Source: Vulcanimicrobiota bacterium (GTDB lineage: Bacteria; Vulcanimicrobiota; JAJTBE01). Taken from it: a stretch of DNA of 64,000 bases. The position numbers and the translations under genes were made by a program. The notes beneath the pieces were generated by a model. That model ran no database searches. It saw only the letters and a list, made by a program, of their open reading frames with translations, and had not been told where the DNA came from. The stretch spans positions 1 to 64,000 of the forward strand of contig JAIORV010000080.1 in assembly GCA_021107945.1 (NCBI GenBank), given 5' to 3'. The stretch's first letter is position 1. The number at the start of each line of letters is the position of its first letter. Below are positions 1-64,000 of the stretch, piece after piece.

Positions 1-30
1 AATTTGTTTGTAGTTAATTCCGTATTCCAT
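1..30 (-). CDS. 5' end of an unidentified gene leaving the left edge
   Basis: An ATG on the minus strand at 30-28 opens a reading frame of ten codons to the window edge. It is preceded by a GAGGTGA ribosome-binding site about six bases upstream (roughly 38-44). Nothing can be said about the product. The start is supported only by the site and the open frame. Confidence 0.4.
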   Translation of the reverse strand, partial: MEYGINYKQI

Positions 31-74
31 TATTATTCACCTCTATGGAGTATTCAACATGTGTACGGTAGTAA

Positions 75-272
75 CCTCTATTTTGCGGAGTAAAAAGGAT
101 AGTCAGTTATTTTATTATCAATAGCACTATTGATCCTTTACAGGCGATTATCTTTGAAGTAAGTAAAAAAGGCAGATGTATATCGTTTAATACGCCATTT
201 GCAAAAAACGCTAAGAACAAGCTTGATGAAGCGATGAGGGAATTTGCCCGGGGAAATGGGATCGATGTGAAA
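75..272 (+). pseudogene. Remnant coding sequence without a start codon
   Basis: The plus-strand frame ending in TAA at 272 reads like real protein (it contains AIIFEVSKKGR and LDEAMREFARGNGIDVK) but is closed upstream by an in-frame stop at 72-74. It has no good start codon or ribosome-binding site. I read it as the truncated 3' end of a gene whose front is lost or frameshifted. No family recognised. A very short gene with an unusual start is the alternative. Confidence 0.35.
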
Positions 273-302
273 TAAGAAGTGGTATGAGCAAGGTTTAAAT
301 AT

Positions 303-400
303 ACCACGAAGTCACGGAGGACACGGAGTTTTTTTTGAATTCTTCGCAAACCTCGCGTTATCGTTGTGAATACATGCTTTTTCAAAAGTCTCACTTCGCG
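303..400. repeat. Dispersed CCACGAAG/CACAGAG-type repeat
   Basis: CCACGAAGTCACGGAGGACACGGAG at 303-330 belongs to an intergenic repeat family (CACCGCAGAGGACACAGAG-like) found in at least a dozen gaps of this window. It is followed by TTCTTCGCAAACCTCGCG, a typical inner segment of the family. The rest of the gap up to 570 holds only a promoter for the next gene. Confidence 0.6.
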
Positions 401-493
401 CTTCCCGTTGCGAATTCTGCGGTTAAAATGATCTTCCACAACCAAATTAGACATAATTTAACATTCTTTTAATATTTCATGGTATTAACATTG

Positions 494-523
494 TTGTGGG
501 TGAATTTGATATTATGGTATAAT
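494..523 (+). promoter_or_regulatory. Sigma70-type promoter for the nucleotidase gene
   Basis: TTGTGG (494-499) and a perfect TATAAT (518-523) are separated by 18 bases and lie about 50 bases upstream of the ATG at 571. Two copies of TTAACATT (about 457-465 and 484-492) lie just upstream, a motif that recurs before other genes here. Confidence 0.5.
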
Positions 524-570
524 GTTATTCGTGGATTCAGTACAAATTTTAATTATGTGAGCGTGGGAAT

Positions 571-2130
571 ATGGATATTCGCGGCGTAAACAACCGGAGA
601 ATCGGTGAAAAACCGGGTATCAGGAGTGTAAGAGGGAAAAGTCAACATATAAAATTACCCTCGGATTCGGTTGAAATCAGCGGTAAAAAAGAATCGTCTT
701 CGGATCCGGTAAGAATCAAGATACTCCACATGAATGACATGCACGGAGTTGTGGAGCCAAAACATGACCCGGAAGTATCAAAAGATATTGAAACGGGTGG
801 ATTCGCCAGCGCAAAGACCGCAATCGACAGGGAAAAGAGCAAGGATCCCGAAGGGACCATCACATTGAATGCCGGTGATTTCGCCGAGGGAACCATGGTT
901 TCATACCTCTCGAGAGGCAAGGTTGCAACCGAGGCAATGGGCAAGATGGGGTTTGATGCATGCACCCTGGGAAACCACGATTTTAACTGGGGACAGGATG
1001 CGCTCCGGGAGATGATGAATGACCTGAACGCTCCCGTTGTGCTTGCGAATATCACAAATGAGGACGGCAGTTCCATGGAGGGAACCTGCAGTCATATCAT
1101 GAAAAATGTCAAGGGAATTAATGTGGCGGTAATTGGCGTGGATACTCCCGATGTTCCCGACTATGTTGATGAGAAAAAGGTGGAGGGATTGAAATTCGAA
1201 AGCGCGGCGGAAGCTTTAAATAAACATATGCCGCAAGTCAGGAAGGAAGGCGCCGACCTGATTGTAGTGTTATCACACCTGGGGTTTGACAGGGACGTTG
1301 AGCTTGCACAGGAAGTAAAAGGAATCGATGTGATTGTGGGAGGACACAGCCATACGAAAACCGAAAAGCCCCATAAGGAAGGGGATACTATAATAGTCCA
1401 GGCCGGTGCGATGGGTGAGCAGTTGGGAAGCCTGGAGATAGATGTGGATCCATCCTCCAAAAGGATTGTTGGCGCAGAATCAAAACTTATCCAGATAACA
1501 TCCAGAGATTACGCGCCTGATCCTGAAATACAAAAAATTCTTGAGCCATATATTGCAGGGGCGAAACAGACCGGTTCCCGGGTTATCGGGAAGACCGAAG
1601 AAGAGATTCCGTTTTCTCATACAAGGGCGGAGAAGCTTGATCAGATGTTGGGTGACTCTATCCTGAAAGCTTCCGGGGCGGATGTTTGCATTTACCATGC
1701 CCGTTGCCTGCGTGCGCCGTTGAAAAAGGGCGATGTTACTTATGAGAACCTATTCTCGGCAATGCCATTTACCGAGGAGACATTTGTCACATGCAAAACC
1801 ACGGGAAAGATGATACTGGCGGAGATGGAGGATGATCTGAAGGACGGCGCAAACCAGCTTGCCGTGCCTTCGGGCTTCAAATACGAAGTTGATCAATCAA
1901 GGCCTTTTGGCGACAGGGTTGTATCTGCCACAATGCCAGACGGCACTTCCCTGGATCCCGAAAAAGAATATACGGTTGCCATGAATGTGACCATATCAAG
2001 AAAGAAATTCTTCAGGAACTCAAAAGATAAAAAAGTTATGGGAAATATGCAGGAGACATTCCTGGATTATATCGAGAACGGAAGCCCCTGGAAGAATGAT
2101 CCCGATGACAGGGTGAAGTTCAGGGAATAG
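571..2130 (+). CDS. 5'-nucleotidase / UshA-family metallophosphoesterase
   Basis: Two-metal phosphoesterase of the 5'-nucleotidase/2',3'-cyclic phosphodiesterase/UDP-sugar hydrolase family. Seen: ILHMNDMHG at 51-59, GDF at 102-104, GNHD at 134-137, SHLG at 235-238 and GGHSHT at 257-262, the metal-binding blocks in the expected order. The C-terminal 5'-nucleotidase domain that binds the nucleoside follows from about residue 340. Length (519) is normal. Relatives are usually exported by a Sec signal, yet none is visible here. Instead the first 40 residues are a basic, low-complexity segment ending in PSDSVEISGKK, closely matched in a different protein at 49137-50015. How it leaves the cell, if it does, is therefore open. 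Exact substrate cannot be told. Confidence 0.85.
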   Translation: MDIRGVNNRRIGEKPGIRSVRGKSQHIKLPSDSVEISGKKESSSDPVRIKILHMNDMHGVVEPKHDPEVSKDIETGGFASAKTAIDREKSKDPEGTITLNAGDFAEGTMVSYLSRGKVATEAMGKMGFDACTLGNHDFNWGQDALREMMNDLNAPVVLANITNEDGSSMEGTCSHIMKNVKGINVAVIGVDTPDVPDYVDEKKVEGLKFESAAEALNKHMPQVRKEGADLIVVLSHLGFDRDVELAQEVKGIDVIVGGHSHTKTEKPHKEGDTIIVQAGAMGEQLGSLEIDVDPSSKRIVGAESKLIQITSRDYAPDPEIQKILEPYIAGAKQTGSRVIGKTEEEIPFSHTRAEKLDQMLGDSILKASGADVCIYHARCLRAPLKKGDVTYENLFSAMPFTEETFVTCKTTGKMILAEMEDDLKDGANQLAVPSGFKYEVDQSRPFGDRVVSATMPDGTSLDPEKEYTVAMNVTISRKKFFRNSKDKKVMGNMQETFLDYIENGSPWKNDPDDRVKFRE

Positions 2131-2170
2131 AGCTCCTCAGCTTTGTTGTAGTTGCTGAAAATCAATAACC

Positions 2171-2629
2171 TCAGATCCTTACAATCCTGGTTTTGAAGTT
2201 CCCATCCTCCTCAATTTCGAGAAATCCCGCCGTCTTTCTGCCGTCGCCGGGGTTGAAAAAGAATATATCTCCCACTTGTTCCTCCAAGGGTGAATGAGTA
2301 TGTCCGAATACTATGATGTCAACATTATCGTTCCTGAACATATTTTCAAGTCGGGCAATTATTGTATATGGAGACCCACCACCGTGAGCCAGCCCAATTC
2401 TACACCCGTTTTTATCGAGGACAATCTTCTCTCCTGTCTTTGCCCTGACCATACTATTATCCATATTGCCAAACACAGCTTCTATCCCGGCTATCTCTTC
2501 CAGCTCGGAGATAATGCCTGTATCACCTATATCCCCCGCATGCAAAATAAGATCCACACCCCCAAAAAGTGTTTTCATCCGGGGAAGCAAACATCCATGC
2601 GTGTCTGATATTACGCCTATTTTCAACAT
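2171..2629 (-). CDS. YfcE/MJ0936-type metallophosphodiesterase
   Basis: Small calcineurin-like phosphoesterase of 152 residues, the usual length for the YfcE/MJ0936 family, which hydrolyses phosphodiesters in vitro with Mn or Ni. Seen: GVISDTHG at the N-terminus (metal ligands D and H), HAGDIGD, FGNMDN in place of the usual GNCD/GNHD, and FGHTH near the C-terminus. The start is ATG 2629, preceded by CGGAGGTA at 2631-2638; the frame continues upstream through repeat-derived sequence that is not part of the gene. Convergent with the nucleotidase gene at 571, which is a separate phosphoesterase class. Physiological substrate unknown. Confidence 0.85.
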   Translation of the reverse strand: MLKIGVISDTHGCLLPRMKTLFGGVDLILHAGDIGDTGIISELEEIAGIEAVFGNMDNSMVRAKTGEKIVLDKNGCRIGLAHGGGSPYTIIARLENMFRNDNVDIIVFGHTHSPLEEQVGDIFFFNPGDGRKTAGFLEIEEDGNFKTRIVRI

Positions 2630-2643
2630 ATACCTCCGATGTT

Positions 2644-2692
2644 GGGAAATGGGAGACGAGAGACGGGAGGTGAGAGGTGAGAAACGGGAACG
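2644..2692 (+). repeat. Polypurine GGGAxx repeat
   Basis: GGGAAATGGGAGACGAGAGACGGGAGGTGAGAGG-like purine-rich DNA, part of a family that recurs near 7012-7077, 10440-10479, 43912-43962 and 44121-44147, always between genes. Confidence 0.5.
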
Positions 2693-2970
2693 GGCCTCCG
2701 GGATCTGGCGTCCGTCATCCGCTCTGCACATTTCCTTCGCGAAACCTCTGCGTCCTTTATTCTCCGTTTCCTTATTTCCTCATTTCCCTGGCGGTAGAAT
2801 TCCTGATATTCCTGGTTTTCTTTAATTCCGCTTTCAACTCCTCTTTCTCCCGCTTGTCCTTTATTGAAATTATCCCTGGGGGACTGAATAATAGCTATGG
2901 GAAGGGTGATGGAAAATTGACACGAATAATAAGAAACATCCTGAATTATAAAAAAACACGGAGGGATATT

Positions 2971-3435
2971 ATGAAAAAATGCACAATAATTGTAACGGTA
3001 ATTCTTATATCCATCGCTCTTCTTGTGGGAATCGCTCATTCCTGGCCTTCCGCCGTTAAAGGAAGACCGCCTTTTAAGATCGGGAAAAGCAGGGGGTATT
3101 TTGTTTGGAATGACAGAGCTTCCTGGAATGTCTATGTCACCACAAAAGAAAAATTGCATGTCTTCACCGGGACAATAGCAACCGACGGCAAGATAAGCGT
3201 TATCAGACAGATTGAGATGGAGACCGGCGATTATATCAGCAAGATTGGGGACAATAAGATTCAATTTCGACTCAGAACCCAGGGAGGGATAGACGGTTTT
3301 TCATTCAGAACAACCGGGAGCTATTTGAAATTCGAATTTGAAATCGACGGAAAGCACGCCCCTCCATCCCTTATTCATGTAGGATCCGGCAACAAGCGCG
3401 CCCCTGCGAACCCTTATACCGTGAAGAGAAAATGA
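2971..3435 (+). CDS. Small secreted protein of unknown function
   Basis: 154 residues starting at ATG 2971 behind CGGAGGGA (2959-2966). The N-terminus is a clear Sec signal: MKK, then a hydrophobic stretch to about residue 24. The mature part has alternating hydrophobic/charged segments suggesting beta-strands (for example GYFVWNDRASWNVYVTT and IQFRLRTQGGIDGFSFRTTG). The last strand carries FEFEID and the protein ends in a basic tail. No family recognised; the fold may be a small beta-sandwich. Its stop is only three bases from the stop of the convergent zinc-ribbon gene at 3439, so the operon on the other strand ends here. Confidence 0.6.
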   Translation: MKKCTIIVTVILISIALLVGIAHSWPSAVKGRPPFKIGKSRGYFVWNDRASWNVYVTTKEKLHVFTGTIATDGKISVIRQIEMETGDYISKIGDNKIQFRLRTQGGIDGFSFRTTGSYLKFEFEIDGKHAPPSLIHVGSGNKRAPANPYTVKRK

Positions 3436-3438
3436 CGG

Positions 3439-4044
3439 TTATACAAAGCTGACAATAACAAGCCTGGGCATTTTCAACTCAAGCGTGTATTTGAGCCTGG
3501 ATATGACATCGGGTTTTTCTATCTCCGACGAGAGGAAAATATAATCCGCCAGTTTTGCCGCGTCCTCGCTATTATACGCCAGTTCTTCGAATTCACAAAA
3601 TTCCGAATCCTCGAAAACCGGTTGATTTATTGTGAATCGGCGTCCCAGGGATGCGATCTTATCAGGCGGCGATTGATGTGCCGGGACATAGAACATCAAT
3701 TCGCTCTTGCTTCTCATGCCGGGTATCTTGCCGCTAAGAAGCTTTCCCAATTCTGAAAACAGGGATGTGGTGGTGTGAGAAGCTTCCCTAAGATGAATTG
3801 TGAGCTTCGCCCTGAAAGCCCAGAAGGGTATATTCCTGGCTTCCCCCTTCAATTTCCCCCTATATCTTTTGAATTCCAATACAACGGGGCGGAGTTTATT
3901 CCCGGACAGCTCATATCCGGTATCGCAGTAATCACAGTAAAAGAAAATGTCCTGCCCCCCGGAGCGGATTGATTTTTTACATCCGGGGCATTTTACGGGG
4001 ATAAGCTCAACCGGGGTTGGTTGTATCTCTTTCTTTTTCATCAT
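3439..4044 (-). CDS. Zinc-ribbon protein, third gene of a paralogous trio
   Basis: 201 residues. An N-terminal zinc ribbon is seen as CPGCKK...FYCDYCDTGYEL (two CxxC knuckles, residues about 19-38). It is followed by a segment with IPFWAFRAKLTIHL that corresponds to the PLxxF region of the two upstream paralogues, and a C-terminal part without membrane segments. Its start overlaps the stop of the 4041 gene by four bases (ATGA), so the two are translationally coupled. Zinc ribbons of this type are often database-labelled helicase or RNA polymerase subunit-like, but nothing here supports a nucleic-acid enzyme. Function unknown; probably works with the two membrane-anchored partners. Confidence 0.65.
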   Translation of the reverse strand: MMKKKEIQPTPVELIPVKCPGCKKSIRSGGQDIFFYCDYCDTGYELSGNKLRPVVLEFKRYRGKLKGEARNIPFWAFRAKLTIHLREASHTTTSLFSELGKLLSGKIPGMRSKSELMFYVPAHQSPPDKIASLGRRFTINQPVFEDSEFCEFEELAYNSEDAAKLADYIFLSSEIEKPDVISRLKYTLELKMPRLVIVSFV

Positions 4045-5048
4045 TTCACTTTCCGCGCCATCTCGATAAGCCCGTCAATCGTCAACTTTTTCTTAATTTT
4101 TGCCATAGTATTGATCTCGGGACCTTTTGGCGTCATTTTATAGATAACTTCGCAGCCATACCTGAATTTCATGTAACCGAAAAACATTAACGCCGAGGCC
4201 ATGAGGAATCCAAGAAATGCAACTCCCATATCCCCGCTTCTAAGAGCGCTTGTGAGGAAAAGCATTCCCAGGAACATTGTGCCGACAAGCATCAGAACCC
4301 GGAGGAAATTATTACCCGGGGCGGTTCCATGAACCATCGATCCGTCCTCGCCGTCATAGACAACCTGATATGTTCTGTTCCTGTAACGGTACCTGAAAAT
4401 CCACAGGGGATAATAGACAAGGGAAACCTTTTTCTGCAGGAAATGAATTTTATCGAATGTAACCAGGTCAACCGCCGCCTCATCCATCGACCAGTCCTGG
4501 AATTTATAAAACGCTTTTTTCACCGGTTCCGACGGTGGAATTGTTGGATCAAATATCATTCCCCTGGGTTGAACCTGCTCGACGGAGAAAGGCTCAAGGA
4601 CGTCCCCTTCCAGGTTCACCCATTCCACGCCAAGCTCGCGCAGGTCACAGGAGGGCGTGTTCCAGTCATATATTTTATCAATCTTTTTTTCAACAAGATC
4701 ATAATCTGTCCGGTCTTGAGATTTCCTTTCATTTTTCCCCAATATCCACCCCAGGGCATGCGCGCGGATCCTGTACAACGGCACAAAGACCAGGAATATC
4801 TCCTGTATCTTGTAGCTTCTCTGTAAATCCGGCGACTTGTCAACTGTTCCCATCCATTTGAAAGTTGCCTGTTTTACCTGCTCCCTTGTTATTTTGTCCC
4901 TAACAAAATAACAAGGGAGTCCGGACTCACCGCTGATTATCAGGGTACTTCCACAGAAACCACATTCAACCGTATTTCTGCCCTCCCTTATATCCAGGGT
5001 TCCACCGCAGGAGGGACAGTTTAGTCCTCTTATGGCCTTATCGCCCAT
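4041..5048 (-). CDS. Zinc-ribbon membrane protein, second gene of trio
   Basis: 335 residues: N-terminal zinc ribbon (CPSCGG...VECGFCGS, about 10-33), a soluble middle with IQEIFLVFVPLYRIRAHA and a second YYPLWIFRYRYRNRTYQV block, then two predicted membrane helices (about 245-290) and a short cytoplasmic tail. The repeated PL(W/Y)xF(R/T)Y block followed by VVxDxxxGxxxxxxxPG is shared with the 5069 gene and marks the two as paralogues. It is encoded 20 bases after the 5069 gene and overlaps the 3439 gene. No enzyme motif seen. It might sense or assemble something at the inner membrane face, but that is inference. Confidence 0.65.
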   Translation of the reverse strand: MGDKAIRGLNCPSCGGTLDIREGRNTVECGFCGSTLIISGESGLPCYFVRDKITREQVKQATFKWMGTVDKSPDLQRSYKIQEIFLVFVPLYRIRAHALGWILGKNERKSQDRTDYDLVEKKIDKIYDWNTPSCDLRELGVEWVNLEGDVLEPFSVEQVQPRGMIFDPTIPPSEPVKKAFYKFQDWSMDEAAVDLVTFDKIHFLQKKVSLVYYPLWIFRYRYRNRTYQVVYDGEDGSMVHGTAPGNNFLRVLMLVGTMFLGMLFLTSALRSGDMGVAFLGFLMASALMFFGYMKFRYGCEVIYKMTPKGPEINTMAKIKKKLTIDGLIEMARKVK

Positions 5049-5068
5049 TCCAACTCCTCTTCAGTCTT

Positions 5069-5824
5069 CTAATATTTCTTAACAACATAATTTGCAAGGA
5101 ATCCCAATGGAACAGTCAATGCTGTCATTGCAATCAATCTTATCATGATATTCGGAGATAATATTCCCGCAACAAATAAAAGCAAGCCTGTGCCGGCAGT
5201 AACCAGTAGAAACGGAGCTTCCTTTTTTCCAGGATATACATTTGCAAGCACTTTTCCCGTTGCCGCTTCCACAACTGCGCTATAGAGGTATTCATCGTAT
5301 TCATATGTAAAACGGTACAAGGGAATATGCACGATGGACGCCTGTGTGACGAGACGGGTATCAATTTCCCTTTCTTCCAGCCATTTCATCGCGCTTTCAT
5401 ACGATACTTCCAGTGGGAGGAACGCCTCCGGGTTTTCCACTCTTGAAGGCTTGTAAAAGTTAAGCATTCCCGCAGGAATTTCAAGATGGCGAATTTCAGT
5501 TATCGGTGTAGAAACCGCCGGCTCGATAAGCGTCTCATCTTCTCCCATTCTCCTTATTACAAATCTCCAGAGCGGGAAGAAGAAAAACGACTCTTCCACA
5601 GTTTTGGCTTTAACGTCAAGTCCCCCCATGGTTTCATTCCCGGCCATCCATCGACGAAGATTCAGATGCGCACCGGGCATATCCAGCGTGGGCTTTATCC
5701 AGTAATGGAAGAGGAGGCGGGATCTGTCAATGTAAAGGGACGCCTCGCAAAAATTGCATTGTACAAATTTGTCTCCTTCTTTATATGTAATTCCGGCACT
5801 ACATTGTGTGCATTTTATCTCCAC
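5069..5824 (-). CDS. Zinc-ribbon membrane protein, first gene of trio
   Basis: 251 residues: zinc ribbon at the very N-terminus (CTQCSA...VQCNFCEAS, residues 5-28), a soluble region with ESFFFFPLWRFVIRRMG, a second block HIPLYRFTYEYDEYLYSAVV, and two C-terminal membrane helices. It begins the three-gene operon running down to 3439. The pattern (ribbon, PLxRF block, second PLxRF block, helices) is the same as in the 4041 gene but shorter. Function unknown. Three tandem diverged copies suggest a hetero-oligomeric membrane complex rather than redundancy. Confidence 0.65.
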   Translation of the reverse strand: MEIKCTQCSAGITYKEGDKFVQCNFCEASLYIDRSRLLFHYWIKPTLDMPGAHLNLRRWMAGNETMGGLDVKAKTVEESFFFFPLWRFVIRRMGEDETLIEPAVSTPITEIRHLEIPAGMLNFYKPSRVENPEAFLPLEVSYESAMKWLEEREIDTRLVTQASIVHIPLYRFTYEYDEYLYSAVVEAATGKVLANVYPGKKEAPFLLVTAGTGLLLFVAGILSPNIMIRLIAMTALTVPLGFLANYVVKKY

Positions 5825-5915
5825 AATATTCCTCCAAGAATATTAGCTGTTTCTCGAAAATAATGTCTTGTTATTTGACCGGTGGAACGCTGCCCCCACC
5901 AATATAACAATGTCG

Positions 5916-5938
5916 GTGGCTGCGGCGTCTCGCCGCAG
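5916..5938 (+). repeat. GTGG-hairpin REP-like element
   Basis: GTGG followed by the hairpin CTGCGGCG-TC-TCGCCGCAG. The same hairpin occurs inverted at 6889-6907 and 47974-47996. Layout matches REP elements (tetranucleotide plus imperfect hairpin). Confidence 0.6.
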
Positions 5939-5968
5939 AAAAAATGAACTTCATTAATTATAAGCAGC

Positions 5969-6667
5969 TTAAAGAATCACAGGTACGGGATCGGTTACAT
6001 AAATCTCTTCCCTGTTAACACTGCATTTATATGCAATGATTTTGACTCCCGCGTTGAAAGCTTCTTTTAGTATCTCCTTATATCCCGGATCTTCCTGGCC
6101 ATTGGGAGAAAAAGACTTCACGTCAGATCTCTGGATGATAAATGCCGTGGCGGCGTTCACACCTTTCTCCCTGAGTCCGATTAGCTCTTTTAAATGTTTT
6201 CTTCCGCGCTTTGTAGGAGCATCGGGAAACATTGCGGTTTCATTTACAACCAGTGTAACGGATTTTACTTCGAGATATGTTTTTGCTCCTGATGTATCTT
6301 CGAGAAAAAAATCAACCCTGCTCAAACCAATGCGCTTCTCCCTCTGAACAACCCTGTGAGATGCAAATTCCGAGATAACTCCTGAATTCAGCGCTTCCTC
6401 GAAAAAATCGTTTGCCTTCGCCGCTTCGATGGAGACATAACCCGCCCCGTAGCGTGACATTACCAGTGTGTATTCCGTCTTCCTTTTTGCATCACACTTT
6501 ACCGCAGGAAACAGGAAAACCTCCCGCCTTGGCGTCAGTATTTCCTGAAGGCGGCCGGAGTTAGGGACATGCACCTGATGCTTTTTTCCTTCAATAAGCA
6601 CAGTAGCTAAAAAACGGTTATCCCTTTTTAAAAATTTGCAGGGTATGAGCCTTTGACGGAATTTCAG
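5969..6667 (-). CDS. sfsA: Sugar fermentation stimulation protein homologue SfsA
   Basis: SfsA-family protein, a DNA-binding/nuclease-like protein of uncertain role. Conserved blocks: NRFLATV, HVPNSGRLQEIL, RYGAGYVSIEAAKAND, GLSRVDFFLED, YLEVKSVTL and FPDAPTKRGRKHLKEL, carrying the PD-(D/E)xK-like D...ExK residues. The first AUG-like codon in frame (GTG 6601) would cut off the conserved RDNRFLAT segment. The homology continues upstream to about 6660, where AGAGGAGG (about 6677-6684) sits seven bases before an in-frame CTG at 6667-6665. Starting there gives 232 residues, matching the family length of about 234. I therefore take CTG as the start; a sequencing error turning ATG into CTG is the alternative. 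Confidence 0.85.
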   Translation of the reverse strand: MKFRQRLIPCKFLKRDNRFLATVLIEGKKHQVHVPNSGRLQEILTPRREVFLFPAVKCDAKRKTEYTLVMSRYGAGYVSIEAAKANDFFEEALNSGVISEFASHRVVQREKRIGLSRVDFFLEDTSGAKTYLEVKSVTLVVNETAMFPDAPTKRGRKHLKELIGLREKGVNAATAFIIQRSDVKSFSPNGQEDPGYKEILKEAFNAGVKIIAYKCSVNREEIYVTDPVPVIL

Positions 6668-6727
6668 GACGTTTCCTCCTCTAACAGGGTTGGTTACTAT
6701 TCACCGCAGAAGCCTGACCAAAAAGCC

Positions 6728-6838
6728 ACGTAGCGCGGGTTTTTAAACCCGCCAATATATCACATTTCAATACGTAGCGCGAGTTTTTAAACCCGATAAT
6801 ATCGCATTTCAATACGTAGCGCGGGTTTTTAAACCCGC
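6728..6838 (+). repeat. Three tandem GTAG-hairpin REP-like units
   Basis: Three copies of ACGTAGCGCGGGTTTTTAAA(CCCGC), 42 bases apart, with near-identical linkers. The middle copy carries one stem change. Each is GTAG plus a perfect palindrome. Related copies lie at 11846-11927, 35335-35357 and 41540-41562. Confidence 0.75.
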
Positions 6839-6849
6839 AAAAACATGGG

Positions 6850-6914
6850 GAGATCTGAAGACCTCATCTACGTATTATCCTTTTTGATCTGCGGCGAGAC
6901 GCCGCAGCCACCGA
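6850..6914 (-). repeat. Two further tetranucleotide-hairpin elements
   Basis: On the minus strand GTAGATGAGGTCTTCAGATC (6852-6871) and GTGG plus CTGCGGCGTCTCGCCGCAG (6889-6911). Both have the REP-like layout. Confidence 0.55.
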
Positions 6915-7120
6915 TTTTTTGAGAAATAGCCTATTTAAGGATCAGGCAATGACGGATAATTCTTCCAACACTTTTTTATTCTATAACAATACTTCTGAAA
7001 CCTTTAACGTTTGGGAAATGGGAAATGGAAGGCGGGAACCGGGAAAAGAAGTGAGAAACGGGAGGCGGGAAATGAGGGTATCGAAAAACCGCAAAATCCC
7101 GGTCATTGAAAGTAATTATT

Positions 7121-7150
7121 TCACCACAGAGGACACAGAGAACACAGAGG
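7121..7150 (+). repeat. CACCACAGAG-type dispersed repeat
   Basis: TTCACCACAGAGGACACAGA and following CAGAGG. An inverted partner end (CTACGGTGAAAA) lies at about 7219-7231, so the tandem 11-mers sit inside one element. Confidence 0.6.
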
Positions 7151-7159
7151 TATCAATGG

Positions 7160-7203
7160 TTTTTCTCCGGTTTTTCTCCGGTTTTTCTCCGGTTTTTCTC
7201 CGG
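7160..7203 (+). repeat. Four perfect tandem copies of an 11-mer
   Basis: TTTTTCTCCGG repeated four times head to tail (7160-7170, 7171-7181, 7182-7192, 7193-7203) within the dispersed repeat. Such perfect short repeats can vary in copy number. Confidence 0.9.
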
Positions 7204-7231
7204 TTATCCTCAGCGAACTCTACGGTGAAAA

Positions 7232-7395
7232 AACACTTGTTCGATATAGGAAGCTATACCGGGGGACAAGGTAGGAATTGCGAAAGCCACCGGAAGAAGA
7301 TATTGGGAAAGCTGAATTCGGGAAAACCGAACGTACGGTTTGATGAGGGGGAGCTGGAGATAGAGGACTGCCACTATACTAGCTCTCAACTCTAC
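7232..7395 (+). mobile_element. Group II intron relic: domains V and VI and 3' end
   Basis: Bases 7308-7341 fold as a 34-nt group II intron domain V. AAAGCTG (with the catalytic AGC triad) pairs with the distal TACGGTTT; the inner helix ATTCGG/CCGAA has a GAAA-type loop, and a CG bulge lies on the 3' side. Domain VI follows, with GGGAGCT (7348-7354) pairing with AGCTCTC (7381-7387). The sequence ends in the usual AACTCTAC (7388-7395). The preceding GGGGGACAAGG and GAAAGCCACCGGAAG text resembles the end of intron domain IV. No reverse transcriptase or 5' domains are present, so this is a truncated relic. Confidence 0.75.
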
Positions 7396-7641
7396 CCATT
7401 TTCGATAGCGTCTATTTTTTACAGGTAACGAAATTTCGTTAAAAAATGAGAGGAGAAATTCTATGCAAGCAGAATAACTCGATTAAGTGCTGAGTCCTTT
7501 ATAGAACCTTGATTCTGAGAGTTTAGAATTATTTCTTCAATATTCTCGCCAAACCCTCTCAATTACAGGAAAGAAAGCCACATGTAATCATAGAAAACTA
7601 TCCCCATTTTTCCATATTCGACAAATAATAGGTGGTTAAAT

Positions 7642-10347
7642 ATGAAAAAGCAAATAAAGATCATACTTGATCCCGAAGTACCAGATCCTCAAAAGGGAGA
7701 TTTTTTTGAAGATTTGCTTCGCCGTATTTTTGAGACCCAAAGGTATGATATTACACAACGGGTTAATTTTGCTGGAATGGAAATTGATTTAATCGCCAAA
7801 CATAAGGATAGAGCAGAAACCGCTTATATAGAGTGTAAGGCAAGCGAGAGCCTTAGGGCTGTCGATATAAAGAAATTTTATTTTAATGTAGGACATCAGG
7901 AAGCAGATTATGGATACTTCATATCAACCACAGAATTTAAACATCAGGTAGCTGGTTTAATTGAAGAAATGAAAGGGAAAGATAAATATTCAAATCTATC
8001 TTTCTGGAAGCCTGATAAAATATTTGAGCTTCTTGAAAGTGCAAAAATGATAACTCCATTAGATACCAGCAACATAGAACATACCATCACTAAAATCATT
8101 CTCTCGTACACATATTTTGGAACTTTTTATATATTGATTTTAATGAAAAATACAATCCCCACTCAATTTTGTGTCTATCATGCTAATAAAGCCTCTCTAA
8201 TGCAAGATAATGATAAAATCGAAAAACTAAAGAGTGCTATACCGGAAATTAAAGATCTGAATTTTCTCCCCATCCCGTCAGCGGTTAAAGAAACAACAGA
8301 GGAGAAATTTCGTGAGACAGTTGCTGAAGTTCAAGAGAGTGAACATTGGTATGATTATCTTCCCGCTTCAATGGAACATTTCATTGGTCGGAAGGATTTA
8401 AAAACAAATTTACTTGATTTCATTGATCTAGTAAGCTCAAAGAAAACGTCTCGCAGGGTATTTTATATTCATGGAAAGTCTGGATGGGGCAAGAGTTCTT
8501 TAATAACTGATTTGAGAGGACTTAGTAAAAACAAGCATTATCGTAAGCGCTATTTTGTCCTCGCGGTAGATGCCCGGAGTGCCTCGTCTAGTAACTTTGT
8601 GGCATTGGCATTTAAAAAACTTGTTGAAAAGGCAAAAACGGCCAATTTTGTTGGCATGCCTCTTTTTGATCCCAAATTTGATATCACCTCAAGCTTTGAC
8701 ATATTGGGTTCCGAATCGGTGCATCGATTGCTTAAGGACTTAGAAGGTCGAAATAGAACTTTAATCTTAATATTTGACCAATTTGAAGATGTTTTTAGAA
8801 AAAAGGGTCTCTTCGAAGCATTTTATCGGTTTTTACATGATGTCGATGAGGTTAAATCTAATCTCATCCTAGGGTTTTCATGGAAATCTGAAATAAATAT
8901 TCCAATCGACCATGAAGCCTATCATCTATGGCAACAAGCAAAGAATTTCGTTCTTGATATTTCAGTGCGAGAATTTGATTCATCTGAAATAAACGGAGTT
9001 ATCAAACAATTAGAAAAATCTATTGCTAAACCAATAGGTTTGGATCTTAAAAGACGTTTGGTTGAAAGTTCTCAAGGATTCCCTTGGTTAATCAAAAAAT
9101 TGTGTATTCATACTTTTAAACAAATAAAAGCCGGAAAAACAATTGAAAACTTGGTTGAACAAGATTTAAACTGTGAATCTTTGTTTAAAGATGACTTGGA
9201 AGGATTGTCTCCTGAAGAGGTTACAGCACTAAACTATATTGCAAAATGTTCTTTCGAAGGTAATTTCTTTGACGCAACCGAAGTGGATGAAATAATTGAT
9301 GAGCCTGTCATAACTGAACTAATTAATAAACGTCTCGTTGTAAAATCAGGTACAAAGTATAACGTATATTGGGATATTTTTAGAGACTATTTAGTAACTA
9401 AAGAAGTTCCTCCAATCGGTGAGAGTTATATCCTTCGGCAGCATGTAAATGCTTGCTTTAATGTATATAAGTTATTTAAGGATCAAGAGAAATTTAGTTT
9501 GAACAAACTTAAGAAATTACACCCAAGGCACCCTGGAATAAGGACACTTGATAATAACCTGCGTGAACTGAGAAGCGTGGGATTAATACGGAAAGTAGGC
9601 GACTGCTTCCAGATCAGTCAGTCGGGGATATCCGCAACTGAAGATGGTTTTAGAAAGTATATGTCTAAAAAATTTGAGAGGTATACTCCTTATTTAAAAT
9701 TAAGTAGTTTAGAAAAGAAAGAAATCGGTATTCCTGAAGTAGTAGATACTTTAAAGGACATTTTTAGGGGGACTTCACCCAGAAAAAAAACATGGAATAC
9801 TTATGCGAAAAACCTTATCAGTTGGTTTCAATTTACAAACTTAGATTTTCAAGATAGATTAATAGGATTTGAAGGAGGAAGGTATGTCGGAACTGGCAGA
9901 ATAATTGATAATCGAGAGACCTTTACTCCTCAAAAACGTCCCTATAATGATATTGATGTTTTTCGCAACCTCTTAGATCAGCCAAAAATTGATAACTTTA
10001 ATAAGTTACACTCCTCCTTCTATGACTTAAAGTCGATTGGCTTAATTACATATTCTGATAATAAAGTAAACCTGACAGAAAAGGGTAAACTTATTTTAAA
10101 AAAAGTTGGCAAAAAGGAATTTGAAAAATCAATTGCAATTGAAGCCCTAAAAACCAAAAAAATAAAACAAGCCGCAAAGTATTTCTTTGAACATCCAAAA
10201 TGCTCGAGAAAAAAACTTGGAGAGGCATTATCAGATTTAACTTCTAATATAAAATCGGAAACATATAAAAAAAGAGTAAATAATATACTTTACGCTTGGG
10301 CGAAGTTTATTTACGAACATTCAGATAATACAAATTGGATTCATTAA
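7642..10347 (+). CDS. Nuclease-STAND ATPase fusion, probable anti-phage protein
   Basis: 901 residues. Residues about 10-130 form a PD-(D/E)xK restriction-endonuclease-like domain: FFEDLLRRIF (E23), GMEIDLIA (D49), YIECKA (E64, K66). A STAND-type P-loop ATPase follows: FIGR at 247-250, Walker A GKSGWGKS at 278-285, Walker B LILIFDQFED at 374-383 (the DQFE signature of these ATPases). The C-terminal half (about 480-890) looks like repeated winged-helix/helical modules rather than TPRs. Avs-type and related defence proteins combine such nucleases and STAND ATPases, with a C-terminal sensor that triggers DNA degradation. The role here is inferred. The gene stands alone, is AT-rich compared with its neighbours, and sits beside a group II intron relic, which suggests horizontal acquisition. 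Start ATG 7642 follows TAGGTGG. Confidence 0.75.
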   Translation: MKKQIKIILDPEVPDPQKGDFFEDLLRRIFETQRYDITQRVNFAGMEIDLIAKHKDRAETAYIECKASESLRAVDIKKFYFNVGHQEADYGYFISTTEFKHQVAGLIEEMKGKDKYSNLSFWKPDKIFELLESAKMITPLDTSNIEHTITKIILSYTYFGTFYILILMKNTIPTQFCVYHANKASLMQDNDKIEKLKSAIPEIKDLNFLPIPSAVKETTEEKFRETVAEVQESEHWYDYLPASMEHFIGRKDLKTNLLDFIDLVSSKKTSRRVFYIHGKSGWGKSSLITDLRGLSKNKHYRKRYFVLAVDARSASSSNFVALAFKKLVEKAKTANFVGMPLFDPKFDITSSFDILGSESVHRLLKDLEGRNRTLILIFDQFEDVFRKKGLFEAFYRFLHDVDEVKSNLILGFSWKSEINIPIDHEAYHLWQQAKNFVLDISVREFDSSEINGVIKQLEKSIAKPIGLDLKRRLVESSQGFPWLIKKLCIHTFKQIKAGKTIENLVEQDLNCESLFKDDLEGLSPEEVTALNYIAKCSFEGNFFDATEVDEIIDEPVITELINKRLVVKSGTKYNVYWDIFRDYLVTKEVPPIGESYILRQHVNACFNVYKLFKDQEKFSLNKLKKLHPRHPGIRTLDNNLRELRSVGLIRKVGDCFQISQSGISATEDGFRKYMSKKFERYTPYLKLSSLEKKEIGIPEVVDTLKDIFRGTSPRKKTWNTYAKNLISWFQFTNLDFQDRLIGFEGGRYVGTGRIIDNRETFTPQKRPYNDIDVFRNLLDQPKIDNFNKLHSSFYDLKSIGLITYSDNKVNLTEKGKLILKKVGKKEFEKSIAIEALKTKKIKQAAKYFFEHPKCSRKKLGEALSDLTSNIKSETYKKRVNNILYAWAKFIYEHSDNTNWIH

Positions 10348-10410
10348 GAATAGTATGCCGGGGTCAGGTCTTGGGAAAACAGGGGAATGCACCCTTTTTT
10401 TATATTTTAA

Positions 10411-10441
10411 AATCTCCGTGTTCTCCGTGGCTTCGTGGTGA
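10411..10441 (-). repeat. CACCACGAAG-type dispersed repeat
   Basis: Reads TTCACCACGAAGCCACGGAG on the minus strand; same family as the copies at 303 and 55369. Confidence 0.6.
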
Positions 10442-10502
10442 AAGGGAAAAGGGAAAAAGGACGTGGGAAAGGGGATCCATTCTCCATCACCCATTATCCG
10501 TT

Positions 10503-10528
10503 TATCGGGACGGGGACGTCCCTCCTAC
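10503..10528 (-). repeat. GTAG-hairpin element, GGGACGTCCC family
   Basis: GTAGGAGGGACGTCCCCGTC followed by CCGATAAA on the minus strand. Two tandem copies and a variant occur at 43970-44113. Confidence 0.7.
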
Positions 10529-10550
10529 AGTTCTGACCTCCGTTATCTAT

Positions 10551-11741
10551 TCAGGTTATAAGCATCTCCGCCATTTTATCCGCCGCTCCTCGATAGGGTG
10601 AATATAGGGAAAGAAGATCGTTTCGTATTTCATTTAACTTTGCAGGGTCTTCGAGATATGGTTTTATTCGTTCGAATATATTCTCCGGGTTCACTACTTC
10701 CATCATCTCCGGGATGACTTCCCTTTTTGCCCTTAGATTCGGCTGCGACAGGAGGGGCTTTTTTTTGGAGAGAGCTTTCATTATCTTTGCTTTTATAGGC
10801 TTTCCCACAATCGGTACATACTCAAGTAGTCCTATGATTCCCACGTATGGTATCAGCTCGGGGCGGTTCAGCGGCAGGATCGAGATGTGAGGAATCCCCA
10901 GCGCTCCCGCTTCTGCCGTGGTCGTGCCGGGAATTGTTATTATGAAATCGCTGTGCTTTATTACTTTCATGCTGTTATCGGTGATGTTGACTACCACACC
11001 GTTTTCAGTTATAAGCTTATCTCCCTCTTTTCGCACTTTCGCCCCGGGAAAATCTTTTTCAGGTGACAGGGGAAAGCTCGAGTCGAGTTTATTCCTGTCT
11101 ATAAATGGCGATATTGGGAGATAAAACAAAGTGCCGGGAAATTTCTCCCCGATTATCTCCGCCACGCCGCAGAACAGGGGAATGAGAGCAAGAGCTTCTC
11201 TTATCCTTGAGCCTGGCATGAGCCCTATCAACATCTTTCCGTTTTTCTCAATCTCGCCTGCCTCATCGGAGCGAAAATAAACCGAATCGACAATGGGATC
11301 TCCCACCACATGCACCTTCTCCGACGGGATCCCTCTTTTTACAAGAGTTTTCTTATTCTCCTCGTCCCGGGCGAAATATCCTCTGAACGTACGGTCCCAT
11401 TTCTTCTGACCCCATTCATAAGCCCAAACCGGGACTTTCAATCGCCGGGACAGGATGGCGGCAAAAAAAAGATCACCACCGAGATGCAGAAGAACGGAGT
11501 CTTTCTCGAAAATGTCCCTGTTTGTCTTGAATATTAAAGACAGAGTTTTTTTCACTGAAAAAACCCTGTCTATTCCCTGAAGGCTCTGTGCAACTTCCAT
11601 TTCGCGGCCTGACGAGAATGAGCAGGGAAGGAGAAGAATTGTGATTTTTGTTTCCGGCGATCTGCTTTTAATGCATTTGACCACGGGTCTCGTCCATCCT
11701 GCAATCTCACCGGGACTGTTGGCCGTAATTAAAATTTCCAT
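10551..11741 (-). CDS. LpxB-like glycosyltransferase-related protein
   Basis: 396 residues resembling the lipid-A-disaccharide synthase-related group, a GT-B fold family distinct from true LpxB. Seen: N-terminal ITANSPGEIAGWTRPVV (compare SGExSG in LpxB), LHLGGDLFFAAIL, VPVWAYEWGQKKW, a linker VVGDPIVDSVYF, LMPGSRIREALALIP (compare LPGSR in LpxB) and IIGLLEYVP. The C-terminal donor-binding region has IITIPGTTTAEAGALGIP. Related proteins occur in lineages without classical lipid A, so the substrate need not be UDP-diacylglucosamine. No other lipid A genes are in the window. There is no strong ribosome-binding site before ATG 11741. Confidence 0.65.
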   Translation of the reverse strand: MEILITANSPGEIAGWTRPVVKCIKSRSPETKITILLLPCSFSSGREMEVAQSLQGIDRVFSVKKTLSLIFKTNRDIFEKDSVLLHLGGDLFFAAILSRRLKVPVWAYEWGQKKWDRTFRGYFARDEENKKTLVKRGIPSEKVHVVGDPIVDSVYFRSDEAGEIEKNGKMLIGLMPGSRIREALALIPLFCGVAEIIGEKFPGTLFYLPISPFIDRNKLDSSFPLSPEKDFPGAKVRKEGDKLITENGVVVNITDNSMKVIKHSDFIITIPGTTTAEAGALGIPHISILPLNRPELIPYVGIIGLLEYVPIVGKPIKAKIMKALSKKKPLLSQPNLRAKREVIPEMMEVVNPENIFERIKPYLEDPAKLNEIRNDLLSLYSPYRGAADKMAEMLIT

Positions 11742-11845
11742 TAAAGATTTGTGTCCTCTGCCTGTCCTGAACCCTGACCTTCGTCAGAGCAGGCTTGTTT
11801 CAGGGTGGTCTGTGTGGTAAGAAATAATATATGTCATCTTAACCA

Positions 11846-11927
11846 GCGGGTTTAAAAACCCGCGCTACGTGATTTTTAAGAAATTATAAATGTCATCTTA
11901 ATTGGCGGGTTTAAAAACCCGCGCTAC
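11846..11927 (-). repeat. Two tandem GTAG-hairpin REP-like units
   Basis: Two copies of the GCGGGTTTAAAAACCCGC palindrome followed by GCTAC (11846-11868 and 11905-11927), 59 bases apart, each preceded by ATGTCATCTTAA. They are inverted relative to those at 6728-6838 and fill most of this 205-base gap. Confidence 0.75.
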
Positions 11928-11947
11928 GTGGCTTTTTTATTTATTAA

Positions 11948-14107
11948 TCACAGTATCTTCAGTGAAATCCGTCTTCTCTGGCAATCCACATTTAACACTT
12001 CCACTGTGACAATATCCCCCACAGCTACCACATCATTGGGATCTTTCACAAAATAATCCGCCATCTGTGAGACATGACAGAGGCCGTCCTGGTGAACGCC
12101 GATATCTATGAACGCACCGAAATTTGTTACATTGGTAACCCGCCCCTCCAGGACCATTTCCTTCTTCACGTCCTGAATCGTCTCAACACCTTCCTTGTAA
12201 CTGATGTTTACAAATGTCTTGCGGGGATCCTGCCCCGGATGTTTCAGGTCATCCACAAGAGATCTGAAATTGTGGATTTGATAAGTATCAGTCAGGTAAT
12301 CTGAAGGATCGATCGTCTTGAAAAGGAGCTTGTTGCCGATAACCTGATCAGTGGTCATCTTATGATCTTTTGCAATCGCCTTTACGATCGGATAAGATTC
12401 CGGGTGAACCCGTGTATTGTCCAGAGGGTTGTTACCGTCTCTAAGCATGAGGAACCCGGCGCATTGCTCGAATGATTTTGGGCCTATACCTTTTGCCTTT
12501 TTTATCTGTGCCCTGGATTTAAAAAGACCGTTTTCACGTCGATATTCAATGATATTCTTTGCCGTTTTAGCAGTCAATCCCGATATGTATGTAAGTATTG
12601 AATATGAAGCGGTGTTTATATCAACTCCGACTTTGTTCACACAGAACTCGATCACTCTTTCAAGGGCTTCCTTGAGCTTCTTCTGGTTCACATCATGCTG
12701 ATATTGTCCAACACCTATGGAACGGGGATCAATTTTGACAAGCTCGGCAAGGGGATTTTGCAATCTCCTGCCTATACTTATCGCCCCGCGGACTGTTATG
12801 TCCAGGTCGGGGAATTCCTCCCGCGCCAATTTTGAAGCGGAATAGACGGATGCGCCCGATTCATTTACAACCGCAATTATAGGCTTTAATCCTGCCTTTT
12901 TCGTGAATCCCTTTACAAGAGCAAGCGTCTCTCTCGATCCTGTGCCGTTCCCTATGCTTATTGCGCCGATATCATATTTTTTCATGAGCTTTTCGAGAAC
13001 ATCCATGCTTTTCTTAAGCTGTGACTCAGTATTAATATGCAGAACCAGGTTTCCCCTGAAAGTGCCGTCTTTATCAAGAATCGCCGTTTTCACTCCCGTT
13101 CTCAATCCCGGGTCGAGTCCCAGCACGTTTTTATACGGCAGGGGCGGAGCGAGCAGGGCGGACTCCAGATTCCTCTTGAACACATTGATAGCTTCTGTCT
13201 CGGCGATCTCTGTCAGCTCCGACATAATCCTGTTGTCAAGAGCGGAGCGAAGGTATTTTTTATAAGCAATATCAACGGCTTCTTCAATATAGTCAACATA
13301 GAAAAAATCCCGTGTCATATACCTTTTCTTCAAAAGCATTATATTAAATTCATCTTTTAAATCAAGTTTTATACTCAGAACCTTGAGGTTGTTACCTCTT
13401 TGTATTGCAAGAAAACGATGCGTGCTCTTGGGCAGCTTCAGACGGGATAATTCTTCTTCGTATTCATAATAATCCTCGAACCTTTTCTCTTCACCCTCGT
13501 AACCCTTTTTCTTTTTCGAAACGAGCTTTCCGTCTTTAAATGCGTTTTTCAGGAAAATCTCCATGAGATCCGTTGACTCTATGACATCCTGAGCTATGAT
13601 GTAAAGCGCGCCCTCTATTACTTTCTGAGCGGTATCATATCCCTTCTCCTCATTGATAAACTCGATTGCTTTTTCAAGGGGATCTCCCAGGTCTTCCAGC
13701 GACATGAGCATTTTCGCCAGCGGCTCTATCCCGGCTTCCCGTGCTTTTTCCGCCTTTGTTTTCTTTTTCTCCTTATATGGAAGGTATAGATCCTCCAGCT
13801 TCTTGGCATCAAAGCACTTCTCGATCTTTTCCCTCAATTGAGGAGTAAGCTTTCCTTTTTTCTCGATCTCCTCGAGGATAAACGCCTTTCTGTCGAAAAG
13901 TTCATTGTAATATTTTATGGCGTCGTATGTTTCCGATAATTTTACCTCGTCAAGGTTACCGGTTTGATCCTTGCGGTACCTTGCAACAAATGGGATGGTC
14001 GCCTTTTCGTTATAAAAAGAAATGACTGTTTCTACATTCTTCTTGTCGAGATTCAACTTCTTTGAGATAATTCCCGACAAATCATGAGTTTTTACCTTTG
14101 TCTCCAT
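11948..14107 (-). CDS. tex: Transcription accessory protein Tex
   Basis: 719 residues, the normal size of Tex/YhgF, an RNA-binding protein linked to transcription and stress tolerance. Seen in order: N-terminal helical region with FVARYRKDQTGNLDE; KLEDLYLPYKEKKKTKA; a YqgF/RNase H-like domain starting LGLDPGLRTGVKTA with ISIGNGTGSRETLAL; helix-hairpin-helix segments around GVGQYQHDVNQ and IKKAKGIGPKSFEQCAGFL; and a C-terminal S1 domain (VTNVTNFGAFIDIGVHQDG, about 648-719). The start ATG has GGGGAG upstream. The gene follows the 14125 beta-repeat gene by 17 bases and is likely co-transcribed with it. Confidence 0.97.
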   Translation of the reverse strand: METKVKTHDLSGIISKKLNLDKKNVETVISFYNEKATIPFVARYRKDQTGNLDEVKLSETYDAIKYYNELFDRKAFILEEIEKKGKLTPQLREKIEKCFDAKKLEDLYLPYKEKKKTKAEKAREAGIEPLAKMLMSLEDLGDPLEKAIEFINEEKGYDTAQKVIEGALYIIAQDVIESTDLMEIFLKNAFKDGKLVSKKKKGYEGEEKRFEDYYEYEEELSRLKLPKSTHRFLAIQRGNNLKVLSIKLDLKDEFNIMLLKKRYMTRDFFYVDYIEEAVDIAYKKYLRSALDNRIMSELTEIAETEAINVFKRNLESALLAPPLPYKNVLGLDPGLRTGVKTAILDKDGTFRGNLVLHINTESQLKKSMDVLEKLMKKYDIGAISIGNGTGSRETLALVKGFTKKAGLKPIIAVVNESGASVYSASKLAREEFPDLDITVRGAISIGRRLQNPLAELVKIDPRSIGVGQYQHDVNQKKLKEALERVIEFCVNKVGVDINTASYSILTYISGLTAKTAKNIIEYRRENGLFKSRAQIKKAKGIGPKSFEQCAGFLMLRDGNNPLDNTRVHPESYPIVKAIAKDHKMTTDQVIGNKLLFKTIDPSDYLTDTYQIHNFRSLVDDLKHPGQDPRKTFVNISYKEGVETIQDVKKEMVLEGRVTNVTNFGAFIDIGVHQDGLCHVSQMADYFVKDPNDVVAVGDIVTVEVLNVDCQRRRISLKIL

Positions 14108-14124
14108 TTTACTCCCCTATCTGC

Positions 14125-14907
14125 TTATTCCGATTCTTCTCCAAGAACAAATGCATAGTCTGATTTATAAAATCCTGTTTTACCCAGGATAGATGCGCCG
14201 TTTTCATAAAGTGTTATCCTGTAATCGGCTTCGAGAATACCAGGCTTTCCCACAACATGAATCTCTGTATCGCTTTCCATTATAAGGCTATAGTTAACAA
14301 AACCGTCCTTCGTGATTCCTTTGACCGTGATCCTGTCTTCGCCGGTAAATATTCCATAATCAAGGAAGACGTCTCCCTGGTGTCCCTTGACTTTAATTCC
14401 CTCGTCACCGTAGATTATATTGACTTCGATTTTCTCTTCCCCCACTTCTCCACGAACCGAAACCACATCATCCCCCAGCATCGTAATGGTTACCTCACAT
14501 TTTTTGCCTGCAACATTCCCGGCTATTTTTGTGAATGTTCCCATGGATGTGAGTCTCATATCCATCTGATCTTTTCCGTTGGTGCCCTTGATCCAGTATC
14601 CCCCCTCTATGGGATATATGTAATAGGATCCGTATAAACCGGCATAAGAGCCCCGGACATGTACCTGTGCTTCCTTCAGCGATGAAATTACTTCCGCCTC
14701 GTTCGATCCTGTCTTTCCCTTGAGGGTAAATGTTTTACAATAATCGACCGACAGGGCGACCGCGCGATCCTCCCCAAAGAGCATTACGATATCCCTTGAT
14801 CCTGCCATAACCGCCGGTATCGGGAGACCCAAAAAATCAACCAGGTTAATTATTATATCAGGATTTATCGTCAGATTGGGACCCACAATTGAAGGTTTTA
14901 TTTCCAT
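14125..14907 (-). CDS. Beta-repeat protein of unknown function upstream of tex
   Basis: 260 residues. After an N-terminal stretch of about 60 residues the protein consists of roughly 22-residue repeats. Each repeat has the form I-x-V-x-G-x-x-G then alternating residues and a Y or V, seen as VVSVRGEVGEEKIEV, GIKVKGHQGDVFLDY, RITVKGITKDGFVNY, EIHVVGKPGILEADY and ASILGKTGFYKSDY. The periodicity suggests a regular beta-sheet stack or solenoid. No signal peptide or membrane segment, so it is probably cytoplasmic. Start ATG 14907 follows AAGGGGCGG. Adjacency to tex suggests co-expression, not necessarily a shared job. No family recognised. Confidence 0.65.
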   Translation of the reverse strand: MEIKPSIVGPNLTINPDIIINLVDFLGLPIPAVMAGSRDIVMLFGEDRAVALSVDYCKTFTLKGKTGSNEAEVISSLKEAQVHVRGSYAGLYGSYYIYPIEGGYWIKGTNGKDQMDMRLTSMGTFTKIAGNVAGKKCEVTITMLGDDVVSVRGEVGEEKIEVNIIYGDEGIKVKGHQGDVFLDYGIFTGEDRITVKGITKDGFVNYSLIMESDTEIHVVGKPGILEADYRITLYENGASILGKTGFYKSDYAFVLGEESE

Positions 14908-14950
14908 ATTACCGCCCCTTTGTTAATCCGGTTATTTGAAGTCTTTAATT

Positions 14951-15030
14951 AACCACAGAGGACACAGAGTTTTTGATTTTAAATTCTTCGTGAACTTCGT
15001 GTCTTCCCTGAAACAAGTTCAGGGCAGGCT
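14951..15030. repeat. CACAGAG-type repeat and CCCTGAAAC inverted repeat
   Basis: AACCACAGAGGACACAGAGT (14951-14970), an inverted inner segment TTCGTGAACTTCGTGTC, and CCCTGAAACAAGTTCAGGG (about 15006-15024), a short palindrome related to copies near 11768-11815 and 31466-31504. Confidence 0.55.
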
Positions 15031-15085
15031 GTGGCGAGCACATGTTTTTTAGATGGTCTCACCTCTCACCTCTCGTACCCCGTCT

Positions 15086-15934
15086 CTACTTTAGACAGGC
15101 TGATATTAAATCCCTCCCCTCATTCTCCATGTGTGCTATCAGCCCTGTTAACACGCTTTTACGGGAGGGAGTGAATAATATTCGTCTTTCAAGGTTGTGA
15201 ATAATAAGGTTCTTTAATTCGCCGGGATCCAGGCTTATGGGGTTTTTGCTCCTGTAATTTCGTATGAAGTCACAGGCAATTTCCGGACTTCTGCCGGGGA
15301 GTTTCTTCCTGAGAAGCATCAGTGACGTAAGTATATCAGAAATATCAATTATCTCATTTCCCCGAATCGCCTCTTCAAAATCTATGCCGAAGACTTCACC
15401 TGTCTCACCATGTAAGAGAAAATTCGGCATCATAACATCCCCCTTGAGCATGGTTCCCTGTTTTCCAGGGATTTTAAACAGATTATGGAAGTCGGCCATC
15501 CACAATGCCAGCTTATCAACAGGGAGATTCACTGTTTCACCCTTTAAATCCCGGAATGATATCCCCGGAATGTATTCTGTGAAAAGAATATATCCAGGGC
15601 AGCTCTCAATCTCATCCAAATTTTCGTCGTCAAGATCAGCATCTGTCAGTCTGGAGAATACAACCCCGGGCTTGTCGGCTTCATTCCTTACCCGTATTAA
15701 CTCCATGGGAGCCGGCACATTCAATCCCGCCTTGTATGCTTTTTGCAGGATTCGCCATTCTCTCATTCCGTTTCCCCAGACGTAAAACTTTGCAATCACG
15801 CTGAAGTCCCTGTCCTGCCGCCTCAAATGAAACAAAGTAACCTGGTTCTTTTTACTGATAAAAAAGCGTGGGAAAACAATTTCGGTTCCTTCACCAAAAA
15901 CAAATTCAATTATTTTTTTCCAGAACTTTTCCAT
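15086..15934 (-). CDS. Kinase-fold protein (APH/Kdo kinase-like)
   Basis: 282 residues with the pattern of small bacterial protein-kinase-fold enzymes that phosphorylate antibiotics, sugars or LPS. Seen: candidate phosphate-binding lysine in FSVIAKFYVWG, the catalytic-loop-like LKGDVMMPNFLL (D and N in D-x4-N spacing) and the metal-binding GIDFEEA followed by DISDIL. The N-terminal lobe is short. The gene overlaps the upstream ECF-S-like gene by 29 bases, pointing to tight coupling with that membrane protein. Substrate cannot be named. A role in phosphorylating an imported small molecule is one possibility (inference). Confidence 0.6.
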   Translation of the reverse strand: MEKFWKKIIEFVFGEGTEIVFPRFFISKKNQVTLFHLRRQDRDFSVIAKFYVWGNGMREWRILQKAYKAGLNVPAPMELIRVRNEADKPGVVFSRLTDADLDDENLDEIESCPGYILFTEYIPGISFRDLKGETVNLPVDKLALWMADFHNLFKIPGKQGTMLKGDVMMPNFLLHGETGEVFGIDFEEAIRGNEIIDISDILTSLMLLRKKLPGRSPEIACDFIRNYRSKNPISLDPGELKNLIIHNLERRILFTPSRKSVLTGLIAHMENEGRDLISACLK

Positions 15935-16526
15935 TTTTATGGTTCTCCATAAATATTTCTACAAATTTAATAAGTTTCCACGCTAACATCCCAAAAATGA
16001 CAGCTACTAGTATATGATATACAATAAGCATCAAAAATATTGTAATTATCGAAAATTCTGCCCAGGGGAACAAACTTGTAAATCTTGCAAATGCCCTATG
16101 TATTGCATTGATCAACCCAATTCCTATGAAAAATGCATAAATTACAAGTGTGAGAACATACCCAAAGAGGTTTGTAATCACCGATGCAGTCATAATCGAC
16201 CAGAAGTGAAATTTCATTGTATTAAATATAATCTCAACAAGAGCTGCCTCAAGGAATATTGCAATAATTGCCAATATCTTGAAAGATCCTCCGAAGAACA
16301 GATTGATAATGACAGTCAGAAAACCCATTGAAATAACTGTTCCTCTTTTTGGGACAAACGCGTACCCCAGGGAATAGATAATAATATTAAACCCCACCAA
16401 AATCGATCCGGAAAGCGGGAATTTAATAATATGAAGATAATTGCCGAGGGTAAGCTCGATGGTAGCGTTGCAGGCTGCGAGAATTGCAATCACCGCAATT
16501 TCATAACTCCTGCCGCGTTTTCTCAT
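15906..16526 (-). CDS. ECF transporter S-component-like membrane protein
   Basis: 206 residues with about six hydrophobic membrane segments and a basic N-terminus (MRKRGRSYEIAVIAILAACN). The size, helix number and the AALVEIIFN/GFNIIIYSLGYAFVPKRG layout resemble substrate-binding S components of energy-coupling-factor vitamin transporters. The shared ATPase/EcfT module is not in this window, which is common for solitary S components. Start ATG 16526 has GGAGGAG upstream. It forms a two-gene unit with the kinase-like protein. Assignment is by architecture only, and a different small membrane protein family is possible. Confidence 0.5.
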   Translation of the reverse strand: MRKRGRSYEIAVIAILAACNATIELTLGNYLHIIKFPLSGSILVGFNIIIYSLGYAFVPKRGTVISMGFLTVIINLFFGGSFKILAIIAIFLEAALVEIIFNTMKFHFWSIMTASVITNLFGYVLTLVIYAFFIGIGLINAIHRAFARFTSLFPWAEFSIITIFLMLIVYHILVAVIFGMLAWKLIKFVEIFMENHKNGKVLEKNN

Positions 16527-16807
16527 TTTACTCCTCCACTACATGTTTTCCTATTTATAAATCTTATTTTGATTTCATACAGGGAAATTCCGGTCAACCA
16601 AAAAATTATAATTTATAATTATCAATTTGGCAAGAATGAAAAGTAAATAAATTTTGTTTCAATATCTTATTTTGTTCTTTAATGCTCACATGAAAATAAA
16701 ACGTCATCGTCCGGTCAGCCTGGAGGCAATTTTTTCCGGTGGTTTTGGGTAATACAGATGATGTCAAAATAAATTCATGGGAGTATAAAAATTAAGGAGG
16801 GAATACC

Positions 16808-18874
16808 ATGGGCACATCCGACAAGGAGATGTCTCCCTTTCCGATCATAAGAAAGCGGGACGGCCGACTGACGCGCTTTGATATAAATAAAATTTCGGAT
16901 GCTATCCATCAAGCATTCTACGCAATAGGAAATGAAAATCGAAGTCGATGTGACGAGCTTGCGACAATAGTAGTCAGAGAGCTTATCAACGCCGTCGAGG
17001 GTGGAGTGCCACATGTAGAGGAAATTCAGGACGCAGTGGAGCGTGTATTGATAAAAGAAAGTCACGAGAGAGCTGCCAAGGGATTCATTCTCTACCGCGC
17101 AAAAAGAAACAGCATAAGAGAAGGTAAATCTGAGTTAATGGACAGCGTTGAATCAATCCTGAGCGAAACGGGAAAGGAGACCAGATTCGGCTTCAACTCC
17201 ACGAGTGCGAAAATGATAAAAATAGCGGAAGCGGCAAGCAGAGCATTTTACCTTACAAGGGTGATCCCCAGCACTTATGCGGAAGCTCACAACAGGGGAG
17301 ATATTCATATCCACGATCTTGACTACTACAGCAAGACAATTCAATCACTCCAGATTCCGGTGGGGAGATTGTTTGAATCAGGATTTTCCTCGGGGTACGG
17401 TTATACAAGACCTCCCAGGCATATTTCCACAATAGGCTCATTACTGGCGATTATCATTCAGAGTTGTCAGAATGATATGCAGGGAGGGCAATCGATCCCC
17501 GAATTTGACAGACAGGTCGCCGGATATATTTCCCATCACGATAATATTAAGTATAGCAGGGAAGAATTATTGCAGACAATGCAGGGATTGGTATATAATC
17601 TTAATATGATCTATTCCCGTATCGGGGAGCAAGTTCCCCAGAGCACCATAAACCTGGGACTTGACACAAGCGCGGCGGGAAGAATGGTCACCGAAACTCT
17701 CCTGACCAATCTCGGACAGGGACTCGGCAGAGGCGAAACTCCTCTGTTCCCCTGGGTGGTTTTCCATATCAAAGATGGGGTCAACCTCAACGAGGGAGAT
17801 CCCAACAATGATTTACTCAAACTGGCCGTAAAAGTTGCCTGCAGAAGGATGAATCCCACTTTTGCCTTTGATGATGCTCCCATAAACCAGGGTGTTTCTA
17901 TGGCATACTGGGGAGACGCTTCCAGGACGGCGACAGACATGCCATTTAGTTGGGACGACGATGGCAATAAGCCTGAATCGATTTCAGGCTGGGGTAATAT
18001 CGCCCAGGTTACGATCAACCTGCCAAGGGTTGCGTTCAAGGTTGCTCACAGGCGTAAAGATTTTCAGGTAGAGTCGTTTCGAAACGAATTATGTCGGGTG
18101 ATAGAATTATGCGCACGGCAGTTGAAGCATCGAAGGGATGTAATTTCCGGGTTAAAAGTCAATGAACTTCCTTTTGTTATGGGAGAAAAAATCTATTCCG
18201 GATCCGGCGAGCTTCAATGGGATGACTCAATATCAGCCGCCCTTGAACATGGCATACTTTCAATAGGCTTCGTTGGACTTGCCGAGGCTGTTATGATTCT
18301 TTACGGGGATAGCTATGCAAGGGATGAGAAACTCCTTGACTTCGCCCTGGAAACATTGGATTTCATGCAAGAAGAAATTCAGAAAATCTCAAGGGAGTTC
18401 GAATCGAATCTTGTTCTCACGGCCTCCTCCTCGGGTTATGCGGCACATCGATTTCCCATTCTTGACCGGGGAGAATTCAGCACCGTGCCGATGGTAAACG
18501 ATAAAAAATACTATACTCAGGGATTCGGTCTTATGACGGATGAAAAAATTCCCTGGGAAAAGAAGCTTGAAATAGAGGGAAAATTTCACAACCGGGTTTC
18601 CGGGGGACATTTTACCTTCCTGGAATCTTCCAGGATGCCCGATGAGGAGACTTATCTCCGGGTATTGAAAAAAATGAGAGAATCGGGAATTGCATATGGT
18701 GGAATTTCTTTTCCTCTCACCGAGTCTCTTGACAACGGGAGTATTGTAACAGATCCACAGAAAGTCAAGGGACGTTTAAGGACAATCCGCAGAGCGGCGG
18801 GGTTGCTTCTCCCCCTGGAGAGAATTAACAAAGGGCTCAGGGAAGAATTGGGTCGAAGGAAGTTTGATTTATAA
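16808..18874 (+). CDS. NrdD-family glycyl radical protein lacking key cysteines
   Basis: 688 residues aligning over the full length with anaerobic class III ribonucleotide reductase. An ATP-cone domain lies at 13-105 (IIRKRDGRLTRFDI), then HIHDLDY at 167-173, PRHIST at 203-208, INLPRVA at 403-409 and the C-terminal glycyl-radical region RRAAGLLLPLERINKG (candidate G665). The sites expected to hold cysteines do not. The position of E. coli C79 is S180, the GCRS/GCRT cysteine is replaced in WGDASRT (S372), and the CxxC...CPxC zinc site before the glycine is SLDNG...TDPQ. Only five Cys exist (48, 220, 345, 429, 435). No nrdG activase is nearby. It is either a diverged enzyme with other chemistry or a pseudo-enzyme. 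Strong AGGAGG before ATG 16808. Confidence 0.8.
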   Translation: MGTSDKEMSPFPIIRKRDGRLTRFDINKISDAIHQAFYAIGNENRSRCDELATIVVRELINAVEGGVPHVEEIQDAVERVLIKESHERAAKGFILYRAKRNSIREGKSELMDSVESILSETGKETRFGFNSTSAKMIKIAEAASRAFYLTRVIPSTYAEAHNRGDIHIHDLDYYSKTIQSLQIPVGRLFESGFSSGYGYTRPPRHISTIGSLLAIIIQSCQNDMQGGQSIPEFDRQVAGYISHHDNIKYSREELLQTMQGLVYNLNMIYSRIGEQVPQSTINLGLDTSAAGRMVTETLLTNLGQGLGRGETPLFPWVVFHIKDGVNLNEGDPNNDLLKLAVKVACRRMNPTFAFDDAPINQGVSMAYWGDASRTATDMPFSWDDDGNKPESISGWGNIAQVTINLPRVAFKVAHRRKDFQVESFRNELCRVIELCARQLKHRRDVISGLKVNELPFVMGEKIYSGSGELQWDDSISAALEHGILSIGFVGLAEAVMILYGDSYARDEKLLDFALETLDFMQEEIQKISREFESNLVLTASSSGYAAHRFPILDRGEFSTVPMVNDKKYYTQGFGLMTDEKIPWEKKLEIEGKFHNRVSGGHFTFLESSRMPDEETYLRVLKKMRESGIAYGGISFPLTESLDNGSIVTDPQKVKGRLRTIRRAAGLLLPLERINKGLREELGRRKFDL

Positions 18875-18934
18875 ATTATGTGGTATTATCAGTAATTGGG
18901 TAACTATACCGGCCACAACACGGAGGGATAGTTT

Positions 18935-20899
18935 ATGGTTTCAAGGGTAGAAATAATAAATAATATTATGAAAGAACTGGTTCAATTTGGAGCCGGGATC
19001 AATGATCCCGAGATAGCAGGGACTCTCGAACAAATTTACAACCGGCTTGACTTTGCAAAAAAATGTCTTGAAGACGGTGTTGATTCAAATAATAAGAAAT
19101 GCACGGTCAGAATGGTGGGATTATACATCCTGAAATGCTGGAGAATCACCGCGGAACCGGATTTCAACAAGCATCTTGTAAAAACGATACCAAGGCAATA
19201 CAGAAGGCTCCTTGGTATGTTTAACCAGATAGACAAGCTGGCAAGCAATACCCTGAGCCATGAATATAAGAACCTTAAAAAAGCGGAGAAACAAGTTGGT
19301 GGAATTATTCCCTTCCTGGATAAACTGGAAAAAAACCTGGGACTCGCAGGAGAAAAAGAACTCGATCCTGTAAAATCAGAATTCTTCACAACAAAATCAA
19401 GTGATATGAAAGAACTGGCAAGTTTTCTCTCCGACGCAAGAGATCTTCAGGGAAGCCTTGTATCTCAACAGGAGATAGTTGATAAGGCATCCAACCTATG
19501 GGGAGATCTGGAAATGATTGACTGGGAAGAATATTACACCGGCGTGGATAAACACCCTATCTATGTAATAAAAGATCTTATCAGGAAATATCCGGAACTG
19601 CTCGAAAATTATATGGTAAAAAAGTTTACCCCCAAAAAAAAGTCAAAAAAAACCGGTAACGAACATAAATCCGCCATAATTGACAAGATGAAGGAAGATG
19701 CTGTGCACCTTGATTTTGGGAAAAAGAAGAAGCATTCACAACTGTTTAAAAAGGGGGAAATGGATGCGAAGCCTTCTTTGCCGGAAGATTTGTTAGAGAA
19801 GGCAAAGTCCAGGGGAAATATTACACATAAAGGGGAAAAAGTTCCAAAAGAAGCAGTAAAATTCGGACCCGGAAAGAAAGACCAGAAACTTCCACCCATA
19901 CATCAAGACCCAAAAAGTAAGTCTGTAGATCCAAAAAACAGTAAAAAGAGCATATCGGAACAACCTGAAAAAACCGGGCAAAAAGCTCCATCTCCCAAAC
20001 CGGTTAAACCTGTCGCCACACACACACCTGAAAAAGAAAAAGAAACGGTATCTGTCAAAAAGCAGGTAAAAGAAGCTGTTTCAGCCTCCCCGGAGCCTGT
20101 CAAAGAGAAACCCGGGGTAAAAAAGACCCCGACTCCCTCCCCGGAAAAACAGGTGAAGCCTAAAACAGAGCCTGAAAAGCCCCGTTCAGTTCAGGAATCC
20201 ACCCCCAAAACAAAGGAATATAAGGAGCCTGAAAAGCCTGAGAAACAACCCGTAACCGAGGCAGAGACTCCCTTTTCGCTGGGAAAAGGACAGGATGTCT
20301 TTGATATTGAAGGTCTGAAACTGAAAAATCCCATTATAAAGCCGACGGAAAAAGGTAACAAGTCGGAGTCAACACAACTTCTCCCTCAGAATGAAGCCGA
20401 GAAAACTCAAATCCTTCCGCCGGGTACACTTCAAAACCTCATGGAAGATCAAACAGATGAGATACAAATCCTGACTGCCAAGAGATTTCCACCACCACCA
20501 AAACTGGGAGGAAAAGATAGAGGAAGAACATGGCTTGGGGCGGCAGTCAAAAATGGTGGAATCAAACCCACTCCCATAACGGTACCCGCAGGAATGAACG
20601 ATGACCTGGAAGAGGAGAATGAACCGGAAGAAATAGAAGAAATAAAGGAAGATGTACTATCCGCATCTGAAGGTGAAAAGGAGAGCAAGACTGGAGACGA
20701 AGGTGAAACATTTCCAGCAGGCTTGCATAAGGAAACTGACCTTCCTCCCGCTGAATATACAAATGAAGAGAAAACTAAACTGATATCACAAATGGAAGAC
20801 ACGGGCAAAATGGCAAAAAAGAAAGGATGCCTACCATTCGTCGTAGGAATGGGAAGCTTTTTCATCCTTGTGATATATGGAATATCGAAGCTTTTTTAG
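18935..20899 (+). CDS. Tail-anchored protein with helical N-domain and low-complexity stalk
   Basis: 654 residues. Residues 1 to about 225 are helical and charged, with no family recognised. About 225-600 is a long disordered region rich in K, P, E and T. The C-terminus (KKKGCLPFVVGMGSFFILVI...) is a single membrane helix, so the protein is probably tail-anchored with the bulk in the cytoplasm. Short related motifs recur in the stalk: ESTQLLPQ, EKTQILPPG, DEIQILTAKR and EKTKLISQ. Such Thr-Gln-hydrophobic sequences resemble peptides bound by phosphothreonine-reading FHA domains (inference). Start ATG 18935 follows GGAGGG, 60 bases after the NrdD-like gene, so co-transcription is possible. Confidence 0.6.
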   Translation: MVSRVEIINNIMKELVQFGAGINDPEIAGTLEQIYNRLDFAKKCLEDGVDSNNKKCTVRMVGLYILKCWRITAEPDFNKHLVKTIPRQYRRLLGMFNQIDKLASNTLSHEYKNLKKAEKQVGGIIPFLDKLEKNLGLAGEKELDPVKSEFFTTKSSDMKELASFLSDARDLQGSLVSQQEIVDKASNLWGDLEMIDWEEYYTGVDKHPIYVIKDLIRKYPELLENYMVKKFTPKKKSKKTGNEHKSAIIDKMKEDAVHLDFGKKKKHSQLFKKGEMDAKPSLPEDLLEKAKSRGNITHKGEKVPKEAVKFGPGKKDQKLPPIHQDPKSKSVDPKNSKKSISEQPEKTGQKAPSPKPVKPVATHTPEKEKETVSVKKQVKEAVSASPEPVKEKPGVKKTPTPSPEKQVKPKTEPEKPRSVQESTPKTKEYKEPEKPEKQPVTEAETPFSLGKGQDVFDIEGLKLKNPIIKPTEKGNKSESTQLLPQNEAEKTQILPPGTLQNLMEDQTDEIQILTAKRFPPPPKLGGKDRGRTWLGAAVKNGGIKPTPITVPAGMNDDLEEENEPEEIEEIKEDVLSASEGEKESKTGDEGETFPAGLHKETDLPPAEYTNEEKTKLISQMEDTGKMAKKKGCLPFVVGMGSFFILVIYGISKLF

Positions 20900-21013
20900 T
20901 CGGCGGGAATAGTGGGGGCTATGGGTAAAAAGTGCGTGAGAATAATTACTTTTCAGGTAATTTACAGATTGCATTTTTTGTATTCTTGATATATAATTAA
21001 AGTGAGGACTAAG

Positions 21014-21319
21014 GTGCAAGTTGATTTCAGAAATGACCGCCTTGTGAAGCTTTATCAAAGCGGAAAATCCAGAATGTATCAAAAAAACATCATTAAAAAA
21101 TTCTTTATGAGAATCCAACAGTTAGAAGCTGCCAAAGATATCTACGATCTCTGGAAAACTCCTTCACTCAATTTTGAAAGAATGAAAGGCCACGAAAATC
21201 GATATTCCATTCGTGTCCAGGACAAATGGAGACTTGAGATGGAAATTGAATGGGAAAACAGCAAACAAAACACAGGCACGGTTCATATTATTGAGTTATC
21301 ATCTCATTACAGGAGCTAA
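21014..21319 (+). CDS. higB: HigB-type toxin (RelE superfamily)
   Basis: 101 residues matching the HigB/killer family, ribosome-dependent mRNA endonucleases. Seen: VDFRNDRLVKLYQSG at the start, LEAAKDIYDLWKTPSLNFERMKG in the middle and YSIRVQDKWRLEMEI, the core strand with conserved W and R, near the end. I chose the second in-frame GTG (21014), which has GTGAGGA five bases upstream and gives the family's usual N-terminus; GTG 21002 would add four residues. The toxin gene precedes the antitoxin, the typical higBA order, and the antitoxin starts one base after its stop. Confidence 0.9.
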   Translation: MQVDFRNDRLVKLYQSGKSRMYQKNIIKKFFMRIQQLEAAKDIYDLWKTPSLNFERMKGHENRYSIRVQDKWRLEMEIEWENSKQNTGTVHIIELSSHYRS

Positions 21320-21320
21320 A

Positions 21321-22448
21321 ATGATCACAAAATATAAGCCATTTCATAATGTTGCCACAGGAGACTTTATCAGGGAGGAAATGGAGATAAGAGGATGGAC
21401 GCAAAGAGACCTTTCCGCTGTCCTCGGTATTTCTGAAAAATCTATAAGTAAGCTGATCGGTAATAAACAAGCTGTTACAATAAAAACAGCTAGCTTGCTT
21501 GGTAAAGCTTTTGGACAATCACCTGATTACTGGCTGAATTTATATAATAACTATGCTTTACGCCTTTTGGAGGATTCCTGGGAAGAAAATCGTGCTGTCG
21601 AAACAAAAGCTTTGATTTATAATAATATGCCGATAGGTGAAATGTTCAAAAAAGGATGGATGGAGAAAACGCGCGATGCTGGTAAATTAGTGAAGGAAGT
21701 CCTAAAATTCTTCAACCGGAAAAAGTTGGATTTGTCCCTTTTTGACAATGCAAATCTCCCTGCGTTCAGGAAATCAAAAACTTACGAGAATTTTAGTCCC
21801 AATTACGCATTTACCTGGTTTCAAATGGCAAAGAATTGTGCAAAACATTACCACGTGGATGATTACAACCGAGATGCTCTGAGAGAAATAGCGAAGAACC
21901 TTCATGCATACACCGTTTCCAGAGATGGAGTTCAACTGTTTATCAGGCAGTTAACAGATGTCGGTGTGAAATTCTTTGTTTTGAGCCATCTTCATAAAAC
22001 CTATATTGACGGGGCATCGTTCTTTGATGGAAAGAATCCGGTTATTGTCTATACAGGAAGACACGACAGGATTGACAATTTCTGGTTTACGGTTGCACAT
22101 GAAATCGCCCACATACTAAAACACTTGAGAAACGAAAATGATTTCTTCATCGACGACACTGACAAAAGAAATGCTGAATTTCAAAACAAACAGGAAAAAG
22201 AAGCTGATGAATTTGCTTTAGAGACAATTAAAGAAAGGGAAATCATTAAATTCTGCACATCCTCCCGGTATAAAACCCATTCTTTAATTGCGAGGTGCGA
22301 GAGGGAATTGAAGATATGCAGTGGCATAATTGTCGGAGTTTTACAACATAGAAAAATGCTTTCGAGGAAGAATCTAAATAAATACAAATATCAAGCTTCA
22401 GAACTTTTACCGGAAAATTGTTTTGTGGAAAGACTTCTTTCTCTTTAA
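21321..22448 (+). CDS. higA: HigA antitoxin fused to ImmA/IrrE-like metallopeptidase domain
   Basis: 375 residues. Residues about 14-75 are an XRE-type helix-turn-helix (GWTQRDLSAVLGISEKSISK...LLGKAFGQSPDYWLNLY), typical of HigA. The long C-terminal part carries HEIAH at 260-264 in FTVAHEIAHILKH, with a downstream EADEFA glutamate, the zinc-peptidase signature of ImmA/IrrE (DUF955). HigA proteins are often about 100 residues; fused forms like this are known. The DNA-binding half should neutralise HigB and repress the operon, while the protease domain may cleave it or itself under stress (inference). ATG 21321 follows AGGAG at 21311-21315. Confidence 0.88.
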   Translation: MITKYKPFHNVATGDFIREEMEIRGWTQRDLSAVLGISEKSISKLIGNKQAVTIKTASLLGKAFGQSPDYWLNLYNNYALRLLEDSWEENRAVETKALIYNNMPIGEMFKKGWMEKTRDAGKLVKEVLKFFNRKKLDLSLFDNANLPAFRKSKTYENFSPNYAFTWFQMAKNCAKHYHVDDYNRDALREIAKNLHAYTVSRDGVQLFIRQLTDVGVKFFVLSHLHKTYIDGASFFDGKNPVIVYTGRHDRIDNFWFTVAHEIAHILKHLRNENDFFIDDTDKRNAEFQNKQEKEADEFALETIKEREIIKFCTSSRYKTHSLIARCERELKICSGIIVGVLQHRKMLSRKNLNKYKYQASELLPENCFVERLLSL

Positions 22449-22504
22449 ATTCCACTTATATATTCAGTTCGGGTGGAAGAGAGCAACTGCCCTCAGCATA
22501 ACGG

Positions 22505-22672
22505 ATAGCTCCAATGCAAGACACAGGAAAAGATTACAAAAGAAGAATCCCCGCAACAGGCTCAGACGGAATTGGAAAAGGAAATAAAAATCAAGACGAG
22601 CCTGAAAATTGCTATTAATGAGGAGAGGGAGAGGCCGTGGCGGGAGAGGTTATTGGGGATGGAATAATTTAT
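22505..22672 (+). pseudogene. Possible gene remnant, charged helical tail
   Basis: One plus-strand frame through 22510-22672 reads as a Lys/Glu-rich helix (TELEKEIKIKTSLKIAINEE, then RERPWRERLLGME) ending in TAA, but has no usable start and is closed upstream by a stop. It could be the truncated end of a lost gene. Weak support. Confidence 0.2.
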
Positions 22673-22689
22673 GGAATGGAGGAGTACTT

Positions 22690-23229
22690 TTGAGGAATAA
22701 AATTATAATTGGAATAGCGTTACTCTTGGTTGTGGTTGTTTGTGGTTGGATCTGTTATTCTTATGGCATTAAAACAGGAGTTGATAAGGGGATAGAAGAA
22801 GGAAAAAAAATTGGAAGACAAGAAAGTTATAAGCAAGGTTATAATGCTGGAAAAATAAATGGGGGGAAATATGAGAAAACAATAGGGGATCTTAGAATTA
22901 AAATACTTACTGCCCTCCAAAATCCCGCATTATTTGCAACCAATGATAAATTTTATGATTCTGTTATTCCTACGATTTATATATGCAATGAGACTCTAAA
23001 TGAATATGAATCCGTCAAATTGGTTGTTAATTATAAATCTCCGGGGGGAGGATATAAAAAAAGAATTAGTAAGTTGGAAGCAGGAAGTTACCAATATGCA
23101 GGCATAGGCCGTTTTTTTAACGAAAGAGGAGAGAAATTTCCGTCTGGGAATGTCGTTGTTTCCTTAAAATTCGTTGGTTATAGAAATGGAGAAAAGGTTG
23201 AATTCGAAGGCTTGGTATTCAACCCATAG
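22690..23229 (+). CDS. Membrane-anchored protein of unknown function
   Basis: 179 residues from TTG 22690, chosen because GGAGGAG (22678-22684) lies five bases upstream and the product then begins with a typical membrane anchor (RNKIIIGIALLLVVVVCGWI). The frame is open further upstream but is Arg/Gly-rich and unconvincing. After the anchor comes a KxGxxxGxxxG-type stretch (GVDKGIEEGKKIGRQE, YKQGYNAGKINGG), then a beta-rich outer domain (for example SVKLVVNYKSPGGGYKK and NVVVSLKFVGYRNG). Low GC, in an accessory stretch beside higBA. No family recognised. Confidence 0.55.
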   Translation: MRNKIIIGIALLLVVVVCGWICYSYGIKTGVDKGIEEGKKIGRQESYKQGYNAGKINGGKYEKTIGDLRIKILTALQNPALFATNDKFYDSVIPTIYICNETLNEYESVKLVVNYKSPGGGYKKRISKLEAGSYQYAGIGRFFNERGEKFPSGNVVVSLKFVGYRNGEKVEFEGLVFNP

Positions 23230-23345
23230 TAATAAAAAGAATCAGGCGGTAATCGGTAATACACAAACCCCTACAACCAGTCTGGAAACCAGTGAAGACC
23301 TGAGATTAGTATGAGCACTTTAAGTAATGATCAGAGATAACTTTT

Positions 23346-24257
23346 ATGAAGGGAAAGGACAAATTGGATATTGATATCTTAAAGGACAAAGACAATCTAC
23401 GAACAGTTGATTTTGACAAATGTGAATGTATGATTCATTTAGACCACAGATGGGTTTTACCAATTATATATTATGCTCAAGAGGAAGGCTTTCTTGATAA
23501 ACCTTGTGATTTAATTATGTTTGACCAGCATCATGATTCAAAAGTACCAAGATGTCTGGAGCGGATTAAAAATATAGTTAAATCAGGAATTTCTTTTGAA
23601 AAGCTTATTGAGCTTTGTGACGTCAAATCTACAATGGAAAATACTAATGAGGTACTATTGAGTAAGAATGATGAAGATTGGATTATCGCAGGAATGGAAT
23701 TAGGTCTAATAGATAATCTTGTTGCGTTTGGAACTCGTGAACATCCTCAGAGATATTCTTTTGGAATTAATAACTATCACGAAGATCATTTAGGCAAAAA
23801 GCATTGGCTGAATTATTTATCTTTTCCCGGAAGTGAATTATCTTATGAAGGTTGTTTAAGTGAGTATAAAGATTGTTATTCTACAATTTGGAGGATTCTT
23901 AACTGGCGTTACAAAGATTACCATTTCTCTTTTGGAAATAGTTCGCGAAAAATATTACTTGATTTTGATCTTGATTGCTTTGCCATGTACTGGAGCGACT
24001 TCAGATTTCCTTGGCCTGACGAGGTTTTTGAAAAAAGGTTTTATGAGCCTTCAAATTATTCCACCACTCAGGGTTGGACAGGTAAGATGTTCTTGGAAGG
24101 ACTCATGAAATATGCGGGGTTGATTACAATTGCAATGGAGCCAGACTACTGTGGGGGTAAAAAGAAATCGGAAGAAATATTAAAAAAAGTCAATCACTTT
24201 CTCTTTGACAACAATCTTTCGATTGCAAGTACAAGTGAAACATCCGGCAACTCATAA
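23346..24257 (+). CDS. UPF0489-family arginase-fold protein, possible peptide arginase
   Basis: 303 residues. Metal-binding motifs of the UPF0489 (C5orf22-like) family are visible: HLDHRW at 31-36, FDQHHDS at 59-65, LLDFDLDCF at 204-212 and AMEPDYCGG at 263-271. The family has an arginase/deacetylase-like fold. Some bacterial members (OspR-type peptide arginases) convert arginine to ornithine in ribosomally made peptides; that is established for OspR, not for this gene. AT-rich, in an accessory region between a toxin-antitoxin pair and a small unknown gene (24332-24808) that could be its partner. No strong ribosome-binding site at ATG 23346. Confidence 0.65.
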   Translation: MKGKDKLDIDILKDKDNLRTVDFDKCECMIHLDHRWVLPIIYYAQEEGFLDKPCDLIMFDQHHDSKVPRCLERIKNIVKSGISFEKLIELCDVKSTMENTNEVLLSKNDEDWIIAGMELGLIDNLVAFGTREHPQRYSFGINNYHEDHLGKKHWLNYLSFPGSELSYEGCLSEYKDCYSTIWRILNWRYKDYHFSFGNSSRKILLDFDLDCFAMYWSDFRFPWPDEVFEKRFYEPSNYSTTQGWTGKMFLEGLMKYAGLITIAMEPDYCGGKKKSEEILKKVNHFLFDNNLSIASTSETSGNS

Positions 24258-24331
24258 AAACAGAAATTCCTTCGAGCATCTTCTAATTGAGGAGTCTGTG
24301 ATGGAAAAATATAAAAAAGGAGGAGATAATT

Positions 24332-24808
24332 ATGGGACAGATTTATCGCGTGGAAATCAAGAGAAACGTTGGAGACATTAATCGTTGTGGCATTCGATTG
24401 TCAGGGTTTACTTCAGAGGAAGATAGGATCATAAGAAACGGTATATTCAAAGATGATAATGACAGGAAAACATTGTCAAGAAAATATAACATCGGAGATA
24501 TTTCGAATCTATATCAGTTATTTAAGGAGAAAAGTTTTCTATGTAGTGACAAGTTTTTAGACTTAATAAGACCTCGATTTGATATGGAGAAAAGTTCCCT
24601 GCATACTGACAAGGTTTTAGGGTTAACAAAACTTCCTATTAAGAACTTCGAAAGTTGCTGTGAGATTTCAAGTTTGGATTTTACTTGGGAAGAGTTGCTC
24701 TATGTTTCAGGTTCCAGACCATCTATTTTAAAGCCAGGTGAATCGTTTCCCTATATGTGTATGGAGTCGAAACAAATAAAATCGGTTGAAGATACAGAAA
24801 TTGAGTGA
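24332..24808 (+). CDS. Small protein of unknown function next to UPF0489 gene
   Basis: 158 residues, ATG 24332 with a strong AAGGAGG. Two similar segments lie in the middle, EKSFLCSDKFLDLIRPRF and EKSSLHTDKVLGLTKLPI, indicating an internal duplication of about 20 residues. No signal peptide, membrane helix or known motif. It follows the arginase-like gene by 74 bases. It is long for a RiPP precursor but contains several arginines, so a substrate role for the neighbour can be asked about but not claimed. Confidence 0.5.
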   Translation: MGQIYRVEIKRNVGDINRCGIRLSGFTSEEDRIIRNGIFKDDNDRKTLSRKYNIGDISNLYQLFKEKSFLCSDKFLDLIRPRFDMEKSSLHTDKVLGLTKLPIKNFESCCEISSLDFTWEELLYVSGSRPSILKPGESFPYMCMESKQIKSVEDTEIE

Positions 24809-24901
24809 GAATTAAACAAGCATAACATAACAGGGCAGGGGTCTGAATAGTTTCCTACACAAATATCATAGAATTGATAATTGTCTAAAATGTTAACTTC
24901 A

Positions 24902-24995
24902 TTCGAAACTCTGCGCCCTCTGCGCTCTCTGCGTTGAAAGAATTCAATGGTTCTCTGCCTTGAAAATCTCCTGCGTCCTCTGTGGTGAATATCAA
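24902..24995 (-). repeat. CACAGAGG/GCAGAG dispersed repeat, two copies
   Basis: GCGCCCTCTGCGCTCTCTGC (about 24910-24929) and GCGTCCTCTGTGGTGAATAT (24973-24992) flank an inner segment. Most of the 200-base gap is this element. Confidence 0.6.
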
Positions 24996-25011
24996 CGCAA
25001 TTTCAGTTTGT

Positions 25012-25941
25012 TTATTCCTTCTCCATCAACTCGATAACGTTATCAAATATCTCCTTTATCACAAAGTTCAGTCGGAAAAAGGTGTATGATCCCACGAGGT
25101 ATCCCAGTACGAGGTCTTCCCTGAAAGTTTCGTCAATATTGTTAATGGCAAGGGAGGGTGTGCCGTCTTCTTTTCTGGTAAGAGCGATAATTGTTGTCAT
25201 AAGTTCCATCGACCTTATTAGACTTTGCATGTCCTCGCTAAAATTTTCATCCGGGTTTGGATATACCATTACATAATCCTTGAGAATACTGCCATGCGTT
25301 ATGAGGTTCTTCATTTTCTCTTTTATCATGTCAACTTTTTCAAAGATGGTTTTCCTGGAATTGAGCCTTCTCACCCAATGTTTGTCTCGAACGAGTTTTG
25401 AAAAAGTCTCTGAAAAACTTATGATAGCTTTCTCGCCGCTGGCGGCGAGCCCCAGGCAACAACTTGCAAGCAGCCTATAGAAATAACAACTTACCGCTTC
25501 ATTGAGATAATCCAGGATCAGCTCGGTATCTTTATTCATTTCAGGAAGCTCATTCCTGAGCGAATCCACAAGATTTGACGGGATTATAAGGAGCTTGCCG
25601 TATTTCTTCCATATTTCGAGTCCCTTTTCCGTGGGAACATATAAGTCCCAATGAAGAAGATCCTCTCCCGACAGGAGTCTTCTTTTAATAATACGGTCCA
25701 TGACAAGATCGTGTACCGCCTGCCATGTCAGGTCAATAAACTTGTCCCGGTAATTATTCTTTGTCTTTGCCGGGTTTTCACCGCCCTTGATATAATCGTA
25801 TTTCATAAGAGCGGATATAAGCCAGTTGTTGTAAAAATGGACAAGGGGTGTCGGCGGTTGTCCGTATTTTACCTTGTTATGATACTCCCTTACGATGAAT
25901 TCGAACAGGAAGTTCTTTACAATGTTTTTTGTTATCTTCAT
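25012..25941 (-). CDS. Helical protein of unknown function
   Basis: 309 residues, start ATG 25941 behind GAGGGGG. The N-terminal 120 residues contain segments that could form a winged helix (LTWQAVHDLVMDRIIKRRLL ... LYVPTEKGLEIWKKYG), in a pattern like transcription-regulator or primase helper domains. The rest is helical (YFYRLLASCCLGLAASGEKA) and ends in a hydrophobic but charged-flanked stretch. No signal peptide. No family recognised. Faces a repeat-filled gap on both sides, so probably a single-gene unit. Confidence 0.5.
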   Translation of the reverse strand: MKITKNIVKNFLFEFIVREYHNKVKYGQPPTPLVHFYNNWLISALMKYDYIKGGENPAKTKNNYRDKFIDLTWQAVHDLVMDRIIKRRLLSGEDLLHWDLYVPTEKGLEIWKKYGKLLIIPSNLVDSLRNELPEMNKDTELILDYLNEAVSCYFYRLLASCCLGLAASGEKAIISFSETFSKLVRDKHWVRRLNSRKTIFEKVDMIKEKMKNLITHGSILKDYVMVYPNPDENFSEDMQSLIRSMELMTTIIALTRKEDGTPSLAINNIDETFREDLVLGYLVGSYTFFRLNFVIKEIFDNVIELMEKE

Positions 25942-25985
25942 TCTCGGTCCCCCTCAAGCTATTTATAGTTATTAATGACATTATT

Positions 25986-26100
25986 TTCACCGCAAAGACC
26001 ACAAAGATTAATAATAATTTTATTTGCGTTCCTTATTTATTTGCGGTTTATTTTAAATTCCTCTTTATAGAATGACAAGCATTCCAGATGGCTGAATAAT
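25986..26100. repeat. CACCGCAAAG-type repeat plus 60-bp segment shared with 38036-38105
   Basis: TTCACCGCAAAGACCACAAA (about 25987) with an inverted TTATTTGCGGTTTA end at about 26036-26049, followed by AATTCCTCTTTATAGAATGACA...GGCTGAATAATTAC. The latter is nearly repeated at 38050-38100. Confidence 0.65.
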
Positions 26101-26135
26101 TACTTTGAAAGTTTGTTTTGCCATTTTTAAATGGC

Positions 26136-27797
26136 TTAATGTGCTCTATCCACATATTCCCCCCATTCATCCCTGAGGGCGTTGGATATTTCTCCCACTG
26201 TAGCGCCGTCTCTGACAGCGTCGATGAAAAGTGGCATGATGTTTTCATTGGTTCTTGATTTTTCCTTAATTTTGTCAAGGATTTGCGATATTTTCCCGTT
26301 ATCTCTCTTTTCCTTGAATGCTCTGAGCTTCTCAACCTGTTTGCGCTCCATATCGGGATCAATAGAGAGAAGGGCAACTTTCTCCTTTTCGTCAGTCGTA
26401 AATTTGTTGACACCAACGATTATTCTCTCATCTTTCTCCGCTGCGGTTTGCAGTTTATATGCGCTGTTGTGAATCTCCCTCTGGATATACCCCTCTTCTA
26501 TGGATTTGACCGCGCCTCCTCGCTTCTCAACTTCTTCCATTATTTCCATCGCTGCTTTCTCAAGATCATCCGTCATTTTTTCAACGAAATATGAGCCTGC
26601 GAGGGGATCGATTGTTTCTGTGACACCTGATTCGTAACCGATTATCTGTTGTGTGCGAAGAGCGACTGTTACCGCTTCCTCGGTGGGAAGGCAGAGGGCT
26701 TCATCATATGAATTCGTATGTAGAGACTGCGTTCCTCCAAGCACCGCCGCCAACGCTTGCATTGTCACCCTGACGACATTATTCAGAGGCTGTTGAGATG
26801 TCAGCGTTACTCCTCCTGTTTGCGTATGGAATCGGAGTTTGCATGATTTTATGCTTTTCGCACCGAATTCTTCCTTCATCATTCTTGCCCACATTCTCCT
26901 TACAGCGCGAAATTTCGCCACTTCTTCCAGGAGGTTGTTATGAGAAGCAAAAAAGAATGAGAGTCTCGGAGCGAATTCATCCACATTTAGTCCCCGTTCA
27001 AGTACTGATCTGACATATGCCCCGGCGTTTGATAATGTGAACGCAATTTCCTGTGCCGCCGAGCTGCCTGCCTCCCTTATATGATAACCGCTTATCGAGA
27101 TGGGATTCCAGCGGGGAATATATTTCGAGGTATATTCGATAAGGTCTCCCGTTAATCTCATACTGGGTGGCGCGGGATAGACATAATTTCCTCTGGCGCA
27201 GTATTCTTTGAGGATATCGTTTTGAACCGTGCCTTTGATTTTCTCCTTTGAGACGCCCTGATTCTCCGCAACAACGATATACATTGCCAGGAGTATGCAT
27301 GCTGTTGCGTTTATTGTCATTGACGTGCTGACCTTGTCGAGGGGAATCATATTAAAAAGCGTCTCCATGTCCTCGATGGAATCAATTGCAACGCCAACCC
27401 TGCCGACTTCGCCCAGGGATCGCTCATCATCGGAATCAAGCCCTAATTGCGTGGGCAGATCGAACGCCACCGAGAGTCCCGTCTGACCTTTCTCGAGGAG
27501 AAACAGGTATCTCTTGTTTGTAGCCTCGGCATCCGCCATTCCTGCATATTGTCTCATTGTCCAGAGTTTTCCCCTGTACATTGTGGGCTGAACTCCCCGC
27601 GTAAATGGATATTCACCGGGGAATCCGAGATTTTTCATGTAGTCGAATCCTTCAAGATCCTCTGGAGCATATATATAATCAACTTCAATATCAGATGTGG
27701 TTTTAACATCCGGTAGTCTTGGAGGAAATCGATTCGTCGCCTTTTTGAGTGTTGCATCTTTCCATGCTTGCTTTGATTCTTTTATTGTCGTATCCAA
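26136..27797 (-). CDS. Acyl-CoA mutase large subunit (methylmalonyl-CoA mutase type)
   Basis: 553 residues, the length of the substrate-binding large subunit of two-subunit B12-dependent acyl-CoA mutases. It rearranges methylmalonyl-CoA and succinyl-CoA (or an isomer such as isobutyryl/ethylmalonyl-CoA) by a radical mechanism. Seen: GFPGEYPFTRGVQPTMYRG, TMRQYAGMADAEATNKR, LEKGQTGLSVAFDLPTQLG, ISGYHIREAGSSAAQE and KLRFHTQTGGVTLTSQQP. There is no cobalamin-binding domain (DxHxxG), so a separate small subunit must exist outside the window; meaB/epimerase genes are also absent. The start is TTG 27797 with AGGAGGT upstream. Exact substrate is not decidable by eye. Confidence 0.93.
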   Translation of the reverse strand: MDTTIKESKQAWKDATLKKATNRFPPRLPDVKTTSDIEVDYIYAPEDLEGFDYMKNLGFPGEYPFTRGVQPTMYRGKLWTMRQYAGMADAEATNKRYLFLLEKGQTGLSVAFDLPTQLGLDSDDERSLGEVGRVGVAIDSIEDMETLFNMIPLDKVSTSMTINATACILLAMYIVVAENQGVSKEKIKGTVQNDILKEYCARGNYVYPAPPSMRLTGDLIEYTSKYIPRWNPISISGYHIREAGSSAAQEIAFTLSNAGAYVRSVLERGLNVDEFAPRLSFFFASHNNLLEEVAKFRAVRRMWARMMKEEFGAKSIKSCKLRFHTQTGGVTLTSQQPLNNVVRVTMQALAAVLGGTQSLHTNSYDEALCLPTEEAVTVALRTQQIIGYESGVTETIDPLAGSYFVEKMTDDLEKAAMEIMEEVEKRGGAVKSIEEGYIQREIHNSAYKLQTAAEKDERIIVGVNKFTTDEKEKVALLSIDPDMERKQVEKLRAFKEKRDNGKISQILDKIKEKSRTNENIMPLFIDAVRDGATVGEISNALRDEWGEYVDRAH

Positions 27798-28093
27798 AAA
27801 CTTACCTCCTGCTCACTTCTTCTTTAATTCAGATTATTCTCTTACGGGATCTCATTCATTTTTCCTGCTGTTTGAAAGAGAAACTGCAATAATCCAATAA
27901 TTCTCTGCAATATTATTGCAATGACACTCCTGATATGGCATAATAGATATAGGTTTCAGGCAATTTTGATTAAGAAATGTTAACATTCATTTAAATTGGT
28001 AATTATTTTACTTAAACATATTTACATTTTGCCCTTGTTGCGTGATAAACATGTTAAGATTAGATTATTATTTAAATTTAAGGAGGTCATATA

Positions 28094-29248
28094 ATGAGTG
28101 GAATTGGGCAGACTTTGGGAGCTGGCCTGGCTACCGGCGCCGCAGGATTTCTAATTGGCGGGCCGGTCGGTGGATTGGCCGGCTTCGGGATTGGAATGTT
28201 TGGCGCGTCCCAGGGAATGAGAGGTAAATCGGGTGCAACGGGCGGCGCACTGATGGGAGGACTGGCAGGTTTTGCCATAGGTGGACCGATAGGCGCTATT
28301 GCAGGAGGACTATTAGGTGGACTGGCAGGTAAAGGTATCAGTTCAATGTTCGGACGCAGACACAGACCGCCGCGCCAGGCTCCATACTATCCACAAATGA
28401 TGGGTGGCATGGGCGGCATGGGTGGTATGATGGGCGGCATGATGGGCATGGGCGGCATGATGGGCATGGGTGGCATGGGTGGCATGATGGGTGGCATGGG
28501 CGGCATGATGGGCATGGGCGGCATGATGGGTGGCATGGGCGGCATGATGGGTGGCATGGGCGGCATGAGCATGGGCGGCATGATGATGAATCCCAATATG
28601 ATGGGCGGATTCGGAATGTCTATGAGCGGAGGCTGTCACGGTCCCAGACCAAGACCCCATCACGGTTATCGGAGACCCATTCAGGGCGGTCAGCTTAAGC
28701 AGGACGGTAAAGGAAAGCCCATTACCTATACCTCAAGCGGCGGATATAAGGTAAATATTAACGGACATACCGTTAATATCACCGATCCCAGTGGAAAGAA
28801 CACCGTGAAACACTGGGGAGACCCGCATGAGAATGTCAACGGAAAGACCATCAAGGACTGGGAAGGAAAAACAAGAACACTGGTGCTCGGTGACGGAACA
28901 AAAATGACCATGAACGCCACAGGACCTCAAGGAGTGATCCTCGACACCCACATCTATGACGGCAATCAGGGAATTCACATTGACAACAAGAAGAACGAGA
29001 TTACCAATGTTACATTCAATCCTCACCAGACAAGGATGCAGGAAAAATATCAGCCCGACGGCGAGACTTCATACGTAGGATATGGCAAAAAAGGCGACTT
29101 CGTCTATAAGAATCTTTATACGCAGAATGATGATCTGGGTGTCCGTTCGAATAACCGCGAACTTGCCCGCGTGAATAGACCCTGGTGGAAATTTGGAATG
29201 AGACACACATCTGACAAATACAATGATCCAAGACTTCCCTGGACATAA
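28094..29248 (+). CDS. Gly/Met-rich protein with glycine zippers and DUF1521-like GDPH domain
   Basis: 384 residues. Residues 9-81 hold two glycine-zipper segments (GAGLATGAAGFLIGGPVGGL and GGLAGFAIGGPIGAIAGGLL) that could insert in a membrane. Residues about 101-180 are GGM/MMGGM repeats. The C-terminal half contains KHWGDPHENVNGK (GDPH at 242-245), then RTLVLGDGTKMTMNATGP. This resembles DUF1521/MIIA domains, which in the rhizobial effector NopE1 self-cleave between D and P of GDPH when calcium is bound. A von Willebrand D-like domain also carries GDPH, so the assignment is tentative. Strong AAGGAGG before ATG 28094; a clear terminator follows. Confidence 0.7.
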   Translation: MSGIGQTLGAGLATGAAGFLIGGPVGGLAGFGIGMFGASQGMRGKSGATGGALMGGLAGFAIGGPIGAIAGGLLGGLAGKGISSMFGRRHRPPRQAPYYPQMMGGMGGMGGMMGGMMGMGGMMGMGGMGGMMGGMGGMMGMGGMMGGMGGMMGGMGGMSMGGMMMNPNMMGGFGMSMSGGCHGPRPRPHHGYRRPIQGGQLKQDGKGKPITYTSSGGYKVNINGHTVNITDPSGKNTVKHWGDPHENVNGKTIKDWEGKTRTLVLGDGTKMTMNATGPQGVILDTHIYDGNQGIHIDNKKNEITNVTFNPHQTRMQEKYQPDGETSYVGYGKKGDFVYKNLYTQNDDLGVRSNNRELARVNRPWWKFGMRHTSDKYNDPRLPWT

Positions 29249-29269
29249 CAGGAATCGACTGAGATAATC

Positions 29270-29294
29270 AAGACGGCGGCCAATCCGCCGTCTT
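29270..29294 (+). terminator. Rho-independent terminator after the Gly/Met-rich gene
   Basis: Perfect ten-base stem AAGACGGCGG/CCGCCGTCTT with loop CCAAT, 21 bases after the stop codon, followed by a short T-containing tract. Confidence 0.85.
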
Positions 29295-29323
29295 TTACTA
29301 TGTTCTGTTTCATTTGATATAAT

Positions 29324-29372
29324 TATTCACCGCAGAAGCCTGCCCGGAATTTGCTTCTTTGCGGTTTATCAG
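29324..29372. repeat. TTCACCGCAGAAGCCTG repeat with inverted end
   Basis: ATTCACCGCAGAAGCCTGCC...TTTGCTTCTTTGCGGTTTAT; the same opening occurs at about 6697-6713. The rest of the 400-base gap to 29649 contains a small AACCGTTTTGACGGTT hairpin (about 29453) and TTTAACAT/GTTAACA motifs (about 29489-29520). Confidence 0.6.
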
Positions 29373-29648
29373 AAAATCACCATAAATTAAAAGATGTATA
29401 TAAAGATTAGCACAAGAGGGGAAGGAGTTTTCGAAAACCGTTTTCAATATTTCAACCGTTTTGACGGTTCTCAGAACTTTTATATCAAATTTAACATCAT
29501 CAAATCCAATAGTTAACAAATTACCTTTGTAAGGCAGAGGATTTTCAGGAGATACATCTAAAAGTTATTGTAAATAGAATTCTTTGTTATACAATTCATA
29601 AGCACGACCGATCAACTTGCTATCGATTCCTACCAAGGAGGAGTAACT

Positions 29649-31286
29649 ATGCCGCAGAAAACCGAAGAAGCCCCCAAATTTCTTTTACTTGAAGCTATCA
29701 TGGATCTTATCGATGAAAAGATAGATCAAGAGAAATTAAGAGAGAAACTGAAAGATTCCCGTGAGGGTCTTGAGCAGATCAAGAACGACTTCGAAACTGA
29801 TTATAATGATCTGGATGAGAAGGTGAAAGAGGGAGTAGAAAAGGAAGTCCAGGTAGTTTACAAGCTCTTCGGAGACTGGGAAAATGCTTTTCAAGCTGTT
29901 GAGGAGTTTTTTAAGACAGGGCAAAAATTTGATCTCATCAGGGCCGGAGAGATGGTAAAGCGTTGCAGTGAAGTTCTGAATGTGGCATTTGATGATTATA
30001 GAAATAAGGCTCTGCTTGTAATGGGTCCCACCAACATTCCCAACCTGAACCTCCTCATTCAATCATGTAACGAGGCCGATGCCGGCGATCCTCTTGATAA
30101 GTTGAAGGTTGTTATCGCCAGGGAATATTATATTGCCGAGGGAGCCATCAGGGAGCTTGAATTTGAACGCAAGCACGTCAAATTTATGGAACAGGAATTA
30201 CTCATTAAAGCATACAGAGAATTACAGGAAGGAGTCTCAAAGATTGGCTTCTTCACAAAAGACGGCGACAAAAAACTCCTCAAACAGGGCATAGAGGGAT
30301 GCAAGATTGCATATCCCAAAATAAAGGAATTAATTCCAATTGTAAATTACACGAGGATGATTCAGAAACCGACATCTTCTCCCGAGGCCAACCTGCTTTT
30401 AAATATGGCATATGCCCTTTCAAAAGGCATAATCCAGGAAGAGGATTTTGTCGAGACATTACAGCAAGCCGAGGAAAGCTTTAATGAGCTCAAATTAAAA
30501 ATCGAATCATTATCGCGTCAGGAGACCGACTCAGTGCTTGTAAAAGAAGAACTTCAAAGGTCTCTTGAGGGACTTGATTTATATGGGAATGCCATTAGTG
30601 ATTACTATAGATTCCTTGAGAACCGCGAGGGATTATTCCTTGATCAGGCGGAGTGGGAATTGAAAGAAGCAGTTGAGATCCTGGCGAAGTCGAACAAGAC
30701 TTTTCAGGAAATCGGCGAGAGAGAGGGGAAGACGCCCTGTATCCGATGTGGACGTTACAATCAACCGGATCGAAAAACCTGTGAACAATGCGGGGCAATT
30801 CTACCCAAGGCGGCGGCGTCCGGTACTGCCTCGACGTTCGACGTGCAGGTAGGTGAAACTGCCATTTCAATGGATATGGACACACCAATTCCTGAAAATC
30901 TGGAAATATTATTCACCGCTGTAAACCAGGTTGCCGATGATCAGATATCTATCGATGAATTCGCCGCAACTGTCGATGAGTTCCAGAATCTTATGAGAAT
31001 TAACAAAGCGGCGGGTTTTGCTCCACTTCCCCAGGTTAACCTGTCAAAATTACCACCCGAGGAAAAGAAAGTTGCCGAAGATCTCATCAGCGATCTAAAA
31101 GAGGCAAAATCACTATTTGAAGAAGGATTCAGAGATTTCGAGGAAGGTATCGACTACTTCAATGAATACATGGAAGTCGGCGATAAGAATCTCCTTGTAA
31201 AGGGTGTTCAGGTGATATGGGAAGGCAATAAGAAATTCCACAAGGTCGATCAGAAGACTGAAGGGATGGAGAAATTAAGGAAATAA
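29649..31286 (+). CDS. Helical protein with internal zinc ribbon, unknown function
   Basis: 545 residues, ATG 29649 behind AGGAGG. Residues 1 to about 355 are strongly helical with coiled-coil character. A zinc ribbon follows (CIRCGRYNQPDRKTCEQCGAI, about 358-377). The C-terminal 150 residues are again helical and acidic. No signal peptide or membrane helix, so cytoplasmic. Two halves around the ribbon have similar helical sequence features (for example QVADDQISIDEFAATVDEFQ after it), which may be repeats of a helical unit. It sits alone between intergenic repeats. No known family. Confidence 0.55.
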   Translation: MPQKTEEAPKFLLLEAIMDLIDEKIDQEKLREKLKDSREGLEQIKNDFETDYNDLDEKVKEGVEKEVQVVYKLFGDWENAFQAVEEFFKTGQKFDLIRAGEMVKRCSEVLNVAFDDYRNKALLVMGPTNIPNLNLLIQSCNEADAGDPLDKLKVVIAREYYIAEGAIRELEFERKHVKFMEQELLIKAYRELQEGVSKIGFFTKDGDKKLLKQGIEGCKIAYPKIKELIPIVNYTRMIQKPTSSPEANLLLNMAYALSKGIIQEEDFVETLQQAEESFNELKLKIESLSRQETDSVLVKEELQRSLEGLDLYGNAISDYYRFLENREGLFLDQAEWELKEAVEILAKSNKTFQEIGEREGKTPCIRCGRYNQPDRKTCEQCGAILPKAAASGTASTFDVQVGETAISMDMDTPIPENLEILFTAVNQVADDQISIDEFAATVDEFQNLMRINKAAGFAPLPQVNLSKLPPEEKKVAEDLISDLKEAKSLFEEGFRDFEEGIDYFNEYMEVGDKNLLVKGVQVIWEGNKKFHKVDQKTEGMEKLRK

Positions 31287-31318
31287 TAAATCCCATTGTT
31301 TCATTATAATAAAACAAC

Positions 31319-31358
31319 AAAAAAATCGAGTCGGTGGAATGCCTGCCCGATTTTTTTT
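31319..31358 (+). terminator. Probable terminator after the zinc-ribbon gene
   Basis: AAAAAAATCG at the left pairs with CGATTTTTTTT at the right around a 20-base loop, ending in a run of eight T. It begins about 32 bases after the stop codon. Confidence 0.5.
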
Positions 31359-31437
31359 AAAATTGTTTAGCTTCTATCGTTTTTCACTGCAAACTACACT
31401 GAGTATGCGGAGGATTAAAATGTTTGAAAGTTCTTCT

Positions 31438-31521
31438 CTTTTTTCATCTCTGCGCTCTCTGCGCCTGCACCGGACCCTGGCCTTCGCCAGGGCAAGCTTG
31501 TTTCGGTGTCCTCTGCGGTGA
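31438..31521 (-). repeat. CACCGCAGAGG-type repeat with CCTGG inverted insert
   Basis: Both ends of the family are seen (TTCACCGCAGAGGACACC... and CTGCGCTCTCTGC), with the palindrome ACCCTGGCCTTCGCCAGGGC between them, related to the copy near 11768. Confidence 0.6.
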
Positions 31522-31551
31522 ATGGTAGCTTTGTTTTCAAGATATGCTCGT

Positions 31552-32625
31552 TTAGTAAGGCAGCATCATTACTTTCTTGAACTCTTCCGGTCTGACAGCA
31601 TGAGACATCGCCTCTTCTTTTGTGATGAGGTTTTTCTTTACCATCTGCCTGAGCCCCTGTTCCTGTGTACTCATTCCGTACTCTCTTCCATGCGCGCCCA
31701 TGAACGGATGCACCTGAATTAACTTGTCATCCCTGATGTATATCCTTAGTTGTGGAGCGTTAGTCATAATCTCAAATGAAGGTATCAACCCTCCGCCTGC
31801 CGCTTTATTGCAGAGTGTTTGAGCGATAATGGCGTTCACTCCTACTGAGAGCAGGGACAGTGCCTGTTTCCTGAGATGTGGCGGAAACATTGTTATAATT
31901 TTGTCAATCATAACCGAAACACCGGGAGCCTGTGCTGTGATGAGAACCAAATTCCCACCGGCCGCAAGGTTCAGTACTTTCTGTGCGACAAAGTATTCCT
32001 CGAACTCGGTAACTACCAGAGCATCACAGGATTGATGTTGTAGTGAATTGAAAGCATTTTCATAAGTATAGAAATCGGTTCCTTTTTCTCGTTGGCAGAT
32101 AATTCCACGTTTATTTTTATGCAGGAAGTCAATGGGGTTTTCAAATGTAACAACCTGGATATTTCTGGTTTCAAGGATAAAATTGAGGATCGCCGCAAGG
32201 GTATTTGATTTACCGGAAGACTTTGGCCCGCATATGACAATAAGTCCGGATTTTGCCTTGGTGATGATGTTTTTTATGGATTCCGGGAGTCCCAACTCCT
32301 CGACAGTGGGGGGACTTGGGGGATTTGTGGCAACTACCATCGCAATTGATCCCCTCTGTCGGAATACATTAATTCTAAAACGGGAAAGCCCGGGAATAGA
32401 ATATGAAAAATCCACCTCTAATCTTTCCTCGAAAATTCTCTTTTGTTTATCCGACAAGAGTGAATTTGCAATCCTTGCCGTATCCGAAGGGCTTAAAACA
32501 TGTGAATCCACAGGTGACAGGGAAGCGCCGGACTGCTTCATCATAATCGGACTGCCGGGCACAAGGTGAAAATGTGAAGATCTCCTCTCAATCATTTGTG
32601 AGAACAATTCATTTACACTTTTCAC
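31552..32625 (-). CDS. Degenerate PilT paralogue
   Basis: 357 residues aligning end to end with the PilT encoded just upstream but with eroded catalytic motifs. Walker A is GPKSSGKSN (133-141, Thr to Asn). The Asp box is FENPIDF (161-167) instead of VEDPIEF. Walker B DALVVTEFEE keeps a glutamate (207). The His-box region reads LITAQAP instead of LATLHTN, losing the histidine, and the arginines of the AIRVIP region are gone. PilU-like PilT paralogues depend on PilT in other bacteria; this one may be a regulatory or structural partner with little ATPase activity (inference). Start GTG 32625, AGGAGG eight bases upstream. Co-transcribed with pilT (47-base gap). Confidence 0.85.
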   Translation of the reverse strand: MKSVNELFSQMIERRSSHFHLVPGSPIMMKQSGASLSPVDSHVLSPSDTARIANSLLSDKQKRIFEERLEVDFSYSIPGLSRFRINVFRQRGSIAMVVATNPPSPPTVEELGLPESIKNIITKAKSGLIVICGPKSSGKSNTLAAILNFILETRNIQVVTFENPIDFLHKNKRGIICQREKGTDFYTYENAFNSLQHQSCDALVVTEFEEYFVAQKVLNLAAGGNLVLITAQAPGVSVMIDKIITMFPPHLRKQALSLLSVGVNAIIAQTLCNKAAGGGLIPSFEIMTNAPQLRIYIRDDKLIQVHPFMGAHGREYGMSTQEQGLRQMVKKNLITKEEAMSHAVRPEEFKKVMMLPY

Positions 32626-32672
32626 TGTACAAACCTCCTCTAATATTGGACCTCATTATATAACATTATTTA

Positions 32673-33764
32673 TCATCTCTTACCTATCAAGCGATTGAAT
32701 TCATCGGGACTCGATGCCTTCGAAAGTGCATCTTCGTATGTGATAAGTCCTTGCATGTAAAGGTTTCTGAGGGACATATCCAGGGACACCATTCCCATTT
32801 GTCCTCCTGCCTGAATCGCATTTGGAATCTGGTGAGTCTTTCCTTCACGGATGATGTTACGAATTGCCGGTGTAACAGGCATCATTTCCATCGCAAGAAC
32901 CCGACCGCTTCCTTTTGCCTTGGGAATGAGATTCTGACACAGGATTCCTTCGATTGTTACAGATAACTGCATCCTGATCTGTTGTTGCTGATGTGGTGGA
33001 AATATATCAATAACACGGTCAATTGTTGCAGGCGCGCTGTTTGTGTGTAGAGTTGCAAGAACAAAATGACCCGTTTCGGCGGAAGTTATGGCTATCTGGG
33101 TTGTTTCCAGATCCCTCATTTCACCGATAAGTATTACGTCGGGATCCTGGCGGAGAACATGCCGCAACGCCTTTGAAAAGCTGTGGGTGTCCTGCCCCAC
33201 TTCTCTCTGACTTACAACACTGTTTTTATCTTTATGTAAAAACTCGATGGGATCTTCAACCGTAACAATATGACAGCGTCTGTTCTCATTAATATGATTA
33301 ATCATAGCAGCAAGAGTCGTTGATTTTCCTGAACCCGTCGGACCTGTCACAAGTACCAGTCCTCTGGGCTTCATTGCCATTTCCTTGGTCATGGGAGGGA
33401 GTTTCAATTCTTCAATCGTAAAAGGTCTTGAAGGAATGACACGAATTGCGGTTCCCCATGTCCCTCTTTGCAAATATACATTTACACGGAATCGTGACAA
33501 TCCGGGGATGCTGTAAGCCATATCAAGCTCTTTATCAGCGACAAATTTTGCCTTCTGTTCGTCGGTAAGGATAGATTCAATCAATCGTCGCACAGTATCC
33601 GGCGTCAATATCTCATAACTTGCCGGAGTTAACTCACCGTCAACCCTGATCATCGGAGCTGATCCTGCTTTTAAATGGAGATCTGATGCACCTCTCTCCA
33701 CGAGAAGGTGTAATAAATCCTCAATTGTAACTTCTCTTTCGAGCAGTTCTTCCATGGAGTCCAT
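32673..33764 (-). CDS. pilT: Type IV pilus retraction ATPase PilT
   Basis: 363 residues, full length for PilT, the hexameric ATPase that retracts type IV pili. All motifs are present: RFRVNVYLQRG, AIRVIP, Walker A GPTGSGKST at 141-149, Asp box VEDPIEFLH at 169-177, Walker B DVILIGEMRD with E215, His box LATLHTN at 236-242, and the C-terminal QGLITYEDALSKASSPDEF (compare AxxxxxxP-x-EL). The ATG has AGGAGG eight bases upstream. A degenerate copy follows in the same operon. No other pilus gene is in the window. Confidence 0.96.
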   Translation of the reverse strand: MDSMEELLEREVTIEDLLHLLVERGASDLHLKAGSAPMIRVDGELTPASYEILTPDTVRRLIESILTDEQKAKFVADKELDMAYSIPGLSRFRVNVYLQRGTWGTAIRVIPSRPFTIEELKLPPMTKEMAMKPRGLVLVTGPTGSGKSTTLAAMINHINENRRCHIVTVEDPIEFLHKDKNSVVSQREVGQDTHSFSKALRHVLRQDPDVILIGEMRDLETTQIAITSAETGHFVLATLHTNSAPATIDRVIDIFPPHQQQQIRMQLSVTIEGILCQNLIPKAKGSGRVLAMEMMPVTPAIRNIIREGKTHQIPNAIQAGGQMGMVSLDMSLRNLYMQGLITYEDALSKASSPDEFNRLIGKR

Positions 33765-33815
33765 CTGATATTCCTCCTAATTTCCTGTAAAGGAGAACTT
33801 TAATATATAATATAC

Positions 33816-33839
33816 CATGTTATTATTCTATTTAACATG
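33816..33839. promoter_or_regulatory. Inverted repeat CATGTTA...TTAACATG upstream of pilT
   Basis: CATGTTA and TTAACATG separated by nine bases, about 50-75 bases before the pilT start. Similar motifs precede several other genes (see 48100-48118). Confidence 0.35.
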
Positions 33840-33879
33840 TTCATATACCTTCACAAAGGTGAGGAAAAAATGTAACTAT

Positions 33880-33912
33880 TCGCAGCAAAGACCACAAAGA
33901 CCACAAAGACCA
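33880..33912 (+). repeat. GCAAAGACCACAAAGACC repeat
   Basis: GCAGCAAAGACCACAAAGACCACAAAGACC, with the inverted GCTTCTTTGCGG end near 34044-34058. Another copy of the dispersed family. Confidence 0.6.
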
Positions 33913-34070
33913 TAGAAGATAGATGGTATCGAAAAAGACAAATTGTTTAAAATAGCAATTTATTGTGATGGATTAGAAGGAATACAAAATATATGCCACC
34001 TCATCCTCATCTAATCCTACTTTTTCGACAGTCTTAGGCACTTTGCTTCTTTGCGGCTTTTAAATTATTC

Positions 34071-34359
34071 CAGGACTTACGCAATTGTCATTCTGAGCGG
34101 ATCACGAAAGACTTGCTTTAATCCAAAGACTTTCTCAAAGACGGGATTTTCTTGATCTGCGGAGATTAACACAGCGAAGAATCTCTTGAATAATTGCCTG
34201 CAGGAGATCGTTTGTCGTGGGTAGAGATCCTTCGCTGTGTAATAAATCGGAGGAATGCTAATCCCGTTCTTGCCAAGGCATATTCAGGAAAGGTAAAGAT
34301 CGTATTCCGCTCAGGATGACAGTTTCATGCGTTTTTTTCCTGAGAATGCGTAAGTCCTG
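34071..34359. mobile_element. MITE-like element with inverted terminal repeats
   Basis: CAGGACTTACGCAATTGTCA (34071-34090) plus TTCTGAGCGGA on the left is mirrored on the right by TCCGCTCAGGATGACAG (about 34307-34322) and ATGCGTAAGTCCTG (34346-34359). An inner pair (CACAGCGAAGAATCTCTT and GAGATCCTTCGCTGTGT) lies between. No coding capacity. Partial ends of the same sequence recur at about 45205, 46600, 50085 and 59531. Together with the preceding repeat it fills the 640-base gap upstream of pilT. Confidence 0.6.
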
Positions 34360-34407
34360 TTATTCCTTAATTCAATGACAAACTTCCCGGAGTGAGAATA
34401 GCAATAT

Positions 34408-35268
34408 TCAATCAAGATTAACTCCCGAGTAGTGAATAAAAACATCTTCCAGTGTTACCCTATTCACATCAAGTTTATAAGGCTTTTTACTCCTGATTAG
34501 CTCCTCGATTAACCTTGCTCCTTCCAGACTGTCCGGTGCAAATGATTCTTCTTTTTCAATTTTTCCGGATGGATCAAGAATCTTTATCTTGAGTTTTGTT
34601 TCACCTATACTATCTTTTAGATTCGAAGGAGTGTCAAGTTTGACAATCTTTCCATCGTTTATTATCGCCACACGCCGGCATAACTCGTCCGCCTCTTCCA
34701 TATAATGAGTCGTGAGAAAAATTGTTTTCCCTTGCTCTCCCAACGTTTTAAAGATGGAACGAATGTCCCTTGCTATATGTGGATCAAGTCCCACCGTCGG
34801 CTCATCGAGGAAAATAATATCAGGATCATTTAACAGCGCACGGGCAATTAACAGCCTTTGTTTCAGTCCTCTGGAAAGCTTACCCGCATCGTCTTTCGCC
34901 CTGTGTGACAGTTTTACAAAATCGAGTGCCTTTTCAACACTTTCCCTGTTCTTTCCATATAATCCGGCAAAGAACATCAGGTTTCGAAAAACGGATAAAC
35001 GCGGATAAATATTCTGCTCTTCGAAAACAACGCCGATCTTTTCCCTTGCTTTATCAGACTCCTTCACCACATCATGCCCCAGGATCGAAGCTTCACCTTC
35101 GTCAGGCCTTATCTGTGTCGTAAGTATCTTGATCGTTGTTGTTTTCCCCGCGCCGTTAGGACCCAGAAAACCAAAAATCTCTCCCCTGTCAACTTCAAAT
35201 GTGAGGGAATCTATCGCCTGGATATTCCTGTACCTCTTACTGAGGTTTTTTACAGATATAGTTTTCAT
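34408..35268 (-). CDS. ABC transporter ATP-binding protein
   Basis: About 286 residues with all ABC ATPase motifs: Walker A GPNGAGKTT, Q-loop FEEQNIYPRL, signature LSRGLKQRL, Walker B IIFLDEPTVGLDP and the H-loop TTHYMEEADEL. The C-terminal extension (about 225-286) is typical of the multidrug/ABC-2 exporter type. No permease is adjacent on this side; the next operon (35389-37258) has its own ATPase. I start at ATG 35268, which gives the usual MKTISVKNLSKRY; a GTG at 35286 would add six residues, and neither has a good ribosome-binding site. Confidence 0.88.
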   Translation of the reverse strand: MKTISVKNLSKRYRNIQAIDSLTFEVDRGEIFGFLGPNGAGKTTTIKILTTQIRPDEGEASILGHDVVKESDKAREKIGVVFEEQNIYPRLSVFRNLMFFAGLYGKNRESVEKALDFVKLSHRAKDDAGKLSRGLKQRLLIARALLNDPDIIFLDEPTVGLDPHIARDIRSIFKTLGEQGKTIFLTTHYMEEADELCRRVAIINDGKIVKLDTPSNLKDSIGETKLKIKILDPSGKIEKEESFAPDSLEGARLIEELIRSKKPYKLDVNRVTLEDVFIHYSGVNLD

Positions 35269-35334
35269 ATTATCAAACTTATTCACAACAAGGACCGAGG
35301 TCTTCAGACCTCCTTATGTATATTTGATATATTT

Positions 35335-35357
35335 GCGGGTCTAAAGACCCGCGCTAC
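35335..35357 (-). repeat. GTAG-hairpin REP-like element, CGGGTCTAAAGACCCG variant
   Basis: GTAGCGCGGGTCTTTAGACC(CGC) on the minus strand. Compared with the 6728 copies, two stem bases changed on both arms, so pairing is kept. A separate palindrome GAGGTCTTCAGACCTC lies at 35297-35312. Confidence 0.7.
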
Positions 35358-35388
35358 GTGATTAGCTACGTGATTGGTCTCAAATTAT

Positions 35389-36066
35389 TTAAAACACAGT
35401 TGCTCTGAGCTTTCCGTCGTCCAGGTAAAATATCTTGTCGGCATAACTGGCAACTTTGGGGTCATGTGTAACAAGAACCAGTGAAATTCTCTGGTTCTCG
35501 TGGATAGAATGGAGAACCTCGAGTACTTCTTTACCTGATTTACCATCCAGATTCCCGGTGGGCTCATCGGCAAGAATTATCCCCGGATCGTTTGCCATAG
35601 CCCGGGCAATTGCAACTCTCTGCTGTTGTCCTCCGGATAGGTTTGTGGGCTTCTCATTCTCCTTGCTTGCAAGGTTAACAAGGCGTAAAAGCGATGCCGC
35701 CCGAGCTTTTCTCTCACCTTTGTGGGCTCCGGAAAATTGCATTGGAAGCATGATGTTCTCAATAACTGTAAGTGTGGGTAAGAGATTATAATTCTGAAAA
35801 ACAAATCCTATATGATGAAGTCTGATTTGCTCCCTTATTGACTCCGGCTCCTGCGATATATCCACTTCGTCAAGAAATATATGTCCGAATGATGGAATAT
35901 CAAGACAACCAATCTGGTAAAGAAGTGTTGACTTACCGGAGCCCGAAGGCCCCATTATCGCCATAAATTCACCCTGATGCACTTCCAGGTTGATATTTTC
36001 CAGCAGCTTTATTGAGCCGGCCTGAGTCTCTATATACTTATAGACTCCCTGAAGCATAATTTTCAT
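35389..36066 (-). CDS. MacB/LolD-type ABC transporter ATPase
   Basis: 225 residues, the size and motif set of the MacB/LolD/FtsE-like ATPase group: Walker A GPSGSGKST, LPTLTVIENIMLPMQF, signature NLSGGQQQRVAIARA, Walker B GIILADEPTGNLD and the H-loop LVTHDPKVASYAD. The neighbouring gene (36086-37258) encodes the matching permease and is upstream by 19 bases on the same strand, so the pair makes one transporter. Members of this group move lipoproteins, peptides or macrolides or act mechanically in cell-envelope work. The substrate here is unknown. Confidence 0.92.
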   Translation of the reverse strand: MKIMLQGVYKYIETQAGSIKLLENINLEVHQGEFMAIMGPSGSGKSTLLYQIGCLDIPSFGHIFLDEVDISQEPESIREQIRLHHIGFVFQNYNLLPTLTVIENIMLPMQFSGAHKGERKARAASLLRLVNLASKENEKPTNLSGGQQQRVAIARAMANDPGIILADEPTGNLDGKSGKEVLEVLHSIHENQRISLVLVTHDPKVASYADKIFYLDDGKLRATVF

Positions 36067-36085
36067 ATCAATCTCCGGGGGGTAT

Positions 36086-37258
36086 TTATTCCCATCTCAA
36101 TGCGTCAATTATTTGCATTCTATATACAATAACGGCAGGAATTATCGCCGCAATAAGTCCCACAACAATCGAGAGAATAAACGCATACATGATTAGGTTG
36201 AATGTAATTTTTGCAAGGGGGAACGAAAGTTGCAACAAAACCTGGACAGTATCATCAAGAAGTTGACTTCCCATTATGCCCAGGACGACTCCTCCCAGTC
36301 CGCCTATGAAGCACAGAATCAGCGATTCCGTGAGTATCATGAAAAATACATTAAACCTCGTTGTGCCGATTGCACGAAGTGTTCCAAATTCCTTAATCCT
36401 CTCGTATGTGGACATCAACATCGTGTTCATTGCCGCAGTTATTGCAATTAGAATACCTATTGCCGATATAGCGAATTGAAGCAGCCAGGCGTAATTAACA
36501 TATTCGTTGGCAGCCCCCAGGTACTCTTCTTTTGTTTTCACATTGGCATCCGGGAAAGCTTTTCTTATAGCTTTTGCAGTATCACTAATCTCCGATTTTA
36601 TAGGGCGGTTTACCTGTATCCATATCTCATGTGCGCCCTTGGCGTTTTTCAACTTCATTGCTTTTTCAAAGGGAATATAACAAAAATAATCCTGAAAACT
36701 ATAATGGGGAACTCCGATTCCCACTACGGTGAAAGGCTGACCTTCTATGGGAATAAGAGATTCCAGTTTAACATCTCTCTCCATTGCAAGGTTTCCACCC
36801 ATAATTGCTTCCGATGCATTATCCTCGAAAAATCTTCCCCCGCTTTTTATTTTGAAGTAGGGGAAAAATTCGGCAAAATTTTCCATTTTTATTCCCCAGG
36901 CAATAATAGTCTGGTTCCCTATTTTCTGTTGAACACGATAAATGGGGCATACATGCTTGATATGCGGAAACTGGCTGGTTTTCTTCAATTTCTTGACTAT
37001 GCTTAACGGTAAAGTACCGGAAGAAAAACCTACCGTGCCGATAGGCCCCGTGGGAAGCGCCGCCGCATCTTTGGGAAGGATATATATATCGACTTTTCTG
37101 CCGTTGATTTCCCTGTTTATGCGCTCATATAATCCCTCGGCGATTGACAGGAGAGAAATAAAAGAACCGACGGCGAGTAAAACACCGATAATCGTAAGAA
37201 GACTTCTTTCCTTTTTACGATAAACATTCTTGATTGCCAGTTGAATAGAGATTAACAT
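36086..37258 (-). CDS. MacB/FtsX-type ABC transporter permease
   Basis: 390 residues: one N-terminal membrane helix (KERSLLTIIGVLLAVGSFIS), a periplasmic MacB-like domain of about 220 residues, then three C-terminal helices with the FtsX-family block GTLRAIGTTRFNVFFMILTE and the ending YRMQIIDALRWE. This topology is that of MacB-type mechanotransmission permeases. ATG 37258 overlaps the stop of the upstream glycosylase gene by seven bases. It pairs with the ATPase at 35389. Confidence 0.88.
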   Translation of the reverse strand: MLISIQLAIKNVYRKKERSLLTIIGVLLAVGSFISLLSIAEGLYERINREINGRKVDIYILPKDAAALPTGPIGTVGFSSGTLPLSIVKKLKKTSQFPHIKHVCPIYRVQQKIGNQTIIAWGIKMENFAEFFPYFKIKSGGRFFEDNASEAIMGGNLAMERDVKLESLIPIEGQPFTVVGIGVPHYSFQDYFCYIPFEKAMKLKNAKGAHEIWIQVNRPIKSEISDTAKAIRKAFPDANVKTKEEYLGAANEYVNYAWLLQFAISAIGILIAITAAMNTMLMSTYERIKEFGTLRAIGTTRFNVFFMILTESLILCFIGGLGGVVLGIMGSQLLDDTVQVLLQLSFPLAKITFNLIMYAFILSIVVGLIAAIIPAVIVYRMQIIDALRWE

Positions 37259-37881
37259 CTATAGGACTTTTTCCTCGCCTTCCTGCTAACGAATAAATTC
37301 TCACTAATATAGAACCGAAAGGGATAATCGACCCCTTCTTTTATACCAATCCGGGTATCCTGAACAATATTGAATTTTTCCGGGTCCCGATTTTCTATGA
37401 CCAGCATATCTCCATCCTGAAGAGATTTTCCGTTATCGGCCTTTGTTATATCCAATGCCTGACACATCTTGCCAGGACCGTTCGTTAGTTCGTGAATTTT
37501 CTCCCGATTCCTTCGTTTCTTCATAGCCAACATATCAAAAAGAGGCTCAATCGCACGAATAAGAACGGCTCCCGCTCTCCGGGATTCCATATTATAAGCT
37601 ACAAGATTAAAACAATGATACATTCCGTATATCAGATATACATATGTATTACCCACGGGACCGAACATCACCTTATTACGGGGAGTAATTTTTCGACTTG
37701 CATGACTTGCGGGATCATCCTGCCCAAGGTAAGCTTCGGCCTCCACAATCATTCCTCCCGACCATATACCGTTGTTCTTTTTAAGAAGTATTTTTCCCAG
37801 TGAGTCATGGGCAACCGCGACGGTATCACGGTTGTAAAAGGATTCAGGTAAAATAAATTTTTCTAGATTTCCCTTTAACAT
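37252..37881 (-). CDS. 3-methyladenine DNA glycosylase (AAG/MPG family)
   Basis: About 209 residues matching alkyladenine DNA glycosylase, which removes alkylated purines in base-excision repair. Seen: FYNRDTVAVAHDSLGKIL, IVEAEAYLGQDDPASHA (catalytic Glu), MFGPVGNTYVYLIYGMYHC and RAGAVLIRAIEPL, then LTNGPGKMCQALDI. The start is uncertain: ATG 37881 is preferred, with TTG 37887 two codons upstream, and no clear ribosome-binding site. The stop overlaps the permease start, so the repair gene shares an operon with an ABC exporter, an odd but tight pairing. Confidence 0.93.
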   Translation of the reverse strand: MLKGNLEKFILPESFYNRDTVAVAHDSLGKILLKKNNGIWSGGMIVEAEAYLGQDDPASHASRKITPRNKVMFGPVGNTYVYLIYGMYHCFNLVAYNMESRRAGAVLIRAIEPLFDMLAMKKRRNREKIHELTNGPGKMCQALDITKADNGKSLQDGDMLVIENRDPEKFNIVQDTRIGIKEGVDYPFRFYISENLFVSRKARKKSYRC

Positions 37882-37903
37882 ATTCAATTACAATATATGT
37901 ATC

Positions 37904-38105
37904 AATTCACCGCAAAGACCACAGAGTTTAGAAATTATTAACAATTCTTTCGACAAACTTTTTTAAGCTTCTATAGAGACCTTTTATAATGTTATACGAT
38001 AACTCATCTATATTTTTTCTTTGCGTTCTTTGCTTCTTTGCGGTTAATTTTGAATTCCTCCTTATAGAATGACAAACATTACAGGGGCTGAATAGTTACC
38101 AATAT
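37904..38105. repeat. CACCGCAAAG-type repeat plus segment shared with 26036-26105
   Basis: TTCACCGCAAAGACCACAGA (about 37907) and inverted TTTGCTTCTTTGCGGTTAAT (about 38028-38046), followed by GAATTCCTCCTTATAGAATG...GGGGCTGAATAGTTAC. The element spans the whole gap between the glycosylase and ruvB. Confidence 0.65.
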
Positions 38106-38112
38106 GTAATAT

Positions 38113-39204
38113 TCAATCCCAGAAAGTACTCCGCGATGGTTTGTCCGGTAACTCCTTGCCGAAATATTTAAACGCCTCGGGAGCTGCAATCCTTCCACGG
38201 GGTGTCTTTGATATAAATCCTCTGCTCAGGAGATAGGGTTCATAGATTTCTTCAATATTCTGCGATTCCTCCTGCACGTATGCCGAAAGAGTCTCTATCC
38301 CCACCGGATTTCCCATGAACCTGATGACAAGGCACTCCAGGATGCGCCGGTCTATCTCATCAAGTCCGTTTTCGTCAATTCCCATTCGCTCCAGGGCAAG
38401 GCAGCCGATTTCTTTGTTAATTGTGCCATCCCCCTTGACCTGGGCAAAATCGCGGACTCTTCTTAATAACCTGTTGGCAATTCTTGGTGTTCCCCTTGCC
38501 CGACGGGCTATCTCCATAGCCCCTTCATCCTCCATTTCACAACTAAGAATGCCTGCAGACCTTTTGGCAATATGGGAAAGATCCGTCTCATCGTAAAAAT
38601 TAAGATTGAAATTGATTCCAAAACGACCTCTCAGAGGAGATGAAATAAGACCACCCCTTGTAGTCGCACCTATAAGTGTAAACCTGGGAAGCGGAACCCT
38701 GCGGGCTTTTGCCCTTGTACCTTTTCCGAGAATCCGATCAAACACAAAATCTTCCATCGCCGGGTATAATATTTCCTCCACAACCTTGCTCAAACGATGA
38801 ATCTCATCAATAAAGAGAATATCCCCCTCTTTTAGATTTTTCAATAGAACAAGAAGGTCAATCTGCCGCTCTATGGCAGGCCCCGACGTGGCCTTTATCC
38901 CAACACCCATTTCGTTTGCAATGCAAAACGCAAGGGTTGTTTTTCCCAACCCCGGAGGGCCGTTGAGTAAAACATGATCAAGCGTCTCACCTCGCATCTT
39001 TGCCGCCTGTATGAATATGCGAAGGTTTTCTTTCATATTACATTGCCCGATATATTCGTCAAGAATACGCGGGCGAAGGGAATTGTCAAAATTTTTCTCG
39101 CCGTTCTGCAATTCTCCATTGATAAGCCTTGTGGGAGACTCTCTCTTTTTCTCTTTCAATTCACTTTTCTTGTTCTCTTTTGTCTTAATATTATTAACCT
39201 TCAT
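38113..39204 (-). CDS. ruvB: Holliday junction branch migration helicase RuvB
   Basis: 363 residues: a Lys/Glu-rich N-terminal extension of about 40 residues, then the RuvB core with SLRPRILDEYIGQ, Walker A GPPGLGKT at 82-89, Walker B ILFIDEIHRLSK, sensor LIGATTRGGLISSPLRGRFG and the C-terminal winged helix (YLLSRGFISKTPRGR). The core is typical. The extension is longer than in E. coli RuvB and lysine-rich, as in hslU of this window. ATG 39204 overlaps the ruvA stop (ATGA). Drives branch migration with RuvA; no ruvC is adjacent. Confidence 0.97.
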   Translation of the reverse strand: MKVNNIKTKENKKSELKEKKRESPTRLINGELQNGEKNFDNSLRPRILDEYIGQCNMKENLRIFIQAAKMRGETLDHVLLNGPPGLGKTTLAFCIANEMGVGIKATSGPAIERQIDLLVLLKNLKEGDILFIDEIHRLSKVVEEILYPAMEDFVFDRILGKGTRAKARRVPLPRFTLIGATTRGGLISSPLRGRFGINFNLNFYDETDLSHIAKRSAGILSCEMEDEGAMEIARRARGTPRIANRLLRRVRDFAQVKGDGTINKEIGCLALERMGIDENGLDEIDRRILECLVIRFMGNPVGIETLSAYVQEESQNIEEIYEPYLLSRGFISKTPRGRIAAPEAFKYFGKELPDKPSRSTFWD

Positions 39205-39797
39205 CTTCCCTCATCCGCCATTAACCGGAGTGACTCATTCAGTAGATCATCGAATGATAAATCTTTTCCTTTCGCTTCCCCCAGCACTTTCGAAATCATA
39301 TCCCGAGCTTCCGCAGGATCGCACCCCAGACTCATCAGAACCTCAACAACTTCTTCCGATGCATCTTCATATTCTATGTTCGCCTTTTCAAGAACACCTT
39401 TTACCTTCTCCTGTAATTCGAAGATAAGCCTTTGAGCCGCCTTCTTGCCGATACCTGGAAATTTCGACAGGGTTTTCATGTCGCCGGACAATATCGTCTG
39501 CATTATTGTAACAGACGAAGTGGTGGACAGGATCTTTAATGCTCCCTTCGGACCGATGCGCGGAATTTTCAACAACATCCGGAAGAATTCCCTATCCATA
39601 TTTGACATAAACCCATAAAGGCTTATATCATCCTGGCGTAATATTGTTAACGTGTATAGTGTCGCTTCCGAGTCGATGTTAAACTTACCGCCGGTAAGAC
39701 GCTCCGGCACATGGACTCCGTATCCGACACCAGATACATCTATTATAATAAAATTCCCTGATATTTGCTTTATGTTACCTGTCAGTTGATATATCAT
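39201..39797 (-). CDS. ruvA: Holliday junction DNA-binding protein RuvA
   Basis: 198 residues, the usual length. OB-fold N-terminus (MIYQLTGNIKQISGNFIIID), tandem helix-hairpin-helix segments (LLKIPRIGPKGALKIL and LSKFPGIGKKAAQRLIFELQ) and the short C-terminal domain III that contacts RuvB (EVVEVLMSLGCDPAEARDMI). The start ATG 39797 overlaps the stop of the 39794 gene by four bases; the frame upstream of it is open but lies in that gene. Operon: metallo-hydrolase, unknown protein, ruvA, ruvB. Confidence 0.96.
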   Translation of the reverse strand: MIYQLTGNIKQISGNFIIIDVSGVGYGVHVPERLTGGKFNIDSEATLYTLTILRQDDISLYGFMSNMDREFFRMLLKIPRIGPKGALKILSTTSSVTIMQTILSGDMKTLSKFPGIGKKAAQRLIFELQEKVKGVLEKANIEYEDASEEVVEVLMSLGCDPAEARDMISKVLGEAKGKDLSFDDLLNESLRLMADEGR

Positions 39798-40402
39798 AAA
39801 AATCCTTTTGAAATATTCCACCTGATTAATGCATTCATTGACGCATATCCATCGGTCATTCGACAGTACTTCACCGGTCCCGCTTCTTTTTTTCGCTCGT
39901 TCCACGTCCTGATCCGGCCATGTAATTCATAGGGCAATGCCCTGTCAGGATAAGTTGAGTCGCCGATTTCATCAATAAAATCGAAGATGGGAAAAATTTT
40001 GACTATACATTCATTTGCGTCTTCTTCGCTCAAGCCCTTCCTGAGAAGCTCATTTCTGGCTCTTCCAACCTGAAATTCATCAAATTTTATTATCACCCAT
40101 TTTTCCAGCACGGGAAGATTCCACCAAGATCTTATATCTTCCTCGTTTACCCTCTCCTTATTCAGCCATTCCCTGATTTCTTCAGCATTATCAAAACCTG
40201 AAACACTTAATATCATTTCACCCCGAGATGAAGTCATAACTCTATCGGACTCTTCCATCTCAATTCCGGCACCTGCAATAATCTGTCGGGCGGTAATAAA
40301 AGCATCATCTTCGCTCATTCCCATATCCTGGATTATCCCGCCATACTCATGGGTCAACTTTGTTACCAGTTTCTTGTTTGTATTATCTTTAAAAAGCCCC
40401 AT
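39794..40402 (-). CDS. Unknown protein in the ruvAB operon
   Basis: 202 residues, ATG 40402 behind AGGAGG. Soluble, acidic, no recognised domain. N-terminal helices (KLVTKLTHEYGGIIQDMG), then a central ELLRKGLSEEDANECI block with a helix-loop-helix feel similar to MGMSEDDAFITARQI near the N-terminus. That suggests a two-fold repeat of a G(L/M)SE(E/D)DA element. Translation is coupled to ruvA, so a DNA-repair link is possible but not shown by sequence. Confidence 0.55.
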   Translation of the reverse strand: MGLFKDNTNKKLVTKLTHEYGGIIQDMGMSEDDAFITARQIIAGAGIEMEESDRVMTSSRGEMILSVSGFDNAEEIREWLNKERVNEEDIRSWWNLPVLEKWVIIKFDEFQVGRARNELLRKGLSEEDANECIVKIFPIFDFIDEIGDSTYPDRALPYELHGRIRTWNERKKEAGPVKYCRMTDGYASMNALIRWNISKGFL

Positions 40403-40451
40403 TCTTACCTCCTTTTCAGACCATTGTTTTATCGATTTTCTGATATATCCT

Positions 40452-41321
40452 CTACAGTATTTTCTTCAAACGGAATTTACCCTTCACTTTTTGCAGTTCA
40501 CCAATCCGGATTGTCCTGTCATGCGCACTCATTATGAGCCAATTTTCCTCGAAAGCTCTTTCAAGAATCGGCATTTTGTTCGTGACTGTATCCTCCGGCG
40601 AACGGTCGAATCCACAAACCCAATTCTGGCGAACCTGGGATGCAAGAGCCACAATATCCCCGAAGTGAGCGAATTTTCTCTCGCCGGAATCAAATACGAC
40701 AATTTGATGCCCTTTTGAATGTCCCGGAGCAAATATCACAGATACATTTTCATCTATATCTTTATCACCGTCAAGTAAAACAAGCTGATTTGATCCCATC
40801 AATGCGGAATAATAATTACGAAGATAAGAGTTCTTGAAGCGCATATGGGGTTCCAGCGCCTCCTCCCACTCTGTTCGCTGGATATAGTGCCTGGCGTTCC
40901 TGAATATCAGATTACCTTCCCCGTCCTGAATCCAACCGGTATGGTCAAAGTGCATGTGAGTCAGAATTACATGTGTCACCATATCGGGACTGACTCCTAC
41001 ATCAGCCATCTCCTGGATCAATGTTTTCTCCTTCTCTATGCCGAATATCTCCCTGCCTTTTTCATCGAGTTTGTCGCCTATTCCTACATCAACAAGGTAT
41101 ATTTCATCACCCTTACGGACAAGAAGGCAGTTCATCGCCATATAAAGCCTGTTTCTTTCGTCGTATCTTTCAAATTTTTCCCAGATTTGCTTTGGAACCA
41201 TCCCGTACATGGAACCTCCGTCAAGCCTGTAATAACCGTCCATAACAAGGTAAAAGTCAAAATCACCCATCGATATTTTCTTTTGTTTTATATTGACATC
41301 AAATGCTGTTGAAATATTCAT
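40452..41321 (-). CDS. Metallo-beta-lactamase-fold hydrolase
   Basis: 289 residues. The zinc site is clear: THMHFDHTGW (H122, H124, D126, H127), a downstream FAPGHSKGHQIVVFD with the next histidine, and the C-terminal MSAHDRTIRIG. The overall layout resembles lactonase/quorum-quenching and glyoxalase II-like members of the fold, but no substrate-specific signature stands out. No signal peptide. It lies 49 bases upstream of the 39794 gene on the same strand, so it may head the ruvAB operon. Confidence 0.85.
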   Translation of the reverse strand: MNISTAFDVNIKQKKISMGDFDFYLVMDGYYRLDGGSMYGMVPKQIWEKFERYDERNRLYMAMNCLLVRKGDEIYLVDVGIGDKLDEKGREIFGIEKEKTLIQEMADVGVSPDMVTHVILTHMHFDHTGWIQDGEGNLIFRNARHYIQRTEWEEALEPHMRFKNSYLRNYYSALMGSNQLVLLDGDKDIDENVSVIFAPGHSKGHQIVVFDSGERKFAHFGDIVALASQVRQNWVCGFDRSPEDTVTNKMPILERAFEENWLIMSAHDRTIRIGELQKVKGKFRLKKIL

Positions 41322-41429
41322 GACACAGTCCTTTCTTTTCCGGGTTTTTCCAGTTTTCGTAACTTCTGATTTAAGAAACTTTCCATATTTTTGTTTAATT
41401 TTTCAAAATCCCTCCTTTTCAAGTATAAC

Positions 41430-41480
41430 GTAGCTCAAACCTTGTAGCTCAAACCTTGTAGCTCAAACCTTTAGGTTTGA
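41430..41480 (+). repeat. Three-fold GTAGCTCAAACCT repeat ending in a hairpin
   Basis: GTAGCTCAAACCTT at 41430, 41444 and 41458; the last copy completes the palindrome TCAAACCTTTAGGTTTGA. Same GTAG-plus-hairpin plan as the other families, but a different stem. Confidence 0.7.
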
Positions 41481-41539
41481 TGATCCAATCCATCACAATG
41501 TTGGGTGGTATATTTTAATGGTGTTTTGCGGGATGGCCG

Positions 41540-41562
41540 GCGGGTTTAAAAACCCGCGCTAC
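41540..41562 (-). repeat. GTAG-hairpin REP-like element
   Basis: GCGGGTTTAAAAACCCGC followed by GCTAC, identical in core to 11846-11868. Confidence 0.7.
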
Positions 41563-41754
41563 GTTGCTGTGGCATAAAAAAAACATGAAAATGTTTACAT
41601 ATATTTAACATGAGATCTCGGTATTATTATTGATTCTGACCCTGCCATGCTGATATACTAAAAAGGACGTATTATATTCAGGCGTATTGTATTTATTTAT
41701 TGTTATCAAATAATAAGTTTATAATAAAATTCTTATTAATTACGAGGTGGAGTT

Positions 41755-43911
41755 ATGAGTAATGTTATAGGTGGCGGATCCGGTAATAATCCCATTAACC
41801 TGATGCAATTCCAGCAAACCCAAGCGAGAAAATCTGCATTTCATCGCGGTGATGTGGGAACGCTGGGCAAGAAAGAGACAAAGACGAAAGAACCCGGGGA
41901 CCGACTTGAGGGCATCAGCAAATTTCACAAATATTCTGATGGACGGACAATAACCAAATTCGAGGACGGAAGCCAGCAATTAAAAGCTCCTAACGGGATG
42001 ATGAAAGATATTGACCCCGATGGAAATACCTCGATCACACTTCCAAACGGTCTCAGAATCGAACATGGAATGGATGGTGAACCTACGGTCATTGATCCTT
42101 CCACCGGAGATTTTCTTGCAGCCACTGGCGAAAAGCCAACTCCTGATTCACAGACCTATTATCATTTCAAGGATTCCCAGGGAAATAAGTATAAAGTCAC
42201 ATCGGACACATTAAGATTCGAGGTTGAAAATCCATCGGAAACCCTTACCCAGAAAGTTCATACATCGGGGAGCATGGATATTACGTCAAAGACGCTCTCA
42301 AGGGATCCCGATTCCGGCAAATTCAGCCAGGATAAAAATCACATATACATCGGTGCGGACGGTGTCGTTGACGAGAAAAAATCCAACCTGGAGGATCTGG
42401 CGGTAAATAACGAGGGCTTGCATTTCACTGCCAGGGGCGACCTTGACATGGGAATCAAGTTTCCATATTCACCGACACAGCATCTAAGCGGCGAATGTGT
42501 AAAACCGGACATGCCGCCAATCACGCAGGAACCGACAATGCCGCCGCCTCAGACGCAACCGTCACCACAACATCCTCCAAACTGCGGACACCCCGGATAC
42601 CCCGGAGGGATGCCCGGCGGATACCCCGGTGGCCATCCCGGAGGAATGCCTGGTGGCCATCCCGGAGGAATGCCCGGTGGTTACCCCGGAGATTCTTTCC
42701 AGCAATTCCCATGGCCGGGATACCCAATGCCGGGACAGATGCCTCCGCCTCCCGGACCGATGCCCGGAACTCCACCGCCGGTTCAGAATCCATTTGCGCC
42801 CATAATGACACCGGGCGGGATGATTCGAAAGAGAGAGCCCGACGGCTCCTTGTTCATATCACTTCCCAACGGACTTGTGATGAACCAGATGCCAGACGGA
42901 AGATGCCAGGCCTTCGATGCAAATGCGCCGGGACAGGTTCTCCCGGTTACAACGACGCCTGTCGATAATCCAGGGTTCGGACCTGAAAACCGTTACAATT
43001 TCCAGGATGCACAGGGCAGCCTGATAACAATGTACTCCCATAGCATGGATTTCTCCGCCGCTTCAAGAGACGGGAATGTCCTTGAGACGGTTTCGCCCAA
43101 CGGAGATATATTGATAAATTCCCGCACATATCCGCCGGGGCAGGACGGAAATCCCACAATGAAAACCCATAAAATACTAATAACTGCCGGTGGCAGAGTA
43201 AATACATTCGGTGAGCGCGGGATACAGGTAAACAACAAGAATATCGTGTTTGCCGAGGGCGGACACATCACTAATTATAATCTTCCATACGAGATACCCC
43301 CTCACCAGGGACTCATGCCACATATCCCCCCAATGGGCTATCCCACACCGGGCAATGTACCGGTTCCAAATCCTCAACAGCCCGGCATGTACCCCGGGAA
43401 CAACGGAATGCCACAATTCGGCACTCCTCCAAATATGCAGGGATCGCCGACAATGCAAGGTGAGCCGACAATGGAGGGAGAGCCTGTCTATCCACCGGGT
43501 TACGAGGGACCTGAAGAGACCATGACTCCTGAAGGGGCCGAAGACGCTTCAAAAGCCGGAGAGGGCAATAAAGAGCCTGAGACACCTGCGGAAAAACCAA
43601 TGAAGCCCGGTATGTGGCAGAGAATAAAGAACTTCTTCAAGGGAGAATCTTCCAAAACTGGTAAAGCCAAAAAACCAAAACAGCATGGCCAGTGTCAAGG
43701 AAATAACTGGGGTAGTTCTTATCCCGGAGGTTACTACAATTCATATCCCGGAATGGGTATGGGCATGATGGGCGGCATGGGCATGGGAATGGGCATGGGC
43801 ACGATGATGGGTCTTGGAATCGGCGCAACCGCAATGATGTCCGGAATGATGATGTACCCGATGGGAATGTTCTGCAACCCGTTTGGAATGTTTGGAATGG
43901 GAATGTGGTAA
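41755..43911 (+). CDS. Large Gly/Pro/Met-rich repeat protein
   Basis: 718 residues, no signal peptide or long membrane helix except a Gly/Met-rich hydrophobic C-terminus. Two copies of a beta-rich unit are seen (about 85-175 and 355-470): SITLPNGLRIEHGMDG ... YHFKDSQGNKYKV, and LFISLPNGLVMNQMPDG ... YNFQDAQGSLITM. Between them is a collagen-like PGGMPGGYPGGHPGG run. A Pro/Gln/Met-rich linker follows, then a KKPKQHGQCQG basic patch and a GMGMMGGMGMGMGMG tail ending in NPFGMFGMGMW. The tail recalls the GGM repeats of the 28094 protein. Probably a structural or surface protein; methionine-rich runs can also bind copper(I). Both functions are guesses. Confidence 0.6.
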   Translation: MSNVIGGGSGNNPINLMQFQQTQARKSAFHRGDVGTLGKKETKTKEPGDRLEGISKFHKYSDGRTITKFEDGSQQLKAPNGMMKDIDPDGNTSITLPNGLRIEHGMDGEPTVIDPSTGDFLAATGEKPTPDSQTYYHFKDSQGNKYKVTSDTLRFEVENPSETLTQKVHTSGSMDITSKTLSRDPDSGKFSQDKNHIYIGADGVVDEKKSNLEDLAVNNEGLHFTARGDLDMGIKFPYSPTQHLSGECVKPDMPPITQEPTMPPPQTQPSPQHPPNCGHPGYPGGMPGGYPGGHPGGMPGGHPGGMPGGYPGDSFQQFPWPGYPMPGQMPPPPGPMPGTPPPVQNPFAPIMTPGGMIRKREPDGSLFISLPNGLVMNQMPDGRCQAFDANAPGQVLPVTTTPVDNPGFGPENRYNFQDAQGSLITMYSHSMDFSAASRDGNVLETVSPNGDILINSRTYPPGQDGNPTMKTHKILITAGGRVNTFGERGIQVNNKNIVFAEGGHITNYNLPYEIPPHQGLMPHIPPMGYPTPGNVPVPNPQQPGMYPGNNGMPQFGTPPNMQGSPTMQGEPTMEGEPVYPPGYEGPEETMTPEGAEDASKAGEGNKEPETPAEKPMKPGMWQRIKNFFKGESSKTGKAKKPKQHGQCQGNNWGSSYPGGYYNSYPGMGMGMMGGMGMGMGMGTMMGLGIGATAMMSGMMMYPMGMFCNPFGMFGMGMW

Positions 43912-44189
43912 TTGGGAAAGGGGAAAGGGGAAAGGGGAAAGGGGAAGATGGAGATTGGAAAATGAATTTGTAGGAGGGACGTCCCCGTCCCGATAAATTT
44001 GTAGGAGGGATGTCCCCATCCCGATAAACGGATGACGGAGAACGGAAGCTATTTCTTCACGCCTCCCGCTTCTCGTTTCTCATCTCCCGTATGTGGGACG
44101 TCCCCGTCCCGATAAAGGGAAAAAGGATAAAGGAAAATGGATGAAGGATGACGGATCCCATGTCCCTTTTCCCTTTTCCCTTTTCCCTT
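43912..44189. repeat. Polypurine repeats and GTAG-hairpin pair between genes
   Basis: GGGAAAGGGGAAAGGGGAAA (about 43914-43943), the two GTAGGAGGGACGTCCCC-type hairpins (43970-43992 and 44001-44022), a GTGG variant (44093-44113) and more GGGAAA/CCCTTTT tracts up to the convergent gene. No gene seen. Confidence 0.7.
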
Positions 44190-45110
44190 TTAACCGGGGG
44201 AGTCCTTCGCACCATCCACTTTGTCAGTTGGAGATGCAATTTCAGGCACATATTTTCTCCAGGGCTTGTTACGGACATGGTTGAAGACTTTCTGCGGGTA
44301 AGAAGATCCGCCGTTATACCTCTCCAGGGATCTCTGCCAGTTGCCTGTCCTCTCTTGAATATCTGAAAGATATTTCGTCCCATATTCGATATTCTTGGTG
44401 GGGTTCCATACATCCGCAGTATTTGCGAATTTGTGGTAACGATTGTCAATCTGCATTATACCCTTGCCATGCCCACCATCAAATGATTCGACGTTCGGCC
44501 TCCAGGAGCTCTCCTGCCATGCTACCGCCTTTAAAATATCAGGTGGAACCCCATACTTTTCAGAAGCGGCTTCAAGCATCAGGCTTATCTGCATTTTCGA
44601 GGGATTACTGCCAAAGTCGGGAATCTTTATATTGCCTGAATTTGAGGTAACATCGCGATCTTTTTTCAGTCCAAGCCCGGTTTTATCAGAATTTTCTGTA
44701 GATTTATGTTTTTCGGATCCCGCTGCGCTATTTTCTGAATTAAGATCCAATTTATAGTCGAAATCTTTGCTCTGAGACTCTTTTGTTTCTACAACTTCTT
44801 CCACCTGAGTCGGTTCCATACGTGTCTCGCTCATCAATGCATGGGAGGAGACTGATGCAATGGATCCGAGAAATGTCAAACCCAACATTAAACCTGAAAC
44901 AAGCTTCTTGACCTTTCCGCTTTTTGGTTTTACTTGCTCACTTTTTTTTATATTAAAAGGTCTTATTACCCCGGGCATTTCTCTACTGAAATGATCATTT
45001 AATGTTAACTGATCTTCCTGTGAAGAAATCCTGTCATGCCCTGTTTTCGTCAGGTATCTGTTTTGATAAATTTTTCCTGTTATATATTGCGAGCCAGTCT
45101 TTTCTATCAT
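44190..45110 (-). CDS. Lytic transglycosylase-like (SLT domain) protein
   Basis: 306 residues. Residues about 172-290 form a soluble lytic transglycosylase domain that cuts peptidoglycan: EKYGVPPDILKAVAWQESSW with catalytic E200, GKGIMQIDNRYH, NIEYGTKYLSDIQ and SLERYNGGSSYPQ. The N-terminus is unusual: about 68 cytoplasmic residues including EDQLTLNDHFSREMPG precede a single membrane helix (KLVSGLMLGLTFLGSIASVS, 69-88), then a disordered linker. So the enzyme domain should lie outside the membrane behind a long N-terminal extension, as in the 48182 lipoprotein. No strong ribosome-binding site at ATG 45110. Confidence 0.85.
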   Translation of the reverse strand: MIEKTGSQYITGKIYQNRYLTKTGHDRISSQEDQLTLNDHFSREMPGVIRPFNIKKSEQVKPKSGKVKKLVSGLMLGLTFLGSIASVSSHALMSETRMEPTQVEEVVETKESQSKDFDYKLDLNSENSAAGSEKHKSTENSDKTGLGLKKDRDVTSNSGNIKIPDFGSNPSKMQISLMLEAASEKYGVPPDILKAVAWQESSWRPNVESFDGGHGKGIMQIDNRYHKFANTADVWNPTKNIEYGTKYLSDIQERTGNWQRSLERYNGGSSYPQKVFNHVRNKPWRKYVPEIASPTDKVDGAKDSPG

Positions 45111-45326
45111 TATAGTTAATCACCGTCCAGATTAATATAGCCACTTCTTCTACAGCGAAGGATCTCGTCAAACCAATCCAGGTGCGTTGTTTCAGCCTGA
45201 TAATTGCGTAAGTCTTATTCCCATATATTTTACAATAATAACATAAAAAAGTAAATCGATATAGGTACCTATAAATGTAAACAAAAAGTTAAATTTTTAA
45301 TATTTACGATATTTTTAAATTGCAAG

Positions 45327-45355
45327 TTGCATTATAACAACGTTTATGATAGAAT
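45327..45355 (+). promoter_or_regulatory. Sigma70-type promoter for rpmB
   Basis: TTGCAT (45327-45332) and TAGAAT (45350-45355) with 17-base spacing, about 120 bases upstream of the rpmB ATG. The leader between has no obvious structure. The rest of the gap (45111-45326) is AT-rich with one partial MITE end at about 45205. Confidence 0.5.
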
Positions 45356-45477
45356 ATGTAAGATTCTTAGCCCGGGGTATGGGTTTATTATTTTACCTTA
45401 TGACCGTACCCCCTGGAAAAGACTTGATAACACAAGTAAATCATGTAATTAACATCTTTAATCGGAGGTATCACAAA

Positions 45478-45675
45478 ATGTCCAAGGTATGTGAAATATG
45501 CGGAAAAAGGCCTGGTACAGGAAATAATATCAGTCACTCGCATCGCAAGACAAAAAGAAGATGGCTTCCAAATCTCCAGAGGACAACAATCGCTGATGAT
45601 CACGGTAACAAAAAACAGATCAGAACCTGCACAAGGTGTCTAAGGACGATGAGAAAAAAAGAGGCCTTGGTCTAA
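45478..45675 (+). CDS. rpmB: 50S ribosomal protein L28
   Basis: 65 residues, normal for L28. Starts [20 protein letters not shown] and keeps [14 protein letters not shown] and the C-terminal [10 protein letters not shown]. The two CxxC pairs (C5/C8 and C51/C54) make this the zinc-binding version. ATG 45478 follows CGGAGGTA (45463-45470). The upstream open frame beginning at 45346 is a shadow in the leader and not part of the protein. Confidence 0.97.
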
Positions 45676-45740
45676 TAATGCAAGATGAATGTCGGTAACG
45701 GTGAAATTTCCCTTGTAATAAATATCCGGAGGGATCATTT

Positions 45741-46415
45741 ATGAGAAAAATCTGCTTCAGATCACTATTCTTTTTGCTCGTATCTCTTTTTATTCTGATT
45801 CTATTCCGTGGGAATATTCATGCGCAATTTCCACAAAAGACTACAAAGAAGAAAATTCACGGGATAAGGTTCAACTTCAATAAAAAACAGATTGTAGCTC
45901 GCGGGATAGACGGGCAATATGCACTGGCAAAATCACTTGCAACTCTTTTCAAGGCAAAAAGATTCAAGGTTCTGGATGGCGGAAAGGGATTTAAGTTTAA
46001 TAACCTCTATTACAACAAGGATCTGGTAGTCTATAAAGGACAGACGTATGCAAAAGTAGGCACATTTTTGAAATTTTTTAATGTGCAATATGACTCGCCA
46101 AATCTATGGACATATAATCTTAAAAGCATAACAATTCCCATTTTTGACAAAAAACAACAGAAGACAGTGGCAGGCGGCAAATTGCTGGAAGGTGGAAATG
46201 AGATTCCTTTCAGCGTTATTATGGTTGGTGGCAGGAAATATGTGGTTCTGGAAGACTTGATTAAAATGTTCAAAGCTTCTCCCGATTTTTCCAAGAAAAG
46301 GAAGGGCATACTTAGAATTAACGGAAAAATTATCGACCACTGGATGATGAGCGGCACAAGAATATACGTATGGCTTGAAGATATAAACAGAGCACTTTCG
46401 AAGAAGTATAAATAA
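45741..46415 (+). CDS. Secreted protein with copper amine oxidase N-domain-like repeats
   Basis: 224 residues with a Sec signal peptide (MRKICFRSLFFLLVSLFILI... to about residue 28). The mature part has the alternating pattern of Cu_amine_oxidN1/stalk domains found in many exported bacterial proteins: KIHGIRFNFNKKQIVARGID, VYKGQTYAKVGTFLKFFNV, and a second VGGRKYVVLEDLIKMF followed by LRINGKIIDHWM. These domains usually bind cell-wall or act as structural modules; no metal site is implied. It follows rpmB by 65 bases but has its own CGGAGGGA site. Function unknown. Confidence 0.65.
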   Translation: MRKICFRSLFFLLVSLFILILFRGNIHAQFPQKTTKKKIHGIRFNFNKKQIVARGIDGQYALAKSLATLFKAKRFKVLDGGKGFKFNNLYYNKDLVVYKGQTYAKVGTFLKFFNVQYDSPNLWTYNLKSITIPIFDKKQQKTVAGGKLLEGGNEIPFSVIMVGGRKYVVLEDLIKMFKASPDFSKKRKGILRINGKIIDHWMMSGTRIYVWLEDINRALSKKYK

Positions 46416-46427
46416 AAAAACGGTAAC

Positions 46428-46505
46428 TATTCACCGCAAAAAACGCAGAGGACGCGGAGTTTCAGCATGTTTTATTTACCACAGATAGCACAGAGAGCAC
46501 TGAGA
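46428..46505. repeat. CACCGCAAAAAACGCAGAGG and CACAGATAGCACAGAG repeats
   Basis: Two copies of the dispersed family in tandem (TTCACCGCAAAAAACGCAGA at about 46430, TTACCACAGATAGCACAGAG at about 46476). A partial MITE end (AATGACAATTGTGTAAGTCC) follows at about 46604, and a GCATCTTGCTAT segment shared with 59366-59380 at about 46667. The rest of the gap up to 46736 shows no gene. Confidence 0.6.
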
Positions 46506-46735
46506 TAGACTGCTGAAGTGGTTAGGGCGCTGTTGTGGTGAGGGTTTACAATCAATTCGCAACAATACAATTGTGGTGCTTTCTTAAATACTCTAAAACA
46601 TCAGAATGACAATTGTGTAAGTCCTGATATTTTACAAATGCTCAGTCCCCTCTTTTCAGGAATGGCATCTTGCTATGAATATCGAGCCTGGAAGGTTCTC
46701 CTATAGTGGGAAGTCTGAGTAGTATCGATATTGTA

Positions 46736-47716
46736 CTATCGGACTATAAATATAAGTGAAAGCCCGATTGCCCCCAGTGTGCCACAGATTAAATATATAT
46801 AGAAAACCGCCTGTCTCTGTGTAAGCCCTTTCGCAATAAGCTTATGGTGTATGTGTTCCTTGTCGGGAGAAAAAATGGGGCGTTTGCCGACAAACCGTCT
46901 TATTATCGCAAATGATGTGTCAATAACGGGAAGTCCCATTATTAGAATTGGTATAAACAGCGCCATAGCCGTTGTTACTTTTAAAGCTCCTATGATCGAG
47001 AGTGATGAGAACATAAGCCCCAGGAAAAGAGAACCTGTATCTCCCATGAATATTCTGGCCGGATTGAAATTATAACGCAAAAATCCCAGTGAAGAGCCTG
47101 CCAACCCCATCATTAAAAGTGCTACAAAGAAAGGCCCCTTCAGAATGGCGACAATAAAGAAAAGAAGAGCGAATATTGTGGATACTCCAGCCAGTAAACC
47201 GTCCAGCCCATCCAGGAGATTAATGGCGTTTGTCAAACCGACTATCCAAAAAATGGTCAGAAACCAGGTGAGCCATATTGGTAGATAGACCAGTCCTATC
47301 CCCGGGATTGTGAGAAATGTAATTGCCACATCGAACTTGATCAGGATAACCGCTATGAGTATCTGGGCGACAAGTTTAATCTTTGCGGGCACGTTTATCT
47401 TATCATCAACCATTCCCAGAATGACAATCAGGACTCCCCCAATGAATATGCCTGTCAGGTTGCGAATTGTTCTTTCGTCAAGAGCAAGAACCTTATAATT
47501 TCTAAAAATTATTATTGAAAGTAAAACCGCAATAAAAAAGGCAACCGCAATTCCAAGCCCGCCCCAGAGAGGAATGGGCTTATCATGAATCTTTCTCTCG
47601 TTGGGATTGTCGATTGCGCCGAATTTCACGGCAATTTTCTCCGCCACCGGGGTCAAAATCGCGGATCCTGCCAAGGCGACGCAAAATGTGATAATTAGTG
47701 GCAATGATTCCATCAT
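46736..47716 (-). CDS. WecA/TagO/MraY-type undecaprenyl-phosphate sugar-phosphate transferase
   Basis: 326 residues with about ten membrane helices. The enzyme joins a UDP-sugar phosphate (often GlcNAc-1-phosphate) to undecaprenyl phosphate at the inner membrane. Seen: [34 protein letters not shown] (catalytic Asp pair), [15 protein letters not shown] and [17 protein letters not shown], then HIHHKL near the C-terminus (the histidine-rich loop of the WecA/TagO group rather than MraY). Probably starts O-antigen, teichoic-acid-like or capsule polymer synthesis. Start ATG 47716 (a second ATG follows at once). No partner genes nearby. Confidence 0.9.
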
Positions 47717-47973
47717 ATGATTATACCTGTTTTTTTATATTACCTTATTTACTTGCCATATCTGATCTTATTACAAGTCCGGACAACTGTCAAGATAAAA
47801 CTAACCATGTTTTTATTTAACATGAATCGAAAAATTCCTCTATTAAGCCATTTCTGATAAATCCTGTCAATTGTTTTGTTGACTTCCTGCCTGCTTCTTA
47901 TCTTTCATGACATGTATTTTACCGCAAAGACCACAAAGGGTTCAAGGGATTGATGGACCGACGTCTGTTTTTT

Positions 47974-48036
47974 CTGCAGCGAGACGCCGCAGCTACCGAC
48001 ATTTGTCATAATGGTGGGGGCGGCATCTCGCCGTCC
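47974..48036 (-). repeat. GTAG- and GTGG-hairpin REP-like elements
   Basis: GTAGCTGCGGCGTCTCGCTG(CAG) at 47974-47996 on the minus strand, and GTGGGGGCGGCATCTCGCCG at 48014-48034 on the plus strand. Confidence 0.6.
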
Positions 48037-48099
48037 AAATAACGGTGGAGAGAATAAACACCGACTATTCGACATCGGGCGAAGGGACATTCATGTAAA

Positions 48100-48118
48100 T
48101 GTTAAAGTATATTTAACA
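48100..48118. promoter_or_regulatory. Perfect inverted repeat TGTTAAA-N5-TTTAACA
   Basis: TGTTAAA GTATA TTTAACA lies ten bases upstream of a TTGACA box and about 65 bases before the 48182 gene. The spacing of the arms (centre to centre 12 bases) fits an operator for a dimeric regulator. Related half-sites precede other genes in the window. Confidence 0.4.
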
Positions 48119-48127
48119 ATTTTTCTA

Positions 48128-48161
48128 TTGACATAATGAGCCTGCGGTTATATCTTATAAT
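48128..48161 (+). promoter_or_regulatory. Promoter of the lipoprotein gene
   Basis: Perfect TTGACA (48128-48133). Either TATCTT (48151-48156, spacing 17) or the overlapping TATAAT (48156-48161, spacing 22) serves as the -10. Confidence 0.5.
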
Positions 48162-48181
48162 ATAGAAAGGTGTGATTTTTT

Positions 48182-49027
48182 ATGAAGATCCGACCGAATC
48201 GTATTTCAGAATATTCATATAATCATAAATCGGGGACGGCCGGGAAGAGAACGGATTCCCGCCGGATCAGAGAAAGTGTTACGCTGGAGTCCGGTGCTGA
48301 GGTGGCTCCCGATAAAAAGCTCATGCTAGCCGCCGCAAGGAATAAAGAAAGCTGGAGCGGTGAAAGTTCGGAAACAAAGACATCCTGGCTCTCATCCCTT
48401 GGCAGGAAAACGGGATGGATGCTCGCTGGAATCGCGCTTCTGGGAAGTGTCGGCCTTGTGGGATGCAATCCCGGCACAAGCGGCACAGATCAAAAAGAAA
48501 ATACTCCCATAGAACAGACCATAGATGAAACAGAAGAGAAAACTTCCGAAGCAATGACTGAGAAGTCTGCAACAGATGGGGAAAATGATGGCTCTATTAT
48601 CGATTACCAGACCCCGCAGGGCAGAAAGTCTTTGAAAGATTGGGCTAAAAAGGCGAAAAAAATTGTCGGTAATCCCAGCGAGGCCGTTCAACTGGTAAAA
48701 GAAGCGGCTAAGGAAATTACAAGAGAGAACCTTGAGGAAGTAAAAGACAAAGTTGTAAAAGAAGTAAAAGAATTCATAGAAAAAGACTCGAAGGAAGCAG
48801 TGGAAGCCGCTAAAAAGGTGGTTGAGGGTGATAAATCCGAGTTAAAGGAAAATATAAAAGAACTTGTTGAAAAAGGCAAAGAATATGGGCAAAAGAAACT
48901 CACCGAGGTAAAAGATGCGACGGATAAAGCAGGCAAAGTCGCCGGAGATGCCAGGGAAACATTAAACGAGGTCCGCGAGGGGTTTAACGGGGGAGAAGCG
49001 GAAAAGAATATATCTGTGGAAAAGTAG
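48182..49027 (+). CDS. Lipoprotein-like protein with 94-residue N-terminal extension
   Basis: 281 residues. The hydrophobic segment GWMLAGIALLGSVGLVGCNP ends in a lipobox-like LVGC, with Cys 95. Before it lies a long basic region starting MKIRPNRISE and containing RESVTLESGAE. Normal lipoprotein signals have 5-10 residues before the hydrophobic core, so if this is lipidated the n-region is extreme. The part after Cys is a long amphipathic helix region rich in K, E, A and V (EAVQLVKEAAKEITRENLEE and repeats), like apolipoprotein or LEA-type proteins. The N-terminal M-x-I-R and [DE]SVx[IL] pattern is shared with the 571 and 49137 genes. ATG follows AAAGGTG. Confidence 0.65.
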   Translation: MKIRPNRISEYSYNHKSGTAGKRTDSRRIRESVTLESGAEVAPDKKLMLAAARNKESWSGESSETKTSWLSSLGRKTGWMLAGIALLGSVGLVGCNPGTSGTDQKENTPIEQTIDETEEKTSEAMTEKSATDGENDGSIIDYQTPQGRKSLKDWAKKAKKIVGNPSEAVQLVKEAAKEITRENLEEVKDKVVKEVKEFIEKDSKEAVEAAKKVVEGDKSELKENIKELVEKGKEYGQKKLTEVKDATDKAGKVAGDARETLNEVREGFNGGEAEKNISVEK

Positions 49028-49065
49028 AATAAGATAGTATTTATTCAGACCACCCCAGGATTTGG

Positions 49066-49090
49066 GTGGAGGCTGGTCTCCCGACCAGCC
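49066..49090 (+). repeat. GTGG-hairpin element GGCTGGTCTCCCGACCAGCC
   Basis: GTGGA followed by the perfect hairpin GGCTGGTC-TCCC-GACCAGCC between two convergent genes. It may also act as a terminator, but no T-run follows. Confidence 0.55.
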
Positions 49091-49136
49091 TGGAAATGGT
49101 ATTAAATCGAGGCTACAGTAATACATTTTTGCCCTG

Positions 49137-50015
49137 TTACCTATTCTTCTTCAGAACTACTCCTCCGATTATTACCGAATCCTCTTTCTGGATAATCACA
49201 GGTCTTTCTCCCGGCTCGGACTTTTCAGGAATCATTTCCATTATTTCCTTCTCGGCTTTCATTCTTAAAGCTTTCTCCGGTTTGACGAAGCTTCCGTCAA
49301 TAGCCTTCACGACGGCTTCCTCCGGGTTTGCCTTGTATTTCTTGATGAAATCAGCGGCAGTGGTGATGGGTTCATAACCCGATTTGGTCTTTTCGTGGAA
49401 TGTAAGACCCCTTTTGGAACCTTTGATAAAAATATCAAGGGGTTTCACATATTCAGGTCTGAATGTTGACAAAGCGGTCATCCCATCCTGGTATGTCCGG
49501 TACATCACCTGGTTTTCCACGCCGTGGAATTTTGTCCCCACAAGCCTGCAAAATGCGTCAGCAGGTTCTAATTGTTTGTATGAGTTGTCCGTAAAAGCCA
49601 TACCGTTTTTAACGAGAGAACTGAAATGCTCCAGTTTCTCCTGGTTATCCTTGTCCAATCCTGCGGGCATCGTACCTTTTGCACTGATGAAATCGGCGAC
49701 GCCTTTTTTTAGTTCCTCAGTTATTTCCGGTGGTGGAGGTCCGTTCTTTATCTCCTCCAGGAGTTTCTTTTTGGATTCTATGGATGCTTTAAGCTTCTCC
49801 GTCTTATCCTTGCTTCCAAACTTGCCCATAACAGCATACATAGATTCAAGGTTCTTAATATTCTCCCTGAGAGCTTTCATTCCCTGATCATCCCTCTTAC
49901 TTCCTCCTATTGAAACGGAATCGCCAGGTGTTTTCGAGCCGCCGAGTTTTCTCATGCTGTGAAGTTTGTTACCCCTATTTGACGCATCATGTAGCCTTGA
50001 TTTTCTTATACTCAT
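49137..50015 (-). CDS. Unknown protein with DSVxIGG motifs at both ends
   Basis: 292 residues. The N-terminus (MSIRKSRLHD ... TPGDSVSIGGSK, D32-S33-V34) matches residue for residue in position the nucleotidase N-terminus at 571. The C-terminus repeats the motif as EDSVIIGGVVLKK (279-285). In between: a helical, charged section (about 45-110) and a mixed domain with VADFISAKGTMPAGLDKDNQ and MYRTYQDGMTALSTFRPEYV. No Sec signal or membrane helix, so the protein is either cytoplasmic or exported by a non-Sec route. No family recognised. Convergent with the 48182 lipoprotein gene, which carries a related N-terminus. Confidence 0.6.
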   Translation of the reverse strand: MSIRKSRLHDASNRGNKLHSMRKLGGSKTPGDSVSIGGSKRDDQGMKALRENIKNLESMYAVMGKFGSKDKTEKLKASIESKKKLLEEIKNGPPPPEITEELKKGVADFISAKGTMPAGLDKDNQEKLEHFSSLVKNGMAFTDNSYKQLEPADAFCRLVGTKFHGVENQVMYRTYQDGMTALSTFRPEYVKPLDIFIKGSKRGLTFHEKTKSGYEPITTAADFIKKYKANPEEAVVKAIDGSFVKPEKALRMKAEKEIMEMIPEKSEPGERPVIIQKEDSVIIGGVVLKKNR

Positions 50016-50257
50016 AATCCAATTTCCCCTTCCCGGAAGAATTTGACTCTATTTCCATCAGGAGTCAGGCATTTTCCATATAGAATGACATTTGCGTAAA
50101 TCCTGTTCCATGTTCTTTTCATCCATATAAGTCTATTCTAATATATCAGAACGAAGCACTTAGATCAAGTCAATTATTCCTAAATTGATCATTACATAAC
50201 TTTGTCCAATTATTTCATAAACAATGAAGATAGATTGACCGGAACTTCCATATCATG

Positions 50258-51163
50258 CTATTTTGCAAAAATCTGCAAATAGACTTCTTGTTTTTCCATT
50301 CCCGCTTGTATCCAGATTCTCATGATTGCTTTACTGTATCCATTTTTTTCCAATTCTACTTGATAATCGCCGGGTTTCAAACTTGTCTTGAGGCAATATT
50401 TTATACCACGTGCCTTTTCTTTAATTGATTTTGTCTTTCCGTAGCATCTTCGGCCGATTTTATTATCAATAAAAACAAAACCTTCCGCATTGCTGTAAAT
50501 TGTTACCGGTATTTTTTTTTGTGTATTTTTCTTGTCGCCAACAAAATCAACGGTTTTATCAGGAGTAGGTTCGTCAGGCTTAAAACGACGGGGGATTAAC
50601 GGTTTTCCGCCACCTCCATATTTGGGGCGCAACCTCGGCGGAGGCACTTTAAATGAACCTGGAGATGGAGGGACCGCCCCGGAACTCGAAGGAGGACCAA
50701 CCACTCCCGGCGGCGGAGGCATTGCTCCTGAACTCGAAGGAGGACCAACCGCTCCCGGCGGAGGAGGCATTGCCCCTGAACTCGAAGGAGGACCGACCGC
50801 TCCCGGCGGCGGAGGCACAACCCACGAACTTGAAGGAGGACCAACCGCTCCCGGCGGAGGAGGAGCCTGAGGAGGTGGATGAAGAAGCGACGATTTTCGC
50901 ATATCCTCCATAACTGCGGCGCTGAGAATGGTGGAGGATGGCGACGGTGTCGGATCGGAGGTTTTCTTTGTTTCTGGAGGGAGATATATCGCCAACTCTT
51001 GATCTTTGGGGTAACTATAGGAATTAATTAAAACATATAATATCAGGCCGGCGACAACAAGAAGAAGAACCAGACCCCAGAAGAGCTTTCTGGGCTCTCC
51101 CTCCTTGTCTTCAACAATCCGAAGACTTCTCTGTTCACCGGGATTATTCTCGTAATTTCTCAC
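50258..51163 (-). CDS. Membrane protein with proline-rich repeats and PEGA-like domain
   Basis: 301 residues: short cytoplasmic start, one membrane helix (FWGLVLLLVVAGLILYVLIN), a linker, about five tandem units of PPPPGAVGPPSSSGAM (roughly 97-175), a basic PPPRLRPKYGGGG stretch, and a C-terminal domain of about 80 residues starting PVTIYSNAEGFVFIDNKIG. That domain has the strand pattern of PEGA surface-layer-type domains. The repeats are conserved in DNA too (unit 48 bases, about 50662-50860), so their number may vary. Start GTG 51163. Topology suggests the repeats span the cell wall or periplasm and carry the PEGA-like head outward. Confidence 0.6.
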   Translation of the reverse strand: MRNYENNPGEQRSLRIVEDKEGEPRKLFWGLVLLLVVAGLILYVLINSYSYPKDQELAIYLPPETKKTSDPTPSPSSTILSAAVMEDMRKSSLLHPPPQAPPPPGAVGPPSSSWVVPPPPGAVGPPSSSGAMPPPPGAVGPPSSSGAMPPPPGVVGPPSSSGAVPPSPGSFKVPPPRLRPKYGGGGKPLIPRRFKPDEPTPDKTVDFVGDKKNTQKKIPVTIYSNAEGFVFIDNKIGRRCYGKTKSIKEKARGIKYCLKTSLKPGDYQVELEKNGYSKAIMRIWIQAGMEKQEVYLQIFAK

Positions 51164-51257
51164 TCCTGAAAATCACCTGTCAAAAGATTTTTCATGCCTC
51201 CCCGGTTTTATTTTACATCTGTTAACAATCTATGTCAATGTTGATTGTACAGGTTAT

Positions 51258-52589
51258 TTACCTCATTATCACAACGCCATTCTCCCTCATATTAAATGTC
51301 ATAACGCCATCATTTATCCGGGGAGTGTCTTCCTGTAAAAGGGACGGGAATATTATCTCACGGGGACGATAGTTTATGAAAGATGGGAATTTCACATTCA
51401 GCTTCAATTTCTCTGCCGTTAAATTCAGAAAGACTCCTACCGTATCATTTTTCGACTTCAACAAATATGTTAGCGTATGATCCGGATTATCGTCTATCAG
51501 GGGGATAATTTCGCCTTCTCTGAATACTGGGTTCTCCTTCCTCAGCTTGATTAATCCCTTGTAAAATTCGAGGGTGCATAGATTTTTGTCTTTCCAATCA
51601 ATGGGTTGTTTTTCAAAAAGCGACAGGTATTCGGTTTTTCCGATTTCCTGGCCGTTATATACAAGGGGAATTCCCGGGATCGTGAAAACAAAGGCGGCGT
51701 ATGGACGATAGCCCATCTCGCCAAATACTTTTGAAGCTCGTTTTTGATCATGATTTTCAATAAAATTGAGGGGGAGGTAATTCCTCGGGTATATCTGTTT
51801 ATTTGAAATAACAAGCTCCAGGAGATCAATCGCCCGCGCATTCCCCTGTTTAACCTGAACCATCTGCCTGTAAAGCTCCGAATGATAATCGGAGTTGAAT
51901 GCGTTGACGCAGAGATAAGGATTCTCCCATTCCGCAAGCATATAAACATCAGGCTTTATCTTCCTCAATTCCCCGATCGTCTCTTCCCAGAATTCAAGCG
52001 GAACCATACCCGCCACATCGCAGCGGTACCCGTCAACATCAAACTCCCTTACCCAGTATAATATGGCGTTTTTCATGTAATTCCAAAGTTCAGGATTGTT
52101 GTAATTATTATCTATTACATCACTCCAATCCATATGTCTGCCTGCGGGATTGCCCTGTTCGTCAATGTAAAACCACTTGGGATGTGTCTTTACATTTACA
52201 TTGTCGTGGGCGGTATGATTTGCGACCATATCTATGAAAAATCGCATTCCCCTGCTGTGAGTCTCCTCCACAAGAAGCTTGAAATCTTCTCCGGTTCCAA
52301 GCTGGGGATCTACATCCATGAAATCCCTGGATGAATAGGGACAGCCAAGGGAGCCTTTCCTGTTCAATTCGCCTATGGGATGGATTGGCATGAGCCATAT
52401 TGCCGTAGCGCCGAGCTCTTTAATATCGTCAAGTAATGGAATAACCCCTTTAAATGTGCCTTCGGGGGAAATATCCCTGACATAAATCTCATATAACACC
52501 ATTTCTTTCATCCAAGGAGCGGCCGCCGCGCCCTTTAAATCACCACAGTTAAAGCTCAATTGTTTCAGTTTATCTTCCGGATAGATCAT
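51258..52589 (-). CDS. Alpha-amylase family glycoside hydrolase (GH13)
   Basis: About 443 residues with the GH13 regions in order: FFIDMVANHTAHDN (region I), FDVDGYRCDVAGMVP with the nucleophile Asp (II), VYMLAEWENP with the acid/base Glu (III) and NFIENHDQKRASK with the third acid (IV). Cytoplasmic, as no signal peptide is seen. Start ATG 52589 is preferred, because AGGAGG lies eight bases upstream; a GTG two codons earlier is only two bases from it. Encoded six to twelve bases after the glycosyltransferase gene at 52602, so the two probably act on storage glucan or a saccharide together. Precise substrate is open. Confidence 0.9.
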   Translation of the reverse strand: MIYPEDKLKQLSFNCGDLKGAAAAPWMKEMVLYEIYVRDISPEGTFKGVIPLLDDIKELGATAIWLMPIHPIGELNRKGSLGCPYSSRDFMDVDPQLGTGEDFKLLVEETHSRGMRFFIDMVANHTAHDNVNVKTHPKWFYIDEQGNPAGRHMDWSDVIDNNYNNPELWNYMKNAILYWVREFDVDGYRCDVAGMVPLEFWEETIGELRKIKPDVYMLAEWENPYLCVNAFNSDYHSELYRQMVQVKQGNARAIDLLELVISNKQIYPRNYLPLNFIENHDQKRASKVFGEMGYRPYAAFVFTIPGIPLVYNGQEIGKTEYLSLFEKQPIDWKDKNLCTLEFYKGLIKLRKENPVFREGEIIPLIDDNPDHTLTYLLKSKNDTVGVFLNLTAEKLKLNVKFPSFINYRPREIIFPSLLQEDTPRINDGVMTFNMRENGVVIMR

Positions 52590-52601
52590 ATTCACATCCT
52601 C

Positions 52602-53501
52602 CTAACGCCTGAATTTTCCAGTTTCCATATTCCGAAATCGGAGTCTTAATTCATAATTCAAATGCCTGAAATAATTTTTTATTTTAAAGATTGGATCCTC
52701 TCGAAGCTTCATTGTTTCATCCTGAAATTTTATGTTTAATTGCCCCGGGTTCCGCCTGAATTCGTCAATATATTCTTTCATAATCGCAGGATGTCCTTTG
52801 ACATAGGGAATAGCGAGGGCAGATTTTTCCATCAACATGTTATTCTCATCAACATCTTTGATATTGAAGTCCAATCCGTCATATTTATCGTAAAGCTCCC
52901 ATCTTTTCAGTAAATCTTCCCTTGAGAGCAGGTATCCGTAATGGCAGTATGTGTATCCCGTGGCAATTCTTTTCCCTTTCAGTCCTGTAAGGGTTTCATG
53001 TACGGGTCTTTCCCACCTGATATCCGGGTGGAACCTGAAAAAGAGGTTATGCCTTCTTTCAAGGGTTGTGTAGTAATCGAAGGTGAGAATAAACTGGTAC
53101 ATATATCCGTCAATAATGCCGATTTCCCCCGGAACATTTGAAATAAAATCTTTCACAAATGTGGTTAATTGCGGCGGGTGTACTTCGTCACAGTCAAGAT
53201 ACAGGATCCAGAGATTTTCCCCGGATATCTCTTTCTTTTTAATAAGCTCTGAAACCCTGTCAAGACATATATTCCTGGCGGCGGCAAACCCCCCGATTTC
53301 TTTAAAATTGGATTGAAGAACATCAACTTTCCCATTCTTATACAGGGAAGTCTTTTTCAACACAGGAATATTCGGATTATCGGGATTATCTGAATTATCG
53401 TTTAAAACAACAAAGTCAACCGCTTCGCTTATCGATTCCATACAAAATTTCAAAAATGGCTCAGGGCGATCTCCCATAATAACATTGGCAATAAGATTCA
53501 T
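52602..53501 (-). CDS. Family 2-type glycosyltransferase
   Basis: 299 residues. The N-terminal half has the GT-A pattern: LIANVIMGDRPEPFLKFCME at the start, VDFVVLNDNSDNPDN, IGGFAAARNICLDRV (compare ARN/GxxxARN of GT2), and the DxD-like LYLDCDEVHPPQ. A conserved region FHPDIRWERPVHETL follows; the C-terminal half is helical. It resembles the small GT2 proteins of SunS-like and glycan-building operons. Start ATG 53501 (TTG 53504 just before it). It precedes the amylase gene in a two-gene unit. Acceptor unknown. Confidence 0.8.
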   Translation of the reverse strand: MNLIANVIMGDRPEPFLKFCMESISEAVDFVVLNDNSDNPDNPNIPVLKKTSLYKNGKVDVLQSNFKEIGGFAAARNICLDRVSELIKKKEISGENLWILYLDCDEVHPPQLTTFVKDFISNVPGEIGIIDGYMYQFILTFDYYTTLERRHNLFFRFHPDIRWERPVHETLTGLKGKRIATGYTYCHYGYLLSREDLLKRWELYDKYDGLDFNIKDVDENNMLMEKSALAIPYVKGHPAIMKEYIDEFRRNPGQLNIKFQDETMKLREDPIFKIKNYFRHLNYELRLRFRNMETGKFRR

Positions 53502-53781
53502 CAATTTTTCACTCGTTTACTTAATAAATTATATTTGTTAAACAGATTGGGATTCTTCCTGAACACTTTATCCCCTGCTTCAAACAAAAGGGCGCATATA
53601 GATACCTGGAAGAATTACAGGCTGAGAAATAGTATGATTTATTGGGAATCGGAATACATAAACAGGTTTTTTCTTTTGTCAAATTGAATCCTACAAAGAC
53701 AAATATTATTCTAAAAGATACTCTTCAATAAAAGTTCTTCAAAAGTTCTTCAACAATTATTCTTTCAGTGTGGTGATGATT

Positions 53782-54423
53782 ATGAAAATAGTTTGGTGCA
53801 AACCTGCAATTTCTCTATCTATTTGCATTTCAATCTTAATTATTGTCTTCCTTCTTTTATTGCCTGATATTGCTCTTGCCGGGGAAAAGCTTCCTTCTTT
53901 TAACGCCAAGGTTGGCAACAAGCTCTCGCTCGATGCGTATTTAGGGGATTCCCTTTGCTGCGTCATGACGTGGAAAGTCAAATGCAGCTCATGTTTAAAG
54001 TCACAGGGCAAGAAGACATATGGAGTTCAAAATTTGAACGACGGCGATTTCAAAACATGCTGGGCGGTGACCAACAAGAACAACGGGATCGGCGAATGGT
54101 TCGAGTACCATCTTACTAACTACCAAAAGGCTGGCGGGACTACCAGTTTCTGGGGTTTCAAAGTTGCGAACGGCTACCTTAAAAGCAAGGAATTATGGCT
54201 GAAAAACAACAGGGTAAAGCAAATGAGAGTTGATATTAATGGAAAGCCAAAGATATATATAAATCTTGCAGACTCAATGAACAACCAGCGCATATCGTTT
54301 CACGACGCCGGACTGATGGTTAAGGATAAGGATGTAATCAGACTGACCATAACGAAGATATATCGGGGGACAAAATATCACGATACATGCATAACCGAAA
54401 TTGTCCCCATGGGAGCGTTGTGA
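53782..54423 (+). CDS. Secreted protein with NADase-type glycan-binding-like domain
   Basis: About 213 residues: a Sec signal peptide (hydrophobic core SICISILIIVFLLLLPDIAL, cut near ALA-GEK), a short cysteine-containing linker (CCVMTWKVKCSSCLK), then a discoidin-like domain with YGVQNLNDGDFKTCWAVTNK, IGEWFEYHL, GFKVANGYLKSKELWLKNNR and ILTITKIYRGTKYHDTCITE-like ending. These conserved parts match the glycan-binding domain found in NADase-type exported proteins. Four candidate starts lie within 12 bases (GTG 53770, GTG 53773, ATG 53776, ATG 53782); I prefer ATG 53782. thrB follows 12 bases later, an odd operon partner. Confidence 0.65.
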   Translation: MKIVWCKPAISLSICISILIIVFLLLLPDIALAGEKLPSFNAKVGNKLSLDAYLGDSLCCVMTWKVKCSSCLKSQGKKTYGVQNLNDGDFKTCWAVTNKNNGIGEWFEYHLTNYQKAGGTTSFWGFKVANGYLKSKELWLKNNRVKQMRVDINGKPKIYINLADSMNNQRISFHDAGLMVKDKDVIRLTITKIYRGTKYHDTCITEIVPMGAL

Positions 54424-54435
54424 GGGAGCGGAAAT

Positions 54436-55365
54436 ATGAAAGATAATTGCCCCCGGAATCGGGAATTTACAGTCTATGTCCCCGCTACATCGGCAAATCT
54501 GGGACCCGGATATGATGTTATCGGGGTGGCTCTGGACATTTATAACGAGTTTCATGTAACAATGGGAGGCACAAAAAAACTTGATATTGAAATAGAGGGC
54601 GAGGGAGCAGATGCTATCCCGCGCGATGAAAATAACCTTATTTACAAAAGCACGCTTGCCGGTTGTAAAATGGCCGGTGTCGGAGTACCAAACATCAGGA
54701 TTCATCAGAAAAATGCAATCCCGCTAAACCGTGGCATGGGATCAAGCGCAACGGCGGTTCTGGGGGGATTGATGATCGCAAGGGAAATTGCCGGCGACAG
54801 GTTGGAGGCGGATGATATGATCTCGCTTGCCATTGATATCGAGGGGCATCCCGACAACCTTATGGCGGCGTATATGGGCGGCGTTGTTATCAATTATAAG
54901 AGGGATGGAATTTACAGGGGCGTGAAGTTCATTCCCCCGGAGCCCCTCAGAGCTGTCCTCGTTGTTCCCGATATACAAGTTAGCACGAAAATGGCAAGGG
55001 AGCTTCTTCCTGACTCATACAAGATAAAAGATGTCGTTTCCAACCTTGGAAATATATCGCTCCTGATTCACGCCCTGCACACAGGGCAATACCGATTGCT
55101 CAGGGAGGCGATGGAGGATACAATCCACCAGCCATATCGAGCGGAGTTGATACCCGGATTTAATGATGTGGTTGAATCGGCGAAAAAGAGCGGGGCATGG
55201 GGTTGTGCCATAAGCGGCTCCGGCTCAACAGTAATTGCATTTTGCAGTGAAAACGGAAACGAGATTGCAGAGGCAATGAAAAATGCGTTCAAAAAGCATT
55301 CGGTCAACAGCGTCAGCATGATAACGGATATCTCGGATAAGGGAGCATGTTTAGAGGTCGGATAA
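54436..55365 (+). CDS. thrB: Homoserine kinase
   Basis: 309 residues, normal length for the GHMP-family homoserine kinase that phosphorylates homoserine in threonine synthesis. Seen: VPATSANLGPGYDVIGVALD at the start (substrate site), the ATP-binding GMGSSATAVLGGLMIA, and the C-terminal GAWGCAISGSGSTVIAF. Start ATG 54436 follows GGGAGCGG. No other threonine-pathway gene is adjacent; upstream is an unrelated exported protein, perhaps co-transcribed by chance. Confidence 0.95.
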   Translation: MKDNCPRNREFTVYVPATSANLGPGYDVIGVALDIYNEFHVTMGGTKKLDIEIEGEGADAIPRDENNLIYKSTLAGCKMAGVGVPNIRIHQKNAIPLNRGMGSSATAVLGGLMIAREIAGDRLEADDMISLAIDIEGHPDNLMAAYMGGVVINYKRDGIYRGVKFIPPEPLRAVLVVPDIQVSTKMARELLPDSYKIKDVVSNLGNISLLIHALHTGQYRLLREAMEDTIHQPYRAELIPGFNDVVESAKKSGAWGCAISGSGSTVIAFCSENGNEIAEAMKNAFKKHSVNSVSMITDISDKGACLEVG

Positions 55366-55368
55366 ATT

Positions 55369-55432
55369 TTTACCACGAAGGCACAGAGAATTTATAAGCT
55401 CCGCGTCCTCTGCGATCTCTGCGTTGAAAAAT
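55369..55432. repeat. CCACGAAGGCACAGAG repeat with GCGTCCTCTGCG inverted part
   Basis: TACCACGAAGGCACAGAGAA (about 55371-55390) and GCGTCCTCTGCGATCTCTGC (about 55403-55422) with GTTGAAAAA at the end, in the short gap between convergent genes. Confidence 0.65.
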
Positions 55433-55435
55433 ACA

Positions 55436-57688
55436 TCAATAAACCCTGCCGCTGCCTTTTATTGAAAATGATCTCTTCCTGAAATCCTTCCCAAGGTATA
55501 AATCAACTTTGTTCAATTTCACCACGCCATAGCAAGATCGGACACCCTTTAAATACTTGTCGGCATAATAGTCGTCGAGGAAAAGAGTGTCTCCACTCTT
55601 TGTATAGAGGATATAAGTGGTTTTGGGTGTGCTATAACTGCTCCTGTATGATGAACTTTTCCGACTGCTGGAGCTCCTGCGACTGCCGGAGCTTTTGCCG
55701 CCCGTGGTCATGGAGGAAACAGTCAATTTCTGTAATGCTTTAATATCATATTTATAGGTTTTATACTTCTTTTTCCTGCCATAGGAATATTCCCGGTATA
55801 TTGTAAGCTTGTTTCCCGATCTCTTTCCCCAGTACCATTTTTTCGTGGAAAGGTAATGAGACCCTGATATCACGAAAAGAGTCCCCTTGTGAGGTTTCAC
55901 TACATAACCGCTGGAACTCCCTCCATAGATATAATATTGTTGCTTATCTGATGTTGGGAATGGAACGGAAGAGGAGGTGGAAGTGGAAGAAGCAGGTGAA
56001 GTAACTTTTTTTGACGTTGTTCGACTCTTGCGATCTGCCATACTCCGGATGGTTTTTTCCTGTTCTTTTGCCTTTCTTCCGATTTCGCCATTGGGATCCA
56101 GTCTTATAGCTTCCCGGTAATCCCTGAGAGCATAGCTGTAATTTCTCTCTTCGCGACATACATTTCCCCTCAAATACAGGGCTTTTGCATTGGAGGGATC
56201 CATTTTTGCCGCTTTTGTGAGGTCATATCTTGCCCTGGTAAAATTTCTCCTTACGCTATGATATTCGCCTCTGTCAATATATGCATTAAGAAGGGCTTTT
56301 TCGATCTTCGGGTTCTTATGCCTGAAAAACATATCCGCTTTTTCAAGATCCGATACGAATTCATCGATTTTTTTATTTTGGGACTTGTTTTTCGCCGATT
56401 TTATGATATTGGCGGCAATTTCCCCATAAATCTCCTTTGTTTTTTCATCTATATCCGGCGAAAGGCTCTTGTGCTTTTTGAGATCCGCAATCGCTTCCTC
56501 CGTCTTTCCAAGAGATGTGAGAGAGACTGCCCTTCCAAGATAAAACCGGGGGTCCTTTTTTGTCTGGATTGCCTTTGTTAACAGCATCACAGACTTCTGA
56601 TCCTCACCCTTTTCGTGACAGGAAAGTCCCACCTGATATAGTATATCGCCAGATGACTTCTCCGAATGGTCCGGATTAATCTTGAATGCCTGCTCGAAAT
56701 CACTCGCCGCCTCTACAGGCTGATTATTCTCGGCTTTTAGCAGTGCACGTTGATAATATGCATCGGAAAGATCGGGATTTACGCTTCCCTTGAGCTTGCC
56801 ATTTTTGTCAAGACGCTTTGCCCTGTTGAGGTTGGTTATGGCCTCGTCGTAATTTTTTTGGTGATAATTTGAACTTCCCAGGTAATAATATAATTCGGGA
56901 TTCTTCTTCTCAACGGCGGCGGCATTTTTGAAAGAGTTGATTGCCGCCCCGTATTTGCCTTCTTTGTATTCTTTTTTTCCATTGCCAAGATAGTGCTCGG
57001 TAAGCATTCCCGGCCCTGCAAACAATAAATAGACAATAAAACTTAGGATTAACAGTATAATTACTGCAGGCAAAATAGGGAAAGGCTTTTTTTCTTTCCG
57101 GTCATATGATTTAAAATCATAATCCTTTGCGTTATAATCCTTCGTGTCATATTCCCTTTGCCGCCTGGCGGTTTCGTTGTCATACTTGTCGTTTGTTACC
57201 GTGGATGATACCGACGATTTTTGATAATCTTGGGGAGTTGTATGCGAAGGAGGCGGCATGGTATCTGCCTTCCGCAAATTTTCCCTTGAAGACCGTAATG
57301 GCCTCGGTCTTGTTCCCGGAATCGGCGGCGGGGCTATAAGCTCAACTTTTATAGGTTCCTGTCCCGGCCTGTATGTATATTTATATATGTCGGATTTGGA
57401 TTCGTTATCCATTGGAAAAGCATCTGTTTGGGGAGATGGGGTTTCAGGAATGTCGGCATCAAAACGATCCTCTTTAAATTCTTCAAGTGTGGCACCGCAT
57501 TTCGAGCATACCCCTCCACAACTTGAGACATCATTTTTATATCCACACTGGTGACAGAAGGAACAGAAACTTGTATCAACAACCGCTCCTTCCGCCACTT
57601 CCAATGGCAATCCGCAGTTTATGCAAATACCGCCGACTGATTGCGGGTCATTTTTTGCGCCACATTCCGGGCAATAAGGATTATACAT
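55436..57688 (-). CDS. Zinc-ribbon, membrane and TPR protein of unknown function
   Basis: 750 residues. Two N-terminal zinc ribbons (CPECGAKNDPQSVGGICINC and CHQCGYKNDVSSCGGVCSKC), a disordered linker, one membrane helix (FPILPAVIILLILSFIVYLL, about residue 207), then about nine TPR units (for example GKYGAAINSFKNAAAVEKKN and ARYDLTKAAKMDPSNAKALY). The C-terminal 170 residues (QQYYIYGGSSSGYVVKP onward) form two beta-rich halves with a Ser-rich linker. Topology puts the ribbons inside and the TPRs and beta domain outside. It is 14 bases downstream of hslU and probably co-transcribed. The role is not clear; a scaffold is likely. Confidence 0.6.
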   Translation of the reverse strand: MYNPYCPECGAKNDPQSVGGICINCGLPLEVAEGAVVDTSFCSFCHQCGYKNDVSSCGGVCSKCGATLEEFKEDRFDADIPETPSPQTDAFPMDNESKSDIYKYTYRPGQEPIKVELIAPPPIPGTRPRPLRSSRENLRKADTMPPPSHTTPQDYQKSSVSSTVTNDKYDNETARRQREYDTKDYNAKDYDFKSYDRKEKKPFPILPAVIILLILSFIVYLLFAGPGMLTEHYLGNGKKEYKEGKYGAAINSFKNAAAVEKKNPELYYYLGSSNYHQKNYDEAITNLNRAKRLDKNGKLKGSVNPDLSDAYYQRALLKAENNQPVEAASDFEQAFKINPDHSEKSSGDILYQVGLSCHEKGEDQKSVMLLTKAIQTKKDPRFYLGRAVSLTSLGKTEEAIADLKKHKSLSPDIDEKTKEIYGEIAANIIKSAKNKSQNKKIDEFVSDLEKADMFFRHKNPKIEKALLNAYIDRGEYHSVRRNFTRARYDLTKAAKMDPSNAKALYLRGNVCREERNYSYALRDYREAIRLDPNGEIGRKAKEQEKTIRSMADRKSRTTSKKVTSPASSTSTSSSVPFPTSDKQQYYIYGGSSSGYVVKPHKGTLFVISGSHYLSTKKWYWGKRSGNKLTIYREYSYGRKKKYKTYKYDIKALQKLTVSSMTTGGKSSGSRRSSSSRKSSSYRSSYSTPKTTYILYTKSGDTLFLDDYYADKYLKGVRSCYGVVKLNKVDLYLGKDFRKRSFSIKGSGRVY

Positions 57689-57702
57689 ATTCTTAGCTCA
57701 CT

Positions 57703-59310
57703 TTATAGAATATATTGACTTAAATCCTGATCTTCAACGATATCTTTCAATTTCTTGTTTACATATTTCTTATCAATGGTTATTTTTTTCACTTTAATGT
57801 CGGGGGCGTCGTAGGCTATCTCCTCAAGCAACTTCTCCATAACTGTATGAAGTCTCCGGGCGCCGATGTTTTCTGTTGTTTCGTTCACGGTCTGACACAA
57901 GCTTGCCAATTCCTCGACTCCCGACTTGGCGAATTTGAGATTCACACCCTCGGTGCCCATAAGTGCCATATACTGTTTTACAAGAGCGTTTTTAGGCTCG
58001 GTGAGGATTCGCACAAAATCATCTCTGTTAAGACTGGTTAACTCAACCCTGATTGGGAAGCGTCCCTGTAGTTCGGGAATAAGATCCGAGGGTTTTGATA
58101 CATTGAATGCTCCCGCAGAAATAAAGAGAATATGATTTGTTCTTACAGGGCCGTATTTTGTAATCACAGTTGTCCCCTCGACAATAGGCAGAAGGTCTCT
58201 CTGCACTCCCTCTCTTGAGACATCGGGGCCATGTCCTTTTTCCCGTCCTGCAATTTTATCCATCTCGTCGAGAAAAATTATGCCATGCTGTTCAACCTTT
58301 TGTACAGCTATACGCTTGACCTCATCACGGTCAATCATTCTCTTTGCCTCTTCATGTTGAATGAGTTGCCTTGCCTCGGTGACTTTCATCTTTCTGGACA
58401 TTTTTTTCTTGGGAAAAATATTGCCAAGTATGCTCTGGAAATCAACTCCCATCTCTTCAAGACCTGCCTGTGAAAATACACTTATTGTATCGACAGAGGG
58501 ATTTTCTTCCACTTCAACCTCCACATATTCGTCGTCCATCTCACCGGATTCAACTTTCTTGCGAAGCTCCTCTTTTTTTGATTCCCTTTCATTCTCAGAA
58601 TCCTCGTCTCCAAGATTGTCTTCCTCTTCATCATCGAATTCTTCAAACCTCTCGGCTTGAGTATTTGATGGAGAAAGACTTCCCAGGATCATCTGAAACG
58701 GGTTTGTTACTTCCTTCTCCTGTTTGGGCATCAGTGCATCAACAATAAAATCAACAGCCCTTTCCGCCGCCTTCTCCTGTACCTTTTTCATCTTCTCAAC
58801 CTGGATAATTCGTATTCCAATTTCAGTAAGATCCCTGACCATCGATTCGACATCGCGCCCTACATAACCCACCTCAGTATATTTGGTTGCTTCGACTTTG
58901 ATGAACGGAGCATTGGAAAGCCTGGCGAGTCTTCGGGCTATCTCTGTCTTGCCGACACCGGTGGGACCAATCATCAGGATATTTTTCGGGATAATTTCCT
59001 CCTGCATCTCCTCGGGAAGGAGACTTCTCCTATACCTGTTTCGAAGGGCAATTGCCACTGATTTCTTTGCATTCTTCTGCCCCACAATATATTTATCCAG
59101 CTCTTCCACTATTTTTTTAGGAGTTAGAAGAGCCATCTGATTCAAATTATCTTCAATTTCATCTTTTTGTCGAGTACTTTTTTTAGCAATCTTCTTTTTG
59201 CTTCCTTCTTTCTTTTTAGCACTTTTTTTAGTAAACTTCTTTTTGCTTCCTTCTTTCTTTTGAGTGCTTTTTTTAGTAACCTTCTCTTTGCTTTCTTCTT
59301 TTATCGCCAT
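57703..59310 (-). CDS. hslU: HslU-type AAA+ unfoldase with lysine-rich N-terminal extension
   Basis: 535 residues versus about 443 in E. coli. Conserved core: LLTPKKIVEELDKYIVGQ, Walker A GPTGVGKT at 115-122, VGYVGRDVESMVRDL, Walker B GIIFLDEMDKIAGRE, and the sensor ELQGRFPIRVELTSL. The C-terminal DLSQYIL corresponds to the HslV-docking tail. Two differences: an N-terminal extension of three 15-residue repeats (EGSKKKFTKKSAKK-type, residues about 4-48) and a long acidic insert in the I domain (FDDEEEDNLGDEDSENERES). AGGAGG eight bases before ATG 59310 supports the extended start. No hslV lies next to it, unlike the usual hslVU pair. Confidence 0.93.
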   Translation of the reverse strand: MAIKEESKEKVTKKSTQKKEGSKKKFTKKSAKKKEGSKKKIAKKSTRQKDEIEDNLNQMALLTPKKIVEELDKYIVGQKNAKKSVAIALRNRYRRSLLPEEMQEEIIPKNILMIGPTGVGKTEIARRLARLSNAPFIKVEATKYTEVGYVGRDVESMVRDLTEIGIRIIQVEKMKKVQEKAAERAVDFIVDALMPKQEKEVTNPFQMILGSLSPSNTQAERFEEFDDEEEDNLGDEDSENERESKKEELRKKVESGEMDDEYVEVEVEENPSVDTISVFSQAGLEEMGVDFQSILGNIFPKKKMSRKMKVTEARQLIQHEEAKRMIDRDEVKRIAVQKVEQHGIIFLDEMDKIAGREKGHGPDVSREGVQRDLLPIVEGTTVITKYGPVRTNHILFISAGAFNVSKPSDLIPELQGRFPIRVELTSLNRDDFVRILTEPKNALVKQYMALMGTEGVNLKFAKSGVEELASLCQTVNETTENIGARRLHTVMEKLLEEIAYDAPDIKVKKITIDKKYVNKKLKDIVEDQDLSQYIL

Positions 59311-59633
59311 ATTATATACCTCCTGAAGTTATATTCTTAAATACTAAGTCCCATTTTGTATAATCAGCATCTTGCTATTAAGATGAAGACTGTCAACTTC
59401 CCAAGTAGGGAGTGTTTTCAATAAAAGGTCTCCCGTTTCTGAATCTCTCTCTCCGGGTTCAAAAAACTATTCTTTATATTATTAGATTCCCCTCCCATAT
59501 CTCAATTGATCGGAAAGTTAATAAAGATAGGACTTACGCAATTTCAGGAAAGAAATATGTGTAAAACTGTCATGTTATGCTGAATGGAATACGATATATA
59601 TCTTTTCTGAATAAATCCAGGTAGGAACACATT
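59311..59633. other. Gene-free 323-base stretch upstream of hslU
   Basis: Holds the hslU leader, a hairpin CATCTTGCTATTAAGATG (about 59368-59385) shared in part with 46667, and a partial MITE end (GGACTTACGCAATTTCAGG, about 59532). No gene seen. Confidence 0.5.
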
Positions 59634-60986
59634 TCACTTACCTGCGATGTCTTCCGTAGCGAACATAGAGATATCAACATTATTTTCTCCGGCAATCCCC
59701 GTTCTGGCTTGTACTTCTTTCATTATTTCATACCATTTCTTACAAAGTGGGCAGTACTCGATGTGTCTTTGGAATATATTCCCCTCGTTTTCGTCCAACT
59801 CACCTGTTATCAAGCCAAATATCCGGTTCATATCGGGACATCCCGGCGAATGTATGGGATCCTCGACTGGAAGCTTTTCAAGAATGCGATGTCTGCAGGA
59901 CTTGAAATACTGATTTTGGGGGTCAAGTTTTACCGCCATCTCGATATTGTCTATCGCCAGGTCAAAGTCTTTCATCCGGGAGCGAAGTCTGCCCCTGTGG
60001 AAGCACATTCTTTCATCGTCCCTATTATAGGCGAAAATCTTGTTCAGCAGGTAATAGGTGCTTTCGAACTCATCATACCTGTCAAGTAGCAGAGACATAA
60101 TATATAGGATTTCCCTGAAGTTGGGGTCGCCGCTCGCCGCCTTTCTCCAGCGGTCTGCGGCAGGAATCTTCGATAACTCGACAACCGCTCTTGCGTGAAA
60201 TGTAATATCTTCCGGCGAAAAATTGAACTCATCGGTACAAAATATGGGTGCAAGTGCTTGCAACGAAAGCCTGCGGAATTTTGAAATGGGACCTTCTTCT
60301 TTGCCGGACTGGCGCAACTGCCTTTCTGAAACAATAAAATTAGGATGATCTGCCAATTCCCGCAGATCTATCAGGTTTGTAATTCCGGTGCAGGAGGCGG
60401 AAATAATCTGGAAAAATTTCACCCCGCGCGTCGGGTGTCTTCGATCAACCCAGAAGCTTGCTTTATCACTATCTTTCTCCATCGAGAATATCCATTCGAG
60501 ACTACCGGGCATGGGCACTTTCAAATAATCTTCACCAGGCATCTCCCTGGATACAATAAAGTATGGAAGACCGGTATCAGGACGAGTCAGCAACTTCTTC
60601 AAAAGACTATTATATTTCTCCGCCATTTCAAGTCTTGTTGGGAACAGCTTTTCCATGCCCGGCGCAATCCGTTCCCGCGCTGATTTTTCCACGAGATCCC
60701 AGACGCGGTCCCGTACAATCTCCAGGAGACTCCTGCCGGTTTCCACCTGTCTTGGCGCATTACTTCCCTGGAGGTCTTTTTTTATGTCATCAATAAATTC
60801 GTGTATTGTTATTCCGCAAGGTAAGTCTCCATCTCTTATTACCCCTGGCATTGCCTGTGAAAACTCATCCAGTTTCCTTTTGAAGCAATCAGGGCATAGA
60901 TACTCAAAACGTTTTAAGGAGTAATAACTTCTGGATTCAAGCGACTTTCTGCAGATTTTGCAAAACGGCAATTCGATCACCTTCAT
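59634..60986 (-). CDS. Zinc-ribbon and TPR protein with C-terminal HxxxCxxC site
   Basis: 450 residues. An N-terminal treble-clef-like site (FCKICRKSLESRSYYSL...YLCPDCFKR), a middle of mixed helices, TPR-like units at about 320-375 (CFHRGRLRSRMKDFDLAIDN), and near the C-terminus IFQRHIEYCPLCKKWYEIMK, the H-x3-C-x2-C pattern of anti-sigma-like zinc fingers. Soluble and cytoplasmic by sequence. It follows the 60996 TPR gene by nine bases in the tilS-hpt operon. Function unknown; the combined motifs suggest a regulator or adaptor. Confidence 0.55.
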   Translation of the reverse strand: MKVIELPFCKICRKSLESRSYYSLKRFEYLCPDCFKRKLDEFSQAMPGVIRDGDLPCGITIHEFIDDIKKDLQGSNAPRQVETGRSLLEIVRDRVWDLVEKSARERIAPGMEKLFPTRLEMAEKYNSLLKKLLTRPDTGLPYFIVSREMPGEDYLKVPMPGSLEWIFSMEKDSDKASFWVDRRHPTRGVKFFQIISASCTGITNLIDLRELADHPNFIVSERQLRQSGKEEGPISKFRRLSLQALAPIFCTDEFNFSPEDITFHARAVVELSKIPAADRWRKAASGDPNFREILYIMSLLLDRYDEFESTYYLLNKIFAYNRDDERMCFHRGRLRSRMKDFDLAIDNIEMAVKLDPQNQYFKSCRHRILEKLPVEDPIHSPGCPDMNRIFGLITGELDENEGNIFQRHIEYCPLCKKWYEIMKEVQARTGIAGENNVDISMFATEDIAGK

Positions 60987-60995
60987 ATATAGAAA

Positions 60996-62438
60996 TCACT
61001 TCTTCTCTTTTCCCTCTATTATTTTCTTTATCCTTTTGTCTTCACTTATCAGTTTCAAATCCATATCTTGATTGATAAGTTTTTTATCATTAAATTTCAA
61101 TTCCAGGGCTTTATCAAGATGCTTTTTTGCAAGTTTTTCTCTTCTCATTTTATAATAACACACCGCAAGACCATAATTCGCATATTCAACGGTCTCCCCA
61201 CGCTGAATATTATCGGAATACTTTACAGTAGCTTCACTGTAATTTCCATTGGCATAACAGGCTCTGGCAAAGGTATCAACAATCGCCGGGTTTCCGGGAG
61301 AATAATTATAAGCTTTACGGGCAAATTTTAACGCCTCTTTCGGTTTGTAACAACCGCTTTTATCAGGCGCAATCAGGTACATCCATGCAAGGCCGTTCAG
61401 ACTATTGGCGTCATTATACCTTATTGCAAGCGCTCTTTTATATTCATCCTCTGCACGTTTGTATTTCCCGATCTCTGAATAAAGCAGTCCAAGGGTGAAA
61501 TATATCCTGTTCGAGTTAGGATCCACCGTCAACGCTTGCTCCATAACCTCAATGCCTTTTTTGAATTCTTTGTGACGCCTGTAATAACCTGAAAGGGCGA
61601 AGTATGATTCCAGGTTGTTTCCAAGCTTGTCTTTTGCAAGCTCAAGGATCTTCTCGGCTTTGTGAGGTTGCTTACGTTTTTCATAAAATTGGCTTACTGC
61701 AAGGTATGTATCAATGTCATCAGGATATGTGGACATGTAACGGTTCAGAATTTTATCCGCCTTCTCGTCGTTCTGCTCCTTTTCATAAACGGATAACAGC
61801 CTGTCAAAAATCAACTTATGAGGTTTCTCAATTCTCAGCGCCGATTCAAGGACTTTCCGCGCCTCCTCATTTTTTTTCATGCTCAAATAGTAATCTGCAA
61901 GAAGTCTGAATGCAACTGGATCTATGGGGTCATCCGATTCAATGGTGGATTTCTTGAGAAGTGCTATTGCCGACTGTTTTTCTCCGCTGTCCCAGAGTAT
62001 CTCCGCAAGATGTTTCCTGGCGGTTGGATGGTTTTTATCCATCTCCAATGTTTTTTGAAATTCTTTTTTGGCCTGCTCATTCTCGCCCCTGGCTTTATAG
62101 ACAAGCCCGACGTTAAAATGAAACCTTACATCGTCAGGAGCAAGTTCGGAGGCCTGTTTGTAATATTTAAGTGCGTTTTTGTAGTCTTTTGTTACATAGC
62201 TTATATGCCCCAGTCGTGTAACAGCATGCAGGTCGTCGGGTTTAATTTCGAGTGCGCGGGCATACTTATCCCCGGACTCATTGTAGTCCGTCTTTTTGAA
62301 TGCCTGCTCTGCATCTTTCATCAATTGCCCGTGCAGCAAGTTATTATATTGCGGCAATCCGATAAAAATAATAAGAGCGATGAATGAAATAAGAGCAAGG
62401 ATTATAAGAAAATTCTTCAATGTAGATCCCCCTGTCAT
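60996..62438 (-). CDS. Membrane-anchored TPR protein
   Basis: 480 residues: an N-terminal membrane helix (FLIILALISFIALIIFIGLP) and then about twelve TPRs to the end (for example YNESGDKYARALEIKPDDLH and LGLLYSEIGKYKRAEDEYKR). The domain should face the periplasm or outer side. TPR proteins of this type scaffold envelope assemblies. Eight bases after hpt, so co-transcribed with it. ATG 62438 is used; a TTG at 62420 with GGGGGA upstream could also start it. Confidence 0.7.
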   Translation of the reverse strand: MTGGSTLKNFLIILALISFIALIIFIGLPQYNNLLHGQLMKDAEQAFKKTDYNESGDKYARALEIKPDDLHAVTRLGHISYVTKDYKNALKYYKQASELAPDDVRFHFNVGLVYKARGENEQAKKEFQKTLEMDKNHPTARKHLAEILWDSGEKQSAIALLKKSTIESDDPIDPVAFRLLADYYLSMKKNEEARKVLESALRIEKPHKLIFDRLLSVYEKEQNDEKADKILNRYMSTYPDDIDTYLAVSQFYEKRKQPHKAEKILELAKDKLGNNLESYFALSGYYRRHKEFKKGIEVMEQALTVDPNSNRIYFTLGLLYSEIGKYKRAEDEYKRALAIRYNDANSLNGLAWMYLIAPDKSGCYKPKEALKFARKAYNYSPGNPAIVDTFARACYANGNYSEATVKYSDNIQRGETVEYANYGLAVCYYKMRREKLAKKHLDKALELKFNDKKLINQDMDLKLISEDKRIKKIIEGKEKK

Positions 62439-62446
62439 ATTTAACG

Positions 62447-62983
62447 TTAATAGGGAGAAAGCTTGGGTTTCAGTGCGCCTACAAACGGGAGATTTCGATA
62501 TTTCTGATGGAAGTCCAGCCCGTAACCGACCACAAATTTATCCGGTAAAATAAATCCCGTATAATCGCATTCAATATCGAGGGTTCTGCTATAAGGCTTT
62601 TCAAAAAGCGTGCAGATTCGAATTGAAGCGGGTTCTCTGAGTTTTAATACATCAACAACATAATGCAGAGATTCACCCATATCAATCATGTCTTCTACAA
62701 CAAGCAGGTGTTTTTTGAATATGGGATGATCAAGGTCTTTAATAATCTTGACTTCCCCTGAAGATCCCGCCTTTCCCCTTGAAAGAACAAGAAAATCGAT
62801 TGTGAAGTTAATGTCTGTCAATTTGCGGGTTAGATCGGCAAGAAACACCGCCGCTCCCCTCAAAATTGAAACAACGCACAAATCCTTGCCACGATAGTCG
62901 GCGGTAATACGGGAAGCCAACTCTCCGACTTTTTTGTCTATTTCCTCTTTGGTATATAAAACCTTTTCTATGTCATCAAGCAT
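62447..62983 (-). CDS. hpt: Hypoxanthine phosphoribosyltransferase
   Basis: 178 residues, normal for this purine-salvage enzyme that makes IMP or GMP from hypoxanthine or guanine and PRPP. Seen: CVVSILRGAAVFLADLTRKL, the PRPP-binding LLVVEDMIDMGESLHYVV, and the base-binding FILPDKFVVGYGLDFHQKYR. I take ATG 62983 (after GGTGGTGA) as start; ATG 62998 would add five residues. The start overlaps the tilS end by eight bases, the common tilS-hpt arrangement seen in many bacteria (usually followed by ftsH, here by a TPR gene). Confidence 0.95.
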   Translation of the reverse strand: MLDDIEKVLYTKEEIDKKVGELASRITADYRGKDLCVVSILRGAAVFLADLTRKLTDINFTIDFLVLSRGKAGSSGEVKIIKDLDHPIFKKHLLVVEDMIDMGESLHYVVDVLKLREPASIRICTLFEKPYSRTLDIECDYTGFILPDKFVVGYGLDFHQKYRNLPFVGALKPKLSPY

Positions 62984-64000
62984 GTTTGTCACCACCATTT
63001 TTTTCTACCCACAATTTCAAAACCCTCTTTGTATGAGGAGTCATTCTGAACAGTCTTGATTGCCTGTGTCCTGCAATCCATAATATTTCCCTGCCACAGA
63101 GGATTATCGGAATGCTGTTTCTCTGTGCTCGGGGAATCTTCTTATCGATAAAATAATCCTTTACTTTCTTTATCCCTTTCATCCCGATTGGAGAAAACCT
63201 ATCGCCGGGCTTCCTTGTTCTGAGCTGGAATTCTTTTCCATCGCATTTATCAAAATCAATGAATATCGTAAAGGGATTCACGGAATCCAGCGAGGGTCTT
63301 TCTTCCAGTATTTCCCCTCCAATCACAACATTCCATTCTTTTGAAATATTACTACCGGGAATTCTTAAGATGAGATCGGGAAGTTCGACTTCATCCGACT
63401 TCATTTTTTTACTGATTACAAGAAATTCATATTCCTTTTCTGCCCTGATATTCCCCGGGAGCTGAATTGAAGATCCCGAGGGTTTCAAAAGGAGGTTGAA
63501 TAAATTTTGCGTATGAAAATATGTCAGGTCTTTCATGCTGCCGGTAAAGCGGCATACAAGCTCCCTTAAAAGATGTTTCATTATATATGGCGCTGTTGAC
63601 GACACTCCGGAAAGATTAAGTCTCGCCTCGTTTTTTTTAATCACCGCGAACTTGTCCAGGTGGGAATCCGTTATCTGTTTCAGATAAACCATCTCTTCCT
63701 GAAATATTGCGGCAGTTCGACACAGGGCGGACTCCAGATTTGGATTAAATTCCGTTTTAAGTAAGGGAATAAGAATATTTCTGACCCTGTTTCTTAACAT
63801 GTCGGTTTCGAAATTCGTATGGTCCACCATATATTTTATCTTATATTCCTGGAGATATCTTAATATTTCTTCTTTTCGCGTATCCAAAAGAGGCCTTACA
63901 ATAAAACCCTCATATTCAGGATGAATTCCTGCCAGTCCTCTTTTCCCGGCTCCCGTAATCAGCCTGAGTAAAACGGTCTCCGCCTGATCGTCGGCGGTGT
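62976..64000 (-). CDS. tilS: tRNA(Ile)-lysidine synthase TilS, 5' end missing at window edge
   Basis: The 3' 341 codons of tilS; the gene continues past 64000. At the edge the reading frame gives TADDQAETVLLRLITGAGKR followed by RPLLDTRKEEILRYL and a DHTNFETDMLRNRVRNILIP block, all typical of TilS, which adds lysine to C34 of the AUA-decoding tRNA. The N-terminal ATP PP-loop (SGGxDS) lies outside. The C-terminal domain here, with RKPGDRFSPIGMKGIKKVKD and the ending HRQSRLFRMTPHTKRVLKL, is the long version of the family. Confidence 0.95.
   Translation of the reverse strand, partial: TADDQAETVLLRLITGAGKRGLAGIHPEYEGFIVRPLLDTRKEEILRYLQEYKIKYMVDHTNFETDMLRNRVRNILIPLLKTEFNPNLESALCRTAAIFQEEMVYLKQITDSHLDKFAVIKKNEARLNLSGVSSTAPYIMKHLLRELVCRFTGSMKDLTYFHTQNLFNLLLKPSGSSIQLPGNIRAEKEYEFLVISKKMKSDEVELPDLILRIPGSNISKEWNVVIGGEILEERPSLDSVNPFTIFIDFDKCDGKEFQLRTRKPGDRFSPIGMKGIKKVKDYFIDKKIPRAQRNSIPIILCGREILWIAGHRQSRLFRMTPHTKRVLKLWVEKNGGDKHA

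Follow-up and report, generated by a model that had tools for sequence, protein, structure and literature searches.

A single-gene Mrr nuclease-STAND protein with a duplicated winged-helix sensor: a probable NLR-like anti-phage receptor carried by mobile elements

Results

The window (the whole stretch of DNA analysed, 64,000 nt) contains, towards its left end, an intact ORF specifying a protein of 901 aa, here termed P0001. The coordinates of the gene, its predicted domains and nearby features are given in Table 1. The ORF is not a chance reading frame, since relatives, mostly full length, are encoded at no fewer than 80 loci in genomes of bacteria and archaea and on 17 viral contigs; a further source is 15 plasmid records. 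The gene is present in a single copy in its own genome, and a search of 97 other genomes of the host's phylum returned no relatives. Its GC content is 33.8%, compared with 42.9% for the remainder of the window, in agreement with the AT-richness reported in the initial annotation. The same annotation placed the gene in a mobile defence island, which does not hold for this locus: the neighbouring genes specify SfsA, an LpxB-like protein and Tex, all housekeeping functions, and the P0001 gene is an isolated insertion among them.

The group II intron relic and the repeat elements said to flank the gene were both recovered. Remnants of the intron occur in six copies in the genome, most of them partial, and therefore represent a dispersed relic, which has no functional link to the P0001 gene. 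Two of the six (window nt 7307–7395 and L118 nt 14743–14831) lie less than 250 bp from nuclease-STAND genes, but this may be chance because two further copies, on the same contig, are situated in gaps near ordinary genes. The second of these nuclease-STAND-like genes (contig C12, L118 nt 14936–17989, minus strand) codes for a protein of 1017 aa that matches nSTAND_NTPase5 (4.3e-12) and has an N-terminus that is Mrr-like by eye only. In its C-terminal half a 34-aa repeat (ARELTKQDKIDNIDKQVLCRCLDILRNEPEGKDL) recurs several times almost unchanged, which may mark a sensor that expanded recently, and a sequence search for a PDB relative of this protein found none. The near-palindromic dispersed repeat GTAGCGCGGGTTTTTAAACCCG has seven copies in the window (none expected by chance), at positions that include nt 6730–6837, 11847–11927, 35336 and 41541, and flanks the P0001 gene on either side, while an 11-bp tandem repeat, GGTTTTTCTCC, occupies nt 7158–7212 upstream of it. 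Elsewhere in the window (nt 21002–22448), a HigB-like toxin gene is followed by one for an HTH and IrrE-type (Peptidase_M78) protein, forming a toxin-antitoxin-like pair.

Table 1. Features of the P0001 gene and its upstream region (window coordinates)
Feature	Position (nt)	Strand	Basis
3' remnant of a group II intron (region of domain V), 5' of gene	7307..7395	+	Rfam RF00029, 36.1 bits (slightly below the gathering score of 40), E 1.5e-4
Ribosome-binding site AGGTGG, 6 bases 5' of ATG	7630..7635	+	sequence reading
Nuclease-STAND-winged-helix protein P0001, 901 aa	7642..10347	+	intact ORF
Mrr-type PD-(D/E)xK nuclease, residues 1-136, predicted catalytic D49, E64, K66	7642..8049	+	Pfam Mrr_cat, invariant triad, profile match to 1y88
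Small linker domain (three strands and a helix), residues 146-200	8077..8241	+	AF2 model secondary structure
STAND NTPase NBD and HD1, residues 230-515, Walker A 278-286, LIFDQFE 376-382	8329..9186	+	Pfam nSTAND1, VIA-align
STAND winged-helix domain (WHD), residues 516-592, family motif YWDIFRDYL	9187..9417	+	alignment, AF2 model, VIA-align
Sensor module R1, residues 601-735, winged helix and helical bundle, TWxxYAxxxxxW motif	9442..9846	+	model, profile comparison
Sensor module R2, residues 762-899, diverged R1 duplicate, AAA_assoc_C / WH_III-A-like	9925..10338	+	model, profile comparison, Pfam

The front half of P0001 is as first described, a PD-(D/E)xK nuclease joined to a STAND ATPase. Both Pfam matches exceed their thresholds: Mrr_cat at residues 19–111 (2.1e-9, 37.9 bits against a cut-off of 21) and nSTAND1 (PF20703) at residues 241–402 (7.4e-8, 32.9 bits against a gathering score of 27.1). 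The NACHT profile reached 12.5 bits, below its gathering score of 26.7. In an alignment of 79 full-length family members, the nuclease triad (D49, E64, K66), the GxGKSS (281–286) and DQFE (379–382) motifs, D578 and Y583 are invariant in all 79, from which it follows that constraint acts on the nuclease as well as on the ATPase. The AF2 model of P0001 has a mean pLDDT of 88.4, and VIA-align comparison of residues ~230–590 gave Z-scores of 18.2 for MalT, 17.8 for NLRC4, 17.5 for NOD2, 17.4 for NLRP3 and 15.7 for phSTAND (6mfv). The modelled core (residues 230–592) is a canonical STAND NTPase with the order NBD-HD1-WHD. Because residues 230–590 match structures of this order, the first winged helix (~520–590) is an ordinary STAND WHD and not, as in the first reading, one of the winged helices of the C-terminal sensing half.

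Since MalT leads the structural matches to the NTPase and wHTH modules are present, P0001 might be read as a MalT- or AfsR-like STAND transcription regulator, its winged helices controlling genes and its nuclease being a non-catalytic remnant. We regard this as very improbable, as the triad retained throughout the alignment argues for catalysis, the distribution of the family is scattered and mobile, and no conserved neighbour is available as a target of regulation.

The sensor proper comprises residues 600–899. Modelled separately, residues 588–901 (pLDDT 90.7) form two modules, each of the winged-helix/helical type. Profile-profile comparison of R1 with R2 gave a probability of 97.8% (E 6.6e-13, 121 columns), and all other segment pairs of P0001 scored 1.4 or less. 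The sensor therefore arose by tandem duplication of one unit, a winged helix with a helical bundle after it, and the two copies have diverged. Pfam searches of 77 family C-termini returned AAA_assoc_C in 18 (best 2.8e-14) together with assorted wHTH families; TPR was not among the 25 most-matched families listed for these C-termini, nor was there a Pfam TPR match in P0001. Winged helices in place of TPRs, the arrangement first suggested for the C-terminus, thus hold for the two-module sensor.

What the sensor recognises may be approached through its structural relatives. The best matches to the model were BrxA (Z 7.8, 134 residues aligned), Nt.BspD6I (7.7, 150), FokI (7.4, 138) and SspB (6.6, 141), values that are middling on the tool's own scale and borderline; below SspB came other winged helices (Z ≤6.4). 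The four leading matches are DNA-recognition parts of restriction or defence proteins, and at the level of sequence profiles the sensor matches wHTH regulators, 2d1h and Csa3 among them. In P0001 itself, R1 and R2 each carry a net charge of +12. Such features would suit an NTP-gated restriction-like enzyme, whose winged helices would directly bind DNA that is foreign or unmodified and whose Mrr nuclease would be permitted to act once STAND domains had assembled on DNA. Against it, Z-scores below 8 can reflect a common arrangement, Foldseek comparison of the sensor with PDB and viral models gave no match at E ≤ 0.001, the family-median charge is just +2 for R1 and +3 for R2 with few conserved basic positions, winged helices also bind proteins, and a methylase partner for self-protection is lacking. 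A search of the PDB with the single P0001 sequence returned nothing useful. The structural matches hint at DNA sensing, as a lead and not a result, and the restriction-like enzyme is a tentative possibility on the unlikely side; it is a sub-case of the anti-phage receptor discussed below, with DNA as the cue. That the duplicated module of the sensor serves DNA recognition in the manner of FokI and BrxA, making P0001 an NLR-like, STAND-gated nuclease that detects foreign DNA instead of phage protein, we consider rather doubtful. If the cue were indeed DNA, restriction and NLR immunity would be joined in one chain.

Relatives of P0001 are spread across about 15 bacterial and archaeal phyla, up to Lokiarchaeota, and full-length members are about 800–1040 aa. 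Proteins of a Bacteroidota branch (L018, L023, L024, L026) are 1023–1036 aa, about 120–140 residues longer. Phyla are intermixed in the family tree, where P0001 groups at 100 with proteins from Chloroflexi and Cloacimonadota, each 78% identical to it, and judging from these sequences the family appears to have been transferred between phyla. In 61 of 62 family loci the gene is AT-rich relative to its flanks (median 8.8 points). Among 24 genomes with long contigs, at least four have an integrase within 1.5 kb of the family copy (0.16 genes expected; P 2e-5, a generous value since two of these genomes come from Enterobacterales related to each other), and many chromosomal copies have no adjoining integrase. 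A homologue in a P2-like prophage adjoins portal and terminase genes (identified from their translations). No relative was detected in the 50,697 phage records of INPHARED. Plasmid matches from Enterobacter and Salmonella that lack the nuclease were considered as cases of effector swapping, an idea that they do not support: IS3 and IS110 insertions adjoin them and they look like disrupted copies.

Among 147 neighbours no Pfam family was counted more than five times, phage integrase being the most frequent. The protein therefore probably acts alone, which bears out the earlier remark that the gene has no companion. Defence genes occur only sporadically close by, and no type I methylase was found near the family gene in the 24 genomes tested for co-location. 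Homologues lie in prophages, on plasmids and in the P4 psu-int hotspot described below, so that the refuting case named in the initial annotation, homologues consistently outside defence islands, did not arise; the copy in the window and the methylase test, however, give no sign of such an island. The family is mobile-element cargo more than it is demonstrably enriched in defence islands. Since prophages, satellites and plasmids often carry it, the protein could also have a role in element maintenance, as an addiction or exclusion factor directed at competing elements, with defence against lytic phages incidental. This is improbable: there is no antitoxin or partner gene, the many chromosomal copies without an adjoining integrase do not fit, and the P4 slot harbours a store of anti-phage systems.

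The family is present in 54 of 5,426 complete E. coli genomes as one nearly identical form (≥99% identity) with the same domains as P0001 (Mrr_cat and STAND; nSTAND1 32.0 bits, above the gathering score). In both genomes examined a P4-like satellite carries it between psu and int, with no other cargo there, and the genes flanking the family copies on three IMG/VR contigs (L101, L102, L104) are equal in length to those of the E. coli P4 slot. In the same E. coli region, a RloB and AAA ATPase pair is found close to the P4 integrase (L107 nt 24295–26246). According to Rousset 2022 (PMC9122126), the psu-int slot serves as a reservoir for anti-phage systems, from which 18 systems plus P4 genes were cloned and seven were protective; STAND proteins with Mrr_cat nucleases are mentioned there, and the validated STAND member has a TIR effector and TPRs. 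The E. coli homologue is probably one of the Mrr_cat-STAND entries in Table S1B of that paper, the available main text of which does not report a phage test of it. The suggestion of a new subtype is fair in the sense of an unnamed variant, but Mrr_cat-STAND proteins of the P4 hotspot are already in print. No match to P0001 was seen in the available main texts of DefensePredictor, Vassallo 2022 and the Gifsy prophage paper, and within the literature searched (partial coverage, main texts) we found no paper naming or testing a family member and no phage-challenge result.

Discussion

P0001 is quite probably a single-gene, NLR-like anti-phage receptor with a nuclease effector, abortive infection being one outcome. 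Observations that count against the receptor are the housekeeping neighbours in the window, the sporadic nature of defence neighbours, and the zero counts for type I methylase and phage records. The working cycle of such a receptor can be drawn by analogy with Apaf-1, NLRs and Avs. By comparison with STAND relatives, resting P0001 would be a closed, ADP-bound monomer held by the WHD and the C-terminal sensor. Recognition of an infection cue by R1 and R2 would lead to exchange of ADP for ATP and oligomerisation of the STAND domain, and the oligomer would gather the Mrr nuclease domains and so switch on DNA cleavage. The target may be phage DNA or, in abortive infection, all DNA. The family is compact, has a sensor of two winged-helix modules and ranges from E. 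coli satellites to Lokiarchaeota; its small size and tractability make the cue accessible to direct testing.

The best-described nuclease-bearing NLR-like receptors of bacteria, the Avs proteins, sense phage proteins via long repeat solenoids. Avs4 (AVAST type IV) is the product of a single gene and has an N-terminal Mrr-like nuclease and a central STAND NTPase, features that it shares with P0001. However, Avs4, which recognises the phage portal protein, is much longer than the approximately 900 aa of P0001, and its sensor is a TPR-like solenoid whereas that of P0001 consists of two winged-helix modules. Searches of PADLOC (to E 10) and NCBIfam (to E 1), run with no Avs protein as positive control, gave no Avs match to P0001, and the family profile did not reach a solved Avs chain. 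An Avs chain was also absent from the 50 structural matches listed for the NTPase region, an absence that proves nothing. On the question of whether the C-terminal fold belongs to a named family, the sensor matched none of the Avs families that were testable.

Other known systems share parts of this arrangement. The bNACHT proteins have the same single-gene, NLR-like order of effector, STAND and sensor, but the P0001 NTPase scores as nSTAND1 and not as NACHT. As far as they are described in the available text, the STAND proteins of the P4 slot carry nuclease, TIR or SIR2 effectors, and the E. coli homologue, with its Mrr_cat and STAND domains, shares their slot. The winged-helix modules of BrxA, SspB and the recognition domains of FokI and N.BspD6I resemble R1 and R2 at the borderline scores given above; no sequence similarity to these proteins was found, and they lack a STAND domain. 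P0001 joins a front half resembling that of Avs4 to a compact sensor of another kind, and the family is apparently unnamed. Its layout is that of an animal or plant NLR, except that one end carries a predicted DNA-cutting enzyme and the other a duplicated winged-helix sensor.

Follow-up and report, generated by a model that had tools for sequence, protein, structure and literature searches.

An NrdD homologue with a conserved ATP-cone and a degraded catalytic site: a probable nucleotide-sensing pseudoenzyme in Vulcanimicrobiota and related proteins

We analysed a 64,000-nucleotide stretch of contig JAIORV010000080.1 from a Vulcanimicrobiota bacterium, referred to below as the window. One of its genes encodes a homologue of the class III ribonucleotide reductase NrdD, which is probably a maintained pseudoenzyme that senses ATP and dATP and would relay the signal through contact with another protein. 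Three lines of evidence support the pseudoenzyme assignment well: the loss of catalytic residues across a whole clade, the near-absence of an activase from the genomes concerned, and the concentration of the losses at the catalytic site, in contrast to a retained ATP-cone. A first-pass annotation of the sequence had left the choice between other radical chemistry and a pseudoenzyme; the second option is well supported, whereas the first finds little support for this protein, given the loss of the finger-loop cysteine, the zinc site, the flap and the phosphate loop and the missing glycine in its nearest relatives.

Fold and active-site residues of the window protein

The open reading frame is unbroken and contains no frameshift. 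The features discussed here all lie on the plus strand:

16808..18874, plus strand: pseudo-NrdD gene, 688 amino acids, intact open reading frame
16844..17110, plus strand: ATP-cone, residues 13-101, with 21/21 canonical-invariant residues present
17180..17188, plus strand: site of the NxN flap that binds substrate, occupied by TRF (residues 125-127); motif from PMC11226230
17306..17317, plus strand: HIHD motif (residues 167-170), triphosphate recognition, retained
17345..17347, plus strand: S180, where the catalytic cysteine C79 (T4) or C171 (P. copri) stands
17597..17632, plus strand: Asn of the specificity site and loop 2 (N264-Q275), with key residues retained
17906..17926, plus strand: finger loop YWGDASR (residues 367-373), with D370 for the thiyl cysteine and W368 for Met
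18422..18439, plus strand: substrate phosphate loop, ASSSGY (residues 539-544) in place of ATPAEG
18713..18763, plus strand: zinc-site region without cysteines (SLDNG...DPQKVK)
18800..18802, plus strand: G665, at the glycyl-radical glycine column; S, T or I in the three closest relatives

The earlier proposal that the protein is NrdD-like over its whole length, ATP-cone included, agrees with the Pfam matches to NRDD (1.4e-118, residues 131-685) and ATP-cone (3.6e-20, residues 13-101). The nearest solved structures by sequence are the P. copri, S. thermophilus and T4 NrdDs, and an AlphaFold2 model built on 29 aligned sequences (mean pLDDT 88) has P. copri NrdD as its best PDB match (TM 0.77/0.82), i.e., the NrdD fold. 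The protein also passes TIGR02487 with 345 bits against a cut-off of 326, and annotation pipelines would therefore read it as an active anaerobic reductase, misleading predictions of anaerobic growth. It has the full-length homology and the fold of a class III reductase, yet it lacks catalytic features that define the enzyme, and the label of anaerobic ribonucleotide reductase should be avoided.

Residues were assigned by aligning the protein with canonical NrdDs, none of which deviates at the two cysteines or the two asparagines of the flap, using the numbering and motifs of P. copri NrdD (PMC11226230). S180 occupies the C79 position, as originally read from the sequence. The loss of the second cysteine in WGDASRT also holds, but the residue aligned with the thiyl cysteine (C416 in P. 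copri NrdD; WGDASRT against canonical MGCRTR) is D370 rather than S372. The four-cysteine zinc site is gone, again as first described, and to these losses we add the NxN flap (TRF), the finger-loop Met (W368) and the phosphate loop ATPAE (ASSSG). The specificity-site residues N264, R271 and Q275 are present.

All five cysteines of the protein (48, 220, 345, 429 and 435) lie elsewhere, in line with the initial reading. C220 and C345 were considered as catalytic residues and rejected, because they fall in non-catalytic alignment columns and, in the model, in helices 206-223 and 334-347, while strand 180-182 carries S180 and strands 365-367 and 373-375 flank the finger loop. In the crystal structure of T. 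maritima NrdD, the essential cysteine is displaced from the active site (PMC4493059); since residues 346 to 428 of the window protein include no cysteine, this escape is closed. Judged from the aligned residues, the site can no longer carry out radical nucleotide reduction. The C-terminal glycine G665 noted in the first-pass annotation is indeed there, but it is not a feature of the group: the three nearest relatives have replaced it, so that its presence does not by itself indicate radical chemistry.

Degradation and retention across a clade of 13 proteins

Relatives were recovered by a profile search of genome contigs, a single-protein query having given none. The resulting clade has 13 members: four from genomes of the window's phylum, where the three relatives of the window protein come from other families and are 44-50% identical to it, and nine from the class of genome G163, which we infer to be Sericytochromatia. 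The 13 proteins form one group in the tree (support 94/95; 96/93 without the longest branches) that adjoins canonical NrdDs of Bacillota and Chloroflexota; this topology suggests a single origin, with some doubt from the long branches. Plasmid matches are all below 60% identity, the named ones being annotated as reductases, and among viral sequences a canonical NrdD matches best. A 244-kb viral contig (L238:3001-5064) encodes a canonical NrdD with an ATP-cone and complete catalytic residues, 36% identical to the window protein. In a Syntrophothermus record (UBA1445; L045:2043-5696), NrdD is a single frame of 1218 amino acids whose loop 2 motif (SMHS...HNSRAGAQ) is interrupted by a long, intein-like insert.

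The phylogeny answers a question raised with the initial annotation, since the whole clade lacks catalytic residues. The C79-type cysteine is absent from all 13 members (S in 10; T, G or A in the others). The thiyl column is without cysteine in 10/13, the exceptions being G004, G163 and G166; a cysteine one position after this column in G171, G157, G179 and G151 may reflect alignment slack. The NxN flap is absent from 12 members and the radical glycine from seven. A frameshift or assembly error is unlikely, because independently assembled relatives show the same losses. The clade supplies natural intermediates, such as the least degraded member, G163, in which C79 is gone but the NxN flap, a cysteine in the finger loop, the zinc site and the glycine persist.

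Such intermediates bear on the possibility that these proteins are glycyl radical enzymes with altered chemistry, which we consider very unlikely. G665 of the window protein would fit this reading, as would the glycine and finger-loop cysteine retained in G163, G166, G171 and G151, the first three of which also keep the zinc site, and the PflA-like radical SAM proteins of G004 and G166, which score under the NrdG cut-off. However, the window protein has no cysteine in the finger-loop region, its nearest relatives have lost the glycine, 12/13 genomes have no NrdG over the cut-off, and the NxN flap, the phosphate loop and the zinc site are lost.

To compare loss and retention, we counted columns that are invariant in 20 canonical relatives, each column in each protein being one cell. 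The catalytic set consisted of the published motifs and two adjacent motif residues. Retention in the window's phylum (four proteins) is 83/84 for the cone, 15/64 for the catalytic set and 407/548 for the other invariant cells; the corresponding values for Sericytochromatia are 173/189, 42/144 and 821/1233. Fisher p-values on these counts are descriptive only, because the catalytic set was fixed after the site tables had been seen and relatedness among the proteins makes their cells non-independent. On the aligned residues, the ATP-cone of the window's group is nearly unchanged, and most of its specificity-site and loop 2 residues are kept.

The same data speak to a decaying, functionless remnant of a class III reductase after loss of nrdG, an explanation that we regard as unlikely. 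Catalytic residues have drifted to many states, and the zinc site and glycine were lost piecemeal, as decay would predict. Moreover, the G150 protein (L159:6458-8206) ends at 583 amino acids and lacks the whole zinc/glycyl-radical domain, the profile match continuing past the TGA, and the G176 protein is very divergent. Against decay, the reading frames are intact across two phyla without frameshifts, the cone is retained almost completely, and the close pair G157/G179 (621/685 identical), a single pair outside the window's lineage, gives dN 0.054, dS 0.518 and a dN/dS of about 0.1, barrel included.

Genome context and a possible output

An NrdG-like gene, judged by motif, follows the canonical nrdD in 16 of the 17 canonical sisters with downstream sequence, and nrdR lies upstream of nrdD in several canonical relatives. 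No NrdG or NrdG2 scores over the cut-off in 12/13 clade genomes, these absences being weaker in the incomplete genomes G005 (75%) and G004 (86%). The sole exception is the window's genome. The gene studied here has no adjacent NrdG, as the first-pass annotation stated, and the NrdG2 gene on contig C22 adjoins a canonical Thermotoga-type nrdD, so that the second, complete nrdD envisaged at the outset does exist together with an activase. This pair would permit a mixed complex in which the pseudo-NrdD regulates the host's canonical NrdD, but that arrangement is very unlikely: the two proteins are of distant types (27% identity), and it cannot be the role of the clade in general, because other genomes have no second NrdD (none over the cut-off in G017, G004, G005, G149 and G150). 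The remaining Sericytochromatia have one NrdD match per genome.

The gene 60 bases past the pseudo-NrdD stop, on the same strand (window:18935-20899), encodes a protein of 654 amino acids that is rich in Pro, Lys and Glu and has a membrane segment at its C terminus; this gene could be co-transcribed with the pseudo-NrdD gene. Further along (window:21002-22448), a small RelE/HigB-like frame overlaps a frame of 411 amino acids with an N-terminal helix-turn-helix and an HExxH-like motif, by eye a possible toxin-antitoxin pair. Two long putative proteins (window:28094-29248 and window:41755-43911) have Gly/Met-rich and Pro/Gly-rich low-complexity stretches.

The gene nrdR lies directly upstream of the pseudo-NrdD gene in 7/9 Sericytochromatia; the G163 copy is truncated at the end of its contig. 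The window's genome carries nrdR on a different contig, and no neighbour points to a partner. Co-regulation of the clade genes by NrdR was considered and is unsupported, because a scan that detected a pair of NrdR boxes 32 bp apart in Carboxydothermus gave none in their upstream regions. Canonical relatives, too, show the order nrdR-nrdD-nrdG, so that the history is most simply explained by loss of nrdG from such a cluster, with nrdR and a dead nrdD left in place; the nrdR linkage may thus have been inherited. A class II-type large-subunit match is present in all six genomes tested, its readable frames beginning without a cone, and the only ATP-cones over the cut-off across the 13 clade genomes are those of NrdR, the pseudo-NrdD and the host's canonical NrdD.

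For the maintained, nucleotide-sensing pseudoenzyme, we propose an NrdD-like dimer whose cone would bind ATP or dATP and whose dimer interface would bind dNTPs. The dATP/ATP ratio would shift its conformation or oligomeric state, as in P. copri NrdD, and the signal would be handed on through protein contact, most likely reporting dNTP status to the ribonucleotide reductase system. The universal loss of C79, the loss of the thiyl cysteine and NxN flap in most members and the kept cone count in favour of this reading, as do the dN/dS of the one close pair, the grouping in one clade, the missing activases, the restriction of ATP-cones to three kinds of protein, the nrdR adjacency in Sericytochromatia and the modelled fold. 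Its weak step is the unproven output to the candidate partners, the repressor NrdR or a class II reductase without an ATP-cone. That the stand-alone pseudo-reductase is a dATP/ATP activity switch acting in trans on the cone-less class II reductase, or a co-sensor with NrdR, is tentative; it would be a form of ribonucleotide reductase control assembled from a dead reductase. Several observations count against the sensing reading: canonical relatives share the nrdR-nrdD adjacency, the most divergent members have a degraded specificity site, and a cone is missing from about 93% of class II enzymes in any case (PMC4390871). If regulation of dNTP supply is its role, the clade shows how a regulated enzyme becomes a pure regulator after losing its activase.

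Comparison with known systems

In the open-licence literature, we found no ribonucleotide reductase pseudoenzyme or NrdD without its catalytic cysteine of this kind, and no bacterial group of class III pseudo-reductases whose nucleotide sensor is intact. Inactive homologues of the large subunit are known from herpesviruses, where R1 proteins such as MCMV M45 are kept for another role (PMC12282084). Unlike the protein described here, M45 is a viral class I homologue engaged in host interaction, with no link to bacterial nucleotide sensing.

The closest model is NrdD of the P. copri type (PDB 8p23, 8p2s), the type to which the clade's nearest canonical relatives belong. The window protein has the same succession of ATP-cone, 10-stranded barrel and C-terminal domain, the same predicted fold and HIHD motif, and likewise loop 2 and the Asn of the specificity site, but lacks C79, the thiyl cysteine, the finger-loop Met, the NxN flap, the ATPAE loop, the zinc cysteines and a dedicated activase nearby. 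NrdR, the cone-bearing repressor of ribonucleotide reductases, is likewise a cone sensor without reductase catalysis and is the neighbouring gene in most Sericytochromatia; it differs in having a DNA-binding zinc ribbon and no large dead reductase barrel, and it is a separate gene here. A precedent for control by a cone on another polypeptide is the transfer of the ATP-cone to the radical-generating subunit NrdB (PMC5794259), although the partner in that case is an established one, the second subunit of a class I reductase, whereas the partners proposed here are candidates.
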